A DNA stretch of 53,634 nt from Jiangella anatolica (GTDB lineage Bacteria > Actinomycetota > Actinomycetes > Jiangellales > Jiangellaceae), in the NCBI RefSeq assembly GCF_003236295.1, contig NZ_POTW01000039.1, positions 1-53,634 of the forward strand, given 5' to 3'. The translations under genes and the position numbers were made by a program. The notes beneath the pieces were generated by a model. The model saw only the letters and a program-made list of their open reading frames with translations. It was not told the origin of the DNA and searched no databases. Shown in pieces: positions 1 to 53,634 of the stretch (position 1 is its first letter; every line of letters starts with the position of its first letter).

Positions 1-128
1 CTCCGGCGTCGTGCTTGGCACGCTGCAGGCGACCTTCCGTGCCGGAGATGCGGCGTTTGTGGATCGCTCCCGCGTGCCAAGGCCGGCGCTGCGCTGCATG
101 GGTGGCGGGGCGCCGAAGTCCAACCTGG

Positions 129-1256
129 CTAGCGCGGGTCCTGGAGGCGGTCGAGCAGGTCGGGGGCGAGGGCGCCGAACCCCGTCGAGGCCCAGGGCTC
201 GACGCCGGCGTCCATGTAGTGGACGACGGTGTCGCCGGTGGGCAGGTCGAGGATCTCCGGCTCGCGACGTTTGCCGAGGTCGCGAGCGCACGCGGCGCAG
301 CAGGGAACGTCGCGCCGGCCGGCCGCGGTCTTCCATTTCGCCTTCGTCGTCGCCGGGCCGTGCAGCGGGTTGAAGAAGCAGGCCGCCGACGGCGTCCAGG
401 TCCGGCCGTCCGCGGCGTGGCTCAGCGCGTCGTCGCCGCGGCGGGCCAGCACCAGCGCGCCGATCGCGTCCGCCGCCGCGTCGGAGCGGTCCAGGATCGC
501 CGTCGCCGCCTGGTAGTGGTCGAGCGCGGCGGCCCAGGTGGCGCTGTCGTCGCCGTGCTCGATCTCCAGCGCGCGGATCCGGTCGCCGAGGGCGGCGGTC
601 TCCGTCTCGGCCCGGCGGCGCCACTCCTGGGTCTGCGCCGACGAGATCCGGCGCAGCGCCCGCCGCTTCAGGGCGACGTCGCCGCGGGGGCGCCGGCGCC
701 GCAGCAGCCACCATCCGACGACGGCGACGAGGACGACGCCGAGGCCGATCGCCACCGGCGGGTCCATGCCGAGCACCTGCGAGTCGTCGGAGCCGGTGCT
801 GGTGGCGGTCTCGCTGTCGGGATACAGCTCGGCGTACTCCTGCTCCGCCGTGCCGCCGGTGAAGATCTCCACCGTCTCGGTCACCTGGAGCGCGAGGTCG
901 CTCGGGTACCTGTCGCCGGCAACGTAGGTGGCCAGCGCGTCCTCGTTGTTCGTGACGGCGTTGTAGCTGGTCGCCTCGACCCGCCACGCGTCGACGCCGG
1001 AGTAGCGGGCGACGAAGTAGACACCGTCCGCCGGCGCCGCACGGTGCACCTGCGCGACGAGCTGGTTGGCGGAGACGTCGGAGTCGTAGGTCAGCGGGAC
1101 CACCAGTACGTGCACCGCGGGGTCGGCGCCGTCGACCATCGCGGCGAGGCCGGACAACTGGTCGGCGGTGAACTGATCGGCGAGGGCCGGGTCGACGTGC
1201 ACGCCGTCGTCGGCGAGGTCGGCGGCGATCGCCGCGGGATCGGGCTCGTAGATCAT
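129..1256 (-). CDS. Membrane-anchored protein with cytoplasmic Cys-motif tail (third gene of a paralogous operon)
   Basis: Predicted 375-residue protein of unknown function. The N-terminal ~160 residues form an acidic domain similar to those of the two genes upstream, with the recurring 'HVDPALADQFTADQLSGL' type segment. One membrane segment lies near residues 165-185 and is followed by an Arg-rich stop-transfer sequence and a cytoplasmic tail. The tail carries a CFFNPLHG motif near residue 291 and a CxxC near residue 317, which could form a metal site (inference). The ATG at 1256 is chosen because it overlaps the previous stop in ATGA. A longer open frame runs upstream on the same strand but lies inside the neighbouring genes. 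The domain resembles extracytoplasmic modules common in actinobacterial membrane proteins; no enzymatic motif is visible. Confidence 0.75.
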   Translation of the reverse strand: MIYEPDPAAIAADLADDGVHVDPALADQFTADQLSGLAAMVDGADPAVHVLVVPLTYDSDVSANQLVAQVHRAAPADGVYFVARYSGVDAWRVEATSYNAVTNNEDALATYVAGDRYPSDLALQVTETVEIFTGGTAEQEYAELYPDSETATSTGSDDSQVLGMDPPVAIGLGVVLVAVVGWWLLRRRRPRGDVALKRRALRRISSAQTQEWRRRAETETAALGDRIRALEIEHGDDSATWAAALDHYQAATAILDRSDAAADAIGALVLARRGDDALSHAADGRTWTPSAACFFNPLHGPATTKAKWKTAAGRRDVPCCAACARDLGKRREPEILDLPTGDTVVHYMDAGVEPWASTGFGALAPDLLDRLQDPR

Positions 1257-1879
1257 GCCGCCCTCCGGCGCCGCACCAGCGCCCACCCGATCAGCACGAC
1301 CACGCCGGCGCCGATGCCGCTGACGCCGCCGATCGTCAGGGCGGCGGCGACCATCTCGCCCGTGCCGCCCCAGTAGTGGCTGCTGGTGTCCTCGCCCACC
1401 TCGTACTCCCGCCCGTCGTTCTCGTCGATCAGCCGCAGCAGCGCGGCCGCGTCGGTCGTGACGTCGTAGCCGGACAGGTACTCCGCCTCGATGCCGACGT
1501 CCGTGCTGTCGACCTCCTCGCCGGGGCTGACCTGCAGGTACAGCCCGGGCCGGCCGGTCAGGTCGCCGATCTGGTGCAGCACGTCGGACGCCCGCCCGTA
1601 CCCGGCCTGGTCGCTGTCCGGCCACACGACGAGGAAGGCCTGCGGGTCCGACGCGGCGGCCGCGGCGTCCAGCCGGGCCAGTTCGTCGTCGGTGAACGTG
1701 CCGGCGGAGGCCGGATCGACGTACACGTGCCGCTCGTCGAGGACCGCGGCAGCGGCTCGGGCCCGCTCGGTCGGCGGCCGGTCCGGCGTGACGTCGGGCG
1801 CGGCCAGCCACCACGCGAGCGCGCCGCCGCCCGCCGCGGCGACCAGCGTGATCAGCAGTCCCACCAGCCGCCGCGTCAT
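1253..1879 (-). CDS. Small membrane protein, middle gene of paralogous operon
   Basis: Predicted 208-residue protein. A hydrophobic segment at residues ~4-26 is followed by an extracytoplasmic acidic domain with the same 'VYVDPASAGTFTDDELARL' layout as its neighbours. A second membrane segment near residues 178-203 ends in RRRR. Unlike the flanking genes it stops right after this segment and lacks the cytoplasmic tail with the PLHG and CxxC motifs. It overlaps both neighbours by 4 bases (ATGA), so the three genes are almost certainly translated together. Function unknown. The shared domain and differing tails suggest subunits of one membrane complex (inference). Confidence 0.72.
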   Translation of the reverse strand: MTRRLVGLLITLVAAAGGGALAWWLAAPDVTPDRPPTERARAAAAVLDERHVYVDPASAGTFTDDELARLDAAAAASDPQAFLVVWPDSDQAGYGRASDVLHQIGDLTGRPGLYLQVSPGEEVDSTDVGIEAEYLSGYDVTTDAAALLRLIDENDGREYEVGEDTSSHYWGGTGEMVAAALTIGGVSGIGAGVVVLIGWALVRRRRAA

Positions 1880-3213
1880 CGGCGCCCGCTCCGGTCGTCG
1901 AGGACCTGCGCCGGCAGGTCGCCGACCAGCGCGCCGAATCCGGTCCGGGCCCAGATGGTGGACGTCTCGGTGTACGGCGCCCAGCCGCGGAACCGCCGCC
2001 GGACCGCCAGGAACGCGTAGGGGGAGCGGGCGCAGTCGCGGCACGCGGGCGCATCGATGGACGAGCCCTCCAGCCGGACCGTGTCGCGGGCCTCGCCGTG
2101 CAGCGGGTCGACGAAGCAGGGCCGGTACGGCGGCCGCTTCGGAGAGCCGGTCCGCTCGACCTCACGGACGGCGATGGCGGCCAGCACCGTCGCGCCGACG
2201 GCGTCCAGCGGGTCGCCGGTCGCGAGGACGCGGTCGCCGGCCTCGACGGCGTCGGCCGCGGTCGTACCGGCCGGCGACGTGAGCCGTTCCGCGGACAACG
2301 ACGCCAGCCGCCGTCGCGCCTCGTCCAGTTGCCGGGTGGCGGTCGCCGCGATGTCGGCCGGGACCGCCGTGGTGGGTGCACCCCGCCCGGTCCGGGTGGG
2401 ACCCACCCTAGAGGGCGGGTCCGACAACGTCGCGCCGGCGGACGCGACCTGCTGCTGTCCGGCGGACGCGGCCCGCTTCCGGTCCGCCGCGCGGCTCCGC
2501 TGGTCGGCGAGCCGCCGCCGCACGTCGCCGCGACCGGCCGGAGCGGCCCGGGCCACCACGAGCGTGACGATGACACCCGCGACGAGCAGGCCGAACGACG
2601 TCGCGAGCACGGCCACCCGGCGCCCGGCCGTCGCGTCCGCGCGGTCGTAGTCCGAGTCGGCGAGGAACGCCCATGGCTGCGCCGCGTACTCGTCGACCAT
2701 GGCGTCGGGCAGCTCCTCCAGCGGCGCGGCCGCCCAGCGCAGCGTCAGCACGGCCTCGAGCAGCGCCGACGCCTGCGGGTACTCGCCCGGCCCGGACGAC
2801 TCCGCCCGTTCGAGCGCGAACGTCACGGGCGCGAGGTAGGCCTCGTCCAGCTCACCGCCACCCCACGACCGGGTGTAGGAGATGCCCTCGCGGAACTCGA
2901 CGTGGTAGAGGCCGTCGCCCAGCTCGGCGCGGAAGAGCGCGGCCGCCTGCTCGGCGATGGAATCCGTGCCGGCCAGATCGGCCGGGGTGTCGGCCAGGAC
3001 GACGTACACCGGCACGCCGACGTCGGCCGCAGCCTCGGCCAGCACGTCGTGCGCCGCGGCGGAGTCGCCCATGCCCATCGACGGCTGCACCAGGATCGGG
3101 TCGTCGCGCAGCTGGGCGACCAGCTCGTCGACCGTGTCAGCAGGCGGTGACAGCGCGTTCGCCGGAGCCCCCAGGAGCAGCGCGGTCAGAGCCAAGGTAG
3201 GGGCAAGGGGCAC
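1876..3213 (-). CDS. Secreted/membrane protein with cytoplasmic Cys-motif tail (first gene of paralogous operon)
   Basis: Predicted 445-residue protein. An N-terminal signal-like hydrophobic stretch (residues 1-21) precedes an extracytoplasmic domain that follows the same plan as the two downstream genes. A membrane segment lies near residues 191-215. A long Arg/Ala-rich cytoplasmic region follows, with a CFVDPLHG motif near residue 361 and an ACRDC motif near residue 389. The tail ends with a 'WARTGFGAL' signature also found at the end of the 129-1256 product (WASTGFGAL). Function not recognised. It leads a three-gene operon and is divergent from the ABC exporter at 3339. Confidence 0.75.
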   Translation of the reverse strand: MPLAPTLALTALLLGAPANALSPPADTVDELVAQLRDDPILVQPSMGMGDSAAAHDVLAEAAADVGVPVYVVLADTPADLAGTDSIAEQAAALFRAELGDGLYHVEFREGISYTRSWGGGELDEAYLAPVTFALERAESSGPGEYPQASALLEAVLTLRWAAAPLEELPDAMVDEYAAQPWAFLADSDYDRADATAGRRVAVLATSFGLLVAGVIVTLVVARAAPAGRGDVRRRLADQRSRAADRKRAASAGQQQVASAGATLSDPPSRVGPTRTGRGAPTTAVPADIAATATRQLDEARRRLASLSAERLTSPAGTTAADAVEAGDRVLATGDPLDAVGATVLAAIAVREVERTGSPKRPPYRPCFVDPLHGEARDTVRLEGSSIDAPACRDCARSPYAFLAVRRRFRGWAPYTETSTIWARTGFGALVGDLPAQVLDDRSGRR

Positions 3214-3233
3214 CGGAACACCTTACTGGCGCA

Positions 3234-3286
3234 TGTCAGCGGCCGTGTCAGCGCCATGTCAGCGCGGTCTCACGGCCACATCAGGG
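3234..3286 (+). promoter_or_regulatory. Tandem TGTCAGCG repeats upstream of the ABC exporter
   Basis: TGTCAGCG occurs at 3234-3241, 3246-3253 and 3257-3264, and a degenerate copy (CATCAGGG) at 3279-3286. The spacings are 12, 11 and 22 bases, close to one helical turn. SARP-family regulators are known to bind short direct repeats at about 11-bp period. The 1071-residue SARP-type regulator encoded at 5082-8297 is the obvious candidate partner (inference). The site lies about 50-105 bases before the ATG at 3339. Confidence 0.45.
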
Positions 3287-3338
3287 GCGACGCCCAGAGT
3301 GGTCGCATCGGCACCGAGCGACCACGAAACGAGGGACC

Positions 3339-4325
3339 ATGACACTCGACCGACCGGCGGCGATCGCCGCGACCGGCCTGCGCAAGGCCTACGGCGAGCA
3401 GACCGTGCTCGACGGCATCGACCTCACCGTCGCCGAGGGCACCGTCTTCTCGCTGCTGGGCCCGAACGGCGCGGGCAAGACCACGACCGTGCAGATCCTC
3501 TCCACGCTGATCCAGGCCGACGGTGGCAGCATCAGCGTCGCGGGCCACGACCTCGCGGCCGACGCCGACGGCGTCCGCGGCGCGATCGGCGTCACCGGCC
3601 AGTTCTCCGCCGTCGACAACCTGCTCACCGGCGAGGAGAACCTGCTGTTGATGGCCGACCTCCATCACCTGGACCGGCACGAGGGCCGGCGCCGGACGGC
3701 CGAGCTGCTGGAGCGGTTCGACCTGACCGACGCCGCGGCGAAGGCGCCGTCGATGTACTCCGGCGGCATGCGCCGCAAGCTGGACCTGGCGATGACGCTG
3801 ATGGGCGACCCGAAGGTGATCTTCCTCGACGAGCCGACGACCGGTCTGGACCCGCGCACCCGGCGCACCATGTGGGAGGCGATCCGCGAGCTGGTGGCCG
3901 GCGGTGTCACGATCTTCCTCACCACGCAGTACCTGGAGGAGGCCGACGAGCTGGCCGACCGGATCGCCTTGCTCGACCACGGCAAGATCGTCGCCGAGGG
4001 CACGTCCGACGAGCTCAAGCGGCTGATCCCGGGCGGGCACCTGCGGCTGCAGTTCGACGACCCGGCCGAGCTGGACCAGGCCGCCCGCACGTTCGCCGGC
4101 TCCACCCGCGACGACGCAGCGCTCGCGCTGCAGATCCCCAGCGACGGCGACGTGCACTCGCTGCGCGCCGTCCTCGACCACCTCGACGTCGCCTCGATCG
4201 AGGTCGCGTCGCTGACCGTCCACACCCCCGACCTCGACGACGTGTTCCTCGCGCTGACGGGTCGTCCCGCCGAGGCCGCCGAAGAGGCCGCCGGCGAGAC
4301 CGCTGAGAAGGAGACCGTCCGATGA
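3339..4325 (+). CDS. ABC transporter ATP-binding protein, DrrA/daunorubicin-resistance type
   Basis: 328-residue nucleotide-binding subunit of a two-component exporter. Walker A GPNGAGKT lies at residues 41-48, the ABC signature YSGGMRRKLDLA near 140, and Walker B VIFLDEP near 160, with a C-terminal accessory domain after residue ~230 as in DrrA-like proteins. The next gene starts inside its stop codon (ATGA at 4322), so it is coupled to the permease. DrrA/DrrB pairs export hydrophobic drugs or lipids; the substrate here cannot be read from sequence. The start is supported by a GAGGGA purine stretch just upstream. It probably powers efflux under control of the adjacent SARP-type regulator. 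Confidence 0.93.
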   Translation: MTLDRPAAIAATGLRKAYGEQTVLDGIDLTVAEGTVFSLLGPNGAGKTTTVQILSTLIQADGGSISVAGHDLAADADGVRGAIGVTGQFSAVDNLLTGEENLLLMADLHHLDRHEGRRRTAELLERFDLTDAAAKAPSMYSGGMRRKLDLAMTLMGDPKVIFLDEPTTGLDPRTRRTMWEAIRELVAGGVTIFLTTQYLEEADELADRIALLDHGKIVAEGTSDELKRLIPGGHLRLQFDDPAELDQAARTFAGSTRDDAALALQIPSDGDVHSLRAVLDHLDVASIEVASLTVHTPDLDDVFLALTGRPAEAAEEAAGETAEKETVR

Positions 4326-5113
4326 GTACCCTCGCACTCGCCGCCCGCGACTCGCGCACGATGCTGCGGCGCAACATGCGCCGCTGGGTCCGCTACCCGG
4401 CGATGACCGTGCAGCTGATCGGCATCCCGGTGATCTTCCTGCTGATGTTCGCCTACGTCTTCGGCGAGACGCTCGGCGCCGGGCTCGGCGGCCCGAGCGG
4501 CGATCGCGCCGACTACATCAACTACCTGGTGCCCGGCATCATCCTGATGACGGTGTCCGCGTCGGTCCAGGGGACCGCGATCTCGGTCGCGATGGACATG
4601 CACGAGGGCATCATCGCCCGGTTCCGGACGATGGCGATCTCGCGCGGCGCGGTGCTCACCGGGCACGTGATCGGCAGCTTCCTGCAGACGCTGGTGGGCC
4701 TGGTCATCGTGACGGGGGTGGCGTTCCTCATCGGCTTCCGCACGAACGGCAACGTGGCCGAGTGGATCGCCGCGATAGGCCTGATCTGCCTGTTCTCCAT
4801 CGCGCTGACCTGGCTCGCCGTGGCGATGGGGCTCAAGGCGAAGAGCGTCGAGACGGCCAGCAACCTGCCCACCCTGCTGGTGCTGCTGCCGTTCCTGGGC
4901 AGTGGCTTCGTGCCGACCGACTCGCTGCCGGCCGGGATGAGCTGGTTCGCCGAGTACCAGCCGTTCAGCCCGGTGATCGAGACCGTGCGCGGGCTGCTGC
5001 TGGGCACCGAGATCGGCACCAACGCCGTCCTCGCGCTGGCCTGGACCGCGGCGATCGGCCTGTTCGGCTACGTCTGGGCGCTCAGGCTGTTCCGCCGGCC
5101 GCCGGTCCGCTGA
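4322..5113 (+). CDS. ABC transporter permease, DrrB/ABC-2 type
   Basis: 263-residue membrane subunit that pairs with the ATPase encoded directly upstream. The sequence shows the usual ABC-2 layout: a short cytoplasmic N-terminus, about six hydrophobic segments, and a conserved mid-region 'YLVPGIILMTVSASVQGT' typical of DrrB-like exporters. Near the end it has the 'PFSPVIETVRGLLLG' segment found in this family. Its 3' end overlaps the end of the convergent regulator gene by 32 bases (5082-5113). Substrate unknown. Confidence 0.92.
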   Translation: MSTLALAARDSRTMLRRNMRRWVRYPAMTVQLIGIPVIFLLMFAYVFGETLGAGLGGPSGDRADYINYLVPGIILMTVSASVQGTAISVAMDMHEGIIARFRTMAISRGAVLTGHVIGSFLQTLVGLVIVTGVAFLIGFRTNGNVAEWIAAIGLICLFSIALTWLAVAMGLKAKSVETASNLPTLLVLLPFLGSGFVPTDSLPAGMSWFAEYQPFSPVIETVRGLLLGTEIGTNAVLALAWTAAIGLFGYVWALRLFRRPPVR

Positions 5114-8100
5114 TCGTCTGGCCCAGCACCGACGCGGCCGTCTCGCGCACCAGCGAGACGGCCGCCGTCGCGTCGACGGCGTCGAGCTCGCGTGCGGCGA
5201 CGGCGGTCAGCTCCGCGGCCGCCTCTTCGCCGAGCGCGGCGCGGACCGCCTCCTCGGCCCGGGTCGCCTCGGCCTGGGACCGGTCCGGCCCGCCGGCCAG
5301 CACCGTCACCGCGGCCAGCAGCCGGGCGGCGTCGGCGGGCCGGTCCCGCCGCAGCGCGTGGTCGGCGAGGCCGACCAGGGTCCGGCCGAGCACGTCCTCG
5401 TCGCCGATGTCCAGGGCCAGCCGCGTCGCCGCCGCCCGCTCGGCCGCCGCCTCCGCCAGGTCGCCCGCCGCGGCGGCGAGATGGCCGCGCGAGTCGTGCA
5501 CCATCGCCCGGAACAGCGGGTGCACCGAGATGGTCGCCAGCAGGGCGTCGGCGCGGTCCAGCTCGGTGCGGGCGGTGTCCAGGTCGCCGGCCCAGCGCGC
5601 CAGGTCGCCCTTGTACAGCGCGAGCCCGGCGACGGCGTCCGGCCAGGCCAGGCCCGCCGCATCCCGCTCGGCCCGGTCCAGCGCCGCGGCGCTGCCCGCG
5701 GTGTCGCCGAGCAGCCAGCGCAGCTGCGCCTCCTTGCCGCGCATGAACACGACGTCCTCGGTGGTGCCGACCTCGCTGGCGGCGACGATCGCCTCCTCGT
5801 AGTGCGCAAGCGCCGCCGCCAGGTCGCCCTGCCGGGCCAGCAGGTCGGCCAGCGTCGTCAGCCCGAACGAGATGCCCCAGCGTTCGCCGGTGCTGCGGAA
5901 CTCGGCCAGCGCCAGCTCCGACGGCTCGCGCCGCTCGGCGAACGGCAGCAGCCGCGCGTGGTTGAGCCGGCCCAGCGCGCGGATCCACGGGTCCTCGTCG
6001 TCGAGCAGCTTCGCCATCGACGCGGCGAAGAGGTCGTCGCCGTATCTCATGAAGTCGGCCAGGCCGCCGACCATGCGCAGCAGCGCGTTGCTCCGGTTGC
6101 CGCCGCAGAGCCGCTCGGCCTCCTCGACCCAGTCCTTGACCTCCTGCTCGTCGCCGAGCCCGGCGGTCGCGATCATCGCCAGCCCGGCGTAGGCGGTGGC
6201 CCGGGTGACGTCGTCGACGTCGCCGGGCGCCGTGAGCGCCTCCGCCGTCAGCTCGCCGGCCTCGGCCCGATGGCCGGACAGCCACCAGTACCACATGGCG
6301 GCGGTGGCCAGCCGGAGCGCGCCCGGGGCGTCACCGGCCGCGACGGCGCCGCGCACGGCGGCGTTGAGGTCGTCGTGCACCGCCGCCAGCCGGCGCAGCC
6401 ACTCCAGTTGCTCGGCCCGGCGCAGGTGCGGCTCGGCCCACTCGGCGAGGTCGGTGACGTAGTCCAGGTGCGCCCGGCGGACGGTTTCGCGCTCGCCCGC
6501 GTCGTCGAGCCGCTCGAGCGCGTACGCCTTGATCGTCTCCAGCATCCGGTACCGCGGCACGTCGCCGTGGTCGTCGACCAGCAGCAGCGACCGGTCGCTG
6601 AGCGAGCTGAGCCGGTCCAGCACGTCGGCGCCGTCGCCGCACACCCGGGCCGCCGCCTCCGCCGTCGCGCCGTGCGCGAAGACCGCGAGCCGGCGCAGCA
6701 CGACCCGCTCCGGCTCGGGCAGCGGCTCCCAGCTCCAGTCGACGACGGCGCGCAGCGTCTGGTGCCGGGGGAGCGCCGTGCGGCTGCCGCCGGTGAGCAG
6801 GCGGAACCGGTCGTCCAGCCGGGCGGCCAGCTGGTCGACGGTCATCGTGCGCAGCCGGGCCGCGGCCAGCTCGATCGCCAGCGGCATGCCGTCCAGGGCC
6901 CGGCAGATCCGGGCGACGGCGGGTGCGTCGGCGGCGGTGACGGTGAAGCCGGGCCGCACGGCGCGGGCGCGGTCGACCAGCAGCCGCACCGCGTCGGAGC
7001 CGAGCAGGCCGGCCGGGTCGTCGTCGTGCTCCGGCAGCGCCAGTGGCTCCACCGGCCAGACCGCCTCGCCGGTGATGCCCAGCGGCTCCCGGCTGGTGGC
7101 GAGGATGCGCAGCCGCGGACAGTCGCCGAGCAGCCGGTCGGCCAGCGCCGCCGCGGCGTCGATGACGTGCTCGCAGTTGTCCAGTACCAGCAGCGCCTCG
7201 CGGGTGCGCAGCACCGACACCAGCCGGCCGATCGCGTCGTCGCCGGAGGAGAGGAACAGCTGGTCGCGCAGGTCCAGCGCGCCGAGAACGGCGGCCGCCA
7301 GGTCGGCGCCGGCGGTGACGGGCGCCAGCTCCACCAGCCAGACGCCGTCGGGCATCCGGTCCAGCAGCGCGCGCGACGCCTCGCCGGCCAGCCGGGTCTT
7401 GCCCGACCCGCCCGGCCCGGTCAGCGTGGTCAGCCGGTATTCGCCGACGAGGTCGTGCACCCGGGCCACGTCGGCGTCGCGGCCGACGAAGCTGGTCAGG
7501 CCGGCGCGCAGGTTGGTCCGCGGCGGCGTAGGCGGCAGGGCCGCGGCCGGTGCGGCCACGGGCTCCGCTGCCGGCAGCTCGCCGCGCAGGATGCTCGTGT
7601 GCAGCGCGGCCAGCTCGGCCGACGGATCCGTGCCCAGCTCGTCGGCCAGCGCCGCCCGGGTCCGCTCGTAGGCCGCCAGTGCCTCCGCCGGGCGGCCGGC
7701 GGCGACCAGCGCCCGCAGCAGCTGGCCGGCCAGCCGCTCCCGTAGGGGGTACTCCGCGACCAGCGTGGTCAGCTCGGTGGTCAGCGCCGCGCCGCGACCC
7801 AGCCGCAGCGCCGCGTCGACGCGGTCCTCCGTCGCCGCCAGCCGCAGGTCCTCCAGCCGGGTCCGCGCGGCGTGGAAGAACTCCGACTCCGCGACGTCCA
7901 GCAGCGCCGGACCGCGCCACAGTGCCAGCGCCGCCCGCAGCCCGTCTTCGACGGCCGCGTCGTCCGGGGCGGACCGGGCCGCCGTCACCGCCCGCTCGAA
8001 CCGGGCCGCGTCGACGGCGTCCGGGTCCAGCGCCAGCCGGTACCCGGCCGGGTGCGACTCGATCGCCAGCTCCGGCAGCGCCCGCCGCAGCCGCGACACG

Positions 8101-8297
8101 AGCGCCTGCAGCGCGTTCGCCGCGCCGGCCGGCGGATCGTCACCCCAGATGCCGTCGACCAGCCGGCCGGCCGGGACCAGCCGGCCCGGCTCCAGCGCGA
8201 GGATGATCAGCAGCGCGCGCAGCCGGGCGCCGGCCACGTACACCGGCGAGCCATCGCCGGCGCGGACCTCCAGCGGCCCCAGGATCCCGATGCGCAC
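5082..8297 (-). CDS. AfsR/SARP-family transcriptional regulator (BTAD + NB-ARC + TPR)
   Basis: 1071-residue multidomain regulator. Residues 1-~95 form an OmpR-like winged-helix DNA-binding domain (starts RIGILGPLEVRAGDG). Residues ~95-245 are a bacterial transcriptional activation domain. A P-loop GPGGSGKT at about 293-300 and a Walker B-like LLVLDN mark an NB-ARC/STAND ATPase. The remaining ~500 residues are Ala/Leu-rich helical repeats of TPR type. Such proteins activate secondary-metabolism or transport genes after ATP-driven oligomerisation. It is convergent with the DrrAB-type exporter, whose upstream region carries 11-bp-spaced repeats fitting a SARP operator. Large open frames on the opposite strand here are GC-driven shadows. 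Confidence 0.93.
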   Translation of the reverse strand: MRIGILGPLEVRAGDGSPVYVAGARLRALLIILALEPGRLVPAGRLVDGIWGDDPPAGAANALQALVSRLRRALPELAIESHPAGYRLALDPDAVDAARFERAVTAARSAPDDAAVEDGLRAALALWRGPALLDVAESEFFHAARTRLEDLRLAATEDRVDAALRLGRGAALTTELTTLVAEYPLRERLAGQLLRALVAAGRPAEALAAYERTRAALADELGTDPSAELAALHTSILRGELPAAEPVAAPAAALPPTPPRTNLRAGLTSFVGRDADVARVHDLVGEYRLTTLTGPGGSGKTRLAGEASRALLDRMPDGVWLVELAPVTAGADLAAAVLGALDLRDQLFLSSGDDAIGRLVSVLRTREALLVLDNCEHVIDAAAALADRLLGDCPRLRILATSREPLGITGEAVWPVEPLALPEHDDDPAGLLGSDAVRLLVDRARAVRPGFTVTAADAPAVARICRALDGMPLAIELAAARLRTMTVDQLAARLDDRFRLLTGGSRTALPRHQTLRAVVDWSWEPLPEPERVVLRRLAVFAHGATAEAAARVCGDGADVLDRLSSLSDRSLLLVDDHGDVPRYRMLETIKAYALERLDDAGERETVRRAHLDYVTDLAEWAEPHLRRAEQLEWLRRLAAVHDDLNAAVRGAVAAGDAPGALRLATAAMWYWWLSGHRAEAGELTAEALTAPGDVDDVTRATAYAGLAMIATAGLGDEQEVKDWVEEAERLCGGNRSNALLRMVGGLADFMRYGDDLFAASMAKLLDDEDPWIRALGRLNHARLLPFAERREPSELALAEFRSTGERWGISFGLTTLADLLARQGDLAAALAHYEEAIVAASEVGTTEDVVFMRGKEAQLRWLLGDTAGSAAALDRAERDAAGLAWPDAVAGLALYKGDLARWAGDLDTARTELDRADALLATISVHPLFRAMVHDSRGHLAAAAGDLAEAAAERAAATRLALDIGDEDVLGRTLVGLADHALRRDRPADAARLLAAVTVLAGGPDRSQAEATRAEEAVRAALGEEAAAELTAVAARELDAVDATAAVSLVRETAASVLGQTISGPAAGGTA

Positions 8298-8380
8298 CGG
8301 ACGATTCTGCCCTAGCGGCCTCCAGGGGCATGGCCGACAGCCCGGCGACTCTGTCGGTCCCGCCCCCTACCGTTCCCACC

Positions 8381-9322
8381 ATGTCCAATCAGCCCAATCC
8401 GCACGACGCGGTGTTTCGCCGGGTCCTCGGTGAACCGGTCAACGCCGCATCGCAGCTGCGTGCCGTGCTGCCGGCTGGTCTGTCCGGCCGGCTGGACCTG
8501 GACCAGCTGGCCCGGGTTCCCGGCAGCTTCGTCGACGCCGCACTGCGCTGGCGGCACTCCGACCTGTTGTTCACCGCGCCCGTCAAGGGCGGCGACGTCC
8601 TGCTCTATGTCCTCATCGAACACCAGAGCAGCACCGATCCGCTGATGCCGTTTCGGATGCTGCGCTACGTGGTGCGCATCTGGGACCGTTACCTCGCGGA
8701 GCATCCCGACGCGACCCGCTTGCCCGCCGTGATCCCGCTGGTCGTGCACCACAATCGGCGCCCGTGGAGTGGCCCGGCCGACATCGTCGAGCTGCTCGAT
8801 CTCGACGCCGAGGCCGTCGACGCGGCACGAGAGCACCTGCCGCGGTTCCGATTCCTGCTCGACGATCTGGCGCGTCTCGACCAGCGAGCGCTGCGTGCTC
8901 GGCCGCTCACTCCGCCGGCCCGGATCACGCTGCTGCTGCTCAAGATCGCCGCCGGCAACGCCCGTCTCGCCGACGACCTGCGGGACTGGACCGACGACCT
9001 GCGCCAGATCCTGACCGGCGCGGGCGGCATCGACGACTTTCTGGCGCTGCTGACGTACATTGAGACGGTGGGCGAGACGCCCACCGACCAGTTGCACCAG
9101 CTGTTCACGCAACTCGGACCAGAAGAGGAGGAGGCCTACGTGACCACCGCGGAGATGCTCCGTGCCGAAGGCCATGCCAAGGCGCTCGTCCAGCTGCTGA
9201 CCCTCAAGTTCGGCCCGCTCACGCAGAGCACCCTCGACACCGTGCACGCCGCCTCCAGCGCGCAGCTGGAGAGCTGGACCGCTCGCGTCCTCACCGCTCA
9301 GACGCTCGACGACGTCCTGTAA
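8381..9322 (+). CDS. Rpn family recombination-promoting nuclease / putative transposase
   Basis: 313-residue protein of the Rpn/YhgA-like family (PD-(D/E)XK nuclease fold). The N-terminus 'NPHDAVFRRVLGEPVNAASQLRAVLP' is typical of the family. The core contains 'HSDLLFTAPVKGGDVLLYVLIEHQS', giving the D...EhQ catalytic pattern, followed by 'MPFRMLRYVVRIWDRYL'. The C-terminus has a helical segment 'EMLRAEGHAKALVQLL' common in these proteins. Rpn proteins cleave DNA and promote RecA-independent recombination. The ATG at 8381 is preferred over the upstream in-frame ATG because the family motif begins a few residues after it. It stands alone and is convergent with the serine hydrolase gene, 5 bases away. 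Confidence 0.85.
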   Translation: MSNQPNPHDAVFRRVLGEPVNAASQLRAVLPAGLSGRLDLDQLARVPGSFVDAALRWRHSDLLFTAPVKGGDVLLYVLIEHQSSTDPLMPFRMLRYVVRIWDRYLAEHPDATRLPAVIPLVVHHNRRPWSGPADIVELLDLDAEAVDAAREHLPRFRFLLDDLARLDQRALRARPLTPPARITLLLLKIAAGNARLADDLRDWTDDLRQILTGAGGIDDFLALLTYIETVGETPTDQLHQLFTQLGPEEEEAYVTTAEMLRAEGHAKALVQLLTLKFGPLTQSTLDTVHAASSAQLESWTARVLTAQTLDDVL

Positions 9323-9327
9323 CGGCG

Positions 9328-10143
9328 TCAGCCCCGCAGCTCCGCGACGACGGCATCGCTGTAGGGCGGCCACGCCTCGGCCGCCCACGTGCCGAAGTCG
9401 CGGTCGGCCAGCGCGACGCAGGCGGCGCCGAGGTCGGGATCGACCCAGATGAACGTGCCGGCCTGGCCGAAGTGGCCGAACGTGCGCGGCGAGTTCGTGG
9501 CGCCGGTCCAGTGCGGCGACTTGCCGTCGCGGAGCTCGAAGCCCAGGCCCCAGTCGTTCGGGTTCTGCAGGCCGAACCCGGGCAGCACGCCGACCAGCCC
9601 GGGGAACTGCACGGTCGTCGCCTGCGCGACGGTGGACCGGTCGAGCAGCGCGGGCGCGAGCAGCTCGGCGGCGAACCGGGTCAGGTCGGCCACCGTCGAC
9701 CGTGCGCCCGACGCCGGGGACCCCTCGAACACGGTCGCCGCCATGCCGAGCGGGGCGAGCAGGCCGTCGCGGACGTAGTCGGCGAACGGGATGCCGGTGC
9801 GCTTCGCGACGTGGTCGGCCAGCTGCTCGAAGCCGGCGTTGGAGTAGAGACGCCGCCGGCCGGGCGCCCAGGCGGCCTTGTGCTCGTCGAAGGCCAGGCC
9901 GGACGTGTGCGCCAGCAGGTGTGCGACGGTGGAGCCCTCGGGGCCGGCGGGGTCGTCGAGGTGGATCGCGCCCTCCTCGACGGCGAGCAGCGCGGCGTAG
10001 GCCGTCAGCGGCTTGGTCACCGACGCCAGCCGGAACAGCCGGTCCTGGTCGCCGTGCGCGCCGGCGACGGTTCCATCGGCCCGCACCACCGCCGTCGCCG
10101 CGTGGTCGACCGGCCACTGCTCCACGATCCGCACGCTGTCCAT
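9328..10143 (-). CDS. Serine hydrolase, beta-lactamase/class C (EstB) family
   Basis: 271-residue penicillin-binding-protein-like hydrolase. The S-x-x-K nucleophile motif is in 'RLASVTKPLTAY' (residues ~40-50), the YxN motif is 'YSNAGF', and an HxG-type motif is 'HFGQAGT'. No signal peptide is visible, so it is probably cytoplasmic and more likely an esterase or peptidase than a secreted beta-lactamase. It is the last gene of a TetR-MFS-hydrolase run, 9 bases after the MFS stop. Start ATG at 10143. Substrate unknown. Confidence 0.88.
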   Translation of the reverse strand: MDSVRIVEQWPVDHAATAVVRADGTVAGAHGDQDRLFRLASVTKPLTAYAALLAVEEGAIHLDDPAGPEGSTVAHLLAHTSGLAFDEHKAAWAPGRRRLYSNAGFEQLADHVAKRTGIPFADYVRDGLLAPLGMAATVFEGSPASGARSTVADLTRFAAELLAPALLDRSTVAQATTVQFPGLVGVLPGFGLQNPNDWGLGFELRDGKSPHWTGATNSPRTFGHFGQAGTFIWVDPDLGAACVALADRDFGTWAAEAWPPYSDAVVAELRG

Positions 10144-10152
10144 GGCCCGACT

Positions 10153-11361
10153 CTATGCGTCGCAGGTGGCCAGCGCGGGACCGGTCGCGGGGACGAGCGC
10201 ACGGTCGTGTCGCCGCTCCTGGTCCCAGGCGGCCAGCGCGATGCCGAGCGCGACCAGCGCCAGCCCGGCCGCCAGCCACACCGGTGCGACGTAGCCCCAG
10301 CCGGCGGAGATGGCGGCGCCACCGAGCCACGGGCCGAGCGTGTTGCCGACGTTGAACGCCGACGTGTTCACCGACGACGCCAGCGTCGGGGCGTCGCCGG
10401 CCACCACGAAGACCCGCGCGTTCAGCCCCGGCGCGATGGAGAACCCGGCCACACCGACGGCGAACACGGCGGCGATCGCGGCCGTGGTGTTGCCGGACAC
10501 CAGCGCGAGCACCGTCATCGCCGCGGCCAGCGCGACCAGGCTGCCGACGATGTTGAGGAACAGCCCGCGGTCGGCGATCCGCCCGCCGGCGGTGATGCCG
10601 AGGAAGCTGCCCAGACCGAACAGCGCCAGCACCAGCGGCACGTCGGCCTCGTCCAGCCCGGCGACGTCGGTCAGCAGCGGCGCGAAGTAGGAGAACGCGG
10701 CGAACATCGCGGACTGGAACGTCGCCGTCGTGGCCAGCGCCAGCCAGATGCGCCGGCCGCGGAACACCCGCAGCTCGTCGCGGACCCGCGGCGGCGCGGC
10801 GCTCGCCCCGGCGGCGCGCGGGACGAGCGCAGCCACCGCGATCGCCGTCAGCACGCTCAGCGCCGCGACCGCCCAGAACGCCGCGCGCCAGCCCAGCTGC
10901 TGGCCGACCCACGTCCCGGCCGGCACGCCCAGCACGTTGGCCAGCGTCAGCCCGCCGACCAGCACGGCCAGCGCCCGCGCCGTCGCCTCCGCCGCCGACA
11001 GACGGACCGCCACCACCGCCGCGACCGCCCAGAACGCGCCGGTCGCGACCGCCGACACCACCCGCGCTGCCATGAGCAGCTCGTACGACGGTGCCAGCGC
11101 GGCCAGCACGTGCCCGGCCAGGAACACCGCCGACGCCGCGAGCAGCGTCGCCTTGCGCGGCAGCCGGAGCGTCGCGACCGCCATGACCGGCGCGCCGACC
11201 GTCATGCCGATGGCGAACGCCGAGATCAGCAGCCCGGCGCGAGGGATGCTCACGTCGAGGTCGGCGGCGATCTCCGGCAGCAGCCCGGCGATCATGAACT
11301 CGGTGGTGCCGAGGACGAAGATGCTCGCGCCGAGGACGTAGACGGCCGGCGGTACACGCAC
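10153..11361 (-). CDS. MFS transporter (12-TM drug/arabinose-efflux type)
   Basis: 402-residue membrane transporter of the DHA1/AraJ-like group. The first segment 'LGTTEFMIAGLLPEIAADL' is the hallmark of this subgroup (TEFxxxGLLP). About 12 hydrophobic segments follow. The GTG at 11361 is chosen because a GGGAGA ribosome site lies just upstream and the MFS signature starts a few residues later; the longer open frame runs into the tetR gene. It lies between the TetR gene (14 bases upstream) and the serine hydrolase, suggesting a TetR-controlled efflux operon. Substrate unknown. Confidence 0.9.
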   Translation of the reverse strand: MRVPPAVYVLGASIFVLGTTEFMIAGLLPEIAADLDVSIPRAGLLISAFAIGMTVGAPVMAVATLRLPRKATLLAASAVFLAGHVLAALAPSYELLMAARVVSAVATGAFWAVAAVVAVRLSAAEATARALAVLVGGLTLANVLGVPAGTWVGQQLGWRAAFWAVAALSVLTAIAVAALVPRAAGASAAPPRVRDELRVFRGRRIWLALATTATFQSAMFAAFSYFAPLLTDVAGLDEADVPLVLALFGLGSFLGITAGGRIADRGLFLNIVGSLVALAAAMTVLALVSGNTTAAIAAVFAVGVAGFSIAPGLNARVFVVAGDAPTLASSVNTSAFNVGNTLGPWLGGAAISAGWGYVAPVWLAAGLALVALGIALAAWDQERRHDRALVPATGPALATCDA

Positions 11362-11375
11362 GAGGGTCTCCCGTC

Positions 11376-11954
11376 TCAGAGGCCGTCGACGAGCGCGTCG
11401 ACGATGTCGGTGAGGCGGGCACGGTCGCCGGCGACCCTGCCGACGACGTGGATGCCGGTCAGCGCCGCATGCACCAGCCGGGCCTGCGCCTCGGGGTCGC
11501 CGCCGGACGTCAGCTCGCCGGTGGCCCGGCCGCGCTCGATCAGCGCCTTCATCGTGGCGACGATCGTGTCGAAGTCGGCCAGGGTGAGCCCGGCCACCGC
11601 CGGGTCGGCGTCGCCCACCTCGACGGCGGCGTTCAGCGCCAGGCAGCCGCGCCGCTGCGGATCGGCCAGCTGGGTGTCGACGGCCCGGAGCAGGAAGCCG
11701 CGGATGACCTCGCGGACCGGGCCCTCCTGGGCGAGCAGCTCGGCCTGCTCGGTGCGGGTCCGCTCGCCGTAGCGGCGCAGCGCCTGCTCGTACAGCTCGC
11801 GCTTGCTCCGGTACGTGTTGTAGAGGCTGCTGCGGGCCAGCCCGGTGCCCGCGCACAGGTCGCTCGTCGAGGTGGCCGCGTACCCGCCCACCCAGAACAC
11901 GTCCATCGCCGCGTCGACGACGGACTCGGGGTCGAACTCCTTGGGCCTGGCCAT
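11376..11954 (-). CDS. TetR family transcriptional regulator
   Basis: 192-residue repressor. The N-terminal HTH is clear: 'VVDAAMDVFWVGGYAATSTSDL' followed by 'ARSSLYNTYRSKRELYEQAL' within residues ~10-55. The ligand-binding C-terminal domain resembles the TetR_C_16/YcdC-like group ('RGCLALNAAVEVGDADPAVAG'). A perfect 12-bp inverted repeat sits 14 bases before its start codon, suggesting autoregulation. It is the first gene of the unit with the MFS transporter and serine hydrolase. Inducer unknown. Confidence 0.92.
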   Translation of the reverse strand: MARPKEFDPESVVDAAMDVFWVGGYAATSTSDLCAGTGLARSSLYNTYRSKRELYEQALRRYGERTRTEQAELLAQEGPVREVIRGFLLRAVDTQLADPQRRGCLALNAAVEVGDADPAVAGLTLADFDTIVATMKALIERGRATGELTSGGDPEAQARLVHAALTGIHVVGRVAGDRARLTDIVDALVDGL

Positions 11955-11968
11955 GGCCGCCACCGTAG

Positions 11969-11998
11969 CCGGTTCTGGACCAAGCTGTCCAGAACCGG
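11969..11998. promoter_or_regulatory. Perfect 12-bp inverted repeat, candidate TetR operator
   Basis: CCGGTTCTGGAC at 11969-11980 and its exact reverse complement at 11987-11998 are separated by CAAGCT. The element lies 14 bases upstream of the tetR start (11954) and 15 bases after the end of the convergently positioned peptidase gene's stop (12014). Arm length and spacing fit a TetR-family operator. It could also act as a transcription terminator for the peptidase gene, but no T-run follows. Confidence 0.6.
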
Positions 11999-12013
11999 CC
12001 GGGTGCGGCGGCG

Positions 12014-14053
12014 TTACTGGGTGAGGCCGCGGCGGAGGAGGAGGGGCTCGATCTGCGGGTCGCGGCCCCGGAAGTCGCGGAAGGCCTGCATGGAGTCGAT
12101 GCTGCCGCCGCGGGAGAGCAGCGTGCGGCGGAAGTGGTCGCCGTTCGCCCGGGTGAGACCGCCGTTCTCCTTGAACCACTCGACGGTGTCGGCGTCGAGG
12201 ACCTCGCTCCAGATGTAGGAGTAGTAGCCCGCGCTGTAGCCGCCGGAGAAGATGTGCGCGAAGTACGACGTCCGGTAGCGCGGCGGCACGGCCTCCAGCG
12301 CCACGCCGGCCTGCCTGAGCGCCTGCGCCTCGAACTCCAGCGGGTCCTCGACGACGGCGCCGACGGGCAGCTCGTGCCAGGCGAGGTCGAGCAGCGTCGC
12401 GGCCAGGTACTCCGTCGTCGCGTAGCCCTCGCCCCAGATCTGCGAGTCCAGCAGGTTCTGCACCACCGACTGCGCGAGCGGCTCGCCGGTCTCGTGATGG
12501 ACGGCGTAGTTCTCCAGCACCGAGGGCCAGACCGCCCACATCTCGTTCACCTGCGACGGGAACTCGACGAAGTCGCGCAGCACGCTGGTGCCGGACAGCG
12601 TCGGATAGGTGACGTCGGAGAACAGGCCGTGCAGCGCGTGCCCGAACTCGTGGAACATGGTGTTGACCTCGTCGAACGTCAGCAGCGCGGGCTCGCCGGC
12701 CGGTGGCTTGACGATGTTGAGGTTGTTGACGACCACCGGCTTGGTGCCCAGCAGCGTCGACTGGTCGACGAAGGAGTTCATCCAGGCGCCGCCGCGCTTG
12801 GAGTCGCGGGTGAAGAAGTCGCCGATGAACAGGCCAAGGCCGCTGCCGTCCTCGTTGAACACCTCGAACACGCGCGCGTCGGGGTGGTAGGCGACCAGGT
12901 CGGTGCGCTCGGTGAACGTCAGCCCGTACAGGCGCTCGGCCGCGTAGAACACGCCGTCGCGCAGCACTCGATCCAGCTCGAAGTACGGCCGTAGCTGCGC
13001 GGCGTCGATGTCGTAGGTCTCGCGCCGGACCCGGTCGGAGTAGTGGGCCCAGTCCCACGCCCGCAGCTCGAACTCGTCGCCGATGACCTCCTGCAGCCGG
13101 GCCGCCTCGGCGTGCGCGTTGGCGACGGCGGCCGGGGTCAGCTTGCCGAGCATGTCGTGGACCGCGGCCGGCGTCTTCGCGGTGCGGTCCTCCAGCACGT
13201 ACGTGGCGTGGTCGGGGTGGCCGAACAGCGCCGCCCGCTCCGCCCGCAGCGCCGCGATCCGCGCCGCCGTCTCGCGGGTGTCGTGCTCGTTGCCGTTGGC
13301 GCCGCGGCTGACCGACGCGCGGTGGATCCGCTCGCGCAGCGCCCGGTCGGTGAGCGACGTCAGCACCGGTTGCCCGCTGGGCAGCACCAGCGTGATGACG
13401 TACTTGCCGTCCAGGCCGCGCTCCCGGGCGGTCTCCGCGGCGGCGGTGACGGCGTCGGCGGACAGCCCGGCGAGCTGGGCGGCGTCGTCGACGACGACGG
13501 CAGAGGCGTTCGTGTCGGCGAGCAGCTTGTTCTGGAACGCCGTCTCCAGGCCGGACAGCTCCTCGTTGATCGCCCGCAGCCGCTCCTGCTGCGCCTCGGT
13601 CAGCCCGGCCCCGGCCCGGACGAAGTCGAGGTGGTAGCGCTCCAGCAGCCGCCGCGACTCGGCGTCGAGGTCGTCCGCCGACGCCAGCAGCGCGTCGACG
13701 CGGGCGAACAGCCGGTGGTCGAGGTGGATCGTGTCGGAGTGCGCCGCCAGCTTCGGCGACACCTCCGCCTGGATCTCCTGGATCTCGTCGTCGGCGTCGG
13801 CCGAAGCCTGGTTGAAGAACACCGCGGCGACCCTCTGCAGCAGCTGCCCGGACAGCTCCAGCGCGACGACGGTGTTCTCGAACGTCGCCGGCTCCGGATT
13901 CGTCGCGATGGCCTCCACCTCGGCCAGCTGCTCGGACATGCCACGCTCGAACGCCGGACGGTAGTGGGCGGTCTCGATGCGCGCGAACGGCGGCAGCCGG
14001 TACGGCAGCTCACTGATCGTGTCGAACGGGTTCTGCTCCGGGGATGTGTGCAT
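12014..14053 (-). CDS. dcp: M3 family zinc metallopeptidase (peptidyl-dipeptidase Dcp type)
   Basis: 679-residue cytoplasmic peptidase, the usual length for Dcp/oligopeptidase A. The zinc motif HEFGH is at about residues 468-472 ('NTMFHEFGHALHGLFSDV'), and the third ligand Glu lies in 'RDFVEFPSQVNEMW'. The conserved 'SGGYSAGYYSYIWSEVLDAD' and 'FRDFRGRDP' blocks near the C-terminus are characteristic of Dcp. It would remove C-terminal dipeptides from short peptides. The start at 14053 gives an N-terminus typical of the family ('NPFDTISELPYRLPPFARI'). It is probably transcribed alone. Confidence 0.93.
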   Translation of the reverse strand: MHTSPEQNPFDTISELPYRLPPFARIETAHYRPAFERGMSEQLAEVEAIATNPEPATFENTVVALELSGQLLQRVAAVFFNQASADADDEIQEIQAEVSPKLAAHSDTIHLDHRLFARVDALLASADDLDAESRRLLERYHLDFVRAGAGLTEAQQERLRAINEELSGLETAFQNKLLADTNASAVVVDDAAQLAGLSADAVTAAAETARERGLDGKYVITLVLPSGQPVLTSLTDRALRERIHRASVSRGANGNEHDTRETAARIAALRAERAALFGHPDHATYVLEDRTAKTPAAVHDMLGKLTPAAVANAHAEAARLQEVIGDEFELRAWDWAHYSDRVRRETYDIDAAQLRPYFELDRVLRDGVFYAAERLYGLTFTERTDLVAYHPDARVFEVFNEDGSGLGLFIGDFFTRDSKRGGAWMNSFVDQSTLLGTKPVVVNNLNIVKPPAGEPALLTFDEVNTMFHEFGHALHGLFSDVTYPTLSGTSVLRDFVEFPSQVNEMWAVWPSVLENYAVHHETGEPLAQSVVQNLLDSQIWGEGYATTEYLAATLLDLAWHELPVGAVVEDPLEFEAQALRQAGVALEAVPPRYRTSYFAHIFSGGYSAGYYSYIWSEVLDADTVEWFKENGGLTRANGDHFRRTLLSRGGSIDSMQAFRDFRGRDPQIEPLLLRRGLTQ

Positions 14054-14062
14054 GCCGGAACG

Positions 14063-15169
14063 CTACCCGAGCGGCGGCTCCGGCTGGCCGGCCAGTGGGA
14101 CGGCGGCCGGCCGGTCCACCTGCGCCTCGACGGCGACGCTGCCGCCGCCCGCCGCGGCCGACCGGAGCACCGACTCCATGACGTCGAGGACGTGCAGCGC
14201 CAGTGGCCCGGACGCCCGCGCCGCGGCCGCCGTCGGCGCCGTCATCAGGTCCGCGACACCCAGGCCGCGGCCGCCGAGACGGTACCCCGCCGCGACCGGC
14301 AGCCGCACCCAGCCGTCGCCGCCGAGCCGGCGCAGCAGCACGTCGCCGTCGAACCCGTTCGGGTCCGGCACGATGAGTGACCCGGCCGGACCGTGCACCT
14401 CGATCGGCTCGGCCCGGGTCGCGACGGCGTCGAAGCTCATCGTGACGGTGGACAGCGCGCCGGACGCGTGCGTCAGCACGCCGGTGACGTGCGTGAACAC
14501 CTCGACCGGGATCGTCGCGCCGGCCCGCGGACCGCTGCCGATGGTCCGCGACGGCCGAGCCGTGCTGCCGGCGCCGAGCACCGACGTCACCGGGCCGAGC
14601 AGCGTGACCAGCGCCGTCACGTAGTACGGGCCCATGTCCAGCAGCGGACCGCCGCCGGCGGTGTAGTAGAAGTCCGGGTCCGGGTGCCAGCTCTCGTGGC
14701 CGGGACAGAGGAACGTCGCCGTCGCGGCCGTCGGCGGGCCGATCAGCCCGCCGTCGATCGCGTGCCGCGCCGTCTGCACGCCGGTGCCGAGCACGGTGTC
14801 CGGCGCGCCGCCGACCCGCACCCCGGCCCCGCCGGCCGCCGCCAGCACCGCCCGCGCCTCGGACGCCGTCACCGCCAGCGGCTTCTCCACATAGACGGAC
14901 TTGCCGGCCTCGACGGCGGCCAGCGCGACCGGCGCGTGCCCGGCCGGGGGAGTGAGGTTGACGACGACGTCCACCCGCGGGTCGGCCAGCAGCGCCTCGA
15001 CCGGGACCGCCTCGACGCCGTCGCGGCCCGACACCGCGGCGCGCGCACGGGCCGCGTCCCGGTCGGCGACCGCGACCACCCGCACCGCGTCCAGCCGTGC
15101 CAGCGTGTCGAGGTACTGCCGGGAGATCGCGCCGGCCCCGACGACGCCGACGCCTACCGGGCCGCCCAC
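14063..15169 (-). CDS. Gfo/Idh/MocA family oxidoreductase
   Basis: 368-residue NAD(P)-dependent oxidoreductase. The N-terminal Rossmann motif is 'VGVVGAGAISRQYLDTLARL', followed by the 'VYVEKPLAV' block holding the EKP signature. The C-terminal alpha/beta domain includes 'GGGPLLDMGPYYVTALVTLLG', which contains the active-site region of the family. The GTG at 15169 is preferred; it overlaps the end of the ThuA gene by 16 bases. It is the third gene of an amidohydrolase-ThuA-Gfo/Idh operon. ThuA with a Gfo/Idh partner is known from 3-keto-sugar metabolism, so a role in sugar oxidation is likely (inference). Confidence 0.88.
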   Translation of the reverse strand: MGGPVGVGVVGAGAISRQYLDTLARLDAVRVVAVADRDAARARAAVSGRDGVEAVPVEALLADPRVDVVVNLTPPAGHAPVALAAVEAGKSVYVEKPLAVTASEARAVLAAAGGAGVRVGGAPDTVLGTGVQTARHAIDGGLIGPPTAATATFLCPGHESWHPDPDFYYTAGGGPLLDMGPYYVTALVTLLGPVTSVLGAGSTARPSRTIGSGPRAGATIPVEVFTHVTGVLTHASGALSTVTMSFDAVATRAEPIEVHGPAGSLIVPDPNGFDGDVLLRRLGGDGWVRLPVAAGYRLGGRGLGVADLMTAPTAAAARASGPLALHVLDVMESVLRSAAAGGGSVAVEAQVDRPAAVPLAGQPEPPLG

Positions 15170-15846
15170 AGCAGCCCCCGCTCCACGATCGTGCGGACGT
15201 TCGGGTCGCGCAGGATGTCCGGCTGGTGCCCCGGTGTCGCGACGAACACCCGGCCCTCGCCCCACTCGCGGGTCCACACCGCCGGGCAGGTCACCGGGCG
15301 GCGCCACGGCTGGTCCGGCCGGGCCGGGTGCGTGGTGGTCGCCAGCACGTCGTTGTACTCGTCGGTGAGCACCCAGTACTGCTCGGTCTCCAGCTCGAAC
15401 GAGGACAGTCCGGCGACGATCGGGTGGCCGGCTCGTTCGGGCACGATCTCGACGCGGTGGCGCAGGTAGTTGTTCTCGGGCGCGTCCGGCACCCACTCCG
15501 CGGCCGGTCGGCTGGGGTGCGTCGCGAACTGGCCGCCGACGAGGTGCAGGTAGTCCGAGCTGGACCGGAACGCGTCGGCGATCCCGCCGTGCCAGCCGGC
15601 GAACCCGGTGCCGGCGCGGACGGCGGCCGTCAGCCCGGCCAGCTGCTCGACCGTGATCTCGCCCATCGTCCAGCACTGCACGACGAGGTCGGTCCGCGCC
15701 ATCGTGCCGGCGTCGGCGTAGACGTCGAGCGTGTCGGACACCAGGACGTCGAACCCGGCCTCGCGCAGGAACGGGACGAACAGGCCGGTCGCCTCGACCG
15801 GCGCGTGCCCGTCCCAGCCGCCCCGGACCACCAACGCGTTGCTCAT
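15154..15846 (-). CDS. ThuA domain-containing protein
   Basis: 230-residue protein with the glutamine-amidotransferase-like ThuA fold. Recognisable blocks are 'NALVVRGGWDGHAPVEA', 'FAGWHGGIADAF', 'HLVGGQFATHPS' and 'YWVLTDEYNDVLATT'. ThuA proteins act in trehalose/sucrose utilisation through 3-keto sugars. The start ATG (15846) overlaps the stop of the amidohydrolase gene, and its own stop overlaps the Gfo/Idh start, so the three are translationally coupled. The exact reaction here is unknown. Confidence 0.9.
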   Translation of the reverse strand: MSNALVVRGGWDGHAPVEATGLFVPFLREAGFDVLVSDTLDVYADAGTMARTDLVVQCWTMGEITVEQLAGLTAAVRAGTGFAGWHGGIADAFRSSSDYLHLVGGQFATHPSRPAAEWVPDAPENNYLRHRVEIVPERAGHPIVAGLSSFELETEQYWVLTDEYNDVLATTTHPARPDQPWRRPVTCPAVWTREWGEGRVFVATPGHQPDILRDPNVRTIVERGLLWAAR

Positions 15847-16718
15847 CGTGCTCCCCTCTGTGCAGCGGCCTGCGATGCTCGGGGTGGGTCCGGCAGCCGG
15901 TAGAACCGCCGCGCCGTCTCCGACCGCAGCTGCGCCGCGACCTGCGGCCCGTACCCGTCCACGACCTCGACCAGCGCCGACCACACCGGGTCGAAGCCGC
16001 CGGCCCGCTCGGCGATCGGCCAGTCGCTGCCGAGCATCAGCCGCTCCGGCCCGAACGCCTCCATCGCGTGGTCCACCCACGGCCGCAGGTCCGTGCCCGG
16101 CGGCGGGTAGAGGCCGGACACCTTCGCATACACCCCGGGGTGTGCGGCGACGGCGGTGAGCAGGTCGCGCCACCGCTCGGCGTCACCGGAGCCTGAGCCG
16201 GAGAACGGCGGCTTGGCCAGGTGGTCGATGACCACGCGCAGGCCGGGCAGCCGCTCGGCCAGCTCCAGCAGCACCTCCAGGTGCCGGGGCAGCACCGCGA
16301 CCAGGTCGAACGGCAGGTCCGCCTGCTCCAGCAGCCGCAGCCCGTCGACGACGGACGGTCGCAGCAGCCAGTCCGGGTCCGGCCGGTCGTGAATGAGGGT
16401 GCGGATCCCCACGAGGCCCGGCCGCTCCGACAGCTGCGCCAGTCGCTCCGCCGCCCGCGCCGGATCCTCCAGCGGCACGTATCCGACGATGCCGAGCACC
16501 GGCGGGAACGCCGCCGCGACGGCGAACATCGCGTCGGCGTCCTCGTCACTGTCGGCCGACTGCACCAGCACCGTCCCGTCGATACCGTGCCGCTCCAGGT
16601 GCGGCGCCAGGTGCTCGGGCCCGTAGCGCCGGTGGATGACGGCGTCCGCGGGGTCCATCCAGGGGTACGCGACCGCGGCCGGATCCCAGAAGTGCTGATG
16701 TGCGTCGATCAGTGTCAT
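15843..16718 (-). CDS. Amidohydrolase_2 family hydrolase (L-fuconolactonase-like)
   Basis: 291-residue metal-dependent hydrolase of the COG3618 group, related to L-fucono-1,5-lactonase and L-rhamnono-lactonase. The metal-binding HxH is in 'IDAHQHFWDP' at the N-terminus. Other family blocks are 'LRVVIDHLAKPPF' (His), and 'RLMLGSDWPI' (catalytic Asp). The ATG at 16718 ('MTLIDAHQHF') is chosen over a TTG 12 bases upstream, because the fold begins right there and an AGGA lies just before it. As first gene of the ThuA-Gfo/Idh operon it probably opens a sugar lactone or related cyclic acid. Confidence 0.87.
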   Translation of the reverse strand: MTLIDAHQHFWDPAAVAYPWMDPADAVIHRRYGPEHLAPHLERHGIDGTVLVQSADSDEDADAMFAVAAAFPPVLGIVGYVPLEDPARAAERLAQLSERPGLVGIRTLIHDRPDPDWLLRPSVVDGLRLLEQADLPFDLVAVLPRHLEVLLELAERLPGLRVVIDHLAKPPFSGSGSGDAERWRDLLTAVAAHPGVYAKVSGLYPPPGTDLRPWVDHAMEAFGPERLMLGSDWPIAERAGGFDPVWSALVEVVDGYGPQVAAQLRSETARRFYRLPDPPRASQAAAQRGAR

Positions 16719-16831
16719 GTGTCCTGCCAAGGTCGGGCGGAGGGTCCTGGTGGCGCGCTGCCGTGGTCATCGTCGCGCACGCCGCTACAGTGACCCACGC
16801 CGGGCGACGGTCGCCGGGGCGAGGAGAGCCA

Positions 16832-17737
16832 GTGGACACCACGCACGCGCTCGAGCTGGGCACCACCCGCGCGGTCGTGTCCGAGTGGGCCGGCGCGCTG
16901 CGCTCGCTCACGGTCGCCGGGACCGAGCTGATCCAGCCGCACGCCGCCGACGGCCCGCCGCCGCTGGCCGCCGGCGCCGTCCTGGCGCCGTGGCCGAACC
17001 GGGTCGACGGTGGCCGCTGGATGCTGGGCGGCGTCGAGCAGCAGCTGGAGATCACCGAGCCCGAGGCCGGCCACGCGGTGCACGGCCTGCTCATGCGGAC
17101 GCGGTACACCCGCGGCTCCCGCACCGACGCGTCGGTCACGCTGGCCGCCGACGTCGCGCCGCAGCCGGGCTACCCGTTCGCGCTCGAGACCTCCGTCGAG
17201 TACGAGCTCACGCCCGACGGCGTCATCGTGCGGCACCGGCTGCGCAACGCCGGCCACGACACCGCGCCCGTCGCGCTGGGCATCCACCCGTACCTGCGCG
17301 TCGGCGACGTCCCGGTCCGCGACCTCACGCTCACCGTCCCGGCCGGGCGCGCGTTCCGCATCGACGACCGCTCCATTCCGACCGGCACGTACGACGTCAC
17401 CGGCACCGACGACGACCTGCGCGGCGGCGTCCCCGTCGGCGAGGGTCCGGGCCACGCGTGCTACACCGACCTCGACGTCGACGGCAGCGGCGTCATCACC
17501 AGCGCGCTGCGGGCGCCCGACGGCCGCACCGTCGAGCTGTGGCAGGAGCCGGCGTTCGGCTACGTGCAACTGTGGGTCACCGACTATTTCCCGGGCCCCG
17601 ACGGACCCGCCGACGCGATCGCCGTCGAGCCGATGACCGCCCCGCCGAACGCGCTGCGCACGGGCGAGGCGCTGCGCTGGCTGCTGCCCGAGGAGACGTG
17701 GACGCTCACCTGGGGGCTGCGCCTCACCGGGGGATAG
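16832..17737 (+). CDS. Aldose 1-epimerase family protein
   Basis: 301-residue mutarotase-like protein. Motifs include 'LAPWPNRVDGGRW' (substrate-binding Asn-Arg), 'HAVHGLLMRTRY' and 'ALGIHPYLRVGD' (catalytic His), with 'AVEPMTAPPNAL' carrying the catalytic Glu. The GTG at 16832 is preceded by GAGGAG. It is divergent from the amidohydrolase operon, separated by 113 bases, so both may handle the same sugar. Its length fits the YeaD/GalM-like actinobacterial group. Confidence 0.9.
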   Translation: MDTTHALELGTTRAVVSEWAGALRSLTVAGTELIQPHAADGPPPLAAGAVLAPWPNRVDGGRWMLGGVEQQLEITEPEAGHAVHGLLMRTRYTRGSRTDASVTLAADVAPQPGYPFALETSVEYELTPDGVIVRHRLRNAGHDTAPVALGIHPYLRVGDVPVRDLTLTVPAGRAFRIDDRSIPTGTYDVTGTDDDLRGGVPVGEGPGHACYTDLDVDGSGVITSALRAPDGRTVELWQEPAFGYVQLWVTDYFPGPDGPADAIAVEPMTAPPNALRTGEALRWLLPEETWTLTWGLRLTGG

Positions 17738-17746
17738 GTTGTCCTC

Positions 17747-18694
17747 ATGAGCGCCGACGAGGAACGCGACGGCGTCGCGCTGACGCATCTGGACCAGCCG
17801 CTGTCCGACGATGGCGGCGCCACCAAGCGCGACCTCGTCGACTACCTCGACGCGGTGCACACCCGGATCCTGCCCGGCCTCGCCGGCCGGCCGCTGTCGG
17901 TGATCCGGGTCCGCCCCGGCCAGCCCGGCTTCATGCAGAAGAACGTGCCGAAGTACGCGCCGTCGTGGATCCCGACCGTCTCGGTGTGGGCGCAGGCGTC
18001 CAAGCGCGAGGTGTCCTACGCCTTGTGCGACGACCGGCGCACCCTGCTGTGGTTCGCCAACCAGCGCGCCGTCGAGTACCACCCGGCGCTGGTGCGGGCC
18101 GAGCAGTGGGACGTCCCGACGCACCTCATCATGGACATCGACCCGCCCGAGGGCGAGACGTTCGCCGCCGCGGCGGCCGCCGCCCAGCTCGTCCGTCGGG
18201 CCCTCGCGGCTGACGGCCTCGACGGCGCGGTGAAGACCAGCGGGTCGAAGGGCGTGCACATCTTCGTGCCGCTGCGGCCGCACTCGCACGAGGACGTCGC
18301 CGCCGCCACCCGCGCCGTCGCGGCCCGGGCCGAGCGGCTGGACCCGGCGCTGGCCACGACCGCGTACATCAAGGAGGACCGCGGCGGGAAGGTGTTCCTC
18401 GACTCCACCCGCTCCGGCGGCGCGACCGTCGTGGCCGCGTACAGCCCGCGGCTGCGGCCCGGCCTGCCGGTGTCGTTCCCGGTCTCCTGGGACGCGCTGG
18501 ACTCCGTCACCCCGGGCGACTTCACGATCCACACCGCGCCCGCCCTCCTCGGCGACGACGACCCCTGGGCGGCGGCGCTGCCGGCCCCCCAGGAACTGCC
18601 CGCCGACCTCGTCGAAGAGGGCCACACCATCCCCGTCGCGCGCGTCGTCGCGATGCACGAAGGGAAGCGACGCGCCCGGGAGCGGCAGCAATAG
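17747..18694 (+). CDS. Stand-alone LigD polymerase (PolDom/primase-like) domain protein
   Basis: 315-residue archaeo-eukaryotic primase-fold polymerase of the kind used in bacterial non-homologous end joining. The metal-binding 'IMDIDPPEG' and the 'TSGSKGVHIFVPL' nucleotide-binding block are clear, with 'LLWFANQRAVEYHP' typical of the domain. No ligase or nuclease domain is fused and no Ku gene is in the window, so it is a PolD1/PolD2-like single-domain protein. It starts 9 bases after the aldose epimerase gene but this is probably coincidental. Confidence 0.9.
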   Translation: MSADEERDGVALTHLDQPLSDDGGATKRDLVDYLDAVHTRILPGLAGRPLSVIRVRPGQPGFMQKNVPKYAPSWIPTVSVWAQASKREVSYALCDDRRTLLWFANQRAVEYHPALVRAEQWDVPTHLIMDIDPPEGETFAAAAAAAQLVRRALAADGLDGAVKTSGSKGVHIFVPLRPHSHEDVAAATRAVAARAERLDPALATTAYIKEDRGGKVFLDSTRSGGATVVAAYSPRLRPGLPVSFPVSWDALDSVTPGDFTIHTAPALLGDDDPWAAALPAPQELPADLVEEGHTIPVARVVAMHEGKRRARERQQ

Positions 18695-18712
18695 CGCCTC
18701 GTCCGGCCGTGC

Positions 18713-18758
18713 TAGGGTCTGCTGCGTTTGCTGGAACAGAGAATAGGAGCACGACAGC
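18713..18758 (+). promoter_or_regulatory. Leader and possible -10 box of the cold-shock gene
   Basis: TAGGGT at 18713-18718 resembles an actinobacterial -10 element; no convincing -35 hexamer is present at the right distance. AGGAG at 18745-18749 is the ribosome site, 9 bases before the ATG. Confidence 0.4.
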
Positions 18759-18962
18759 ATGGCCCAGGGCACTGTGAAGTGGTTCAACGGCGAGAAGGGC
18801 TTCGGCTTCATCGAGCAGGACGGCGGCGGCGCCGACGTGTTCGTGCACTACAGCGCGATCGCCTCCAGCGGTTTCCGCACCCTCGAGGACAACGCCCGGG
18901 TCGAGTTCGACATCACCCAGGGCCAGAAGGGCCCCCAGGCCGAGAACGTCCGCACCATCTGA
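18759..18962 (+). CDS. cspA: Cold-shock protein, CspA family
   Basis: 67-residue single-strand nucleic-acid-binding beta-barrel. The sequence contains '[15 protein letters not shown]' with RNP-1 (KGFGFI) and RNP-2 (VFVHYSAI). Length and sequence are standard for the family. It acts as an RNA chaperone. It has its own leader and a hairpin downstream, so it is monocistronic. It is the last clearly host-like gene before the softer-composition region begins. Confidence 0.97.
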
Positions 18963-18974
18963 AGGCGGGTCAGG

Positions 18975-18998
18975 CGGCACTCGTCCCGCCGTGCCGCG
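18975..18998 (+). terminator. Hairpin downstream of cspA
   Basis: GCGGCAC (18975-18981) pairs with GTGCCGC (18992-18998) around a 10-base loop; an overlapping GGCGGG/CCCGCC pair offers an alternative stem. No T-run follows, as is common in high-GC actinobacteria. Confidence 0.45.
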
Positions 18999-19047
18999 GT
19001 TCAGGCCGGACGGTGCCGCCCAAGATCTCCGCATGCGGCGCCGCTCG

Positions 19048-19491
19048 CTACGAACTCCGCTGGTGCTGCAGAATCTCGACCGCGATGTCGTCCGGGTCGA
19101 GCAGATAGGCGAATCGGAAGCCCTTGCCGTTCATGTGTGGCGGGCTTGGCGGCGCGATGAAGCGCGCGCCCTTCGCGGTCAGGTCGTTGTAAGCCTCCTC
19201 GATGTCGAGGACGGGAAAGCAGATATGGGCGGCGCCGACATCGTTGTTCCGCGGCGCATCGGGTCGCCCAGGCGGCTGGACGTACTGGATCAGCTCGAGC
19301 CGGATGTTCTCTCCCTCGAGGTGTGCTGTCGCGAGCTTGACCTGGGCGAATCCAAGACCGCGCGCGATCCAGTCCGCGTCTCCATCGCCGCGGCCGATCA
19401 CGGTGAGGTCGAACATGGACGCATAGAAGTCCACCGATCGGTCGATGTCGCCGACGGTGAGTCCAACGTGATCGATCCTGCGATAATCCAT
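19048..19491 (-). CDS. VOC (glyoxalase/bleomycin-resistance) family protein
   Basis: 147-residue metalloprotein-fold member. Two beta-alpha-beta-beta-beta modules are visible, with likely metal ligands His in 'IDHVGLTV', Glu in 'IRLELIQY', His in 'AAHICFPV' and Glu in 'IAVEIL'. All four are present, so it could be an active methylmalonyl-CoA epimerase-like or dioxygenase-like enzyme. It starts 33 bases after the Gfo/Idh gene at 19525-20526 and is probably co-transcribed. The specific reaction is not known. Confidence 0.88.
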   Translation of the reverse strand: MDYRRIDHVGLTVGDIDRSVDFYASMFDLTVIGRGDGDADWIARGLGFAQVKLATAHLEGENIRLELIQYVQPPGRPDAPRNNDVGAAHICFPVLDIEEAYNDLTAKGARFIAPPSPPHMNGKGFRFAYLLDPDDIAVEILQHQRSS

Positions 19492-19524
19492 CGAGTCTCC
19501 GTTCCCGGGGCTGGTTCGCGCTCT

Positions 19525-20526
19525 TCAGGAGCGTGCGTCGATCTCGTCGAGGCACACGACGCGCTGCTCTTGGATCGAGTGCCTGATCGCGTCGTAAACC
19601 CGCATGGTTTCGTAGCTGCTGGCTATCGACGATTCCGGCTCGCGTCGATCTCGAACGGCGGAGACGAACTCGGCTAGCTCACCCTGATAGCCGATGTCCA
19701 CCAGGCTGTCCTGCAGCGCGAGTGGCCGATCATGGTAGTCCAACACGGTGTTGCCGCGGTACCTCGTCAGGCGGCCAGAACGGTCTATGGTCAGATGGTT
19801 CCCGTAGCTGCCGGTGAGGTGCACTTCTTCGGTGATGTCGAGACCCCTGTTCGCGGTCATGCTCAGGGTTCCGACCGCGCCGTTGGCGAAGGTCAAGGTC
19901 ACTGCGTAGGCGATCCCGAAGTGATCGCGCGCGAACACCTCGGTGACTTCGCCGAACATGTAGCGGGCCAGGTCTACCATGTGTATTCCGAAGTCGAGAA
20001 GGAACATATCCAACCAACTGCTGTCCGCGACACCGAAGGACCAGTCGATCGCCAGAAGGCACGGCGGCCCGAAGTCCGGCGATGCTACCGCCGAACGCGC
20101 GCGCCGATACACGGGCGCGAATCGCTTCATGAAACCAGTCATACAGGTCTGGCCTGTCCTTCGGCTGGTCGCCAAGACAGCGGCGGCGTCAGCCGCAGAC
20201 GCGGCCGGCGGTTTCTCCGTCCAGACGGGCAGTCCGGCTTCCATGACGTCGATCGCCAACTTGGAATGGTGCTCGGCACCCACACACACGATGACCGCAT
20301 CCAGGCTCGCGTCGCTCAGCATGGACGAATGGTCGGCGTATACAGACTCGGCTCCGAACCTTCGCGCGTTGTGTTCGGCCCGGGCCTCGTCGATGTCGCA
20401 AATGGCGGCGAGTCGGATCGGAAGGGAATTCAGGCACGGATAGATCTGGTGGGTCGCGTGGCCACCGGCGCCGATAACGCCGATGCGGAGGACCGCGCCG
20501 TGGTTTGGTCCGGCGTCGCCGATCAT
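19525..20526 (-). CDS. Gfo/Idh/MocA family oxidoreductase (island paralogue 1)
   Basis: 333-residue NAD(P)-dependent oxidoreductase. Rossmann motif 'RIGVIGAGGHATHQIYP', EKP block 'VWTEKPPAASA', then 'TGFMKRFAPVYRRAR' and the catalytic 'DFGIHMVDLARYMFGEV' (His in IH). The MKR-F/H and H-x-x-DLARY signatures are shared with the products at 32811 and 34810, so the three are paralogues within this island. The ATG at 20526 has an AGG ribosome site 8 bases upstream. It is co-transcribed with the VOC gene and divergent from the broken FAD oxidoreductase. Likely role: oxidation of a sugar or sugar acid. Confidence 0.9.
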   Translation of the reverse strand: MIGDAGPNHGAVLRIGVIGAGGHATHQIYPCLNSLPIRLAAICDIDEARAEHNARRFGAESVYADHSSMLSDASLDAVIVCVGAEHHSKLAIDVMEAGLPVWTEKPPAASAADAAAVLATSRRTGQTCMTGFMKRFAPVYRRARSAVASPDFGPPCLLAIDWSFGVADSSWLDMFLLDFGIHMVDLARYMFGEVTEVFARDHFGIAYAVTLTFANGAVGTLSMTANRGLDITEEVHLTGSYGNHLTIDRSGRLTRYRGNTVLDYHDRPLALQDSLVDIGYQGELAEFVSAVRDRREPESSIASSYETMRVYDAIRHSIQEQRVVCLDEIDARS

Positions 20527-20880
20527 CGCAGCACCTCGTCGTGATCTTGATGAAGATATTCGCTCCTCGTGTCGACGCTAAGTGGTGGGATATGTCGGGC
20601 GTAGGGGACGGATTCTGCTGGTCACGGCATGCATCTGCCGATGAAGGACGAGTCACATGAGACGCCTGTGCGCGGCGCCTCCCGCAGCCTGAACGACTTC
20701 TCGACACACCCGATGGAGGGGTGCCGACGCCCGCCCCCGCTTCCAGTCGGGACGCCTCCTTGGAACTGGGCCTCGCGGCCGAGGTGGCCAGGGATTATCC
20801 AGTCGAGTCTGGCTGGTCTGGCGTCGCTTGCCCAGCCCGACTCGTCATCCGGGAACAATGATCGGTGAACCGGGAATGTC
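20527..20880. other. Intergenic region with a short inverted repeat
   Basis: 354 bases between the Gfo/Idh and FAD oxidoreductase genes. No convincing coding region. ATCTT-GATG-AAGAT (20544-20557), 18 bases before the Gfo/Idh start, is a possible operator. Base composition is less GC-rich than in the flanking host-like DNA. Confidence 0.3.
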
Positions 20881-21119
20881 ATGGGACGAAACCGAGTGGC
20901 ACGGTCAGTTTGCGCCAAGACATCGAGTGGTGGGGATGCAGTTGTGAGCTTCGATGCCGAGCGATCGACGCCTCGCGTCTGGGCGGAGGCCGCACAGTGG
21001 CCGGACCGACGGCACACTGCGGCGGGCCTCGCACGGACCCGCTCCAACGGAGGACGCGAGGGACCAGCCGGGTCCGGTGTCGTGCGTGCGACGAGTGCTC
21101 CACCTGCGGAGGATCGCGC

Positions 21120-22504
21120 ATGGGTCCGCGAGGAAGCACGGGAGCTTCCGGTCCTGGCGGACGTCGACGTCCTGGTCTGCGGCGGCGGCCCGGCGGGTAC
21201 AGCGGCCGCTATCGCTGCCGCGAGGAACGGCTCGAAGACGCTGCTCCTCGAACGCCACGGGTTCCTCGGCGGTATGGCGACCGCGGGGCTGGTCGTTCCT
21301 CATTGGGACTCCCACCAGAACGGGGGAGTCAACGCGGACCTGATCGATCGTCTTGAATCGCGAGAAGGGTGGGGAGCTGAAGGCTGGAAGATCTCGTTCG
21401 ACCCGGAGCTCTGGAAGCACGTGAGTGAGGACCTCGTCCTGGACAGTGGCAGCGACTTGCTCTATCACACGTTCGTCGTCGGGACGCTGCGCACGGGCCG
21501 AGCTGTCAAGGGCGTGGTGATCGAGACCAAGTCCGGTCGATTCGCAGTGCTCGCGAGGGTGGTCGTCGATTGCACGGGTGATGGCGACGTCGCCGCGCGG
21601 GCAGGGGCTCATTTCGAGAAGGGCCGGGGCGACGGGCTGATGCAGCCGATGACCACGATGTTCCGACTGGGCGGCGTTACCTGGGTTCAGCGGCGCAACG
21701 CGGGACTACGTGATCTCATAGAACAGGCGATCGAACGGACCGGCGATGAGTATCGCCTGCCGTACGACTACCCGTGGGCCATTCACCTGCCGAATCCGGG
21801 CGAGGTGGCGGTCATGCTCGTCCACGTCCGGGACGTGGACGGCACGGACGTGCGTGATCTGACGAGAGCCGAGTCGACGGACGCCGTCAGACGCTCGCCG
21901 TCGTTGACTTCCTCCGCCGGCGAGTTGCGGAGTTCGCCAACGCCCATCTCATCGAGACTGCCCCGCAGTGGGCGTCCGCGAGACGCGCCGAATCACGGGG
22001 GAGTATGTCTTGACAGGCGAGGATGTCGCAAGCGGCCGATCGTTCGAGGCCGCGGTCGCGAGTGTGTCCTTCCCCGCTGACATCCATGAGCCGGCGGGCA
22101 CTGGCCAGGTCGGCTTCCGAGTGGGCAGTGGGCCCGTGAAACGGAGCAGCTACGAGATTCCGTATCGAGCCCTGATTCCGCGCGACATCGACCAACTCGT
22201 GATGGCGGGCAGATGCATCTCCGGCACGTTCGAGGCGCACGCTTCCTACCGCGTCAAGGGGCCGTGTATGGCGATGGGTCAAGCCGCCGGACTTGCTGCG
22301 TCCCTGTCTGCGAGTTCCGGCGTGGCACCACGAGACCTGGCGATCGGTGACCTGCGCGGTGGGCTACTCGGGCAGAACGTGAAACTTGATACCGATTCCG
22401 CTGACGTGCGGGACTGGCGGTGGGAGACCGTGGAGAGTGATCCAACCTATCGTCCCGATCGAGGAAGAACCCGGCAGTCGTCCGCCTACCACGGTCCGGG
22501 ATGA
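21120..22504 (+). pseudogene. FAD-dependent oxidoreductase (PF12831-like), broken by frameshifts
   Basis: The reading frame encodes an N-terminal FAD-binding domain ('DVLVCGGGPAGTAAAIAAA', then 'LLLERHGFLGGMATAGLVVP') and a C-terminal part ('GVRETRRITGEYVLTGEDV', 'RCISGTFEAHASYRVKGPCMAMGQAAGLAA'), as in the FAD-dependent oxidoreductase family. The two halves lie in different frames. The natural reading is restored by adding one base near 21872 (GAG-TC) and one near 21967 (CAG-TG). Between them a third frame reads 'GRRQTLAVVDFLRR'. A GGAGGA site at 21108-21113 sits 6 bases before an ATG at 21120 that is itself one base out of frame. An upstream extension to 20881 has no family similarity. Either decayed or affected by sequence errors. 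Confidence 0.8.
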
Positions 22505-22524
22505 TCCCGCGCGCGCTGCGCCGA

Positions 22525-23424
22525 TCACAACGCCGCGGTGACGCCAGAGCCAACGTGCTGCTGGCGGCGGTAGTTCGCGGGCGTCTGCCCGTGATAGCGG
22601 TGGAAGGCTTCGTACATGCGGCTCGTCGAGCTGAACCCGGAGCGGTGGCACACCGCGAGGATGGGGAGATCGGTGGTGGCGAGGAGGCGCTGAGCCTCGT
22701 TCAGCCTGAGCCGAGTGACGTACTCCCACAAGGTGAGTCCGCAGATGCGACGAAAGCTCACCATGAGGTGGTCGTGGTGCTTGTCGACCGCGTGTGCGAC
22801 GTCCTTGACGGTGATCTCTTCGACGAAATGCCGAGTCACGTATCGAATCGCCCGCGCTACGAGATCCGCAGTAGCCGTCCCAGTGTGGGGTGCAGCGGAG
22901 CGCGTCATCGATGCGGTGTCGACGAGGAGCCGGAGAAGGCGGGCCTGGATCTCCATCTCGACTGCAGCCCTGAGTCGATGGTCGCCGGTGGTCAGGTGAG
23001 AAGTCCAGCGGGTGAAGGCGAGTTGGTCCGCGGTGCGATCGAGCAGTTCTGGAGCAGACCGTACGACCTCGCCCGCGAGTAGGCGGTCGAGGATCTCGGC
23101 CGATCCCCCCCAGGTCAGCACATTGACGATCGGCAATTGCGCAACGTGGTAGACGGTCAGGGGCGGTTCGGGGTCAACGTCCCGATGAGGGATGCCGCCC
23201 CAGAAAGCCTGGAGCTCGCCACGGTGCAACCGGTCTTCCCGACCACCGCAGTCGAGGCTGATCGCGCCGCACTCGACGAAATGCAACTCGATCTCGAGGT
23301 GCGTGTGCAGTGGCGATCCGCGCAGGTCATGTGGCTGGCCGGATTCGCATTCACGGCGGAACGTGAACGCGGTCAACCCGAAGTCCTCGAATCGGGTCGC
23401 CACCGAGTCTGCCGGGCGCGTCAT
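22525..23424 (-). CDS. AraC family transcriptional regulator (glycoside locus)
   Basis: 299-residue regulator with an N-terminal cupin-like sensor domain (about residues 35-110, 'HTHLEIELHFVECGAISLD', 'AFWGGIPHRD') and a C-terminal AraC double-HTH from about residue 190 ('ITVKDVAHAVDKHHDHLMVSFRRICG', 'LAVCHRSGFSSTSRMYEAFHRYHGQTPANYR'). It faces the rhamnosidase gene across a 248-base gap, the usual arrangement for an activator of sugar use. It probably responds to a sugar released by the glycosidase. It is convergent with the broken FAD oxidoreductase. Confidence 0.92.
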   Translation of the reverse strand: MTRPADSVATRFEDFGLTAFTFRRECESGQPHDLRGSPLHTHLEIELHFVECGAISLDCGGREDRLHRGELQAFWGGIPHRDVDPEPPLTVYHVAQLPIVNVLTWGGSAEILDRLLAGEVVRSAPELLDRTADQLAFTRWTSHLTTGDHRLRAAVEMEIQARLLRLLVDTASMTRSAAPHTGTATADLVARAIRYVTRHFVEEITVKDVAHAVDKHHDHLMVSFRRICGLTLWEYVTRLRLNEAQRLLATTDLPILAVCHRSGFSSTSRMYEAFHRYHGQTPANYRRQQHVGSGVTAAL

Positions 23425-23672
23425 CGGCTACCTCGCTATCCGGGAAGAGATTCGTCTGAACTGACAATGTCGTCTAGTGAAACGATCTGGGATCGTCGAG
23501 GTTACGTCAAGGTGACCAGTCGGCGGCATCGAGGCGTCCGGTCCGTAGCGGTGCGCGGGTGATCCGGGACGAGGCCACCTGGATCGGTGGTTCCGCCGCA
23601 GGTCTCGGCGCAAGTCGCCCCAGGTGAGGGGCTCAACGACGTCTGCGATCGGCTCAGAAGGAGTTACCGCTG
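23425..23672. promoter_or_regulatory. Divergent control region between AraC and rhamnosidase
   Basis: 248 bases with no gene. Ribosome site AAGGAG at 23656-23662 precedes the ATG at 23673. A short inverted repeat CCACC-N6-GGTGG lies at 23575-23590. No clear AraC-type direct repeat was found by eye. Confidence 0.35.
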
Positions 23673-26285
23673 ATGATGGTACCGACCCATTTGCGTGTCG
23701 AGCACGTCCAACACCCTCTGGGGCTGACGATCGCGACTCCCAGGCTCTCGTGGCGCCTGCCGTCCGGAGCCAACCGGCAAACGGCTTATCGTCTGCGGGC
23801 AGGCGGCTGGGATTCCGGCCGCGTGGCATCCGATCAGTCCCTGCTCGTCCCTTACGCCGGGCGGCCATTGCGCTCCGGGGAGCGGCTCGACTGGACAGTG
23901 AAGGTGTGGACCGACGCAGGCGAGAGCGCGTGGGCCGACCCGGCCTGGTGGGAGATGGGCCTGCTCACCGCGGACGATTGGGCGGCGCGGTGGATCGAGC
24001 CGCCTCAGCCGCCGGCTGGCTCGACGCCGCCTCATCCTGCGTACGTCGTCAGCGGTGGCGCGCACGTTGATCGTTCCTGCGAGCGGGCACGGCTGTATGT
24101 GACGGCACACGGCATCTACGAGTTCTTCATCAACGGCGAACGCGTCGGCGACGCCGAGTTGACACCGGGCTTCACAAGCTACGAGTCGACCCTGCAGGTG
24201 CAGACTTTCGACGTTACGGACCTGATCGTCGTCGGGCAGAACACGCTCGACGCGGTCTTGTCCGGCGGCTGGGTCAAGTGGACGCGGCGATACCGGCATG
24301 TTCCCCTCGGGTTGTTGGCTCAACTCCATGTCCAACAGGCCGACGGCTCCCTGGCCAGGTTCGGGACCGGGCCAGACTGGATCGCCGCCGCCAGCGTCGT
24401 ACGGGCCGCCGACCTCTGGCATGGGCAGGTTGTCGACCTGCGGGCGGACCGGGGAAGAGCCGAACAAGTGACCACGCGAGACTTCGACCCGAAGCGGTTG
24501 CGCAGTTCGCCGGCGCCTCCGGTGCGCCGAGTACAGGAACTGCGCGCGGTATCTGTCACGCGCCTGTCGGCCACGCGCCAGGTCATCGACCTCGGGCAGA
24601 ACGTCAATGGCTGGATCCGGCTCACCAAGCTTGGTCCCGAAGGGACAACTCTGACGTTGACCTACGGAGAGGCGCTGGATCGTAGCGGCGACGTGACCGT
24701 CGATCACATCACAGGACTCGAGCCCGAGCACTCCGGGTCGTTCCAGACCGACAAGGTGACGACCACGGGTCAGCCAGGGGCCACGTTCGAACCGCGGCAT
24801 ACCACCCACGGATTCCGTTACGCACGTGTCGAAGGTCATCCGGAGGACGTTGACGTCGACGATGTGACGGGAATCGTGGTCCACACCGACCTGCGCCGCA
24901 CAGGGTGGTTCGAATGTAGCGACGACCGCGTGAACAAGCTGCATGAGGCGGCAGTCTGGAGCTTCCGCGGCAATGCCTGCGACATACCCACCGACTGCCC
25001 GACGCGTGAACGAGCGGGCTGGACCGGCGATTGGCAGATCTTCGTGTCGACGGCGGCTTTCCTGTACGACGTCGCCGGCTTCTCCGTGAAGTGGCTCAGG
25101 GATCTGGCCGCCGACCAGCGACCTGACGGTGTCGTGTCGCACTGCGTACCGAACCCGGAGCCGGACTCGTTCTATGCCGATTTCCCACCCGGATCGGCAG
25201 GGTGGGGCGATGCCGCCGTCATCGTCCCCTGGGAGGTCTACCGTGCCTACGGCGACCGTGACGTGCTCGAACACCAGTGGCCGTCGATGAGGTCCTGGGT
25301 GGACTACGCCGCCCGTACTGCACGTGAGCGCCGACACCTCGCCAGGAAGGCCGCGAGGCCGGCGTCGGCGCCGCATGAGCCGTTCCTCTGGGACACCGGC
25401 TTCCACTGGGGCGAATGGCTGGAGCCGGGCGCGGACATGAGTAGTGCCACCATCGCCGACCTGAGGGCGAGGGACCACGGCAGCATCGCGACCGCGTACC
25501 TCTACCACTCGGCGCGGTTACTCGCACAGGTTGCGGCAGTGCTGGATCGCGAGACCGAAGCGGGCCAGTACTCGGACCTCGCGGAGTCCGTCCGTCTCGC
25601 CTGGCAGACCGAGTTCATCCGCGGGGACGGCACCATCGAACCGGACACCCAAGCCAGCTATGTGCGCGCTCTGGCCCTCGGCCTGCTGCCCCCGGAGCTT
25701 CGGCAGGGTGCGACGGAACGCCTCGTCGACCTGATCAGGAAGGCCGACAACCACCTCGGCACCGGATTCCTGGCCACGCCATACCTGCTCCCGGTTCTGG
25801 CGGACAACGGCCACATCGACGTCGCCTACGAGTTGCTGTTTCAGGACACGGAGCCTTCGTGGCTCGCCATGATCGACCGCGGTGCCACCACCATCTGGGA
25901 ACAGTGGAACGGCATCGACGAAACCGGGGCGCCGAACGCCTCACTCAACCACTACAGCAAGGGCGCGGTGGTGTCATTCCTCCACCGCTACACCGCCGGG
26001 ATCAGGATGCTGGACTCGGCATCCGCATACAGGAGATTCCTGATCGAGCCGAGGCCCGGCGGCGGCATCACGTCGGCGCAGGCGATCCACGACAGCCCGT
26101 ACGGACGGATTCGGTCGTCGTGGCGGCTCGACGGGGAGCGATTCAGCCTCGACATCGCCGTGCCTCCCGGGACGACCGCGGAGGTCCGCCTTCCCGACGG
26201 CCGGGCGTTCGAGGCACGACCAGGGCATCACCGAACTCGCAGTCTGCTCCATGCCCCGGCCTGTGACCAGGTCTTGCGTGGATAG
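23673..26285 (+). CDS. Alpha-L-rhamnosidase, GH78
   Basis: 870-residue glycoside hydrolase. The order fits GH78: an N-terminal fibronectin-like part ('LRVEHVQHPLGLTIATPRLSWRL'), a beta-sandwich with 'ARLYVTAHGIYEFFINGERVGD' and 'LTPGFTSY', a concanavalin-like part, the (alpha/alpha)6 catalytic domain from about residue 400, and a C-terminal beta-domain. The catalytic block 'DIPTDCPTRERAGWTGD' is near residue 443 and 'TTIWEQWNG' carries the second acidic residue. No signal peptide is seen, so it acts inside the cell, on rhamnosides imported by the transporter encoded next. First gene of a long operon. Confidence 0.93.
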   Translation: MMVPTHLRVEHVQHPLGLTIATPRLSWRLPSGANRQTAYRLRAGGWDSGRVASDQSLLVPYAGRPLRSGERLDWTVKVWTDAGESAWADPAWWEMGLLTADDWAARWIEPPQPPAGSTPPHPAYVVSGGAHVDRSCERARLYVTAHGIYEFFINGERVGDAELTPGFTSYESTLQVQTFDVTDLIVVGQNTLDAVLSGGWVKWTRRYRHVPLGLLAQLHVQQADGSLARFGTGPDWIAAASVVRAADLWHGQVVDLRADRGRAEQVTTRDFDPKRLRSSPAPPVRRVQELRAVSVTRLSATRQVIDLGQNVNGWIRLTKLGPEGTTLTLTYGEALDRSGDVTVDHITGLEPEHSGSFQTDKVTTTGQPGATFEPRHTTHGFRYARVEGHPEDVDVDDVTGIVVHTDLRRTGWFECSDDRVNKLHEAAVWSFRGNACDIPTDCPTRERAGWTGDWQIFVSTAAFLYDVAGFSVKWLRDLAADQRPDGVVSHCVPNPEPDSFYADFPPGSAGWGDAAVIVPWEVYRAYGDRDVLEHQWPSMRSWVDYAARTARERRHLARKAARPASAPHEPFLWDTGFHWGEWLEPGADMSSATIADLRARDHGSIATAYLYHSARLLAQVAAVLDRETEAGQYSDLAESVRLAWQTEFIRGDGTIEPDTQASYVRALALGLLPPELRQGATERLVDLIRKADNHLGTGFLATPYLLPVLADNGHIDVAYELLFQDTEPSWLAMIDRGATTIWEQWNGIDETGAPNASLNHYSKGAVVSFLHRYTAGIRMLDSASAYRRFLIEPRPGGGITSAQAIHDSPYGRIRSSWRLDGERFSLDIAVPPGTTAEVRLPDGRAFEARPGHHRTRSLLHAPACDQVLRG

Positions 26286-26299
26286 AAGGGAACGATGAA

Positions 26300-27886
26300 A
26301 TGAACCGCATCTCGCGAGACACACACGCCTCCACGCGTCATGTCGCCCTGGTGTCGTCGATCTTGATGGCTCTGCTGGCGTTGAGCGCTTGCTCCACGGA
26401 CGCGACCGAGCCTGGCGCCGACCCCGGGAGCGCTGGCAGCTCGCCGAACATCCTGAGATACCAGGCGCGTCCGACGCCACCGGCCACCCTCGATCCTGCC
26501 AAGGATCCACATTGGAACGACATGCTGGCGCTGGCCTACGACGTCCTGATCTACCAGGCGCCGGACGGCAGTCTGCAACCGCAGCTGGCTACTTCCTGGG
26601 AATACGTGGGTGAGGGCAACACGACCTTCGAGCTGTCACTCCGACCCGACATCACGTTCGTCGACGGGACGCCTCTGGACGCCGAGGCCGTCAAGGCCAA
26701 CATCGAGTACCGGCGCGACCCGGCGGTCGGCAGCCAGTCCGCGGCGCAGCTCGCCGCAGTCTCGGAGGTCGAAGTTGTCGATGACCTCACGGTCCGCGTC
26801 CATCTCGCAACGCCGAATCCACTGCTGCCGTCGCTGTTCACCCAAGGCGGCGCGGGCGCCATGATCAGCCCGGCCGCGCTGGCCGATCCGGCTGGTGTTG
26901 CCACCGAGACCTTCGGCGTGGGGCGATATCAGCTGGACGCGAACCGGACGGTTCATGGAGACCACTACACGTTCGTGGCGAATCCCGACTACTGGAGCCC
27001 CGACGATGTCCACTGGGATGAGGTCGTCGTCTCATTCCTACCGGAGGAGAGCGCTGCGCTCGCCTCACTGCAGGCAGGGCAACTGGACGCGGGGATGGCG
27101 ACGTCGGCCACGGTCGACGCGGGCCGGGAGGCCGGTCTCTCGGTCGCGGGACCTGGCTTTCCCATCGTCGCCGGCCTCAACATCTGGGATCGCACCGGGG
27201 AAGTGGTGCCGGCGCTCGGTGACGTACGCGTCCGCCAGGCGCTCAACTACGCCATCGACCGTGAGGCGATCGCGTCGGCGTTGGCCGGTGACTCTGGTCG
27301 TCCGACCGACCAGCTGGCGGCTCCCGACCAGAGCGGATGGAACGGCGACGGGTTCTACCCATACGACCCGGACAAGGCGAGGGAGCTGCTGGCCGAAGCA
27401 GGGTACGCAGACGGCTTCACGCTGCCGGTCCGAACCTTCACCGGGGAACAGTTGACGCAAGCCATCGCCGACAATCTAGGCGACGTCGGTGTGGTGCTCG
27501 ACATCAACGCCGACGAGCAGATGGACCAGGCGGACGATGCCGGGAACAGGGAATACGGAGCCGGATTCCTCGGCTGGGGCGTGTCCCCGCCGGTCCAGAT
27601 GGCCACCTACTTCTGGCTGCCTGACGCGCTCAACAACCCGGCGGACAGTCTGGACGAGACCCTGGTCCAGCTGCAGCAGCAGGCATTGGTCGCTGACGAG
27701 GAGACCCTCGACGAGCTCAGCGGGCAGATCATCGCCCGCGTGGCCGAGTTGGCCTGGTTCCTCCCTGTCTATCTCCAGGGCGAGTCCGTGCTGTACGACG
27801 CCGACGTCGTGGAGGTCCCGTGGGCGAACTTCCAGAGCGTGCCGACAGTGACGGAACTCCGGCCGACGTCGTCGAACGGTGGGTAA
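26300..27886 (+). CDS. ABC transporter substrate-binding lipoprotein (SBP_bac_5, Opp/Dpp type)
   Basis: 528-residue extracytoplasmic binding protein. The N-terminal signal ends in a lipobox LSAC with lipidated Cys at residue 31. The mature part has the family layout, with 'ANIEYRRDPAVGS', 'AMISPAAL', 'VRQALNYAIDREAIASAL' and 'DPDKARELLAEAGY'. In the peptide/nickel family such proteins also bind oligosaccharides or glycosides; the rhamnosidase immediately upstream suggests a glycoside ligand. ATG at 26300 follows GAAGGGA. Confidence 0.93.
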   Translation: MNRISRDTHASTRHVALVSSILMALLALSACSTDATEPGADPGSAGSSPNILRYQARPTPPATLDPAKDPHWNDMLALAYDVLIYQAPDGSLQPQLATSWEYVGEGNTTFELSLRPDITFVDGTPLDAEAVKANIEYRRDPAVGSQSAAQLAAVSEVEVVDDLTVRVHLATPNPLLPSLFTQGGAGAMISPAALADPAGVATETFGVGRYQLDANRTVHGDHYTFVANPDYWSPDDVHWDEVVVSFLPEESAALASLQAGQLDAGMATSATVDAGREAGLSVAGPGFPIVAGLNIWDRTGEVVPALGDVRVRQALNYAIDREAIASALAGDSGRPTDQLAAPDQSGWNGDGFYPYDPDKARELLAEAGYADGFTLPVRTFTGEQLTQAIADNLGDVGVVLDINADEQMDQADDAGNREYGAGFLGWGVSPPVQMATYFWLPDALNNPADSLDETLVQLQQQALVADEETLDELSGQIIARVAELAWFLPVYLQGESVLYDADVVEVPWANFQSVPTVTELRPTSSNGG

Positions 27887-27989
27887 TGTCGGCGATCCAC
27901 AGCAGGGAGGCGGCAGCGTTCGGCGCCGCGGATAGCGGGCGGAGCCCAAGGCCGGTAGCGGCCGAGGTGAGACGAAGGAGGGCGCGACC

Positions 27990-28946
27990 ATGATGCGACT
28001 TGTGGCACGTCGACTGATCATCTCCGTGGCCCTGGTGTTGTTCATCTCCCTGTTGACCTTCGTCCTGCAGACGCTGGCGCCCGGCGATGTCGCCAGGACG
28101 ATCCTCGGCTGCGGGGGGCAGACGGCGAGCTGTCCCGAGCAGCAGTATCAGGCGTTGCGTCACGAGCTCGGCTTGGATCAGCCGCTGATGGTGCAGTACT
28201 GGCAGTGGCTCAGCCAGGCGCTCACCGGTGATCTCGGTGTGTCGCCCGTCAGCGGGCTCGACGTGAGTTCCGCCATTCTCAGCCGACTGCCCGTGACGGC
28301 GTCCCTGGTCCTTTTGGGAACGGCGGCGACCGCGCTGGTCGGCGTCTCGGTCGGTGTTCTCAGCGCCGTTCGCGGCGGACGGCTCGGACGCGTGGTCGAC
28401 GTCCTGTCCCTGTTGGGCTTCGCACTTCCCAACTTCTGGCTCGCCCTCGTCTTCATGGCCCTGTTCTCGGTGACGCTCGGGCTGCTGCCGGCTACGGGGT
28501 ACGTGCCCATCGATGTGTCACCGCGAGACTGGGCGCTCAGCCTGATCCTGCCCGTGGGGACACTGATGCTCGCGGGGATGGCGGGGTTCGCCAAACAGAC
28601 CCGTGACTCGATGTTGGAGTCGCTGTCCCAGGAGTACGTGCGGTTCCTGCGCGCCAACGGCGCCTCGGAGCTTTCCATCGTGTTCCGCCACGCGTTGCGC
28701 AACGCCGCGATACCCGTGGTGACGATGGTCGGCATGCTCTTTGTCGGCCTCTTCAGCGGGGCGCTCTTCATCGAGAGCGTGTTCGCCCTGCCCGGCATGG
28801 GCCGGCTCGCCGTCCAGGCGACCCTCGGTCATGACCTCCCCATCGTGCAAGGCGTCGTCGTCGTCTTCACGCTGATCGTCGTCGCCACGAATCTTGTGGT
28901 CGATCTTGTCTATGGCTGGCTCAACCCGAAGGTGCGTGTGACATGA
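27990..28946 (+). CDS. ABC transporter permease (DppB/OppB type)
   Basis: 318-residue membrane subunit with about six hydrophobic segments. The N-terminus 'LVARRLIISVALVLFISLLTF' and the EAA loop region ('SQEYVRFLRANGASELSIVFRHALRNAAIPV') identify the DppB family. The start has a GAAGGAGGG site upstream. The stop overlaps the next gene by 4 bases (ATGA). Partner of the fused permease-ATPase and the binding protein. Confidence 0.94.
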   Translation: MMRLVARRLIISVALVLFISLLTFVLQTLAPGDVARTILGCGGQTASCPEQQYQALRHELGLDQPLMVQYWQWLSQALTGDLGVSPVSGLDVSSAILSRLPVTASLVLLGTAATALVGVSVGVLSAVRGGRLGRVVDVLSLLGFALPNFWLALVFMALFSVTLGLLPATGYVPIDVSPRDWALSLILPVGTLMLAGMAGFAKQTRDSMLESLSQEYVRFLRANGASELSIVFRHALRNAAIPVVTMVGMLFVGLFSGALFIESVFALPGMGRLAVQATLGHDLPIVQGVVVVFTLIVVATNLVVDLVYGWLNPKVRVT

Positions 28947-30931
28947 CGACGACGATCCCGCACAGCGGAGGCGCCGTCGACCTGGACGGCGTCGCCTCCC
29001 CTCTGGGCGTCTCCGGGCCGAGTCGAACTGACCCGCGGGGGCGAACCCTTTGGCGGGCCGTGTTCCGGCAGCCACTCGCGGCGTTGTCGATCGGGTACCT
29101 GCTGCTCGTCGTTCTCGCGGCGATCACCGCGGACTATCTGGCGCCCTACGATCCGTCCGATGTCGACCTGAATCAGATCCTGTCCGGGCCGACCGCGGGC
29201 CACTGGCTCGGTACCGACTCGCTCGGCAGAGACGTGCTGAGTCGGCTGATGTTCGGCGGCCGGCTGAGCATGGCCCACGCCGCAATCGCCGTTGCGACCT
29301 TCCTCCTGATCGGCGTCAGCTGGGGACTCATCGCGGGGTTCTTCGGCGGGTGGGCGAATCGCGTGTTCACCTGGCTGATCGATGTCATCATCGCCATCCC
29401 CGCTCTCGTCGTCCTGCTGGTGGTGCTCAGCGTGTTCGACGGCGACATGACGATCGCGATGGTCGCGTTGGGCATCCTCGCGGCTCCGGGGTTCGCGCGG
29501 GTCGTACGAGGCGTCACCCTAGGAGTCAGGGAAGAGCTGTACGTCTCGGCGGCGCGCGTGTTCGGGATCCCGAACCGGCACATCGTCGTGAAGCACATCC
29601 TGCCTCGCGTGGCTGGGCCCATCCTCGTGCATGCCTCGTTGTTCGCAGGCGGCGCCCTTCTCATCGACGCCGGCCTTGCATACCTCGGCTTCGGGCCACA
29701 GCCGCCCACGCCGACGTGGGGCGGGATGATCATCGAGGCCTCGGCTGTCGTGAGCCGGCAGCCGTGGCTCCTGGTGCCTCCTGGAGTAACGCTCGGCCTG
29801 GCGACACTGGCTCTGGCTCTGCTCGGCGACGCGATCAGAGACGCCGGCGCCGAGCGGACCGGTCGTGCTCCGGCTAGAGGAAGCCGTCCCGGTCCGAGCG
29901 GTTCGATGCGATCCTCGACGGCGAGCCGCCCGGCCCGGGCGCAGGCTACGGACGCTCTCCTGTCCGTTCGCGACGTGTCGATCTCGCTCTCGCTGGATGG
30001 ACGGCAGGTCCAAGTCGTGGCGGGCGTCGACCTCGACATCCGGGCAGGCGAGACGGTTGGCCTCGTCGGTGAGTCCGGATGTGGCAAGTCCGTTCTGGGC
30101 AGCGCGATCCTCGGTTTGCTGCCCGCGGCCGGCAAGGTCACCAGTGGCAGCATCGTCTACGACGGCATCGACCTGGCGTCGTCCGGCCCGCGAACCATGC
30201 AAGGCCTGCGTGGATCCGGGATCGCGCTGATCGCACAGGACCCCATCGCCGGCCTGGACCCGGTCTATACCGCGGGTCAGCAAGTAGATGAACTGGTGCG
30301 GCGCCATCAGGGGGGGTCCCGGAAGGCGGTGCGCGCACGGAGCCTCGACCTGCTCAATGACGTCCGGCTGCCGGACCCGATCGGTGTCGCCGGACGTTAC
30401 CCCCATGAGCTCTCGGGCGGGATGGCACAGCGGGTTGCCATCGCCATGGCGCTCGCCGGCGAACCGAGCCTGCTCATCGCCGACGAGCCTACGACGGCAC
30501 TGGACGTGACGGTCCAGTCCGAGATTCTCCAACTACTCCGGAGACTGCAGCGCGACCGCGGCATGGCGATCATGCTGATCACGCATGACTGGGGTGTTGT
30601 CGCCGAGATGTGTCAGCGAGCGCATGTGATGTACGCGGGTCACATCGTGGAGTCGTGCTCGGCCAGCGAGATGTTCGACCATCCCTCGCACCCCTACACC
30701 CTCGGGCTGCTGGGTTCCATGCCGCGTCGGTCACTTCCGGGCCGGCCGCTTCCGGCGATACCTGGAGTCGTGCCCACGCCGGGGAGCTGGCCCGGCGGAT
30801 GTCACTTCGCGCCGCGGTGCGATTTCGCGATGCCCGAGTGCACGGAGGCACCGATCCCGATGCTCGACGCCGGAGCAGGCCACGGTGTGCGATGCATTCG
30901 GTACGAGGACATCCGCGGGAGCTCGCGATGA
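28943..30931 (+). CDS. Fused ABC permease (DppC) - ATPase (DppD)
   Basis: 662-residue protein joining two transporter subunits in one frame. Residues ~1-300 form a DppC-type permease ('[21 protein letters not shown]', EAA loop '[23 protein letters not shown]'). A ~30-residue linker rich in Arg/Ser follows. Residues ~335-660 form a DppD-type ATPase with Walker A GESGCGKS near 376, signature '[15 protein letters not shown]' and Walker B '[12 protein letters not shown]'. The end carries the oligopeptide-transporter C-terminal Cys motif ('[14 protein letters not shown]'). Such permease/ATPase fusions are known in this family. It overlaps both neighbours by 4 bases. Confidence 0.93.
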
Positions 30932-31725
30932 CCGAGCGGATTCTCGAAGTACGCGACCTCAGGGTCCAGTTCGAAGGACGCCGACGCGGGGACCGGCCAG
31001 TGCTCGCCGTCGACGACGTGAGCCTGCACGTCGATGACGGCGAAACACTCGGGCTGGTGGGCGAATCGGGCTCGGGCAAGTCCACCATCGGGAACGCGGT
31101 CCTCGGACTCGTCCGTCCTACTCGCGGCCAGGTGCTGTTCCGTGGCGCCGACATCACCTCCGTGACCTCCGGACAGCGTCGCGCGCTCGGTCAGCAGCTC
31201 CAGGTCATATTCCAGGACCCGTACAGTTCGCTCAATCCCTCGCGCACCATCGGAAGCACACTGGCCGAGCCACTCCGCATCGTCCGGCGAGCGTCTCGCC
31301 GCGACGCAGCCGCACAGGTGGAGCATGTCCTCGCACAAGTAGGCATGGCAACCGATACCTTCCACCGCTTTCCCCGCGAGTTCTCCGGTGGTCAACGACA
31401 GCGGATCGCGATCGCGCGCGCTCTCGTCCTGGGACCGAAGCTGATCATCTGCGACGAGCCGACCAGTGCGCTGGATCTCTCGGTGCAGGCGCAGATCCTC
31501 AATCTCCTCCTCGACCTGCAGCGCCGACTTGGGCTCAGCTATCTGTTCGTTTCACACGACATCGACGTCATCCGGCACATGTCTCACCGGGTCGCGGTCC
31601 TGAGCAAGGGATCGATCGTCGAACAGGGACCGACGGATGAGGTAACCGGCTCTCCAAGCCACGCATACACCCGCGCCCTGCTTGCCGCGGTACCGGTCCC
31701 AGACCCTCGGGTGAGGTCGGTGTGA
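30928..31725 (+). CDS. ABC transporter ATP-binding protein (DppF/OppF type), short C-terminus
   Basis: 265-residue ATPase. Walker A GESGSGKS near residues 47-54, Q-loop 'VIFQDPYSSLNPS', signature 'FSGGQRQRIAIARAL' and Walker B 'LIICDEPTSALD' are intact. It ends at the point where most DppF proteins continue with a Cys-rich domain of about 50 residues; here that domain is absent but the fused partner still has it. The ATG at 30928 overlaps the previous stop, so a longer upstream reading is unnecessary. Confidence 0.93.
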   Translation: MTERILEVRDLRVQFEGRRRGDRPVLAVDDVSLHVDDGETLGLVGESGSGKSTIGNAVLGLVRPTRGQVLFRGADITSVTSGQRRALGQQLQVIFQDPYSSLNPSRTIGSTLAEPLRIVRRASRRDAAAQVEHVLAQVGMATDTFHRFPREFSGGQRQRIAIARALVLGPKLIICDEPTSALDLSVQAQILNLLLDLQRRLGLSYLFVSHDIDVIRHMSHRVAVLSKGSIVEQGPTDEVTGSPSHAYTRALLAAVPVPDPRVRSV

Positions 31726-31795
31726 ACGCCGGAGCGGCGGCCCGTGTGCTGGCCCGACATGCCCGAAAGGTGGTTCTGACAGTGAGAGGAGTCCG

Positions 31796-32764
31796 GTGAG
31801 AGCGCTACGAAATCACGGGCAGGGGCGAGTGTCCTTGGTCGAAGTCCGGGACCCTGTGCCGGGCCCAGGCGATGCCCTCGTCCGGATCGAGGCATCAGCC
31901 GTCTGCGGGTCGGAGCGGGGCGCGCTGATCGAGGGCGTGGACGGCAACACCGGCCACGAAGCCGCCGGAATCGTGGTCGAGCCAGGAGCCTCGCGGTTCC
32001 GGGCCGGGGACCGGGTCGGGCTGTCAGCCGTTGTGGGCTGTGGGGAATGCGATCGCTGCACGGCAGGTCAGGAGCTGCATTGCCGTCGCGGCCCGCGCTC
32101 TGCAGCGAAGAGTGGCGGCTGGCATGCGGAGCTCGCAGTGGTCTCAGCCTCGGCGCTGCGGGAGCTGCCTTTCGGCATGGACACCGGAGTCGGTGCGCTG
32201 TTCACGGGTGATGCGCTCGGTGTGCCGAGCCGAGGTTTCGGTCGTGTCCGATCCGAACCGGCTGAGCGCGTCTTGGTCATCGGTCTAGGCCCGGTCGGTC
32301 TCGGCCATGTGCTCGTGCGTGCCTTCGAGGGCGCCGAGGTCGTCGCTATCGAGCCGGCCGAGTTCCGGCGCGACCTGGCCTTGAAGCTCGGGGCGAGGGC
32401 AGTGGGCGCGCCTGGGGACGACATCGGTCACAGGCCCCGCCTCGTCATCGAATGCAGCGGGCGCCCCGAGTCCATCGCATACGCGCTCGACGTCGTCGAC
32501 AACGGGGGTGTGGTCCTGCAATCGGGGGAGTGCCACAGCGATGTTCCGATCAACCCGTCGAAGACTTTCATCCGCCGGGAGATCACCTATACCGGTGCGT
32601 GGTACTACGCCACCGAGGACTACCCGGCGATGTGCGCGCTCCACGAGCGTGGTCTGCCCCTGGCACACATGTGCACCCATGACGTAGATGCGGCACACGC
32701 CCAGGATGCGATCACCGACTTTCTCGGCCAACAGGCGGGCAAGGTGCTCCTCCGATGGACGTGA
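31796..32764 (+). CDS. Zinc-dependent alcohol dehydrogenase (MDR family)
   Basis: 322-residue medium-chain dehydrogenase, somewhat shorter than the usual ~345. Catalytic zinc ligands are suggested by 'ASAVCGSE' (Cys) and 'TGHEAAG' (His-Glu). The structural zinc site is the four-Cys run 'GCGECDRCTAGQELHC'. The NAD-binding motif is 'VLVIGLGPVGLGHVLV'. Similar to sorbitol/threonine dehydrogenases. It follows the transporter genes and precedes a Gfo/Idh gene, so it probably oxidises a sugar or polyol. GTG start at 31796 after GAGAGGAG. Confidence 0.9.
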   Translation: MRALRNHGQGRVSLVEVRDPVPGPGDALVRIEASAVCGSERGALIEGVDGNTGHEAAGIVVEPGASRFRAGDRVGLSAVVGCGECDRCTAGQELHCRRGPRSAAKSGGWHAELAVVSASALRELPFGMDTGVGALFTGDALGVPSRGFGRVRSEPAERVLVIGLGPVGLGHVLVRAFEGAEVVAIEPAEFRRDLALKLGARAVGAPGDDIGHRPRLVIECSGRPESIAYALDVVDNGGVVLQSGECHSDVPINPSKTFIRREITYTGAWYYATEDYPAMCALHERGLPLAHMCTHDVDAAHAQDAITDFLGQQAGKVLLRWT

Positions 32765-32810
32765 CGACCACCGGGCCCGCGAGCGTCACGATGCCGGAAG
32801 GACGGTGACG

Positions 32811-33761
32811 ATGCGTATCGGAGTGATCGGTGTCGGCGGGCATTCCACCACCAACCTCCTGCCTCACGCCCGGGCCGCTGGCTTGGACCTGGTGGCCACG
32901 TGCGCACGCCATATCGAGCGCGCTCGCGCGGTCGCCGATCGCTGGGGCGCGGCCCACGCGTACGACGACGCTGAGCAGATGCTCGCGGAGGCGGACGTCG
33001 ATGGTGTCGTCGTCTGCGTCCAGCCCTGGGACTACGCGCCCCTCATCAGACTGTGCCTGACTGCGGGGAAGCCGGTCTTCTGCGACAAACCGGGTGCCGG
33101 TTCGTCGGCCGAAGCTCGCGAGCTGGCCGGATTGAGCTCCACGACCGGGGTCCCCGTCGTGGTTGGGTACATGAAGCGCTTTGCGCCGGCCTACCAGCGC
33201 GCACGTGAGATCGTCCAGTCTCCAGAGTTCGGCGTGCCGTCGCTTGCCTCCTTCACTTTCGCCGTCGGGCGGGGGTTCGGTGATGATCTGCGCACTTATC
33301 TGATCGACAATCCCGTCCATCCGCTGGACCTGGCGCGTTACATCGTGGGGGAGCTTGACGAACTGGAGGCCCGGGTCGTGGATACGGCCGGCGGTGGGTT
33401 CGCGGTGGCGGCGGTCGCCAGGGCATCGTCGGGCGCGGTGTGCACGTTCAATCTGTGCACGACGGCCAGCTGGAGTCAGCAGAACGAGCGAGTCGAGGTG
33501 TACGGGGCCGGCCACGCAGTCGTGGTCGAGAACATCGACACCTGCATCCACCGCCCGCCGGAGCGGCCGGAGCACAGATGGCGCCCCAATTACACCGTCG
33601 GAATGCCGATGAACAGCTCGCCGACCATCTCTGGATTCCTGCCTGAGCTGGAGCACTTCCGACAGGTGGCAGTCGAAGGGGCGTCGAACCGCTCGGACAT
33701 GCAGAGTGCGGCGGCGACACTCGCCCTGGCAGAACGACTCTGTCGCTTCGCCGGCGTCTGA
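32811..33761 (+). CDS. Gfo/Idh/MocA family oxidoreductase (island paralogue 2)
   Basis: 316-residue oxidoreductase starting directly with the Rossmann motif 'MRIGVIGVGGHSTTNLLP'. It has the EKP-like segment as 'VFCDKPGAGSSA' (Asp in place of Glu), 'VGYMKRFAPAYQRARE' and the catalytic 'DNPVHPLDLARYIVGEL'. ATG at 32811 follows GGAAGGA. Last gene of the plus-strand catabolic operon. A 39-base stretch of this gene (33441-33479) recurs at 34562-34600 in a broken copy. Confidence 0.9.
   Translation: MRIGVIGVGGHSTTNLLPHARAAGLDLVATCARHIERARAVADRWGAAHAYDDAEQMLAEADVDGVVVCVQPWDYAPLIRLCLTAGKPVFCDKPGAGSSAEARELAGLSSTTGVPVVVGYMKRFAPAYQRAREIVQSPEFGVPSLASFTFAVGRGFGDDLRTYLIDNPVHPLDLARYIVGELDELEARVVDTAGGGFAVAAVARASSGAVCTFNLCTTASWSQQNERVEVYGAGHAVVVENIDTCIHRPPERPEHRWRPNYTVGMPMNSSPTISGFLPELEHFRQVAVEGASNRSDMQSAAATLALAERLCRFAGV
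33441..33479 (+). repeat. 39-bp repeat, intact copy inside Gfo/Idh gene
   Basis: Matches 34562-34600 in direct orientation with three mismatches. It encodes CTFNLCTTASWSQ. Confidence 0.8.
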
Positions 33762-33860
33762 GTCACCCGCGGCCGTCGAGCCTCACCCGGGCTGGGCTCG
33801 TCGCTCGCGGTCGCGGTACGTCTCACCCTCGTCAAGCGCGAGCACGCTCCCGCAAGACTC

Positions 33861-34475
<615 letters not shown>

Positions 34476-34558
34476 GGTCACCGAGCTCCAGGCGCACATC
34501 ACCGAGCTTCCGGCTTCGGTCACGCTATCGGCGTGACCGCGCGGACCCACTCTGGGCG

Positions 34559-34680
34559 GTTTGCACCTTCAATCTGTGCACGACCGCCAGCTGGACTCAG
34601 GCAATGATTACGCCGAAATCTTCGGACAAGGTTCCGTTGTCTCGTTGACATGTCGAAACATGGAGAATGTCAGTGGCATG
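34559..34680 (+). pseudogene. C-terminal fragment of a Gfo/Idh/MocA oxidoreductase
   Basis: Encodes 'VCTFNLCTTASWTQ' and, after a one-base shift, 'GNDYAEIFGQGSVVSL', which aligns with 'QNERVEVYGAGHAVVV' of the intact gene at 32811-33761. The 5' part of the gene is absent and the IS3 remnant takes its place. No clear coding continues to 34809; this 130-base stretch holds nothing recognisable. Confidence 0.65.
34562..34600 (+). repeat. 39-bp repeat, copy in broken Gfo/Idh fragment
   Basis: 36 of 39 bases match 33441-33479. Similarity beyond it is only at protein level. Confidence 0.8.
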
Positions 34681-34809
34681 CCCAATGCGCCCGCGACTCC
34701 TGAGCGCGCCGAACGGCTTGCGACATCGCTGGCATGTGAGCTCGTGCCTCAGCTGAGCCATACTGAACGAGTTACATCAAGGGATGGTGCTGTGCTCACG
34801 CCACCGACA

Positions 34810-35817
34810 TCAGTCACGCAGGCGCAAGGGGGTGATGCCATCAGGTGCATCGCAAAGCGCCTCCGCGAGACGCATAGCCTCGACGCCGTCGTCAATATTG
34901 GGTGATACCGCCTCGCCAGCCGCGAGAGCGTTTGCGAAGTGCCGGAGCTGGCCGGCGTAGCCCTGCAGGACGTGATTACTGGTGTACTCAATCGGTATTG
35001 CAAACTCGGGGTACCAGAGCGAGACCATCGATTCGTCGGTGGACTGAACATCCTCCCACGTGGAGGCTCGGGGGTGATAGCGCAGCTCCGTCAAGTTGGT
35101 CACCTGTATTAGTGCAGACTCACCCACGAGTTCGACAGACTCCTGCACGCGCGGTTCGTGTGTCGAGAGGGTAATCTGAGAGAATCCTCCATCCTCGTGC
35201 TGGACGAGCAAAGCTATCACGTAGTTCCCATCGATTTCCCGCTTGGCTACGGAACCACCCGCAACGTCACCCATAAAGTATCGCGCTAGATCGAGACCGT
35301 GAACGGTCATGAAGATTGCGTGTTCACGCAAAGAGGCATAATGGACATGCGAATAGTTCAACCGGAGCATCGTCCGCCGGCCGAACCCCGGCCGCGTGCT
35401 GAGCTCTCGGGCTCGCACATATGCGTGTGCATGACGTTTCATGAATCCCACCATGACCTGTAGGCCCCGCGAGGCCGCCGCGGCCTGGATTTGCCTCGCC
35501 TTGGCCAGGTCAGGTGCAGGCGGCTTCTCGACGAACAGGTGCCGGCCCGACTCAAGGACCGCCAGACCAGCCTCGTGATGCAGTTCCGGCGGCCCTACGA
35601 CCGAGACCGCGTCGATCTCCTCAGAAGCGAGCATCTTCTGGTAGTCCGTATATGTGCGCAGCGCCCCGTGCCGCGATCCGACCACTCGGGCCCGCTCTTC
35701 GTCAAGATCACACACGGCGACAAGTTCCAGGTCCGTGAAACGGAGGGAAGGAAGAATCGACTGCTCTGTCTGAAATCCGGCTCCGATGGTGGCGAACCGA
35801 ACCATACGTCTGGACAT
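34810..35817 (-). CDS. Gfo/Idh/MocA family oxidoreductase (island paralogue 3)
   Basis: 335-residue oxidoreductase. Rossmann motif 'RFATIGAGFQTEQSILPSL', EKP block 'LFVEKPPAPDLAKAR', 'VGFMKRHAHAYVRAREL', and catalytic 'FMTVHGLDLARYFMGDV'. A GAGAGG ribosome site precedes the ATG at 35817. It follows the TIM-barrel isomerase gene by 44 bases on the same strand. Gfo/Idh with a TIM-barrel isomerase/epimerase partner is the arrangement used in 3-keto-glycoside pathways, where the sugar is oxidised and the aglycone then eliminated. Confidence 0.9.
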   Translation of the reverse strand: MSRRMVRFATIGAGFQTEQSILPSLRFTDLELVAVCDLDEERARVVGSRHGALRTYTDYQKMLASEEIDAVSVVGPPELHHEAGLAVLESGRHLFVEKPPAPDLAKARQIQAAAASRGLQVMVGFMKRHAHAYVRARELSTRPGFGRRTMLRLNYSHVHYASLREHAIFMTVHGLDLARYFMGDVAGGSVAKREIDGNYVIALLVQHEDGGFSQITLSTHEPRVQESVELVGESALIQVTNLTELRYHPRASTWEDVQSTDESMVSLWYPEFAIPIEYTSNHVLQGYAGQLRHFANALAAGEAVSPNIDDGVEAMRLAEALCDAPDGITPLRLRD

Positions 35818-35861
35818 CTAGCGGGGCCTCTCTCGTGATGGGGCAACGATTTGTCAGCTGA

Positions 35862-36698
35862 TCAGTCCTGATTGCCGGCCGCGACCAGTAGGGGCTCGAG
35901 GTATCCGCGTGCGCGTACGGCCTCCCGCCCTCTTTCCTCAGCGGAGGCGTCCTCTGCCGCCGGCTCCAGCTCAAGCAGTACATCGCCGTTGTACCCTGTT
36001 GTGATCAACAACCGGAACAACTCGGCGAAATCGACATCACCGTCGCCCGGCGTACAAGCGTGACCACCGACTCGCGCGTCGCGGAGGGCAACATGGATGA
36101 CTCGATCTCCTATGGCATCGAGCATCTCTGACGTCGTCGCACCAGAGTTGAGCACGTGGCTCGTGTCAAAATCGATGCCTAGTTCGGGGATGTCTGCCAC
36201 CTCGAGTAGCTCGATCGCCTCGGGCAACGTCTCAGCGAGAGTTCCGCCATGCGGTGCTTCGATCGCGATGGCAATACCACGTTCATGCGCCAGGTCTGCG
36301 GCCATCGTGATCGTACGCCGGAAGCGTTCAAGCCCCTTTGCCCGACCCGACGCGTCGGGTGTGTCGGGTCTGTTCCCGTCAACTACCCAGGCTCGAGCAC
36401 CGACTGCCTTGGCCACGTCGGCCGCAAACGTATAGCGTCGTCGAAGCTCAACTGCGTCGTCAAGAGCGTCTGGAATCCACGGCACAGACAGAAGCCCGGC
36501 GACTTCGAAACCGTACCGATCGACGAGGGATGCGATACGGCCGATTTCCTCAGCCGGCGGGTCGATGAGGTTGACGTGGTCAAAGACACCCGGCACTGCG
36601 CTCAAATCGATCACTCTGAATCCGAGATCAGCAATCCGTTCGAAGGCCTCCTCGATGGACTGAGGGCCGAATGTGATAGTCGAACACCCGATACGCAT
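35862..36698 (-). CDS. Sugar phosphate isomerase/epimerase family protein (AP endonuclease 2 TIM barrel)
   Basis: 278-residue xylose-isomerase-like TIM barrel. The N-terminus is 'MRIGCSTITFGPQSIEEAF', with metal-ligand type segments 'IAIEAPHGGTLAE' (Glu), 'LGIDFDTSHVL' (Asp, His), 'VIHVALRDARV' (His) and 'DVLLELEPA' (Glu). ATG at 36698 is preferred over one 12 bases upstream because GGAGG lies four bases before it. First gene of a two-gene unit with the Gfo/Idh gene. Members isomerise sugars or cleave 3-keto-glycosides; the substrate here is unknown. Confidence 0.88.
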   Translation of the reverse strand: MRIGCSTITFGPQSIEEAFERIADLGFRVIDLSAVPGVFDHVNLIDPPAEEIGRIASLVDRYGFEVAGLLSVPWIPDALDDAVELRRRYTFAADVAKAVGARAWVVDGNRPDTPDASGRAKGLERFRRTITMAADLAHERGIAIAIEAPHGGTLAETLPEAIELLEVADIPELGIDFDTSHVLNSGATTSEMLDAIGDRVIHVALRDARVGGHACTPGDGDVDFAELFRLLITTGYNGDVLLELEPAAEDASAEERGREAVRARGYLEPLLVAAGNQD

Positions 36699-37300
36699 GC
36701 GGCCTCCCATGCGGTTGTCGCCGTGGTCCCAGCGCATCTCGTTAACGCCGTAGTCAGGCTGTGTGAGGTAGGCAAACGGTTGGCGTAGCGGCCGAGTCGC
36801 TAGCCCATATGGCGTAGTTGCAAACTGACACTCCATGCAGATCTACCAGTCCGTGTGTCCCCTCCAGCAAGAGTGCACGACGGACTGTCGTGGTGGCAGG
36901 GGCTGATCTTCGCCCCATTGCGTGCATACGCATTTGGACGCCTGCGTTAGCGTTGAACAAACATCCCTAACCCACGTCAGGGTCGGCAACAGAGCGAGGG
37001 TGACCTCGGCGCGCGCGGGCCGCACAAAGTCGGCACGGATGCCGTGAAATTCCTGGGATGAGGAGGGATTGGTGGGACTCGACCGGTCCGATCCCAGCGT
37101 GTGGTGCGTATCCGGCGCGCATCTTGGCGGGTGGTCCCTGTGGAACCGCCCATCGCAGCCTCCCTGCTCCCCGGCCGCCGGCACCTGCAACGATCAGTAC
37201 GCAGGACACCTCGCGGTCGTCAGTACATCATCTCCCGTCAACGATCTCAGACGGTTTCACCGTATGACATTCCTGATTCGGCCATGCTCTTTTCCCGGAT
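36699..37300. other. Non-coding or decayed stretch
   Basis: About 600 bases between the isomerase gene and the second transposase remnant. Several short open frames exist on both strands but none has a recognisable motif or ribosome site. Probably contains the promoter of the isomerase-Gfo/Idh unit at its left end. Confidence 0.4.
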
Positions 37301-37582
37301 TACGAGGTGATGCGCACCAGCCTCGTCGAAGACGACGCTTAAGGCCGCCGCCGCGACCCGGGCAGCCTGAGCAGCGCGATCCTCCACGGCGACCACGGGT
37401 CGGTCTACACCTCCAAGGACTTCGCCGGGCTCTGCTCCGAGCTCAGTAGCCCAAACCATGGGTGCCGTTGGCTCGAGCGCGGACAACATGCCCGCGGAGT
37501 CGGTTCCACGCGACCCTGAGGAGGGAGGTCCTCCAAGACTCGGCCTGCTGGGCCGACGAGGCCACCTGCCGCCCTGCGGTGA
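37301..37582 (+). pseudogene. Second IS3-family transposase remnant
   Basis: Fragments in several frames match the integrase core: 'VMRTSLVEDDA', 'HGDHGSVYTSKDFAGLC' (catalytic Asp region), 'TMGAVGSSADNM', then 'FHATLRREVLQDSACWADEATC'. Several single-base indels interrupt it, and no start or terminus of the element is found. It is on the opposite strand from the first remnant and of a different subgroup. Confidence 0.75.
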
Positions 37583-38036
37583 GGGAAGGACCGCTCCTTC
37601 GTACGCGCGTGGTGTTCTTCTTGCTCGCCTTCACATACACCCTGGCGTACCTGGACGTGACCTCGGCACAAGACGCCATCGACAACCCGCTCCCCATGCC
37701 CTGCCACGTTCACCGCTACGCGGGCATTGCTACGTGGGGCACGAACTGCGTTTCGGGCGTACTTTGTGCGTCTCGCCGGCGTATTGCTGCGCTCCTGCTG
37801 GACTCATACAGTAAAGAGAAACGCACGTTGCACACACGATCGTGAGTGGCTGACCTTGAGCCGGCCCCGTCACGGAGACCGCTCGTCGCCGAATTGAGCT
37901 GGACCCAAGCGATCGACGGCAGGGACTCACCGCGGACACGAGATTCGAGAGTGCCGAACGAGGAGGTGGAACGTGGCCGTGAGATGGGTGCGGTTGCGAC
38001 CCGGGGGAGGTCGCTCCGCGCGGCGAGGGAGCCCTG
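37583..38036. other. No recognisable gene
   Basis: A 454-base gap downstream of the transposase remnant. An open frame continues from the remnant to 37845 but its sequence resembles no family known to me. The right end holds the GAGGGA ribosome site of the amidase gene. Confidence 0.4.
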
Positions 38037-39572
38037 GTGCCTGAGGCGCCCGAGGCGGCGAGTTCCAGGCCGCTGGAGCCGCCGAGCACCGATCAACTGG
38101 CCGCCTACGCTGTGCGCCAGGGATCCCACGTCCGGCCGGACGATCTGGAGCGGGCGCGTTCACAAGTCGCCGACTACCTTCGCGTGTTCGAACGCCTAGA
38201 ACGGCTGGCAGATCCTCACGTCCCAGTTCGCCACCACCATCGTGATCCGGGACGCCCACCCCTGCCGGCCGAAGACCCGTATCACGCCGTCGTTCGGTTC
38301 TGTGAGGTCCGGGGATCCGCGTCGGGACCCCTCGCCGGGATGCGCGTCGGTGTCAAGGACAACGTCGCGGTCGCGGGTGTGCCCATGACGGGAGGGCGTC
38401 CGCATGCACGCGCGGTGGTGCCGACCGAGGACGCGGTCGCCGTCGAACGCCTCCTCGACGCCGGCGCAGTGATCGTGGCGAAGACGAACATGAGCGGATC
38501 GGTTTTCGAGGAGACACGGAATCCACTGGACCGCCGCTACTCTGCCGGCGTCTCGTCCTCGGGCTCGGCTGCCGCCGTCGCCAGTGGGTTCGCCGATGCG
38601 GCGCTGGGAGTCGACCAAGCGGGTAGCGTGCGGTGGCCGGCGGCCTGGTGTGGCCTCGTCGGCATGAAGGCGACGCACGGCCTCGTGCCCTCGTACGGCC
38701 TGCTGAGCCAGGACCACACCATCGACCACATCGGGCCGATCACGAGATCCGTCGCCGAGAACGCGGCGCTGCTCGAGACACTCGCCGGGCAAGACTGGAG
38801 AGACCCCTATCCGATGGCCGCACCTCCCGTGGAGGCGGATTACACGAGCGCGCTCGACGGGCCGATCAAGGGACTTCGAATCGCGGTGATCGGGGAGTCC
38901 CTTGAACCGTCGGGATGCACTGAGGACACGCTGCGAGAGTTCGGGAACGCTCAGAAGGTGCTGATCGGACTCGGCGCGGACGTGGTGCGGGTATCGGTGC
39001 CGCTGTGGACGGACAGCTTCGCCATCTGGTTAGCCGGGGCGATCCTCGCACAGACCGCGATGATCGACTCCCTCGGCCAGGGATATGGACACTTCGGCAG
39101 GGTGGATGTCTCTCGCGTCGCCACAATGGCTGGCGAGCAGCTCATCGGCGACCACGGGGCGACGACGATGTTCCTGACGCGCGAGCATGTGCGCAGCAGG
39201 TACCTCGGTGTGCCCTTCGGCCGGGCCCAGAACTTGCGACTTGAGTTGCGCCGCCAGGTCGAGGCCGCCCTCGGCGATGCCGATCTGCTGATCACGCCCA
39301 CCTCGCCCACCGGGCCTGCGGAGGTTCCGTCGTCATCGTTCGATCTGGTGGATCTTGCCACGAAGCCTCCAGAGGAGCGCAGCGAGGCGTTCATACGCGC
39401 GGCGCCGATCCTGACCTGCTGCCCGTTCAACCTGACGGGTCACCCCGCGTTGACGGTGCCGTCGGGCGTGGGCGACGACGGCATGCCGAGAGGTCTCCAG
39501 ATCATCGGTCCGCAGTTCGGCGAGCACCTCATCTACCGAGCCGGGCATGCGCTGGAGTCCGCGACAGCGTAG
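38037..39572 (+). CDS. Amidase signature family protein
   Basis: 511-residue amidase resembling the Rhodococcus aliphatic/enantioselective amidase group. The Ser-cisSer-Lys triad is visible: Lys ~107 in 'GVKDNVAVAGVPM', cis-Ser near 172 in 'GVSSSGSAAAVASG' and the nucleophile Ser ~197 in 'DQAGSVRWPAAWCG'. The usual GGSSGGS and DxGGSIR motifs are slightly altered (one Gly to Val, one to Ala) but catalytic positions remain. It hydrolyses a carboxamide to acid and ammonia; substrate unknown. GTG start at 38037 after GAGGGA. The gene stands alone. Confidence 0.9.
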   Translation: MPEAPEAASSRPLEPPSTDQLAAYAVRQGSHVRPDDLERARSQVADYLRVFERLERLADPHVPVRHHHRDPGRPPLPAEDPYHAVVRFCEVRGSASGPLAGMRVGVKDNVAVAGVPMTGGRPHARAVVPTEDAVAVERLLDAGAVIVAKTNMSGSVFEETRNPLDRRYSAGVSSSGSAAAVASGFADAALGVDQAGSVRWPAAWCGLVGMKATHGLVPSYGLLSQDHTIDHIGPITRSVAENAALLETLAGQDWRDPYPMAAPPVEADYTSALDGPIKGLRIAVIGESLEPSGCTEDTLREFGNAQKVLIGLGADVVRVSVPLWTDSFAIWLAGAILAQTAMIDSLGQGYGHFGRVDVSRVATMAGEQLIGDHGATTMFLTREHVRSRYLGVPFGRAQNLRLELRRQVEAALGDADLLITPTSPTGPAEVPSSSFDLVDLATKPPEERSEAFIRAAPILTCCPFNLTGHPALTVPSGVGDDGMPRGLQIIGPQFGEHLIYRAGHALESATA

Positions 39573-39610
39573 CCAGAGGATGTTCTGCGTGAGGGTCGCC
39601 GCTGGTCGCG

Positions 39611-40885
39611 TCACCGCACGGCCGATTCGATGGTCCTCACCGCGGCGCTCAACCCGTCTTCGTCGCGTACGCGGTGACCTACCTCTGCAGCGCGCCGGGT
39701 CATGCCGTGGTCGGTGAGTGCGAGCTGAATCGCCTCGGCCAGACCGTCGGCGGTTAGGCTGCGTTCCGGCTGGGGTGGAGGAGCCACTCCTATGTCGTGC
39801 ATGCAACGTGCGTTGAACGGCTGGTCGAACATGAAGGGGCAGAGCACCTGCGGACGTCCCGCCGCCAGCGCAGCGCCGATCGTGCCGCCACCGTGGTGCA
39901 CGACGGCGGACACGCGCGGAAACAACCAGTCGAACGGCACCTGCTCGAGACAGAAGACGTCGTCGCCGAATCCATCCGGATCCAGCCCGCCCCAGGCCGT
40001 GGCGACGACCGCGCGGGACTTCGCGACGCGCAGGGCATCGGCTACGACCCGCGTCGTGCGACGAGGATCGGCGCCCACCATGCTCCCGAAGCCGACGAAT
40101 ATCGGCGGCTCTCCGTCGTCGACGAACTCAGCCAGACCGGCCGGGGGGCGCCAGTCCGGCGGCGCCGGCAGATACCAGAAGCCGGTCGTCTCGACCCAGT
40201 CCGGGTAGCTCACCGGGGCCGGGAGCATGTGGCGGCTGAATGCCTGGAGGAACGTGACCCGATCGCCGTCGGGTCGGCGGAAGAGATCGTGCTGACCGTG
40301 CCGCGCTGGCAGTCGTAGGGTGTCGCGCCGCCAGCGACTCAGATGCTTCTTCGAGTAGAGCCGGAGCAGGAGGTTCGTGGGTAGCACCTTGTTGAGGCCG
40401 TATGAGGCGCGATTGAGGGATGGCGGTAGCGCGAAGGGCAGGGTGGGATCCGGGAACGAGCTGGTCGGCACCCAGTACGGAAACGGGCATACGGGAACCG
40501 CCGGTACGCCCAGCCATTCCGCCAGATGGTGACCGGGCACGTTGGTGTGGTGGACAAGCACGTCTGCTCCCTGCGCCGACGCGTCGGCGAGCTCCCGCAA
40601 CTTGCTGCCGGGCTCCATCCGATTCGCCCGGATGATCCGCAGCGCGAGATGCATGCGCATCAGCCCGTTGCGGCCGACCGTATTGGGCGCACGTCGCTCG
40701 ACGATCTCCGTCCGCGCGCTGTCGGTCAGCGGGACGAAGGGAACGTCGTGTGCTGTCGCAAGAGTCATCGAGGTCTCGGGCGCGACGAGTGTCACGCGGT
40801 GGCCGGCGGAGCGCAATGCGCGAGCCAGTGCAATGAACGGTTGAACGTCGCCGCGGGTGCCGTCGGTCAGAACCAACGTGTCCAT
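39611..40885 (-). CDS. GT1 family glycosyltransferase (A)
   Basis: 424-residue UDP/dTDP-sugar dependent glycosyltransferase of the macrolide/sterol type. N-terminal acceptor domain starts 'LVLTDGTRGDVQPFIALARAL'. The C-terminal donor site reads 'AVVHHGGGTIGAALAAGRPQV' then 'PFMFDQPFNA'. Compared with its homologue at 42131 ('HHGGLGTTGEAMMAARPQV') it is one residue shorter and lacks the Glu after GT, a position near the nucleotide sugar. It starts 7 bases after the LLM oxidoreductase gene and is probably co-transcribed. Acceptor unknown. Confidence 0.88.
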   Translation of the reverse strand: MDTLVLTDGTRGDVQPFIALARALRSAGHRVTLVAPETSMTLATAHDVPFVPLTDSARTEIVERRAPNTVGRNGLMRMHLALRIIRANRMEPGSKLRELADASAQGADVLVHHTNVPGHHLAEWLGVPAVPVCPFPYWVPTSSFPDPTLPFALPPSLNRASYGLNKVLPTNLLLRLYSKKHLSRWRRDTLRLPARHGQHDLFRRPDGDRVTFLQAFSRHMLPAPVSYPDWVETTGFWYLPAPPDWRPPAGLAEFVDDGEPPIFVGFGSMVGADPRRTTRVVADALRVAKSRAVVATAWGGLDPDGFGDDVFCLEQVPFDWLFPRVSAVVHHGGGTIGAALAAGRPQVLCPFMFDQPFNARCMHDIGVAPPPQPERSLTADGLAEAIQLALTDHGMTRRAAEVGHRVRDEDGLSAAVRTIESAVR

Positions 40886-40892
40886 TCGGTGA

Positions 40893-41852
40893 CTAATCCC
40901 CTTCCAGCTGTGGCTTGACGTCCGAGGCGATCAGCTCGATCTGGTCAAGATCCCAGACGTCGGGAAAATCGAGATAGAGGCGGGAGATGCCGGTGGCCTC
41001 GCGGTATCGCCCGATCTGGTCGACCACGTGGTTCGGCGAGCCCGCGACGATCCGGCCGAAGTCCTCGGCCTCAGATCGCAGCCACGGGAGGCACTTGTGA
41101 ATCACGCCCAGGCGACGCATCGAGTCGCCGCTGGTCCTGCCAACGGCGGTCGCGACCGCGGCGGATCTGACGATCCCGCCTGGGTCCCGCCCGATTGCTC
41201 GAGCGGCGGCCGCCACCCGATCGAACTGCGCAGCCGCGGCCGATGCGCCCGCGAAGATCACGTTGAACTCGTTGGCGAATCGGGCGGCGAGGTGCGGAGT
41301 CCGCTTCTTGCCGGCGCCACCGATGATGATCGGCGGCGTGGGCGACTGGACCGGCGTACGCAATGCTGGTGCGTCTGTCAGCGTGTAGTGCTTTCCGCTG
41401 AAGTTGAAGTGTGCGCCGGCAGGTGTCGTCCACAAGCCGGTGATGATCTCGAGCTGTTCGGTATAGACGTCAAAGCGCTCATTGATATCAGGGATGGGAA
41501 CTCCGTAGCGACGATGCTCTTCTACGTCATGTCCGCTGCCGAGTCCGAAATCGAGTCGGCCATGCGACATCCGGTCGACCTGGGCGGCCGAAATGGCTAG
41601 CACAGAGGGATGCCGGAGTGTCGCAGCGGTGACGAGGGTACCAATGCGAATGGTGGCTGTCTCGCGCGCCAGACCAGCCAATGTCGTCCACGCGTCGGTT
41701 GGTCCTGGCAATGCCGACGGATTTGCTCGATCGAGGTAGTGGTCCGACCTGAAGAATCCGTCGAATCCCGAGGATTCGGCAGCGCGGGCGGCAGCCAACA
41801 GGTCCTCGTAGGTTCCTCCGAACTGGGGCTCAGCCACGATCCTCAGGTCCAT
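40893..41852 (-). CDS. LLM class F420-dependent oxidoreductase
   Basis: 319-residue luciferase-like TIM barrel. The start 'MDLRIVAEPQFGGTYEDLLAAARAAE' and segments 'GFFRSDHYL', 'IRIGTLVTAATLRHPSVLA', 'GRLDFGLGSGHDVEEH' and 'PIIIGGAGKKRTPHLAARF' fit the F420-dependent branch common in actinobacteria. The ATG at 41852 is chosen because family similarity begins there. It shares a promoter region of 278 bases with the divergent glycosyltransferase B. It may reduce or oxidise the molecule that is glycosylated (inference). Confidence 0.9.
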   Translation of the reverse strand: MDLRIVAEPQFGGTYEDLLAAARAAESSGFDGFFRSDHYLDRANPSALPGPTDAWTTLAGLARETATIRIGTLVTAATLRHPSVLAISAAQVDRMSHGRLDFGLGSGHDVEEHRRYGVPIPDINERFDVYTEQLEIITGLWTTPAGAHFNFSGKHYTLTDAPALRTPVQSPTPPIIIGGAGKKRTPHLAARFANEFNVIFAGASAAAAQFDRVAAAARAIGRDPGGIVRSAAVATAVGRTSGDSMRRLGVIHKCLPWLRSEAEDFGRIVAGSPNHVVDQIGRYREATGISRLYLDFPDVWDLDQIELIASDVKPQLEGD

Positions 41853-42130
41853 GCGGGGATCGTAGGACTGTCCTCCGAAGCGCCGGAACGGGGCCGTTTC
41901 CACCGACGTCGATGCAGTGGCTCTCGCAGTCGATATCCGGGCACGCAGCTGGGCGGGCACGAAATTCGCCCCCTTTGAGCGTGCGCCCAGCGGCGGGAGG
42001 CTCGTGGCGCCGGATCTCTGTAAAGGCCCGAGACGAGGATGGTGTCTGAAATGTACCGAGGTCGTTGGCCGACGCACGCACATCGGCGGAAGCACGAACT
42101 CTACGCACCCGTACGACAGGATTGCGCCGG

Positions 42131-43441
42131 ATGAGGGCCCTGCTCATCACCCACGGCAGCCGCGGAGACGTGCAGCCATTCGCTGCGCTGGCGAGTGCGC
42201 TCGCGCGCGCTGGCCACACTTCGGTCCTCGCGGCACCGGCGGCATCCGCAGGTCTGGGTGAGCCGTTCAGTGAGCGCGTGGTCAGGCTTCACGACGGGCC
42301 GAACGAGCTGGCCGGCGACATGGAGGTCGTCAAAGGCCTTGAAGCGGGCTTCCGCGGCCTTCATGGGCGACGACGCCTCCTGACGACTGTGCCGAAGACA
42401 CGAAGACTGGTCAGAGCGGTGCTCGACGATCTCTCGTCGATGGCCCGCGACATCGTGGAGGCCCGTCGGGAGGCCTTCGACGTCGTCGTCCACCATGTCA
42501 GCGGTGGTGGGCACGATGTTGCAGAGTTCCTGGGCGTGCCGTCGGTGCTCATGTGCCCGCAGCCGTACTGGGTGCCGACCGAGGCGTTTCCCGACCCGTC
42601 GTTCCGATGGCGCCCGCCCAGGCAGTTCAACCGAGCGACCTACGTCTCCAGCCGAGCGATCTGGTGGCTGTTCAGCGGGAGCAGCACCCAGTGGCGTCGA
42701 GAACGGCTCGGTCTGCGTAGTCGTCCTGGCGGGAGGTTCCGACAGGTCGACGGGTCGCCGACCACGGTGCTGCATCCATTCAGCAGTCGGCTCTTGCCGC
42801 CGACGACAAGCTACCCGCCGTGGGTACACACGACCGGCTTCTGGTCGCAGCCGGCCGCCGGGACCTGGGTGCCGCCAGCCTCGCTGGCAGCGTTTCTGGC
42901 CACCGGACCTCCACCGGTCTACGTGGGATTCGCCAGTACCGTGACCTCGGACCCGCACCGGTTGGCGCGCCTCGTCCGTGAGGCAGTGCGGCTGGCCAGG
43001 GTGCGGGCCGTCGTCGTCGGCGGGTGGAGCGGCATGGCTGCGGCGGACCTCGGCGACGACATCGCTTTCGTTGACACCGTGCCCTTCGGCTGGCTGTTTC
43101 CGCAGATGGCCGCGATCGTCCACCATGGCGGCCTTGGCACCACCGGTGAGGCGATGATGGCCGCGCGGCCGCAGGTCGTCTGCCCGTCATTGCCGGATCA
43201 GCGTTTCAATGCGCAGCGCCTCTGCGAGCTGGGCGTTGCCGCTCCCACGTCACGCCTGCGCGAGGTCACCGCGGAGCAACTCGCCTTGGCTATCCGGCGA
43301 GCGGCCCACGACGGGCGCTTGGCCGCTCGGGCGGAACAACTCGGACGCGAGATCAGTGGAGAGGACGGCGCTGTCGAAGCTGTCCGCATAGTCGAGGCGA
43401 TCGTCACGGGAGATCGTGCGCGGTTGGTCCGCCAAAGCTAG
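42131..43441 (+). CDS. GT1 family glycosyltransferase (B)
   Basis: 436-residue glycosyltransferase, paralogue of A. It begins 'MRALLITHGSRGDVQPFAALASAL' and shares 'CPQPYWVPTEAFPDPSF' and 'HTTGFWSQP' blocks with A. The donor-binding motif is complete: 'AIVHHGGLGTTGEAM' with 'CPSLPDQRFNAQRL'. Followed by rmlA 13 bases downstream and then an MFS exporter, suggesting a dTDP-sugar donor and export of the glycosylated product. ATG at 42131. Confidence 0.9.
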   Translation: MRALLITHGSRGDVQPFAALASALARAGHTSVLAAPAASAGLGEPFSERVVRLHDGPNELAGDMEVVKGLEAGFRGLHGRRRLLTTVPKTRRLVRAVLDDLSSMARDIVEARREAFDVVVHHVSGGGHDVAEFLGVPSVLMCPQPYWVPTEAFPDPSFRWRPPRQFNRATYVSSRAIWWLFSGSSTQWRRERLGLRSRPGGRFRQVDGSPTTVLHPFSSRLLPPTTSYPPWVHTTGFWSQPAAGTWVPPASLAAFLATGPPPVYVGFASTVTSDPHRLARLVREAVRLARVRAVVVGGWSGMAAADLGDDIAFVDTVPFGWLFPQMAAIVHHGGLGTTGEAMMAARPQVVCPSLPDQRFNAQRLCELGVAAPTSRLREVTAEQLALAIRRAAHDGRLAARAEQLGREISGEDGAVEAVRIVEAIVTGDRARLVRQS

Positions 43442-43454
43442 ATTGCGAGGCACG

Positions 43455-44366
43455 GTGAAAGGAATCATCCTGGCCGGCGGACATGGCAGCAGGCTGCATC
43501 CGGTCACGTTGGGTGTGTCGAAGCAACTCGTCCCGGTCTACAACAAACCCATGATCTACTACCCACTGTCCGTCCTGATGCTTGCCGGCATCACCGATAT
43601 TCTCATCATCACAACTCCGCAAGACAGGCCGCAGTTCGAGCAGCTTCTTTCCAACGGATCGCAGTGGGGGATACGACTCGATTATGCGGTACAAGAGCAG
43701 CCGAGAGGCCTGGCAGATGCCTTCATCGTGGGCGCGGATCATGTCGACGGCGATTCGGTGGCGCTGATCCTGGGCGACAACATCTTCCACGGGCCTGGAC
43801 TCTCGACTCTGCTGTCGAACGTCGTCAGCGACATGAAGGGATGTGTCCTCTTCGGGTACCCCGTCGTGGATCCTGAGCGGTACGGCGTTGGTTACACCGA
43901 CGACAGCGGCAATTTGATCGCGCTCGAGGAGAAGCCGCGCTATCCCAGTTCGAACCGGGCCATCACCGGGCTGTACTTCTATGACAGCGACGTTGTGGAG
44001 ATCGCGAGTGGCCTCGAGCCGTCCGCGCGCGGAGAACTCGAGATCACGGATTTGAATCGCGTTTACCTGGACCGTGGGCTGGCCCGCCTGGTCGAGTTGG
44101 GTCGCGGGTTCGCCTGGCTGGACACGGGGACACACGACTCACTGCTCGAGGCCAGTGAGTACGTGCGCACCGTGGAGCACCGGCAAGGGCTGCGCATCGC
44201 ATGTCTCGAGGAGGTGGCGTTGCGGATGGGCTACATCGACGCGGAGCAATGCCTGCGTCTCGGCCGGCAGCTCACCTCGTCTGGGTATGGCCGGTACGTG
44301 ATCGATGCGGCGCGCGCAGCCGGTGCTCGTGAGGAGTCGGGGGTTGGACCCGGCCGGGGAACTTGA
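43455..44366 (+). CDS. rmlA: Glucose-1-phosphate thymidylyltransferase
   Basis: 303-residue nucleotidyltransferase making dTDP-glucose from glucose-1-phosphate and dTTP. The N-terminal signature 'GIILAGGHGSRLHPVTLGVSKQ' and 'PVYNKPMIYYPLSVLMLAGI' is near canonical (GG-x-G-T/S-RL). 'LILGDNIFHG' and 'FAWLDTGTHDSLLEAS' are also diagnostic. The GTG at 43455 gives a family-length N-terminus. No rmlB, C or D lies in the window. It is between glycosyltransferase B and the MFS gene, whose start overlaps its stop. Confidence 0.94.
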   Translation: MKGIILAGGHGSRLHPVTLGVSKQLVPVYNKPMIYYPLSVLMLAGITDILIITTPQDRPQFEQLLSNGSQWGIRLDYAVQEQPRGLADAFIVGADHVDGDSVALILGDNIFHGPGLSTLLSNVVSDMKGCVLFGYPVVDPERYGVGYTDDSGNLIALEEKPRYPSSNRAITGLYFYDSDVVEIASGLEPSARGELEITDLNRVYLDRGLARLVELGRGFAWLDTGTHDSLLEASEYVRTVEHRQGLRIACLEEVALRMGYIDAEQCLRLGRQLTSSGYGRYVIDAARAAGAREESGVGPGRGT

Positions 44367-45823
44367 CGGCTCCGAACCCTCGGCGGGCGACGGCGACGGA
44401 CGGACATGTCGTTCGCGCGATCTCGGGCCTGCTGCTCGCCGTATTCGTCGTCTCGCTGTCCGGCACGGTCGTCGCCACGGCGCTGCCACGCATCATCGCC
44501 GAGCTTGGCGGCAGTCAGCGGCAGTACACCTGGGTGATTACGGCGACACTACTCACGATCACCGCCTCCGGACCCATTTGGGGCAAGCTCGCCGACCGTA
44601 CGAGCAGGAGAACGCTGGTCCAGCTGGCGTTCTCGATCTTCGCTCTCGGATCGGTCCTTGCCGGCTTCTCGCCGAACACCGAGATCCTCATCCTGTTCCG
44701 GGCGATCGAGGGCGTGGGAATGGGTGGATTGGGATCTCTGATCCCGACCGTCATCGCATCGTTGGTAGGTCCGCGTGAACGAGGCCGCTACGTGGGCTAT
44801 TTCGTCGCCGTCGGAGCCGTTGCGACGGTTGGCGGGCCGTTGGTCGGCGGCCTCATCGTCGACGTGCCACTCCTGGGGTGGCGGTGGTGCTTCTGGATCG
44901 TCGCACCGATCGCCGTGGCGGCGCTCGTGCTGCTTCGGCGAACGCCGGAGCTCGCGGTGGTGCACCCAGGCTCTCGCCTCGACTGGCTGGGCGTGTTTCT
45001 CGTGCCTAGCGCGATCTGCATCCTGATGATCTGGGTCACGTCGGCCGGTGCCGACTTCGGCTGGAAGTCGCGGATCAGCTTCGGCCTGGTTGCGGTCAGC
45101 GCGACGCTGATCGTCTGTGGTGTGCTGGTCGAGCGCCGGGCGGCTGATCCGCTCCTCCCGCTACGGCTGTTGCGCAATCGAACGATGCTGATCGCGCTCT
45201 TCGCCATCAGCGTCGCCGGCGCCTCCCTGGTGGTCTCGTCGGTGTTCCTCGCCCAGTACTTTCAGATCGCTCGTCGGTACTCGCCGACCGAGTCAGGACT
45301 GTTGCTGCTCCCCTTGCTCGCCGCAGTCGTCGGCGCGACGCTGGTGTGCGGCCGGCTCACGAGCCGCACCGGCCGTGTCAAGCCGCCTCTGGTGATCGGC
45401 GGAGCGCTGAGCGTGGTGGGCTTCGCACTTCTGGGCCGAGTCGACGACTCGACGTCGCTGGAGTCGTTGTGTCTGAGCATGACGATCCTCGGGCTCGGGA
45501 TCGGGTCTTGCGTGCCAAACCTGGTCGTGGTGGCGCAGAATCTCCTCGACTACCCAGATCTCGGCGCCGGCACGTCCCTGCTCACGTTCTTTCAGTCGTT
45601 TGGGGGAGCAGCCGGCATCTCGGTTCTGGGCGCGGTCTTCGCGTCGCAGGTAGCGGGTTGGAAATCCGACCATGCCGGGATCGAACACGCCTACGGTGCT
45701 GCATCCGGCCGTGTCTTCCTCATCTGCGCCGCCCTCGCCGGTGCCGCGTTCGTCGCCGTCCTCTTCGTGCGGGAGTCGCCCGTCACCGCCGAAACCGTCA
45801 GGCCGGGACGGTGTCGCCCATGA
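44363..45823 (+). CDS. MFS transporter, DHA2 (14-TM, EmrB/QacA) type
   Basis: 486-residue exporter with about 14 hydrophobic segments. Motif A-like 'GKLADRTSRRTLV', motif C-like 'GAVATVGGPLVGGLIVD' and the start 'LLLAVFVVSLSGTVVATALPRI' identify the DHA2 group. The TTG at 44363 overlaps the rmlA stop (TTGA), so it is translationally coupled. Its 3' end overlaps the convergent radical SAM gene by 26 bases. Probable exporter of the glycoside made by the preceding genes, or a resistance pump. Confidence 0.9.
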   Translation: MTAPNPRRATATDGHVVRAISGLLLAVFVVSLSGTVVATALPRIIAELGGSQRQYTWVITATLLTITASGPIWGKLADRTSRRTLVQLAFSIFALGSVLAGFSPNTEILILFRAIEGVGMGGLGSLIPTVIASLVGPRERGRYVGYFVAVGAVATVGGPLVGGLIVDVPLLGWRWCFWIVAPIAVAALVLLRRTPELAVVHPGSRLDWLGVFLVPSAICILMIWVTSAGADFGWKSRISFGLVAVSATLIVCGVLVERRAADPLLPLRLLRNRTMLIALFAISVAGASLVVSSVFLAQYFQIARRYSPTESGLLLLPLLAAVVGATLVCGRLTSRTGRVKPPLVIGGALSVVGFALLGRVDDSTSLESLCLSMTILGLGIGSCVPNLVVVAQNLLDYPDLGAGTSLLTFFQSFGGAAGISVLGAVFASQVAGWKSDHAGIEHAYGAASGRVFLICAALAGAAFVAVLFVRESPVTAETVRPGRCRP

Positions 45824-47456
45824 TCTCGGTGCGTAGCGGCCAGTGCGACCAGAATGCGCCCTTGTAGCCGAGTTCGGTGAGCCGCAGCAGGAACGGGTTG
45901 TCGGCGTAGTTGTTGTCCTCCGGCGACAGGCCGGGGGCGGTCGGCAGCATCACCCGCGGCCGGTCCTGCGGCGGCACCCACTCCCACAGCAGCTCCAGGC
46001 TGGTCAGCCAGCGGTCGCCCGGATGAGTGTTCCGGGCGCCCTCCGGCAGCGCGGGGGAGAAGTAGTACACCGGCCGGAACCCGCCCATCGGGTCGAACAT
46101 GAACTGCCGCTCGTACTCCACCCGGCTGTGGCACTGGTCCAGGGTCGAGAGCAGGATCGGCGCGGTCGCCGTGTTGGACTGGACGCCGGCGACGGCGCGG
46201 GTGCCGCCGCTGCGGGCGGCGAGGTCGCGGCCCAGCGGTGAGTACGGGAACGCGCGGATGCCCAGCGTGAACCCGACCACGGTCGCGTCCAGCGCGAGCA
46301 GCCCGTCGACGCAGTCCTTCATGGTCTCGGCGGTCTCGCCGGGCATGCCCAGCAGCGCCTCGACCATCGTCAGCATGCCGTACTGCTTGGCCAGCTCGCA
46401 CAGCCGCCGCACGTCGGGATAGCCGTAGAAGCGGGTGCCGCGGCCGGTCACCTTCCACCCGTCGAGCACGTCGTCGCGGACGTGGTCGGGCGCGACGTTG
46501 ATGCCCGCGCAGCCGGCCTCGGCCAGCAGCTCGGCATACTCCTCGTCGAACGGGGCCGGCTGCACGTAGATCCACAGCCGCAGGTCGTGCAGCGGCGAGT
46601 GCGGGTCGGCGCGTTTGCGCCGGACGATCTCGCGCAGCACCGCCTTCGAGTGCGCGATGTTGAGGTTGAACTCGCTGTCGGTCGTGTGCAGGTCGCGCAC
46701 GCCCTGTGCGGTGAGCAGCTCCATCTCGTCGACGACGGCGGCCTCGGCCCGGCGGGCGAACCGGTTGCCCTTGGCGTCGGGCTCGACGCAGTGCGCGCAG
46801 GCGAACGTGCAGCCGTTCTTCGTCAGGATGTTGCCCAGCCCGCCACGACGGTAGTAGGCGAGGTTGTCGACCTTGTTCCGCACGCCGGAGCGCCGCGTGT
46901 ACGGCGTCGACCGGTTCACCAGCTCCACGCGGCCGTCGGCCAGCAGCTGGCTGCGGTGCGGGATCTGCCGGACGTCGCCGCGGCCGAGGTTGATGATCAG
47001 CCCGCCGACCTTGGCCGGCGAGTCGTTCTCGGCCAGCCTGCGCGCGAGCTCGACCATCGTCGTCTCGCCCGGGCCCTTGACGCCGTAGTCGATGCCGAAC
47101 CAGTCCACCAGCGCGAACGGCATCGACGAGAAGCCGACGCCGCCGCCGACGATCGGCGCCGTCGTCCACCGCTGGATCTCGCGCACGATCTCACGGTGCG
47201 AGTCGAGGAAGACGCGCTGCTCCTGCGGGTAGATCGTGTCGGTGTTGCGGAACGTGACGCCCACCAGCAGCGGGCGGTGCTCGCCGAAGTAGGCCGCGAC
47301 GGCGTGCCGCCAGCGGTCCCGGATCAGCGTCAGGTCCAGGACGTCCACCTCGAAGCCGGCCGCCTCCAGCGACGTCGTGAGGATGTCGAGCGCATATGGA
47401 GTGATGGGCGGGTGAACCAGGTTCGGGTTCACCAGTGTCACGAGCGGGCGATTCAC
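45798..47456 (-). CDS. Cobalamin-binding radical SAM protein, TsrM-like (tryptophan 2-C-methyltransferase type)
   Basis: 552-residue enzyme. Residues ~1-150 form a B12-binding Rossmann-like domain ('TLVNPNLVHPPITPYALDIL', 'LLVGVTFRNTDTIYPQEQ') without the DxHxxG cobalt-ligand motif. An Arg at residue 70 falls where, from memory, TsrM has an Arg facing the cobalt. The radical SAM cluster motif is CTFACAHC (CxxxCxxC), with 'GYPDVRRLCELAKQYGMLTMVEALLGMPGE' downstream. TsrM makes 2-methyltryptophan; the adjacent tryptophanase gene supports an indole substrate. The GTG at 47456 is chosen for the GGGGAGG site four bases upstream. Other B12-radical SAM methylases remain possible. Confidence 0.8.
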   Translation of the reverse strand: MNRPLVTLVNPNLVHPPITPYALDILTTSLEAAGFEVDVLDLTLIRDRWRHAVAAYFGEHRPLLVGVTFRNTDTIYPQEQRVFLDSHREIVREIQRWTTAPIVGGGVGFSSMPFALVDWFGIDYGVKGPGETTMVELARRLAENDSPAKVGGLIINLGRGDVRQIPHRSQLLADGRVELVNRSTPYTRRSGVRNKVDNLAYYRRGGLGNILTKNGCTFACAHCVEPDAKGNRFARRAEAAVVDEMELLTAQGVRDLHTTDSEFNLNIAHSKAVLREIVRRKRADPHSPLHDLRLWIYVQPAPFDEEYAELLAEAGCAGINVAPDHVRDDVLDGWKVTGRGTRFYGYPDVRRLCELAKQYGMLTMVEALLGMPGETAETMKDCVDGLLALDATVVGFTLGIRAFPYSPLGRDLAARSGGTRAVAGVQSNTATAPILLSTLDQCHSRVEYERQFMFDPMGGFRPVYYFSPALPEGARNTHPGDRWLTSLELLWEWVPPQDRPRVMLPTAPGLSPEDNNYADNPFLLRLTELGYKGAFWSHWPLRTEIMGDTVPA

Positions 47457-47460
47457 CACG

Positions 47461-47518
47461 CCTCCCCGGGGATGGAGTCGATCATCCAGCGTTACAGGCG
47501 TGCTGGGAGCTGGGGAGG
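47461..47518 (-). promoter_or_regulatory. Possible SD-sequestering leader of the radical SAM gene
   Basis: On the minus strand, CCTCCCC (47512-47518) can pair with the ribosome site GGGGAGG (47461-47467) of the radical SAM gene, across 44 bases. It could act in translational control if transcription starts upstream of 47518. Confidence 0.3.
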
Positions 47519-47553
47519 GGGCCGCTTTTGCGCCGGAGTGCTGACCTGGTCGT

Positions 47554-47571
47554 TTTCGCAAAGTGGACAGG
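47554..47571 (+). promoter_or_regulatory. Shared 18-bp motif, copy 1
   Basis: TTTCGCAAAGTGGACAGG, 60 bases before the small XRE gene start and about 98 bases before the divergent radical SAM start. It matches the copy at 52723-52740 (other strand) at 17 of 18 positions. GGACAG (47565-47570) and CTGTCC (47584-47589) also form an inverted repeat. Confidence 0.65.
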
Positions 47572-47631
47572 ATCGTTCGCATTCTGTCCTGGTATGTCGA
47601 TCGAGCGGTCAGCACGCTCGGAAGCGTGAAG

Positions 47632-47934
47632 ATGATCGTCCGCACCGCAGGCGTGACATCGGCAGACCAGACCGTCGGCTCGGTGATCCGGCAGGCCCGC
47701 AGCCGACTCGGCTACAGCCAATACGACATCGCCGACGAGCTGGCCCGGATCTCCGGCAACGGCTCGCTCACCCGCGACGAGGTCGCCCGCTGGGAACGCG
47801 GCAAGCGCATCCCCGGCCCGTATTGGCGGCAGTGGATCAGTGAGGTGCTCGGGGTGGGCTCGTCGGATCTGGAGCGGGCCGCCCGGGTAGCGCGGCGGGC
47901 CCGCCGGGCTCGCCGGGTGCCAGCACAGCGGTGA
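47632..47934 (+). CDS. Small XRE-type HTH protein (DNA-binding domain only)
   Basis: About 100 residues, nearly all HTH: 'SVIRQARSRLGYSQYDIADELA' then 'LTRDEVARWERGKRIPGPYWRQWI'. The same signature opens the 486-residue regulator at 51153-52613, so this is an HTH-only relative. The ATG at 47632 is taken rather than an upstream GTG/ATG (47563) because the shared motif lies at the latter. Its last 98 bases overlap the end of the convergent tryptophanase gene. Possible repressor or competitor at the shared motif. Confidence 0.72.
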   Translation: MIVRTAGVTSADQTVGSVIRQARSRLGYSQYDIADELARISGNGSLTRDEVARWERGKRIPGPYWRQWISEVLGVGSSDLERAARVARRARRARRVPAQR

Positions 47935-49270
47935 AGTGCCGCAGCGGACCCGTCTGTTCGACGACGCGGTAGCCGGGAATCTCCGTCGCCTTCGCGACGA
48001 CCTCCGCCGCGGTCTCGACGACGTACTCCAGGTGGCTCTTCGTGTAGACGCGGCGCGGCAGCGCGAACCGGACCAGCTCACGCGGCGCCGGCAGGTCGTC
48101 GCCGCCGTCCGGGTCGGGCCTGCCGAACACCAGCGTGCCCAGCTCGGACACCCGCACCGCGCCGGCCAGGTACAGCTCGTTGGCCAGCGCGGTCGCCGGC
48201 AGCCGGTGCGGTGGGACGTGCGGCAGCAGCGCCGCGGCGTCGACGTACACGGCGTGGCAGCCGGTCGGCTGCAGCACCGGCAGCCCGGCGTCGGCCAGCC
48301 GGTCGCCGAACCACCGCGTGGTCTGCGCGCGGTAGCGCAGGTAGTCCGGGTCGGTGACCTCCAGCAGGCCCTGCGCCAGCGCCTCCAGGTCGCGCCCGGC
48401 CAGCCCGCCGTACGTCGGGAACCCCTCGACGGCGATCAGCTGGTCGCGGCAGCGGCGGGCCAGGTCGGCGTCGCGCAGCGCGATCAGCCCGCCGATGTTG
48501 GCGATGCCGTCCTTCTTCAGGCTCGCCCAGCAGCCGTCGGCCAGCGCGAACACCTCGCGGGCGACGTCGCGGGGCGGCCGGCCGGCCTGCGCGGGGTCGC
48601 GTTCGGTGATGAGGTAGGCGTTCTCGGCGAAGCGGGACGCGTCCAGCAGCAGCGTCACGCCGTGCCGGTCGCACAGCTCGCGGACGGCGACGACGTTGCC
48701 CAGCGACACCGGCTGCCCGCCGCCGGCGTTGTTCGTCACCGTCACCACGACACACCGCACGCTGCCGCCGTCCGGGCCCGTGAGCAGGTCCCGCAGCGCC
48801 GGGACCGACAGGTCGCCGCCGAACGCCACCGGCCCGACGGCCTCGGCCGGCAGGTCGACGGCGCGCGCGCCGGCCGCCTCGACGCTGGCGCGCGTCGTGT
48901 CGAAGTGCGTGTTCGAGACGGAGAGGTCGCCCGGGCGGAGCAGCCGGCCGAGCAGGATCCGCTCCGCGGCCCGGCCCTGGTGCACCGGGATCACCTCGGC
49001 GTACCCGGTCAGCTCGCGCACCACCTGCTCGAACCGCTGGTAGGAACGGGCGCCGGCGTAGGACTCGTCGCCCACCATCAGGGCCGCCCATTGCGCAGCC
49101 GACATCGCGCTGGTGCCGGAGTCGGTGAGCAGGTCGATGGTGATCGCCGCGGCCGGCACCCGGAACAGGTTGAACCCGGCGTCTTGCAGCGCGCGCCGGC
49201 GCTGCGCCCGGCTGGGGAACGGTATCGGCTCGACGGCCTTGATGCGGAACGGCTCCATGAACGCGGGCAC
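47837..49270 (-). CDS. Tryptophanase / beta-eliminating lyase family (TnaA-like)
   Basis: 477-residue PLP enzyme of the tryptophanase/tyrosine phenol-lyase family. Co-linear with E. coli TnaA: 'IDLLTDSGTSAMSAAQWAALM', 'YAGARSYQRFEQVV', 'IPVHQGRAAERIL', 'VTNNAGGGQPVSLGNV', 'DASRFAENAYLI', the PLP-lysine block 'SLKKDGIANIGG', 'EGFPTYGGLAGRDLEAL' and 'LRHFTAVL'. The final ~24 residues extend beyond the TnaA end. The GTG at 49270 is chosen for GGGAG seven bases upstream. It would cleave tryptophan (or a methylated tryptophan) to the indole, pyruvate and ammonia. Confidence 0.9.
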   Translation of the reverse strand: MPAFMEPFRIKAVEPIPFPSRAQRRRALQDAGFNLFRVPAAAITIDLLTDSGTSAMSAAQWAALMVGDESYAGARSYQRFEQVVRELTGYAEVIPVHQGRAAERILLGRLLRPGDLSVSNTHFDTTRASVEAAGARAVDLPAEAVGPVAFGGDLSVPALRDLLTGPDGGSVRCVVVTVTNNAGGGQPVSLGNVVAVRELCDRHGVTLLLDASRFAENAYLITERDPAQAGRPPRDVAREVFALADGCWASLKKDGIANIGGLIALRDADLARRCRDQLIAVEGFPTYGGLAGRDLEALAQGLLEVTDPDYLRYRAQTTRWFGDRLADAGLPVLQPTGCHAVYVDAAALLPHVPPHRLPATALANELYLAGAVRVSELGTLVFGRPDPDGGDDLPAPRELVRFALPRRVYTKSHLEYVVETAAEVVAKATEIPGYRVVEQTGPLRHFTAVLAPGEPGGPAALPGRPAPDPTSPPRAPH

Positions 49271-49360
49271 CGGCGCACTCCCTCCGTCGGACTCGTCACG
49301 TCCGAGTCTGTGCGTCCGCCGCCGCGCCCGGCAGGGGCCAGTTCCCCTTCCGGCCGAGAC

Positions 49361-49387
49361 TGTGACATCGAGGTCCGGATTGTGACA
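49361..49387. promoter_or_regulatory. Direct repeats TGTGACA, candidate AraC operator
   Basis: TGTGACA at 49361-49367 and 49381-49387, exactly 20 bases apart, in the divergent region between the tryptophanase (start 49270) and AraC gene (49504). AraC-family activators typically bind direct repeats about two helical turns apart. Confidence 0.55.
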
Positions 49388-49503
49388 CTCCATCGGGTGA
49401 CGTGCCCGTGGGCGAGGACTAGCCTTCGAATTGATCTTGCCGGATCGCGTAGTAGTACGGTGTGGTGTGCCGCGGCGGGAGCGCGCCCGCAGGGAGAACC
49501 ACC

Positions 49504-50484
49504 ATGACGACTGTTCCGCTCGACAGGTATCCGTTGTTCGAGTCACACGAGCTCGATCACGCACGTGACGTGGTCGGGCGAGTCTTCACGCCGCACCGTC
49601 TGGACCTGCTCGGCCGGTCCACCGAGATCAACGCGCGCATGAACACCCGCCGCATCGACCGCATCGCGGCGAACTACATCACCTACGGCGGCGACGTGCT
49701 CATCGAGCCGGGTGAGCTGGAGTCGTTCTTCGTCGTGCAGGTGCCGCTGTCCGGGCGCGGCCTCGTCCTCTACGGCGGCGAGGAGCTGCTGTCCACGGCC
49801 GACATGGCGTCGGTGATCTCGCCGACGGTCGCGCTGACGCAGCGCTGGTCGGCCGACTGCGCACAGCTGATCCTGCGCGTCGAGCGACCGGCGCTGGAGG
49901 CGCACCTGCGCCGGCTGATCGAGGCGCCGCTGGCCCAGCCGATCCGCTTCGACCTCGGCATGGACGTCACCACCGGCGCCGGCCGCAGCTGGCTCTCGGT
50001 GTTCCGGATGCTGGTCGAGGAGCTGGACCGCGTGGACCACAGCATGATCAACAAGCACGCGGTCGCGGTCGAGTACGAGGACTGGCTGATGACCGGCCTG
50101 CTGCTGGCCCAGCCGAACAACTACTCCACGATGCTCGACAGGACCAGCCGCTCGCCGGTCCCGCACCGCGCCGTCACGATCGCGCGCGAGCTGATCGAGA
50201 GCCATCCGGAGTGGCGGCACACCGTGACCAGCCTGGCCAAGGAGGCGCAGGTCGGCGTCCGGGCGTTGCAGATGGCGTTCCGTCACCACCTGGGCACGAC
50301 ACCGCGGGCGTACCTCACCGACGTGCGCATGCGCCGCGCTCACGATGAGCTGCTCGCGTCGCAACGCGACATGACCACGGTGAACAAGGTCGTCGCCAAG
50401 TGGGGTCTCGGCCATCCCGGCCGGTTCGCCCAGGCCTACTACGCGCGCTTCGGCGAACTGCCGTCGCAGACCCTGGCGCGGTGA
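49504..50484 (+). CDS. AraC family transcriptional regulator (AraC_binding_2 + HTH_18)
   Basis: 326-residue regulator. The N-terminal ~215 residues form an AraC_binding_2 sensor domain ('YPLFESHELDHARDVVGRVF', 'LSTADMASVISPT', 'LILRVERPALEAHLRRL'). The C-terminal ~100 residues are the AraC DNA-binding domain ('TSLAKEAQVGVRALQMAFRHHLGTTPRAYL', 'WGLGHPGRFAQAYYARFGELPSQTLAR'). Divergent from the tryptophanase gene and probably its activator. ATG at 49504 follows AGGGAG. Confidence 0.93.
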   Translation: MTTVPLDRYPLFESHELDHARDVVGRVFTPHRLDLLGRSTEINARMNTRRIDRIAANYITYGGDVLIEPGELESFFVVQVPLSGRGLVLYGGEELLSTADMASVISPTVALTQRWSADCAQLILRVERPALEAHLRRLIEAPLAQPIRFDLGMDVTTGAGRSWLSVFRMLVEELDRVDHSMINKHAVAVEYEDWLMTGLLLAQPNNYSTMLDRTSRSPVPHRAVTIARELIESHPEWRHTVTSLAKEAQVGVRALQMAFRHHLGTTPRAYLTDVRMRRAHDELLASQRDMTTVNKVVAKWGLGHPGRFAQAYYARFGELPSQTLAR

Positions 50485-50513
50485 GCGGGCCGCGCCATGA
50501 CGCCGGCGCGGGT

Positions 50514-51149
50514 ATGAACGCGCCACCGATCGACCGGTTCCCGGTCCTCCGCTCCACCGACGTCGAGCACACCCGCGAGGTCGTCTTCCGGTTCGTGGCC
50601 CGGCATCCGGTCGAGCTGGTGCACCCCGAGGCCGGCGTCGACGCCTACATCAACGGCCGGCGGCTGGACCGCGTCGGAGCCGCCTACCTCGCGTTCGGCG
50701 CCGAGGCCCGCACCCACCCCGGCCAGCTGGACTTCTACGTGCTCCAGGTGGTGCTCGCCGGGACGTACGCGGTGTGGCTGGACGGCCACGAGGTGCGGGC
50801 CCAGCCGGGCGCGGCGATCGTGCTGTCGCCCGGCCCCGACGTGCGCACCTGGTGGTCCGCCGACTGCGCGATGCTGTGCTTCCGGGTGAGCGCGGCGGAC
50901 TACCGCGACCATCTGGCCGGCCTGCTCCGCCGTCCGCTCGACGAGGAACTGCGGTTCGAGCCGGCGATGGACCTGCTCACCGGGCCCGGCCGCGACCTCA
51001 ACCTGGGCATCGTCCGGCCGCTCACCCAACGGCTCAACCAGGTGTTCGGGCTCGTCGGCAACTCCGTCATGATCCGCCAGCTGGAGGACACCCTGCTGAC
51101 GGGGTTGCTGCGGGCCCAGCCCAACACCTACTCCGCGCAGCTGCGCTGA
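50514..51149 (+). CDS. AraC_binding_2 sensor-only protein (no HTH)
   Basis: 211-residue paralogue of the preceding regulator's sensor domain: 'IDRFPVLRSTDVEHTREVVF' aligns with 'LDRYPLFESHELDHARDVVG', and both run to 'AQPNxYS'. It ends where the upstream protein continues into its DNA-binding domain; the stop TGA at 51147 is unambiguous. A GTG at 50481 overlapping the previous stop would add 11 residues; ATG at 50514 is preferred because it aligns with the start of the paralogue. Likely co-transcribed. It may dimerise with or titrate the full-length regulator. Confidence 0.75.
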   Translation: MNAPPIDRFPVLRSTDVEHTREVVFRFVARHPVELVHPEAGVDAYINGRRLDRVGAAYLAFGAEARTHPGQLDFYVLQVVLAGTYAVWLDGHEVRAQPGAAIVLSPGPDVRTWWSADCAMLCFRVSAADYRDHLAGLLRRPLDEELRFEPAMDLLTGPGRDLNLGIVRPLTQRLNQVFGLVGNSVMIRQLEDTLLTGLLRAQPNTYSAQLR

Positions 51150-51152
51150 GGG

Positions 51153-52613
51153 TCAGCCGAAGAGGTCGAGTTGCGGGGCGAGCGTGCGCGCCTCCTGGAT
51201 CAGGGACCGGACGGCGGGCAGCGCGGCCTCGACGTCGGCGACGTTGACGCGATTGTCGCGGCCGACCGGGCGGCTCAGGCTGAGCTGGCGCTGACGCAGC
51301 AGCTCCAGGTGGCCGAACCGGTCGCCGAACTGGGCGATCACGCACCGCCCGACGATCTCGGCATCCGCGCCCGGCGCCGGGCGCAGCCCCTGCGCCGCGA
51401 GCAGGCCGCAGCCGATCAGCTGCGCCGCCTGGCAGACCAGCACGAACGCCGAGCCCGCCGATGCCGCCATGACGTCCTCCGCTGCCGTCAGGTGGTGTGC
51501 GGCGAGGTCGAGGTAGGGACGAGCGTCGGCGGCCGGGCCGCTGAACAGCTCCAGCCGATTGCCGGCCAGCAGTTCGGCGACCACGGCCGCGCCCTCGGGC
51601 CAGCCGCCGGTCCCGCTGGGCGCGCTGTCGGCGGCGGCCGGCGGCGCGACGTGGACGACCGGCAGGCTGCCGCGCTGCCGCGGGATCCGGACCCGCTCCA
51701 GTTGCCGCAGCCGCGGCGTCGTCCGGTTGACGGCGAGCGGGCCGTGCCCGTTGGGCGGCCGGCGGGCGCCGTTCTCCGGCCGTCCGATCAGCGCGAACGC
51801 CACCCGGCGGTGCAGCCGTCGCTCCGCCCGGCGGGCCGCGGCGACCAGCTCCGGCCGGGCCGGCGTGTGGTGCTCGTCCGGTGTGAGCCGCACCTGGATG
51901 ACGTCCGGCTCCGGCCCGACGACGCCGGTGAACCGCTCCGCCCAGGTGCCGGTGAGCGCGATCCGCGCGACGCCGGAGACGCGGCCGAACTCTTCGCCGA
52001 CGATCTGTGGCACGCCGTACGTGCCGCGGATCAGCTCGGTGAGCGGGCCGATGGTGGCGCGGTCGGTGGCCGCCCGCATCAGCCGGATGGCGCCGTCGTT
52101 GCGCCTGATCAGGATGCCCGCGTCCTCCAGCAGCTTGGCCTCCTTGGAGACCGACGCGAGCGAGCCGCCCGCGTGCTCGGCCAGCTCGGTCAGGCTGAAC
52201 GCGCGGTCCGGGTTCAGCAGGGTGGCCGCGAGGATGCCGGCCTGGACGCGGGACCGGAACACCGGCAGCAGCGCCGGCGTCCCCTGCGGACGGCGCGCCG
52301 TCCCGGTCTCCGGCGGCGGGGTGAGCGCGGCCGCGTGGCCCAGCCGGCTCTGCCGCCGGGCCGCGACCGCACCCGCGTCGAGCCGGTCGGCGGGGACCTC
52401 CAGGACCACCGCCAGCCACTGCCGCCACTCGCGTCGCGGCACCTGCCGGCCGCGCTCCCACCGGGCCACCCGGTCGCGGCCCATCGTGGGCTTGCCGGAG
52501 ACGGCGGCCAGCCGGTCCGCGAGTGTGTACTGGCTCATGCGCATCCGTATCCGGGCCGAGCGGATCATCTGGCCGATGGAGATATCGGGGTCGACGTGAG
52601 AATCCGGGCTCAT
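51153..52613 (-). CDS. XRE-type HTH regulator with winged-helix and degenerate nucleotidyltransferase-like domain
   Basis: 486-residue protein. Residues ~10-75 are an XRE-like HTH ('MIRSARIRMRMSQYTLADRLA', 'RVARWERGRQVPRREWRQWL'), closely related to the small protein at 47632. Residues ~120-180 form a winged helix ('SRVQAGILAATLLNPDRAFS', 'SVSKEAKLLEDAGILIRR'). Then comes 'ARIALTGTWAERFTGVVGPEPDV', which resembles the MNT nucleotidyltransferase motif but lacks the GS and DxD residues. The C-terminal ~130 residues are helical, HEPN-like without a clear RxxxxH. Probably a regulator for the tryptophan genes. ATG at 52613. Confidence 0.78.
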   Translation of the reverse strand: MSPDSHVDPDISIGQMIRSARIRMRMSQYTLADRLAAVSGKPTMGRDRVARWERGRQVPRREWRQWLAVVLEVPADRLDAGAVAARRQSRLGHAAALTPPPETGTARRPQGTPALLPVFRSRVQAGILAATLLNPDRAFSLTELAEHAGGSLASVSKEAKLLEDAGILIRRNDGAIRLMRAATDRATIGPLTELIRGTYGVPQIVGEEFGRVSGVARIALTGTWAERFTGVVGPEPDVIQVRLTPDEHHTPARPELVAAARRAERRLHRRVAFALIGRPENGARRPPNGHGPLAVNRTTPRLRQLERVRIPRQRGSLPVVHVAPPAAADSAPSGTGGWPEGAAVVAELLAGNRLELFSGPAADARPYLDLAAHHLTAAEDVMAASAGSAFVLVCQAAQLIGCGLLAAQGLRPAPGADAEIVGRCVIAQFGDRFGHLELLRQRQLSLSRPVGRDNRVNVADVEAALPAVRSLIQEARTLAPQLDLFG

Positions 52614-53044
52614 CTCTGCACACCTCTTCCGAGAAAGCCCGGCTTCCGGGGTTTTGTGCCGGGACTTCTGCTCGGAGATTACGGCGATTCGGCCCGGCGT
52701 GACGGTGCACTTCGCGACGTCGCCTGTCCACTTCGCGAAATACCAGGGTTCACCCGATGATGTTGACGTTTCACCTGGTCAGAGGGCATGCGGAGGTCGG
52801 AAAGTCGTCCCCTGCCCGATTGGTCGCGGCGCCGCCACGCTGACCTCAGCAATGCGACTGGGAGTGTTCGCCGGGAACGCGACTCGACGATCGGCTCGTC
52901 GGCTGTCGTGTCGATTTCGCGAAGGCCTGGCGATCATCGACGTGCACGAGGCGGGGACTGTTTTCGTCGCGGCGGCTTGCCGCGGACCAGGTGGTGCGTG
53001 CGGGCGACCCCACCGCGCTTTCGTGATCTCGGTACGGTGGGCCG
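52614..53044. other. Intergenic region with promoter for the XRE regulator
   Basis: 431 bases without a convincing gene. It contains the shared motif at 52705-52740; the rest shows nothing recognisable. An open frame on the plus strand (52654-53064) has no family signature. Confidence 0.4.
52705..52740 (-). promoter_or_regulatory. Shared 18-bp motif, copy 2, with a tandem half
   Basis: TTTCGCGAAGTGGACAGG (minus strand, 52723-52740) matches copy 1 at 17 of 18 positions. A second TCGCGAAGTGCAC (52705-52717) follows with a 21-base period relative to TCGCGAAGTGGAC. It lies 92-127 bases upstream of the start at 52613, consistent with an operator or promoter element. Confidence 0.65.
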
Positions 53045-53422
53045 ATGGCCTGCCGGATCAGTGAGCTCATCCTCCAGTGCCGCGACCCCGAGCGGCTGGC
53101 GCGGTTCTGGTGCGAGGTGCTGGACTTCGTCGAGCTCGACCGCGAGGGCGACGACATCGAGATCGGGCCGCGCGACGGGTTCGGCGGCCCGCAGCCGACG
53201 ATCATCCTCAGCCGCACCGACGAGCCGACACCCGGGCAGCTGCGGCTGCACTTCGACGTCAACGCCACCGACCGCGACCAGGACGCCGAGCTGGAGCGCC
53301 TCTTCGCCGCCGGCGCCGTCGTCGCCGACGTCGGCCAGACCGGCGAGGAGTCGTGGCACGTCCTCGCCGATCCCGAGGGCAACGAGTTCTGCCTGCTGCG
53401 GTCCCGGCTCGACCCGCTCTAG
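53045..53422 (+). CDS. VOC family protein (glyoxalase-like)
   Basis: 125-residue member of the glyoxalase-like group. 'ISELILQCRDPERLARFWCEVLDF' at the N-terminus and 'HVLADPEGNEFCLLRS' at the C-terminus mark it. The first metal-ligand His is replaced (ELILQC), so it may bind a ligand rather than catalyse. ATG at 53045 is the natural start. Not linked to the tryptophan cluster by spacing. Confidence 0.85.
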   Translation: MACRISELILQCRDPERLARFWCEVLDFVELDREGDDIEIGPRDGFGGPQPTIILSRTDEPTPGQLRLHFDVNATDRDQDAELERLFAAGAVVADVGQTGEESWHVLADPEGNEFCLLRSRLDPL

Positions 53423-53468
53423 GTGTACCCGGCCAGGACGTTGGTAGCGGCGAGCCTGGTTGAACGAA

Positions 53469-53526
53469 CGAGAACCTCCGAATGGGATGTGGCTTGTCGA
53501 AGGCCCACTCCACCCGGAGGTTCTCG
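53469..53526. repeat. Inverted repeat before the transposase start
   Basis: CGAGAACCTCCG (53469-53480) and CGGAGGTTCTCG (53515-53526) are perfectly complementary and flank 34 bases that are partly complementary too. The right arm carries the GGAGG ribosome site and reaches the GTG start. Probably part of an IS481-type element's left end, possibly limiting read-through expression. Confidence 0.5.
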
Positions 53527-53634
53527 TGTCCCACGGTAGTGCCCGGCTGACCGTGCATGGTCGCCGCCTGATCGTTCAACGCCACCGGGCCGGCTGGCCC
53601 CAGGCCCACATCGCCGCTGCGATGGGAGTCTCCC
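53526..53634 (+). mobile_element. IS481-family transposase, 5' part (runs off window)
   Basis: The N-terminus 'VSHGSARLTVHGRRLIVQRH' and 'AGWPQAHIAAAMGVS' matches the HTH start of IS481-type transposases. A GGAGG site lies six bases before the GTG at 53526. Truncated only by the window edge; completeness cannot be judged. Confidence 0.75.

Follow-up and report, generated by a model that had tools for sequence, protein, structure and literature searches.

Why a methylase of the TsrM family should lie beside a tryptophanase in the soil actinomycete Jiangella anatolica is the question raised by the stretch of DNA analysed here, 53,634 nucleotides of contig NZ_POTW01000039.1 (the window). TsrM serves as the model of a non-radical "radical SAM" methylase and carries out a known step toward thiostrepton. 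The first-pass annotation described the methylase as next to the tryptophanase; the two genes are close and on the same strand, but a small regulatory gene lies between them. The features discussed below are:

45798 to 47456, minus strand: TsrM-family tryptophan 2-C-methyltransferase, 552 residues (TIGR04428, KsTsrM alignment, catalytic residues)
47635 to 47934, plus strand: small XRE-type helix-turn-helix (HTH) protein, about 80 conserved residues (PF01381, HTH_3, 24.2 bits against a cut-off of 23)
47837 to 49270, minus strand: tryptophanase of the TsrM-linked subfamily (NF009709, PF01212, residues, clade, fold)
49361 to 49387, minus strand: candidate operator TGTCACA-N13-TGTCACA, in front of the tryptophanase gene within the promoter region divergent with the AraC gene
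49504 to 50484, plus strand: AndR-like AraC regulator (PF14525 sensor and HTH_18)
50514 to 51149, plus strand: paralogue of the AraC regulator that lacks an HTH (PF14525 sensor only)
51153 to 52613, minus strand: large XRE-type regulator, 486 residues (weak HTH matches only)

Judged by its sequence, the protein encoded at 45798 to 47456 is a member of the TsrM family. It is composed of a B12-binding domain (PF02310) and a radical SAM domain (PF04055), starts with GTG at 47456 or 47459 preceded by GGGGAGG, and matches profile positions 1 to 556 of 558 of TIGR04428 with 934.5 bits, above the curated cut-off of 500. Against KsTsrM (6wte) it scores 726 bits and is identical at 323 of 542 aligned residues. 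The CX3CX2C cysteines are C216, C220 and C223, and Arg70 and Glu262 align with Arg69 and Glu273, which in KsTsrM are reported to lie under the cobalamin and on the unique iron, respectively (PMC8992657). All three cysteines and the Glu273 equivalent are kept in 80/80 aligned TsrM sequences and the Arg69 equivalent in 79/80, the remaining one having a gap. The early description of a B12-binding radical SAM, TsrM-like protein with these cysteines and Arg70 is confirmed, and comparison with the family places it inside, with the checked catalytic residues kept. The tryptophanase-linked TsrM proteins form a separate branch (SH-aLRT 84 in a quick tree), outside which the Streptomyces tauricus TsrM falls. 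Both enzyme genes are under purifying selection, with dN/dS of 0.18 to 0.36 for TsrM against seven relatives and 0.14 to 0.30 for the tryptophanase.

A thiopeptide origin was considered and rejected. YcaO (PF02624, TIGR03604) gave 0 matches in the Jiangella genome, a 256-contig draft of 100% completeness, so there is no sign of a thiopeptide, and the earlier statement that thiopeptide genes are not nearby holds for YcaO even genome-wide. The YcaO search covered 33 genomes, that of L067 not being among them. Outside Jiangellaceae, two genomes with a linked pair encode YcaO, S. tauricus one and Haloechinothrix two (more than 3 Mb from TsrM); none was found in the four linked Amycolatopsis genomes searched (G175 to G178).

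The tryptophanase gene starts with GTG, preceded by GGAGGGAG. Its product scores 563.6 bits with the tryptophanase subfamily model NF009709 (cut-off 285) and also matches PF01212. It reaches neither the tnaA equivalog cut-offs (430.6 of 750 for NF053783; 402.9 of 825.8 for TIGR02617) nor that of the tyrosine phenol-lyase model TIGR02618 (425.7 of 720.7), and the family models alone therefore leave its substrate unsettled. In structure comparison the fold is of the tryptophan indole-lyase type, with a Z of 49.8 to 9bnj; values near 50 are found for solved tryptophanases and equally for tyrosine phenol-lyases. A tyrosine phenol-lyase identity was rejected on the pocket, which has Asp rather than Thr at the place of Asp137 and Leu rather than Arg at position 396. 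The equivalents of Asp137 and His463 (E. coli numbers) and of Lys270 are present, and Asp137 and His463 are described as the pair at the indole NH of tryptophanase (PMC11301627). The pocket residues are of the tryptophan type rather than the tyrosine type, and E. coli-type tryptophanases occupy a branch of the tree distant from the TsrM-linked ones.

The TsrM-linked tryptophanases form one supported clade (100/96). Among 42 members of the subfamily, Lys270 and Asp137 equivalents occur in all 42 and the Arg at tyrosine phenol-lyase position 396 in none, while position 463 is His in 23, including the Jiangella copies, and Gln in 19. Cys is found at E. coli position 357 in 42/42 members and 0/26 other tryptophanases, a count that excludes the short duplicates L001 to L005, L131 (E. 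coli for a second time) and the tyrosine-type rows L126, L130 and EHERB. The next residue, His358 (His343 of tyrosine phenol-lyase), presumably lies near the active site. Since two genomes (G456 and G515) carry the second-deepest branch of the subfamily and have no TsrM, Cys357 alone is no mark of a 2-methyltryptophan enzyme. In the Proteus vulgaris enzyme, H458A is reported to lower the kcat with Trp to 1.6% (PMC11301627), so the members with Gln463 may act weakly on Trp, and perhaps on any substrate. Oxindolyl-alanine, a C2-substituted analogue, is reported to bind tryptophan indole-lyase as a quinonoid in a closed site (PMC11301627; 5w19). Nothing on 2-methyltryptophan as a tryptophanase substrate turned up in the open-access papers searched.

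The reading favoured here, with moderate confidence, is a free-standing pathway from Trp through 2-methyl-Trp to 2-methylindole. In the predicted order, the TsrM-type enzyme would pass the methyl group of S-adenosylmethionine to methylcobalamin and then to C2 of L-tryptophan, yielding 2-methyl-L-tryptophan. The tryptophanase, a PLP enzyme, would then carry out beta-elimination of 2-methyl-L-tryptophan to 2-methylindole, pyruvate and ammonia. We infer the use of 2-methyltryptophan by the tryptophanase, the step order, the product and how the pair is regulated. Were TsrM to act on free indole after the tryptophanase, the pathway would still end in 2-methylindole.

The pair is conserved well beyond the window. 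Two of the refuting conditions set by the first-pass annotation, a radical SAM protein from a clade with another substrate and a pair not conserved elsewhere, were checked, and neither counted against it. The tryptophanase subfamily occurs in 15/15 searched Jiangellaceae genomes with a full TsrM and in 0/7 without one (two of the seven being incomplete, at 81% and 75%), counted irrespective of shared descent. In one of these seven, J. rhizosphaerae (G002), the regulator genes and the tryptophanase are gone together with TsrM residues 1 to 368. Sequence from the far side of the regulators runs directly into TsrM at residue 369, which is read as a single deletion of some 7 kb (or an assembly error). 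In 249 Pseudonocardiaceae genomes, 23/28 subfamily tryptophanase loci lie within 6 kb of TsrM. TsrM is incomplete at three of the 23 (G522, G532 at C1:1841597 and G564, the last with an incomplete tryptophanase as well). The five non-adjacent loci comprise a 3870-base contig that ends (G450), a fragment (G501), one with TsrM on another contig (G152), and the two genomes with the second-deepest branch. A full-length subfamily tryptophanase lies within 5 kb in 24/69 TsrM loci. Five members are drawn as unlinked in the tree; for two of them, L110 and L138, this reflects no more than the end of the locus or contig, and the genome of L110 has TsrM 3.5 kb further on (L035). The TsrM match of L089 is split in two; L092, L096, L098 and L100 are TsrM fragments. 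The pair is found in cases from three actinomycete families, and this recurrence argues that the pairing is not chance; that the two are kept together in several families suggests that 2-methylindole is probably made.

Gene order in the Pseudonocardiaceae pair differs from that in Jiangella, and the tryptophanase comes first in most Amycolatopsis loci and in S. tauricus. This order would suit a reversed pathway, in which TsrM acts second and puts the C2 methyl on indole freed by the tryptophanase, again giving 2-methylindole. TsrM is also reported to have less than 20% activity with 3-methylindole, a product given without mass-spectral proof, and to methylate serotonin; the same source states, however, that it prefers Trp, whose amino and carboxyl groups matter (PMC4632189), and the reversed order is very improbable.

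Another possibility is that the product is 2-methyltryptophan, or a derivative for which the genes are unlinked, and that the tryptophanase clears or recycles the excess or removes competing Trp. TsrM of the same clade does occur without an adjacent tryptophanase (L041, L044, L047, L056, L075 and L145, with only a remnant in L049), and in L041, L044 and L145, for example, an AraC gene adjoins it. Other TsrM clades are found in larger clusters, and Trp cleavage may persist, with Asp137 and His463 retained in the Jiangella copies. Against this, the regulators aside, only one clustered gene family was seen to accompany the pair in both families: F29 (CBS/nucleotidyltransferase, PF00483), present in just 7/24 linked loci, several kb upstream, in a clustering that used rough gene calls. 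The tight pairing and the overlap of the tryptophanase and TsrM genes in S. tauricus (GTGA) fit the forward pathway better than clearance, which we consider unlikely.

The two genes could also be merely co-regulated: plain indole from the tryptophanase would serve in signalling or catabolism, and the 2-methyltryptophan from TsrM would act as an antimetabolite or inhibit tryptophanase. The pocket has the residues usual in tryptophanases, and oxindole Trp analogues are reported to inhibit with a Ki of 1 to 10 uM (PMC11301627). However, other-subfamily tryptophanases in TsrM-bearing Pseudonocardiaceae genomes lie beside TsrM at 0/21 loci, which points to a distinct subfamily kept for the TsrM partner, and the His critical for Trp is replaced by Gln in 19/42 members. 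Mere co-regulation is a decidedly poor candidate beside the forward pathway to 2-methylindole.

The module was first credited with four dedicated regulators. Four genes are indeed present, but the protein at 50514 to 51149 is without a DNA-binding domain. As to their dedication, an AraC gene adjoins the pair in 23/24 linked loci and the small HTH gene adjoins TsrM in 20/24 tryptophanase-linked loci, while the other two are less widely kept. The small HTH gene is divergent from the methyltransferase gene and convergent with the tryptophanase gene, the 3' ends overlapping. Going by its sequence, the AraC protein is AndR-like only, scoring 158.8 bits with the AndR anthranilate dioxygenase regulator model NF041686 (cut-off 350). 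A separate copy of the HTH-less paralogue is found in 8/11 module-bearing Jiangella loci, the window counted; outside the window, the missing HTH was judged from an alignment ending at residue 210 and from spacing. The large XRE-type protein resembles the small HTH protein in its N-terminal part. Copies 58 to 91% identical occupy the same place in L017 to L027, L029 and L030 (not L028), and copies of 55 to 56% identity occur in L046, L052 and L089.

The candidate operator is the sole perfect match to TGTCACA-N13-TGTCACA in the 7.0-Mb genome, with two more at one mismatch. With at most one mismatch, it is retained in all 11 tryptophanase-bearing Jiangella genomes and absent from the scanned Phytoactinopolyspora, Amycolatopsis and other non-Jiangella loci. 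A GGCCCCT element about 70 bases before both enzymes was seen in Jiangella alignments as a candidate shared promoter element. The window has 3 consensus matches against 1.49 expected, which is not rarer than chance, and no claim is built on it.

The AraC protein, perhaps helped by the small HTH protein and by its own HTH-less sensor paralogue, would turn the pair on, and the trigger is probably an aromatic compound. By extension, 2-methylindole might be a "capped" indole that is made and then sensed by the AraC protein and its HTH-less partner, serving as an indole-type signal or defence volatile. A C2 methyl is reported to hinder indole hydroxylation and breakdown under methanogenic conditions (PMC6221969). 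This signalling role is a speculative addition that we rate as rather unlikely; if true, the module would be a dedicated signal or defence system of rare actinomycetes.

An island of about 27 kb borders the module and is no part of it. Membership of the adjacent sugar, glycosyltransferase and efflux genes was rejected, as ten other Jiangella loci (L017 to L026) mostly lack them. A cold-shock gene directly follows TsrM in 7/10 of these (L017, L018, L021, L022, L024, L025 and L026), one MFS gene stands between the two in L019 and L023, and L020 has island genes; in the window, the cold-shock gene is at 18759 to 18962, 27 kb away. An MFS homologue lies beside TsrM only in L019, L020, L023 and the window and is thus not a constant part of the module.

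If the forward pathway is correct, a TsrM branch living with its own tryptophanase would have a free-standing role beyond thiostrepton, the pair would be a biological source of 2-methylindole, and the tryptophanase would represent a subfamily perhaps adapted to substrates substituted at C2. The 2-methylindole residue was described in 2018 as earlier found only in 2-methyltryptophan (PMC6017429). No report of the TsrM-tryptophanase pairing was found in the open-access papers searched, and passages of PMC11015028 are not about it.

Among known systems, the thiostrepton TsrM and KsTsrM (6wte) have in common with the Jiangella enzyme the full-length family, CX3CX2C and the Arg and Glu positions, but the Jiangella enzyme is on its own branch, beside a tryptophanase and regulators, in a genome where YcaO is unmatched. 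The tryptophan indole-lyases (TnaA) of P. vulgaris and E. coli share with its partner the fold, the PLP lysine, Asp137 and the Jiangella His463; unlike the P. vulgaris enzyme, to which it is 41% identical by structural alignment, the Jiangella tryptophanase belongs to its own Cys357 clade and has a TsrM partner. A TsrM homologue is also present in loci of Amycolatopsis saalfeldensis (L097), Streptomyces sioyaensis (L083) and Micromonospora (L064, L090), which we take to be thiopeptide makers. In A. saalfeldensis, two YcaO genes share a contig with TsrM (G173:C28) and lie within 11 kb of it, whereas none was matched in Jiangella; in the other three, coordinates would fit a YcaO gene within about 16 kb of TsrM if both are on one contig. 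The KsTsrM-type clusters of Kitasatospora, Actinacidiphila, Streptomyces and Lentzea, the group that contains KsTsrM, have TsrM without a nearby subfamily tryptophanase. In one of them (L065), TsrM lies amid acyl-CoA-dehydrogenase, ATP-grasp and class-I tRNA-synthetase-like genes, unlike the arrangement in Jiangella.

The module consists of a TsrM-family gene and a tryptophanase gene with neighbouring regulators:

45798-47456, minus strand: radical SAM protein of the TsrM family (TIGR04428 match)
47635-47934, plus strand: small HTH regulator
47837-49270, minus strand: tryptophanase-family PLP lyase (family-model matches)
49504-50484, plus strand: AndR-like AraC regulator
50514-51149, plus strand: third regulator, a PF14525 sensor without an HTH (profile match)
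51153-52613, minus strand: large XRE regulator

The window belongs to a Jiangella genome (contig C189); the closest named relatives are Jiangella species (90-92% protein identity). The TsrM-family protein scores 934.5 bits against TIGR04428, the tryptophan 2-C-methyltransferase model (cut-off 500), and 726 bits against the solved homologue KsTsrM (PDB 6wte) across residues 5-547, with 323 identities in 542 aligned residues. Its CX3CX2C motif is formed by Cys216, Cys220 and Cys223, and the alignment places KsTsrM Arg69 and Glu273 at Arg70 and Glu262. In the account given in PMC8992657, this Arg lies under the cobalamin and the Glu is a ligand of the unique iron. Across 80 aligned sequences, neither the Glu nor any of the three cysteines varies, and the Arg is present in 79, the remaining one having a gap. 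These features agree with the first-pass annotation, which had called the protein TsrM-like from its CxxxCxxC motif and Arg70. A quick tree of the 80 proteins places all tryptophanase-linked members except that of Streptomyces tauricus in one branch (SH-aLRT 84), separate from the thiopeptide and Kitasatospora types. The same branch includes members at loci without an adjacent tryptophanase (L041, L044, L145, L047, L056, L075) and one with a remnant (L049).

The fold leaves the substrate of the tryptophanase undecided, because its predicted structure (pLDDT 85.4) is about as close to solved tyrosine phenol-lyases as to solved tryptophan indole-lyases (Z near 50). The pocket residues, in E. coli numbering, are Asp137, His463 and Leu396, positions occupied by Thr, Phe and Arg in tyrosine phenol-lyase; the pocket leans to the tryptophan type. 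As described in PMC11301627, this Asp and His are hydrogen-bonded together in the P. vulgaris tryptophan indole-lyase, the Asp also bonds to the indole NH, and the H458A variant, with Trp as substrate, retains 1.6% of kcat. The tryptophanases of the TsrM-linked subfamily, including that of S. tauricus, form one clade (support 100/96) in a maximum-likelihood tree built from 71 sequences. Each of the 42 subfamily members has Cys at E. coli position 357 (Cys357), where the 26 other tryptophanases compared carry Gly, Val, Ile or Met. Gln replaces the catalytic His463 in 19 of the 42, all from Pseudonocardiaceae (for example L045-L054, L057, L059, L089, L091, L138, L141, L144 and L148-L151). The second-deepest subfamily branch (genomes G456 and G515) has Cys357 and lacks TsrM, so the residue may be older than the partnership, which counts against a simple reading. 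There, the tryptophanase gene lies directly downstream of a gene for a protein of ~207 aa (L139:7325-9428 in G515, where it is DUF6226; L140:6973-9073 in G456). Both enzymes are under purifying selection, as dN/dS against seven relatives is 0.18-0.36 for TsrM and 0.14-0.30 for the tryptophanase.

The pairing noticed in the first-pass annotation recurs in several actinomycete families. Full-length TsrM occurs in 15 of 22 Jiangellaceae genomes searched, including 11 of 12 Jiangella, and a tryptophanase of at least 70% identity accompanies it in all 15 and is found in none of the other seven, two of which are incomplete (81% and 75%). In J. rhizosphaerae (G002), only TsrM residues 369-552 remain, and DNA from beyond the regulator genes joins TsrM directly at residue 369 (L031:6694-8640). 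An apparent single deletion of ~7 kb, or a misassembly, took two thirds of TsrM (residues 1-368) along with the tryptophanase and the regulators. In a 393-genome class sample, tryptophanases outside Jiangellaceae are no more than 59% identical, and TsrM is absent from all the genomes that carry them. Tryptophanase matches in 249 Pseudonocardiaceae genomes form two groups. In the group of 69-76% identity, TsrM lies within 6 kb at 23 of 28 loci; in the group of at most 60%, this holds for 0 of 21 loci in TsrM-bearing genomes. Per genome, the subfamily is present in 27, TsrM in 37 and both in 23 (Fisher p ~5e-19, ignoring shared descent).

At 24 of 69 TsrM loci in named genomes, a full-length tryptophanase of the subfamily lies no more than 5 kb away (Jiangella, Phytoactinopolyspora, Amycolatopsis, Actinophytocola, Haloechinothrix, Sciscionella and S. 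tauricus). The order varies. The AraC and small HTH genes oppose both enzyme genes in Jiangella, most Amycolatopsis loci have four codirectional genes with the tryptophanase first, A. jejuensis has TsrM before the tryptophanase, and in S. tauricus the tryptophanase stop overlaps the TsrM GTG start (GTGA). That the two genes stay linked through this reshuffling argues most strongly for the enzymes acting together.

The first-pass annotation counted four dedicated regulators. This stands for the AraC gene (23 of the 24 linked loci) and the small HTH gene (20 of 24), but the product of 50514-51149 has no HTH. This sensor is a separate gene beside a full-length AraC gene at 8 of 11 Jiangella loci, and a similar HTH-less PF14525 protein is encoded between TsrM and tryptophanase in A. 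jejuensis (L039, 11640-12257); this kind of sensor is perhaps a partner or decoy. The sole perfect genome match to TGTCACA-N13-TGTCACA lies between the AraC and tryptophanase genes (49361-49387), with two more sites at one mismatch. Direct half-sites two turns apart fit AraC-protein sites. This candidate operator occurs with at most one mismatch in all 11 tryptophanase-bearing Jiangella genomes and was not kept at the non-Jiangella loci scanned. The divergent promoter of TsrM and the small HTH gene (47457-47634) holds a half-site pair, CCAGGACA...TCCTGTCC, 20 bases apart, which recurs in the majority of the 11 Jiangella promoters. It also has a GGCCCC(C)T element resembling one before the tryptophanase, though this element is not shown to exceed chance. 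A CBS/nucleotidyltransferase gene (family F29; PF00483 with CBS in L038) lies a few kb upstream of the pair at 7 of 24 linked loci in Jiangellaceae and Pseudonocardiaceae (L034, L037, L038, L046, L052, L089, L094), often adjoining the large XRE gene.

G+C content is 0.62-0.68 from ~18 to 46 kb and 0.70-0.77 on both flanks, and the cold-shock gene found here at 18759-18962 directly follows TsrM at 7 of 10 other Jiangella loci. The glycosyltransferases, RmlA and efflux gene at 39-46 kb therefore belong to an insert of ~27 kb and are ruled out as parts of the methyl-indole module. The inserted stretch (~18963-45797), shared in part with another genome (G004, L020), carries RmlA, a glycosyltransferase, an F420-type LLM oxidoreductase, an EmrB-like efflux gene and an integrase-core fragment (33861-34184, PF13683). 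Inspection of the sequence alone adds a rhamnosidase-like gene, an ABC peptide transporter and another glycosyltransferase.

Formation of 2-methyltryptophan by TsrM is established (PMC4632189). In the proposed pathway, TsrM would act first and the tryptophanase would then release 2-methylindole. Bulk at C2 need not be a bar, since oxindolyl-alanine, a C2-substituted analogue, is described as binding tryptophan indole-lyase as a quinonoid (PMC11301627), but this compound is an inhibitor. The reverse order, giving the same product, is possible, if very unlikely, because TsrM is reported to tolerate partly the loss of the carboxyl group (PMC4632189). It is rather unlikely that the tryptophanase instead serves to clear 2-methyltryptophan, and unlikely that the two enzymes are simply co-regulated.

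TsrM also occurs in other settings. Relatives outside actinobacteria (53% identity; L087:10028-13284, a Rhizobiales MAG, and L088:5425-11641, a Myxococcales MAG) lie near an EgtD-like N-methyltransferase (PF10017; 290 and 253.5 bits), with an additional FGE/EgtB-like protein (PF03781) in L087; a methylated, betaine-type tryptophan derivative would suit this neighbourhood. In Streptoalloteichus and Kutzneria, a tryptophan halogenase (PF04820) is close to TsrM (L056:13880-15472, 550 bits; L058:15184-16752, 463 bits; L075:13697-15289, from sequence look), and halogenated 2-methyltryptophan products are possible. KsTsrM relatives (L061-L099) share a recurring cluster in Kitasatospora, Actinacidiphila, Streptomyces and Lentzea, with class-I (M) tRNA-synthetase-like, ATP-grasp and acyl-CoA-dehydrogenase-like genes in L065:1113-12999, a candidate cluster for an unassigned natural product of the solved enzyme's own clade.

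According to PMC6017429, the 2-methylindole residue was known earlier only in 2-methyltryptophan. No report of a TsrM-tryptophanase pair was found in the open-access literature searched. What would be new here is TsrM at work in a free-standing pathway beside a tryptophanase dedicated to it, a variant of known enzymes.
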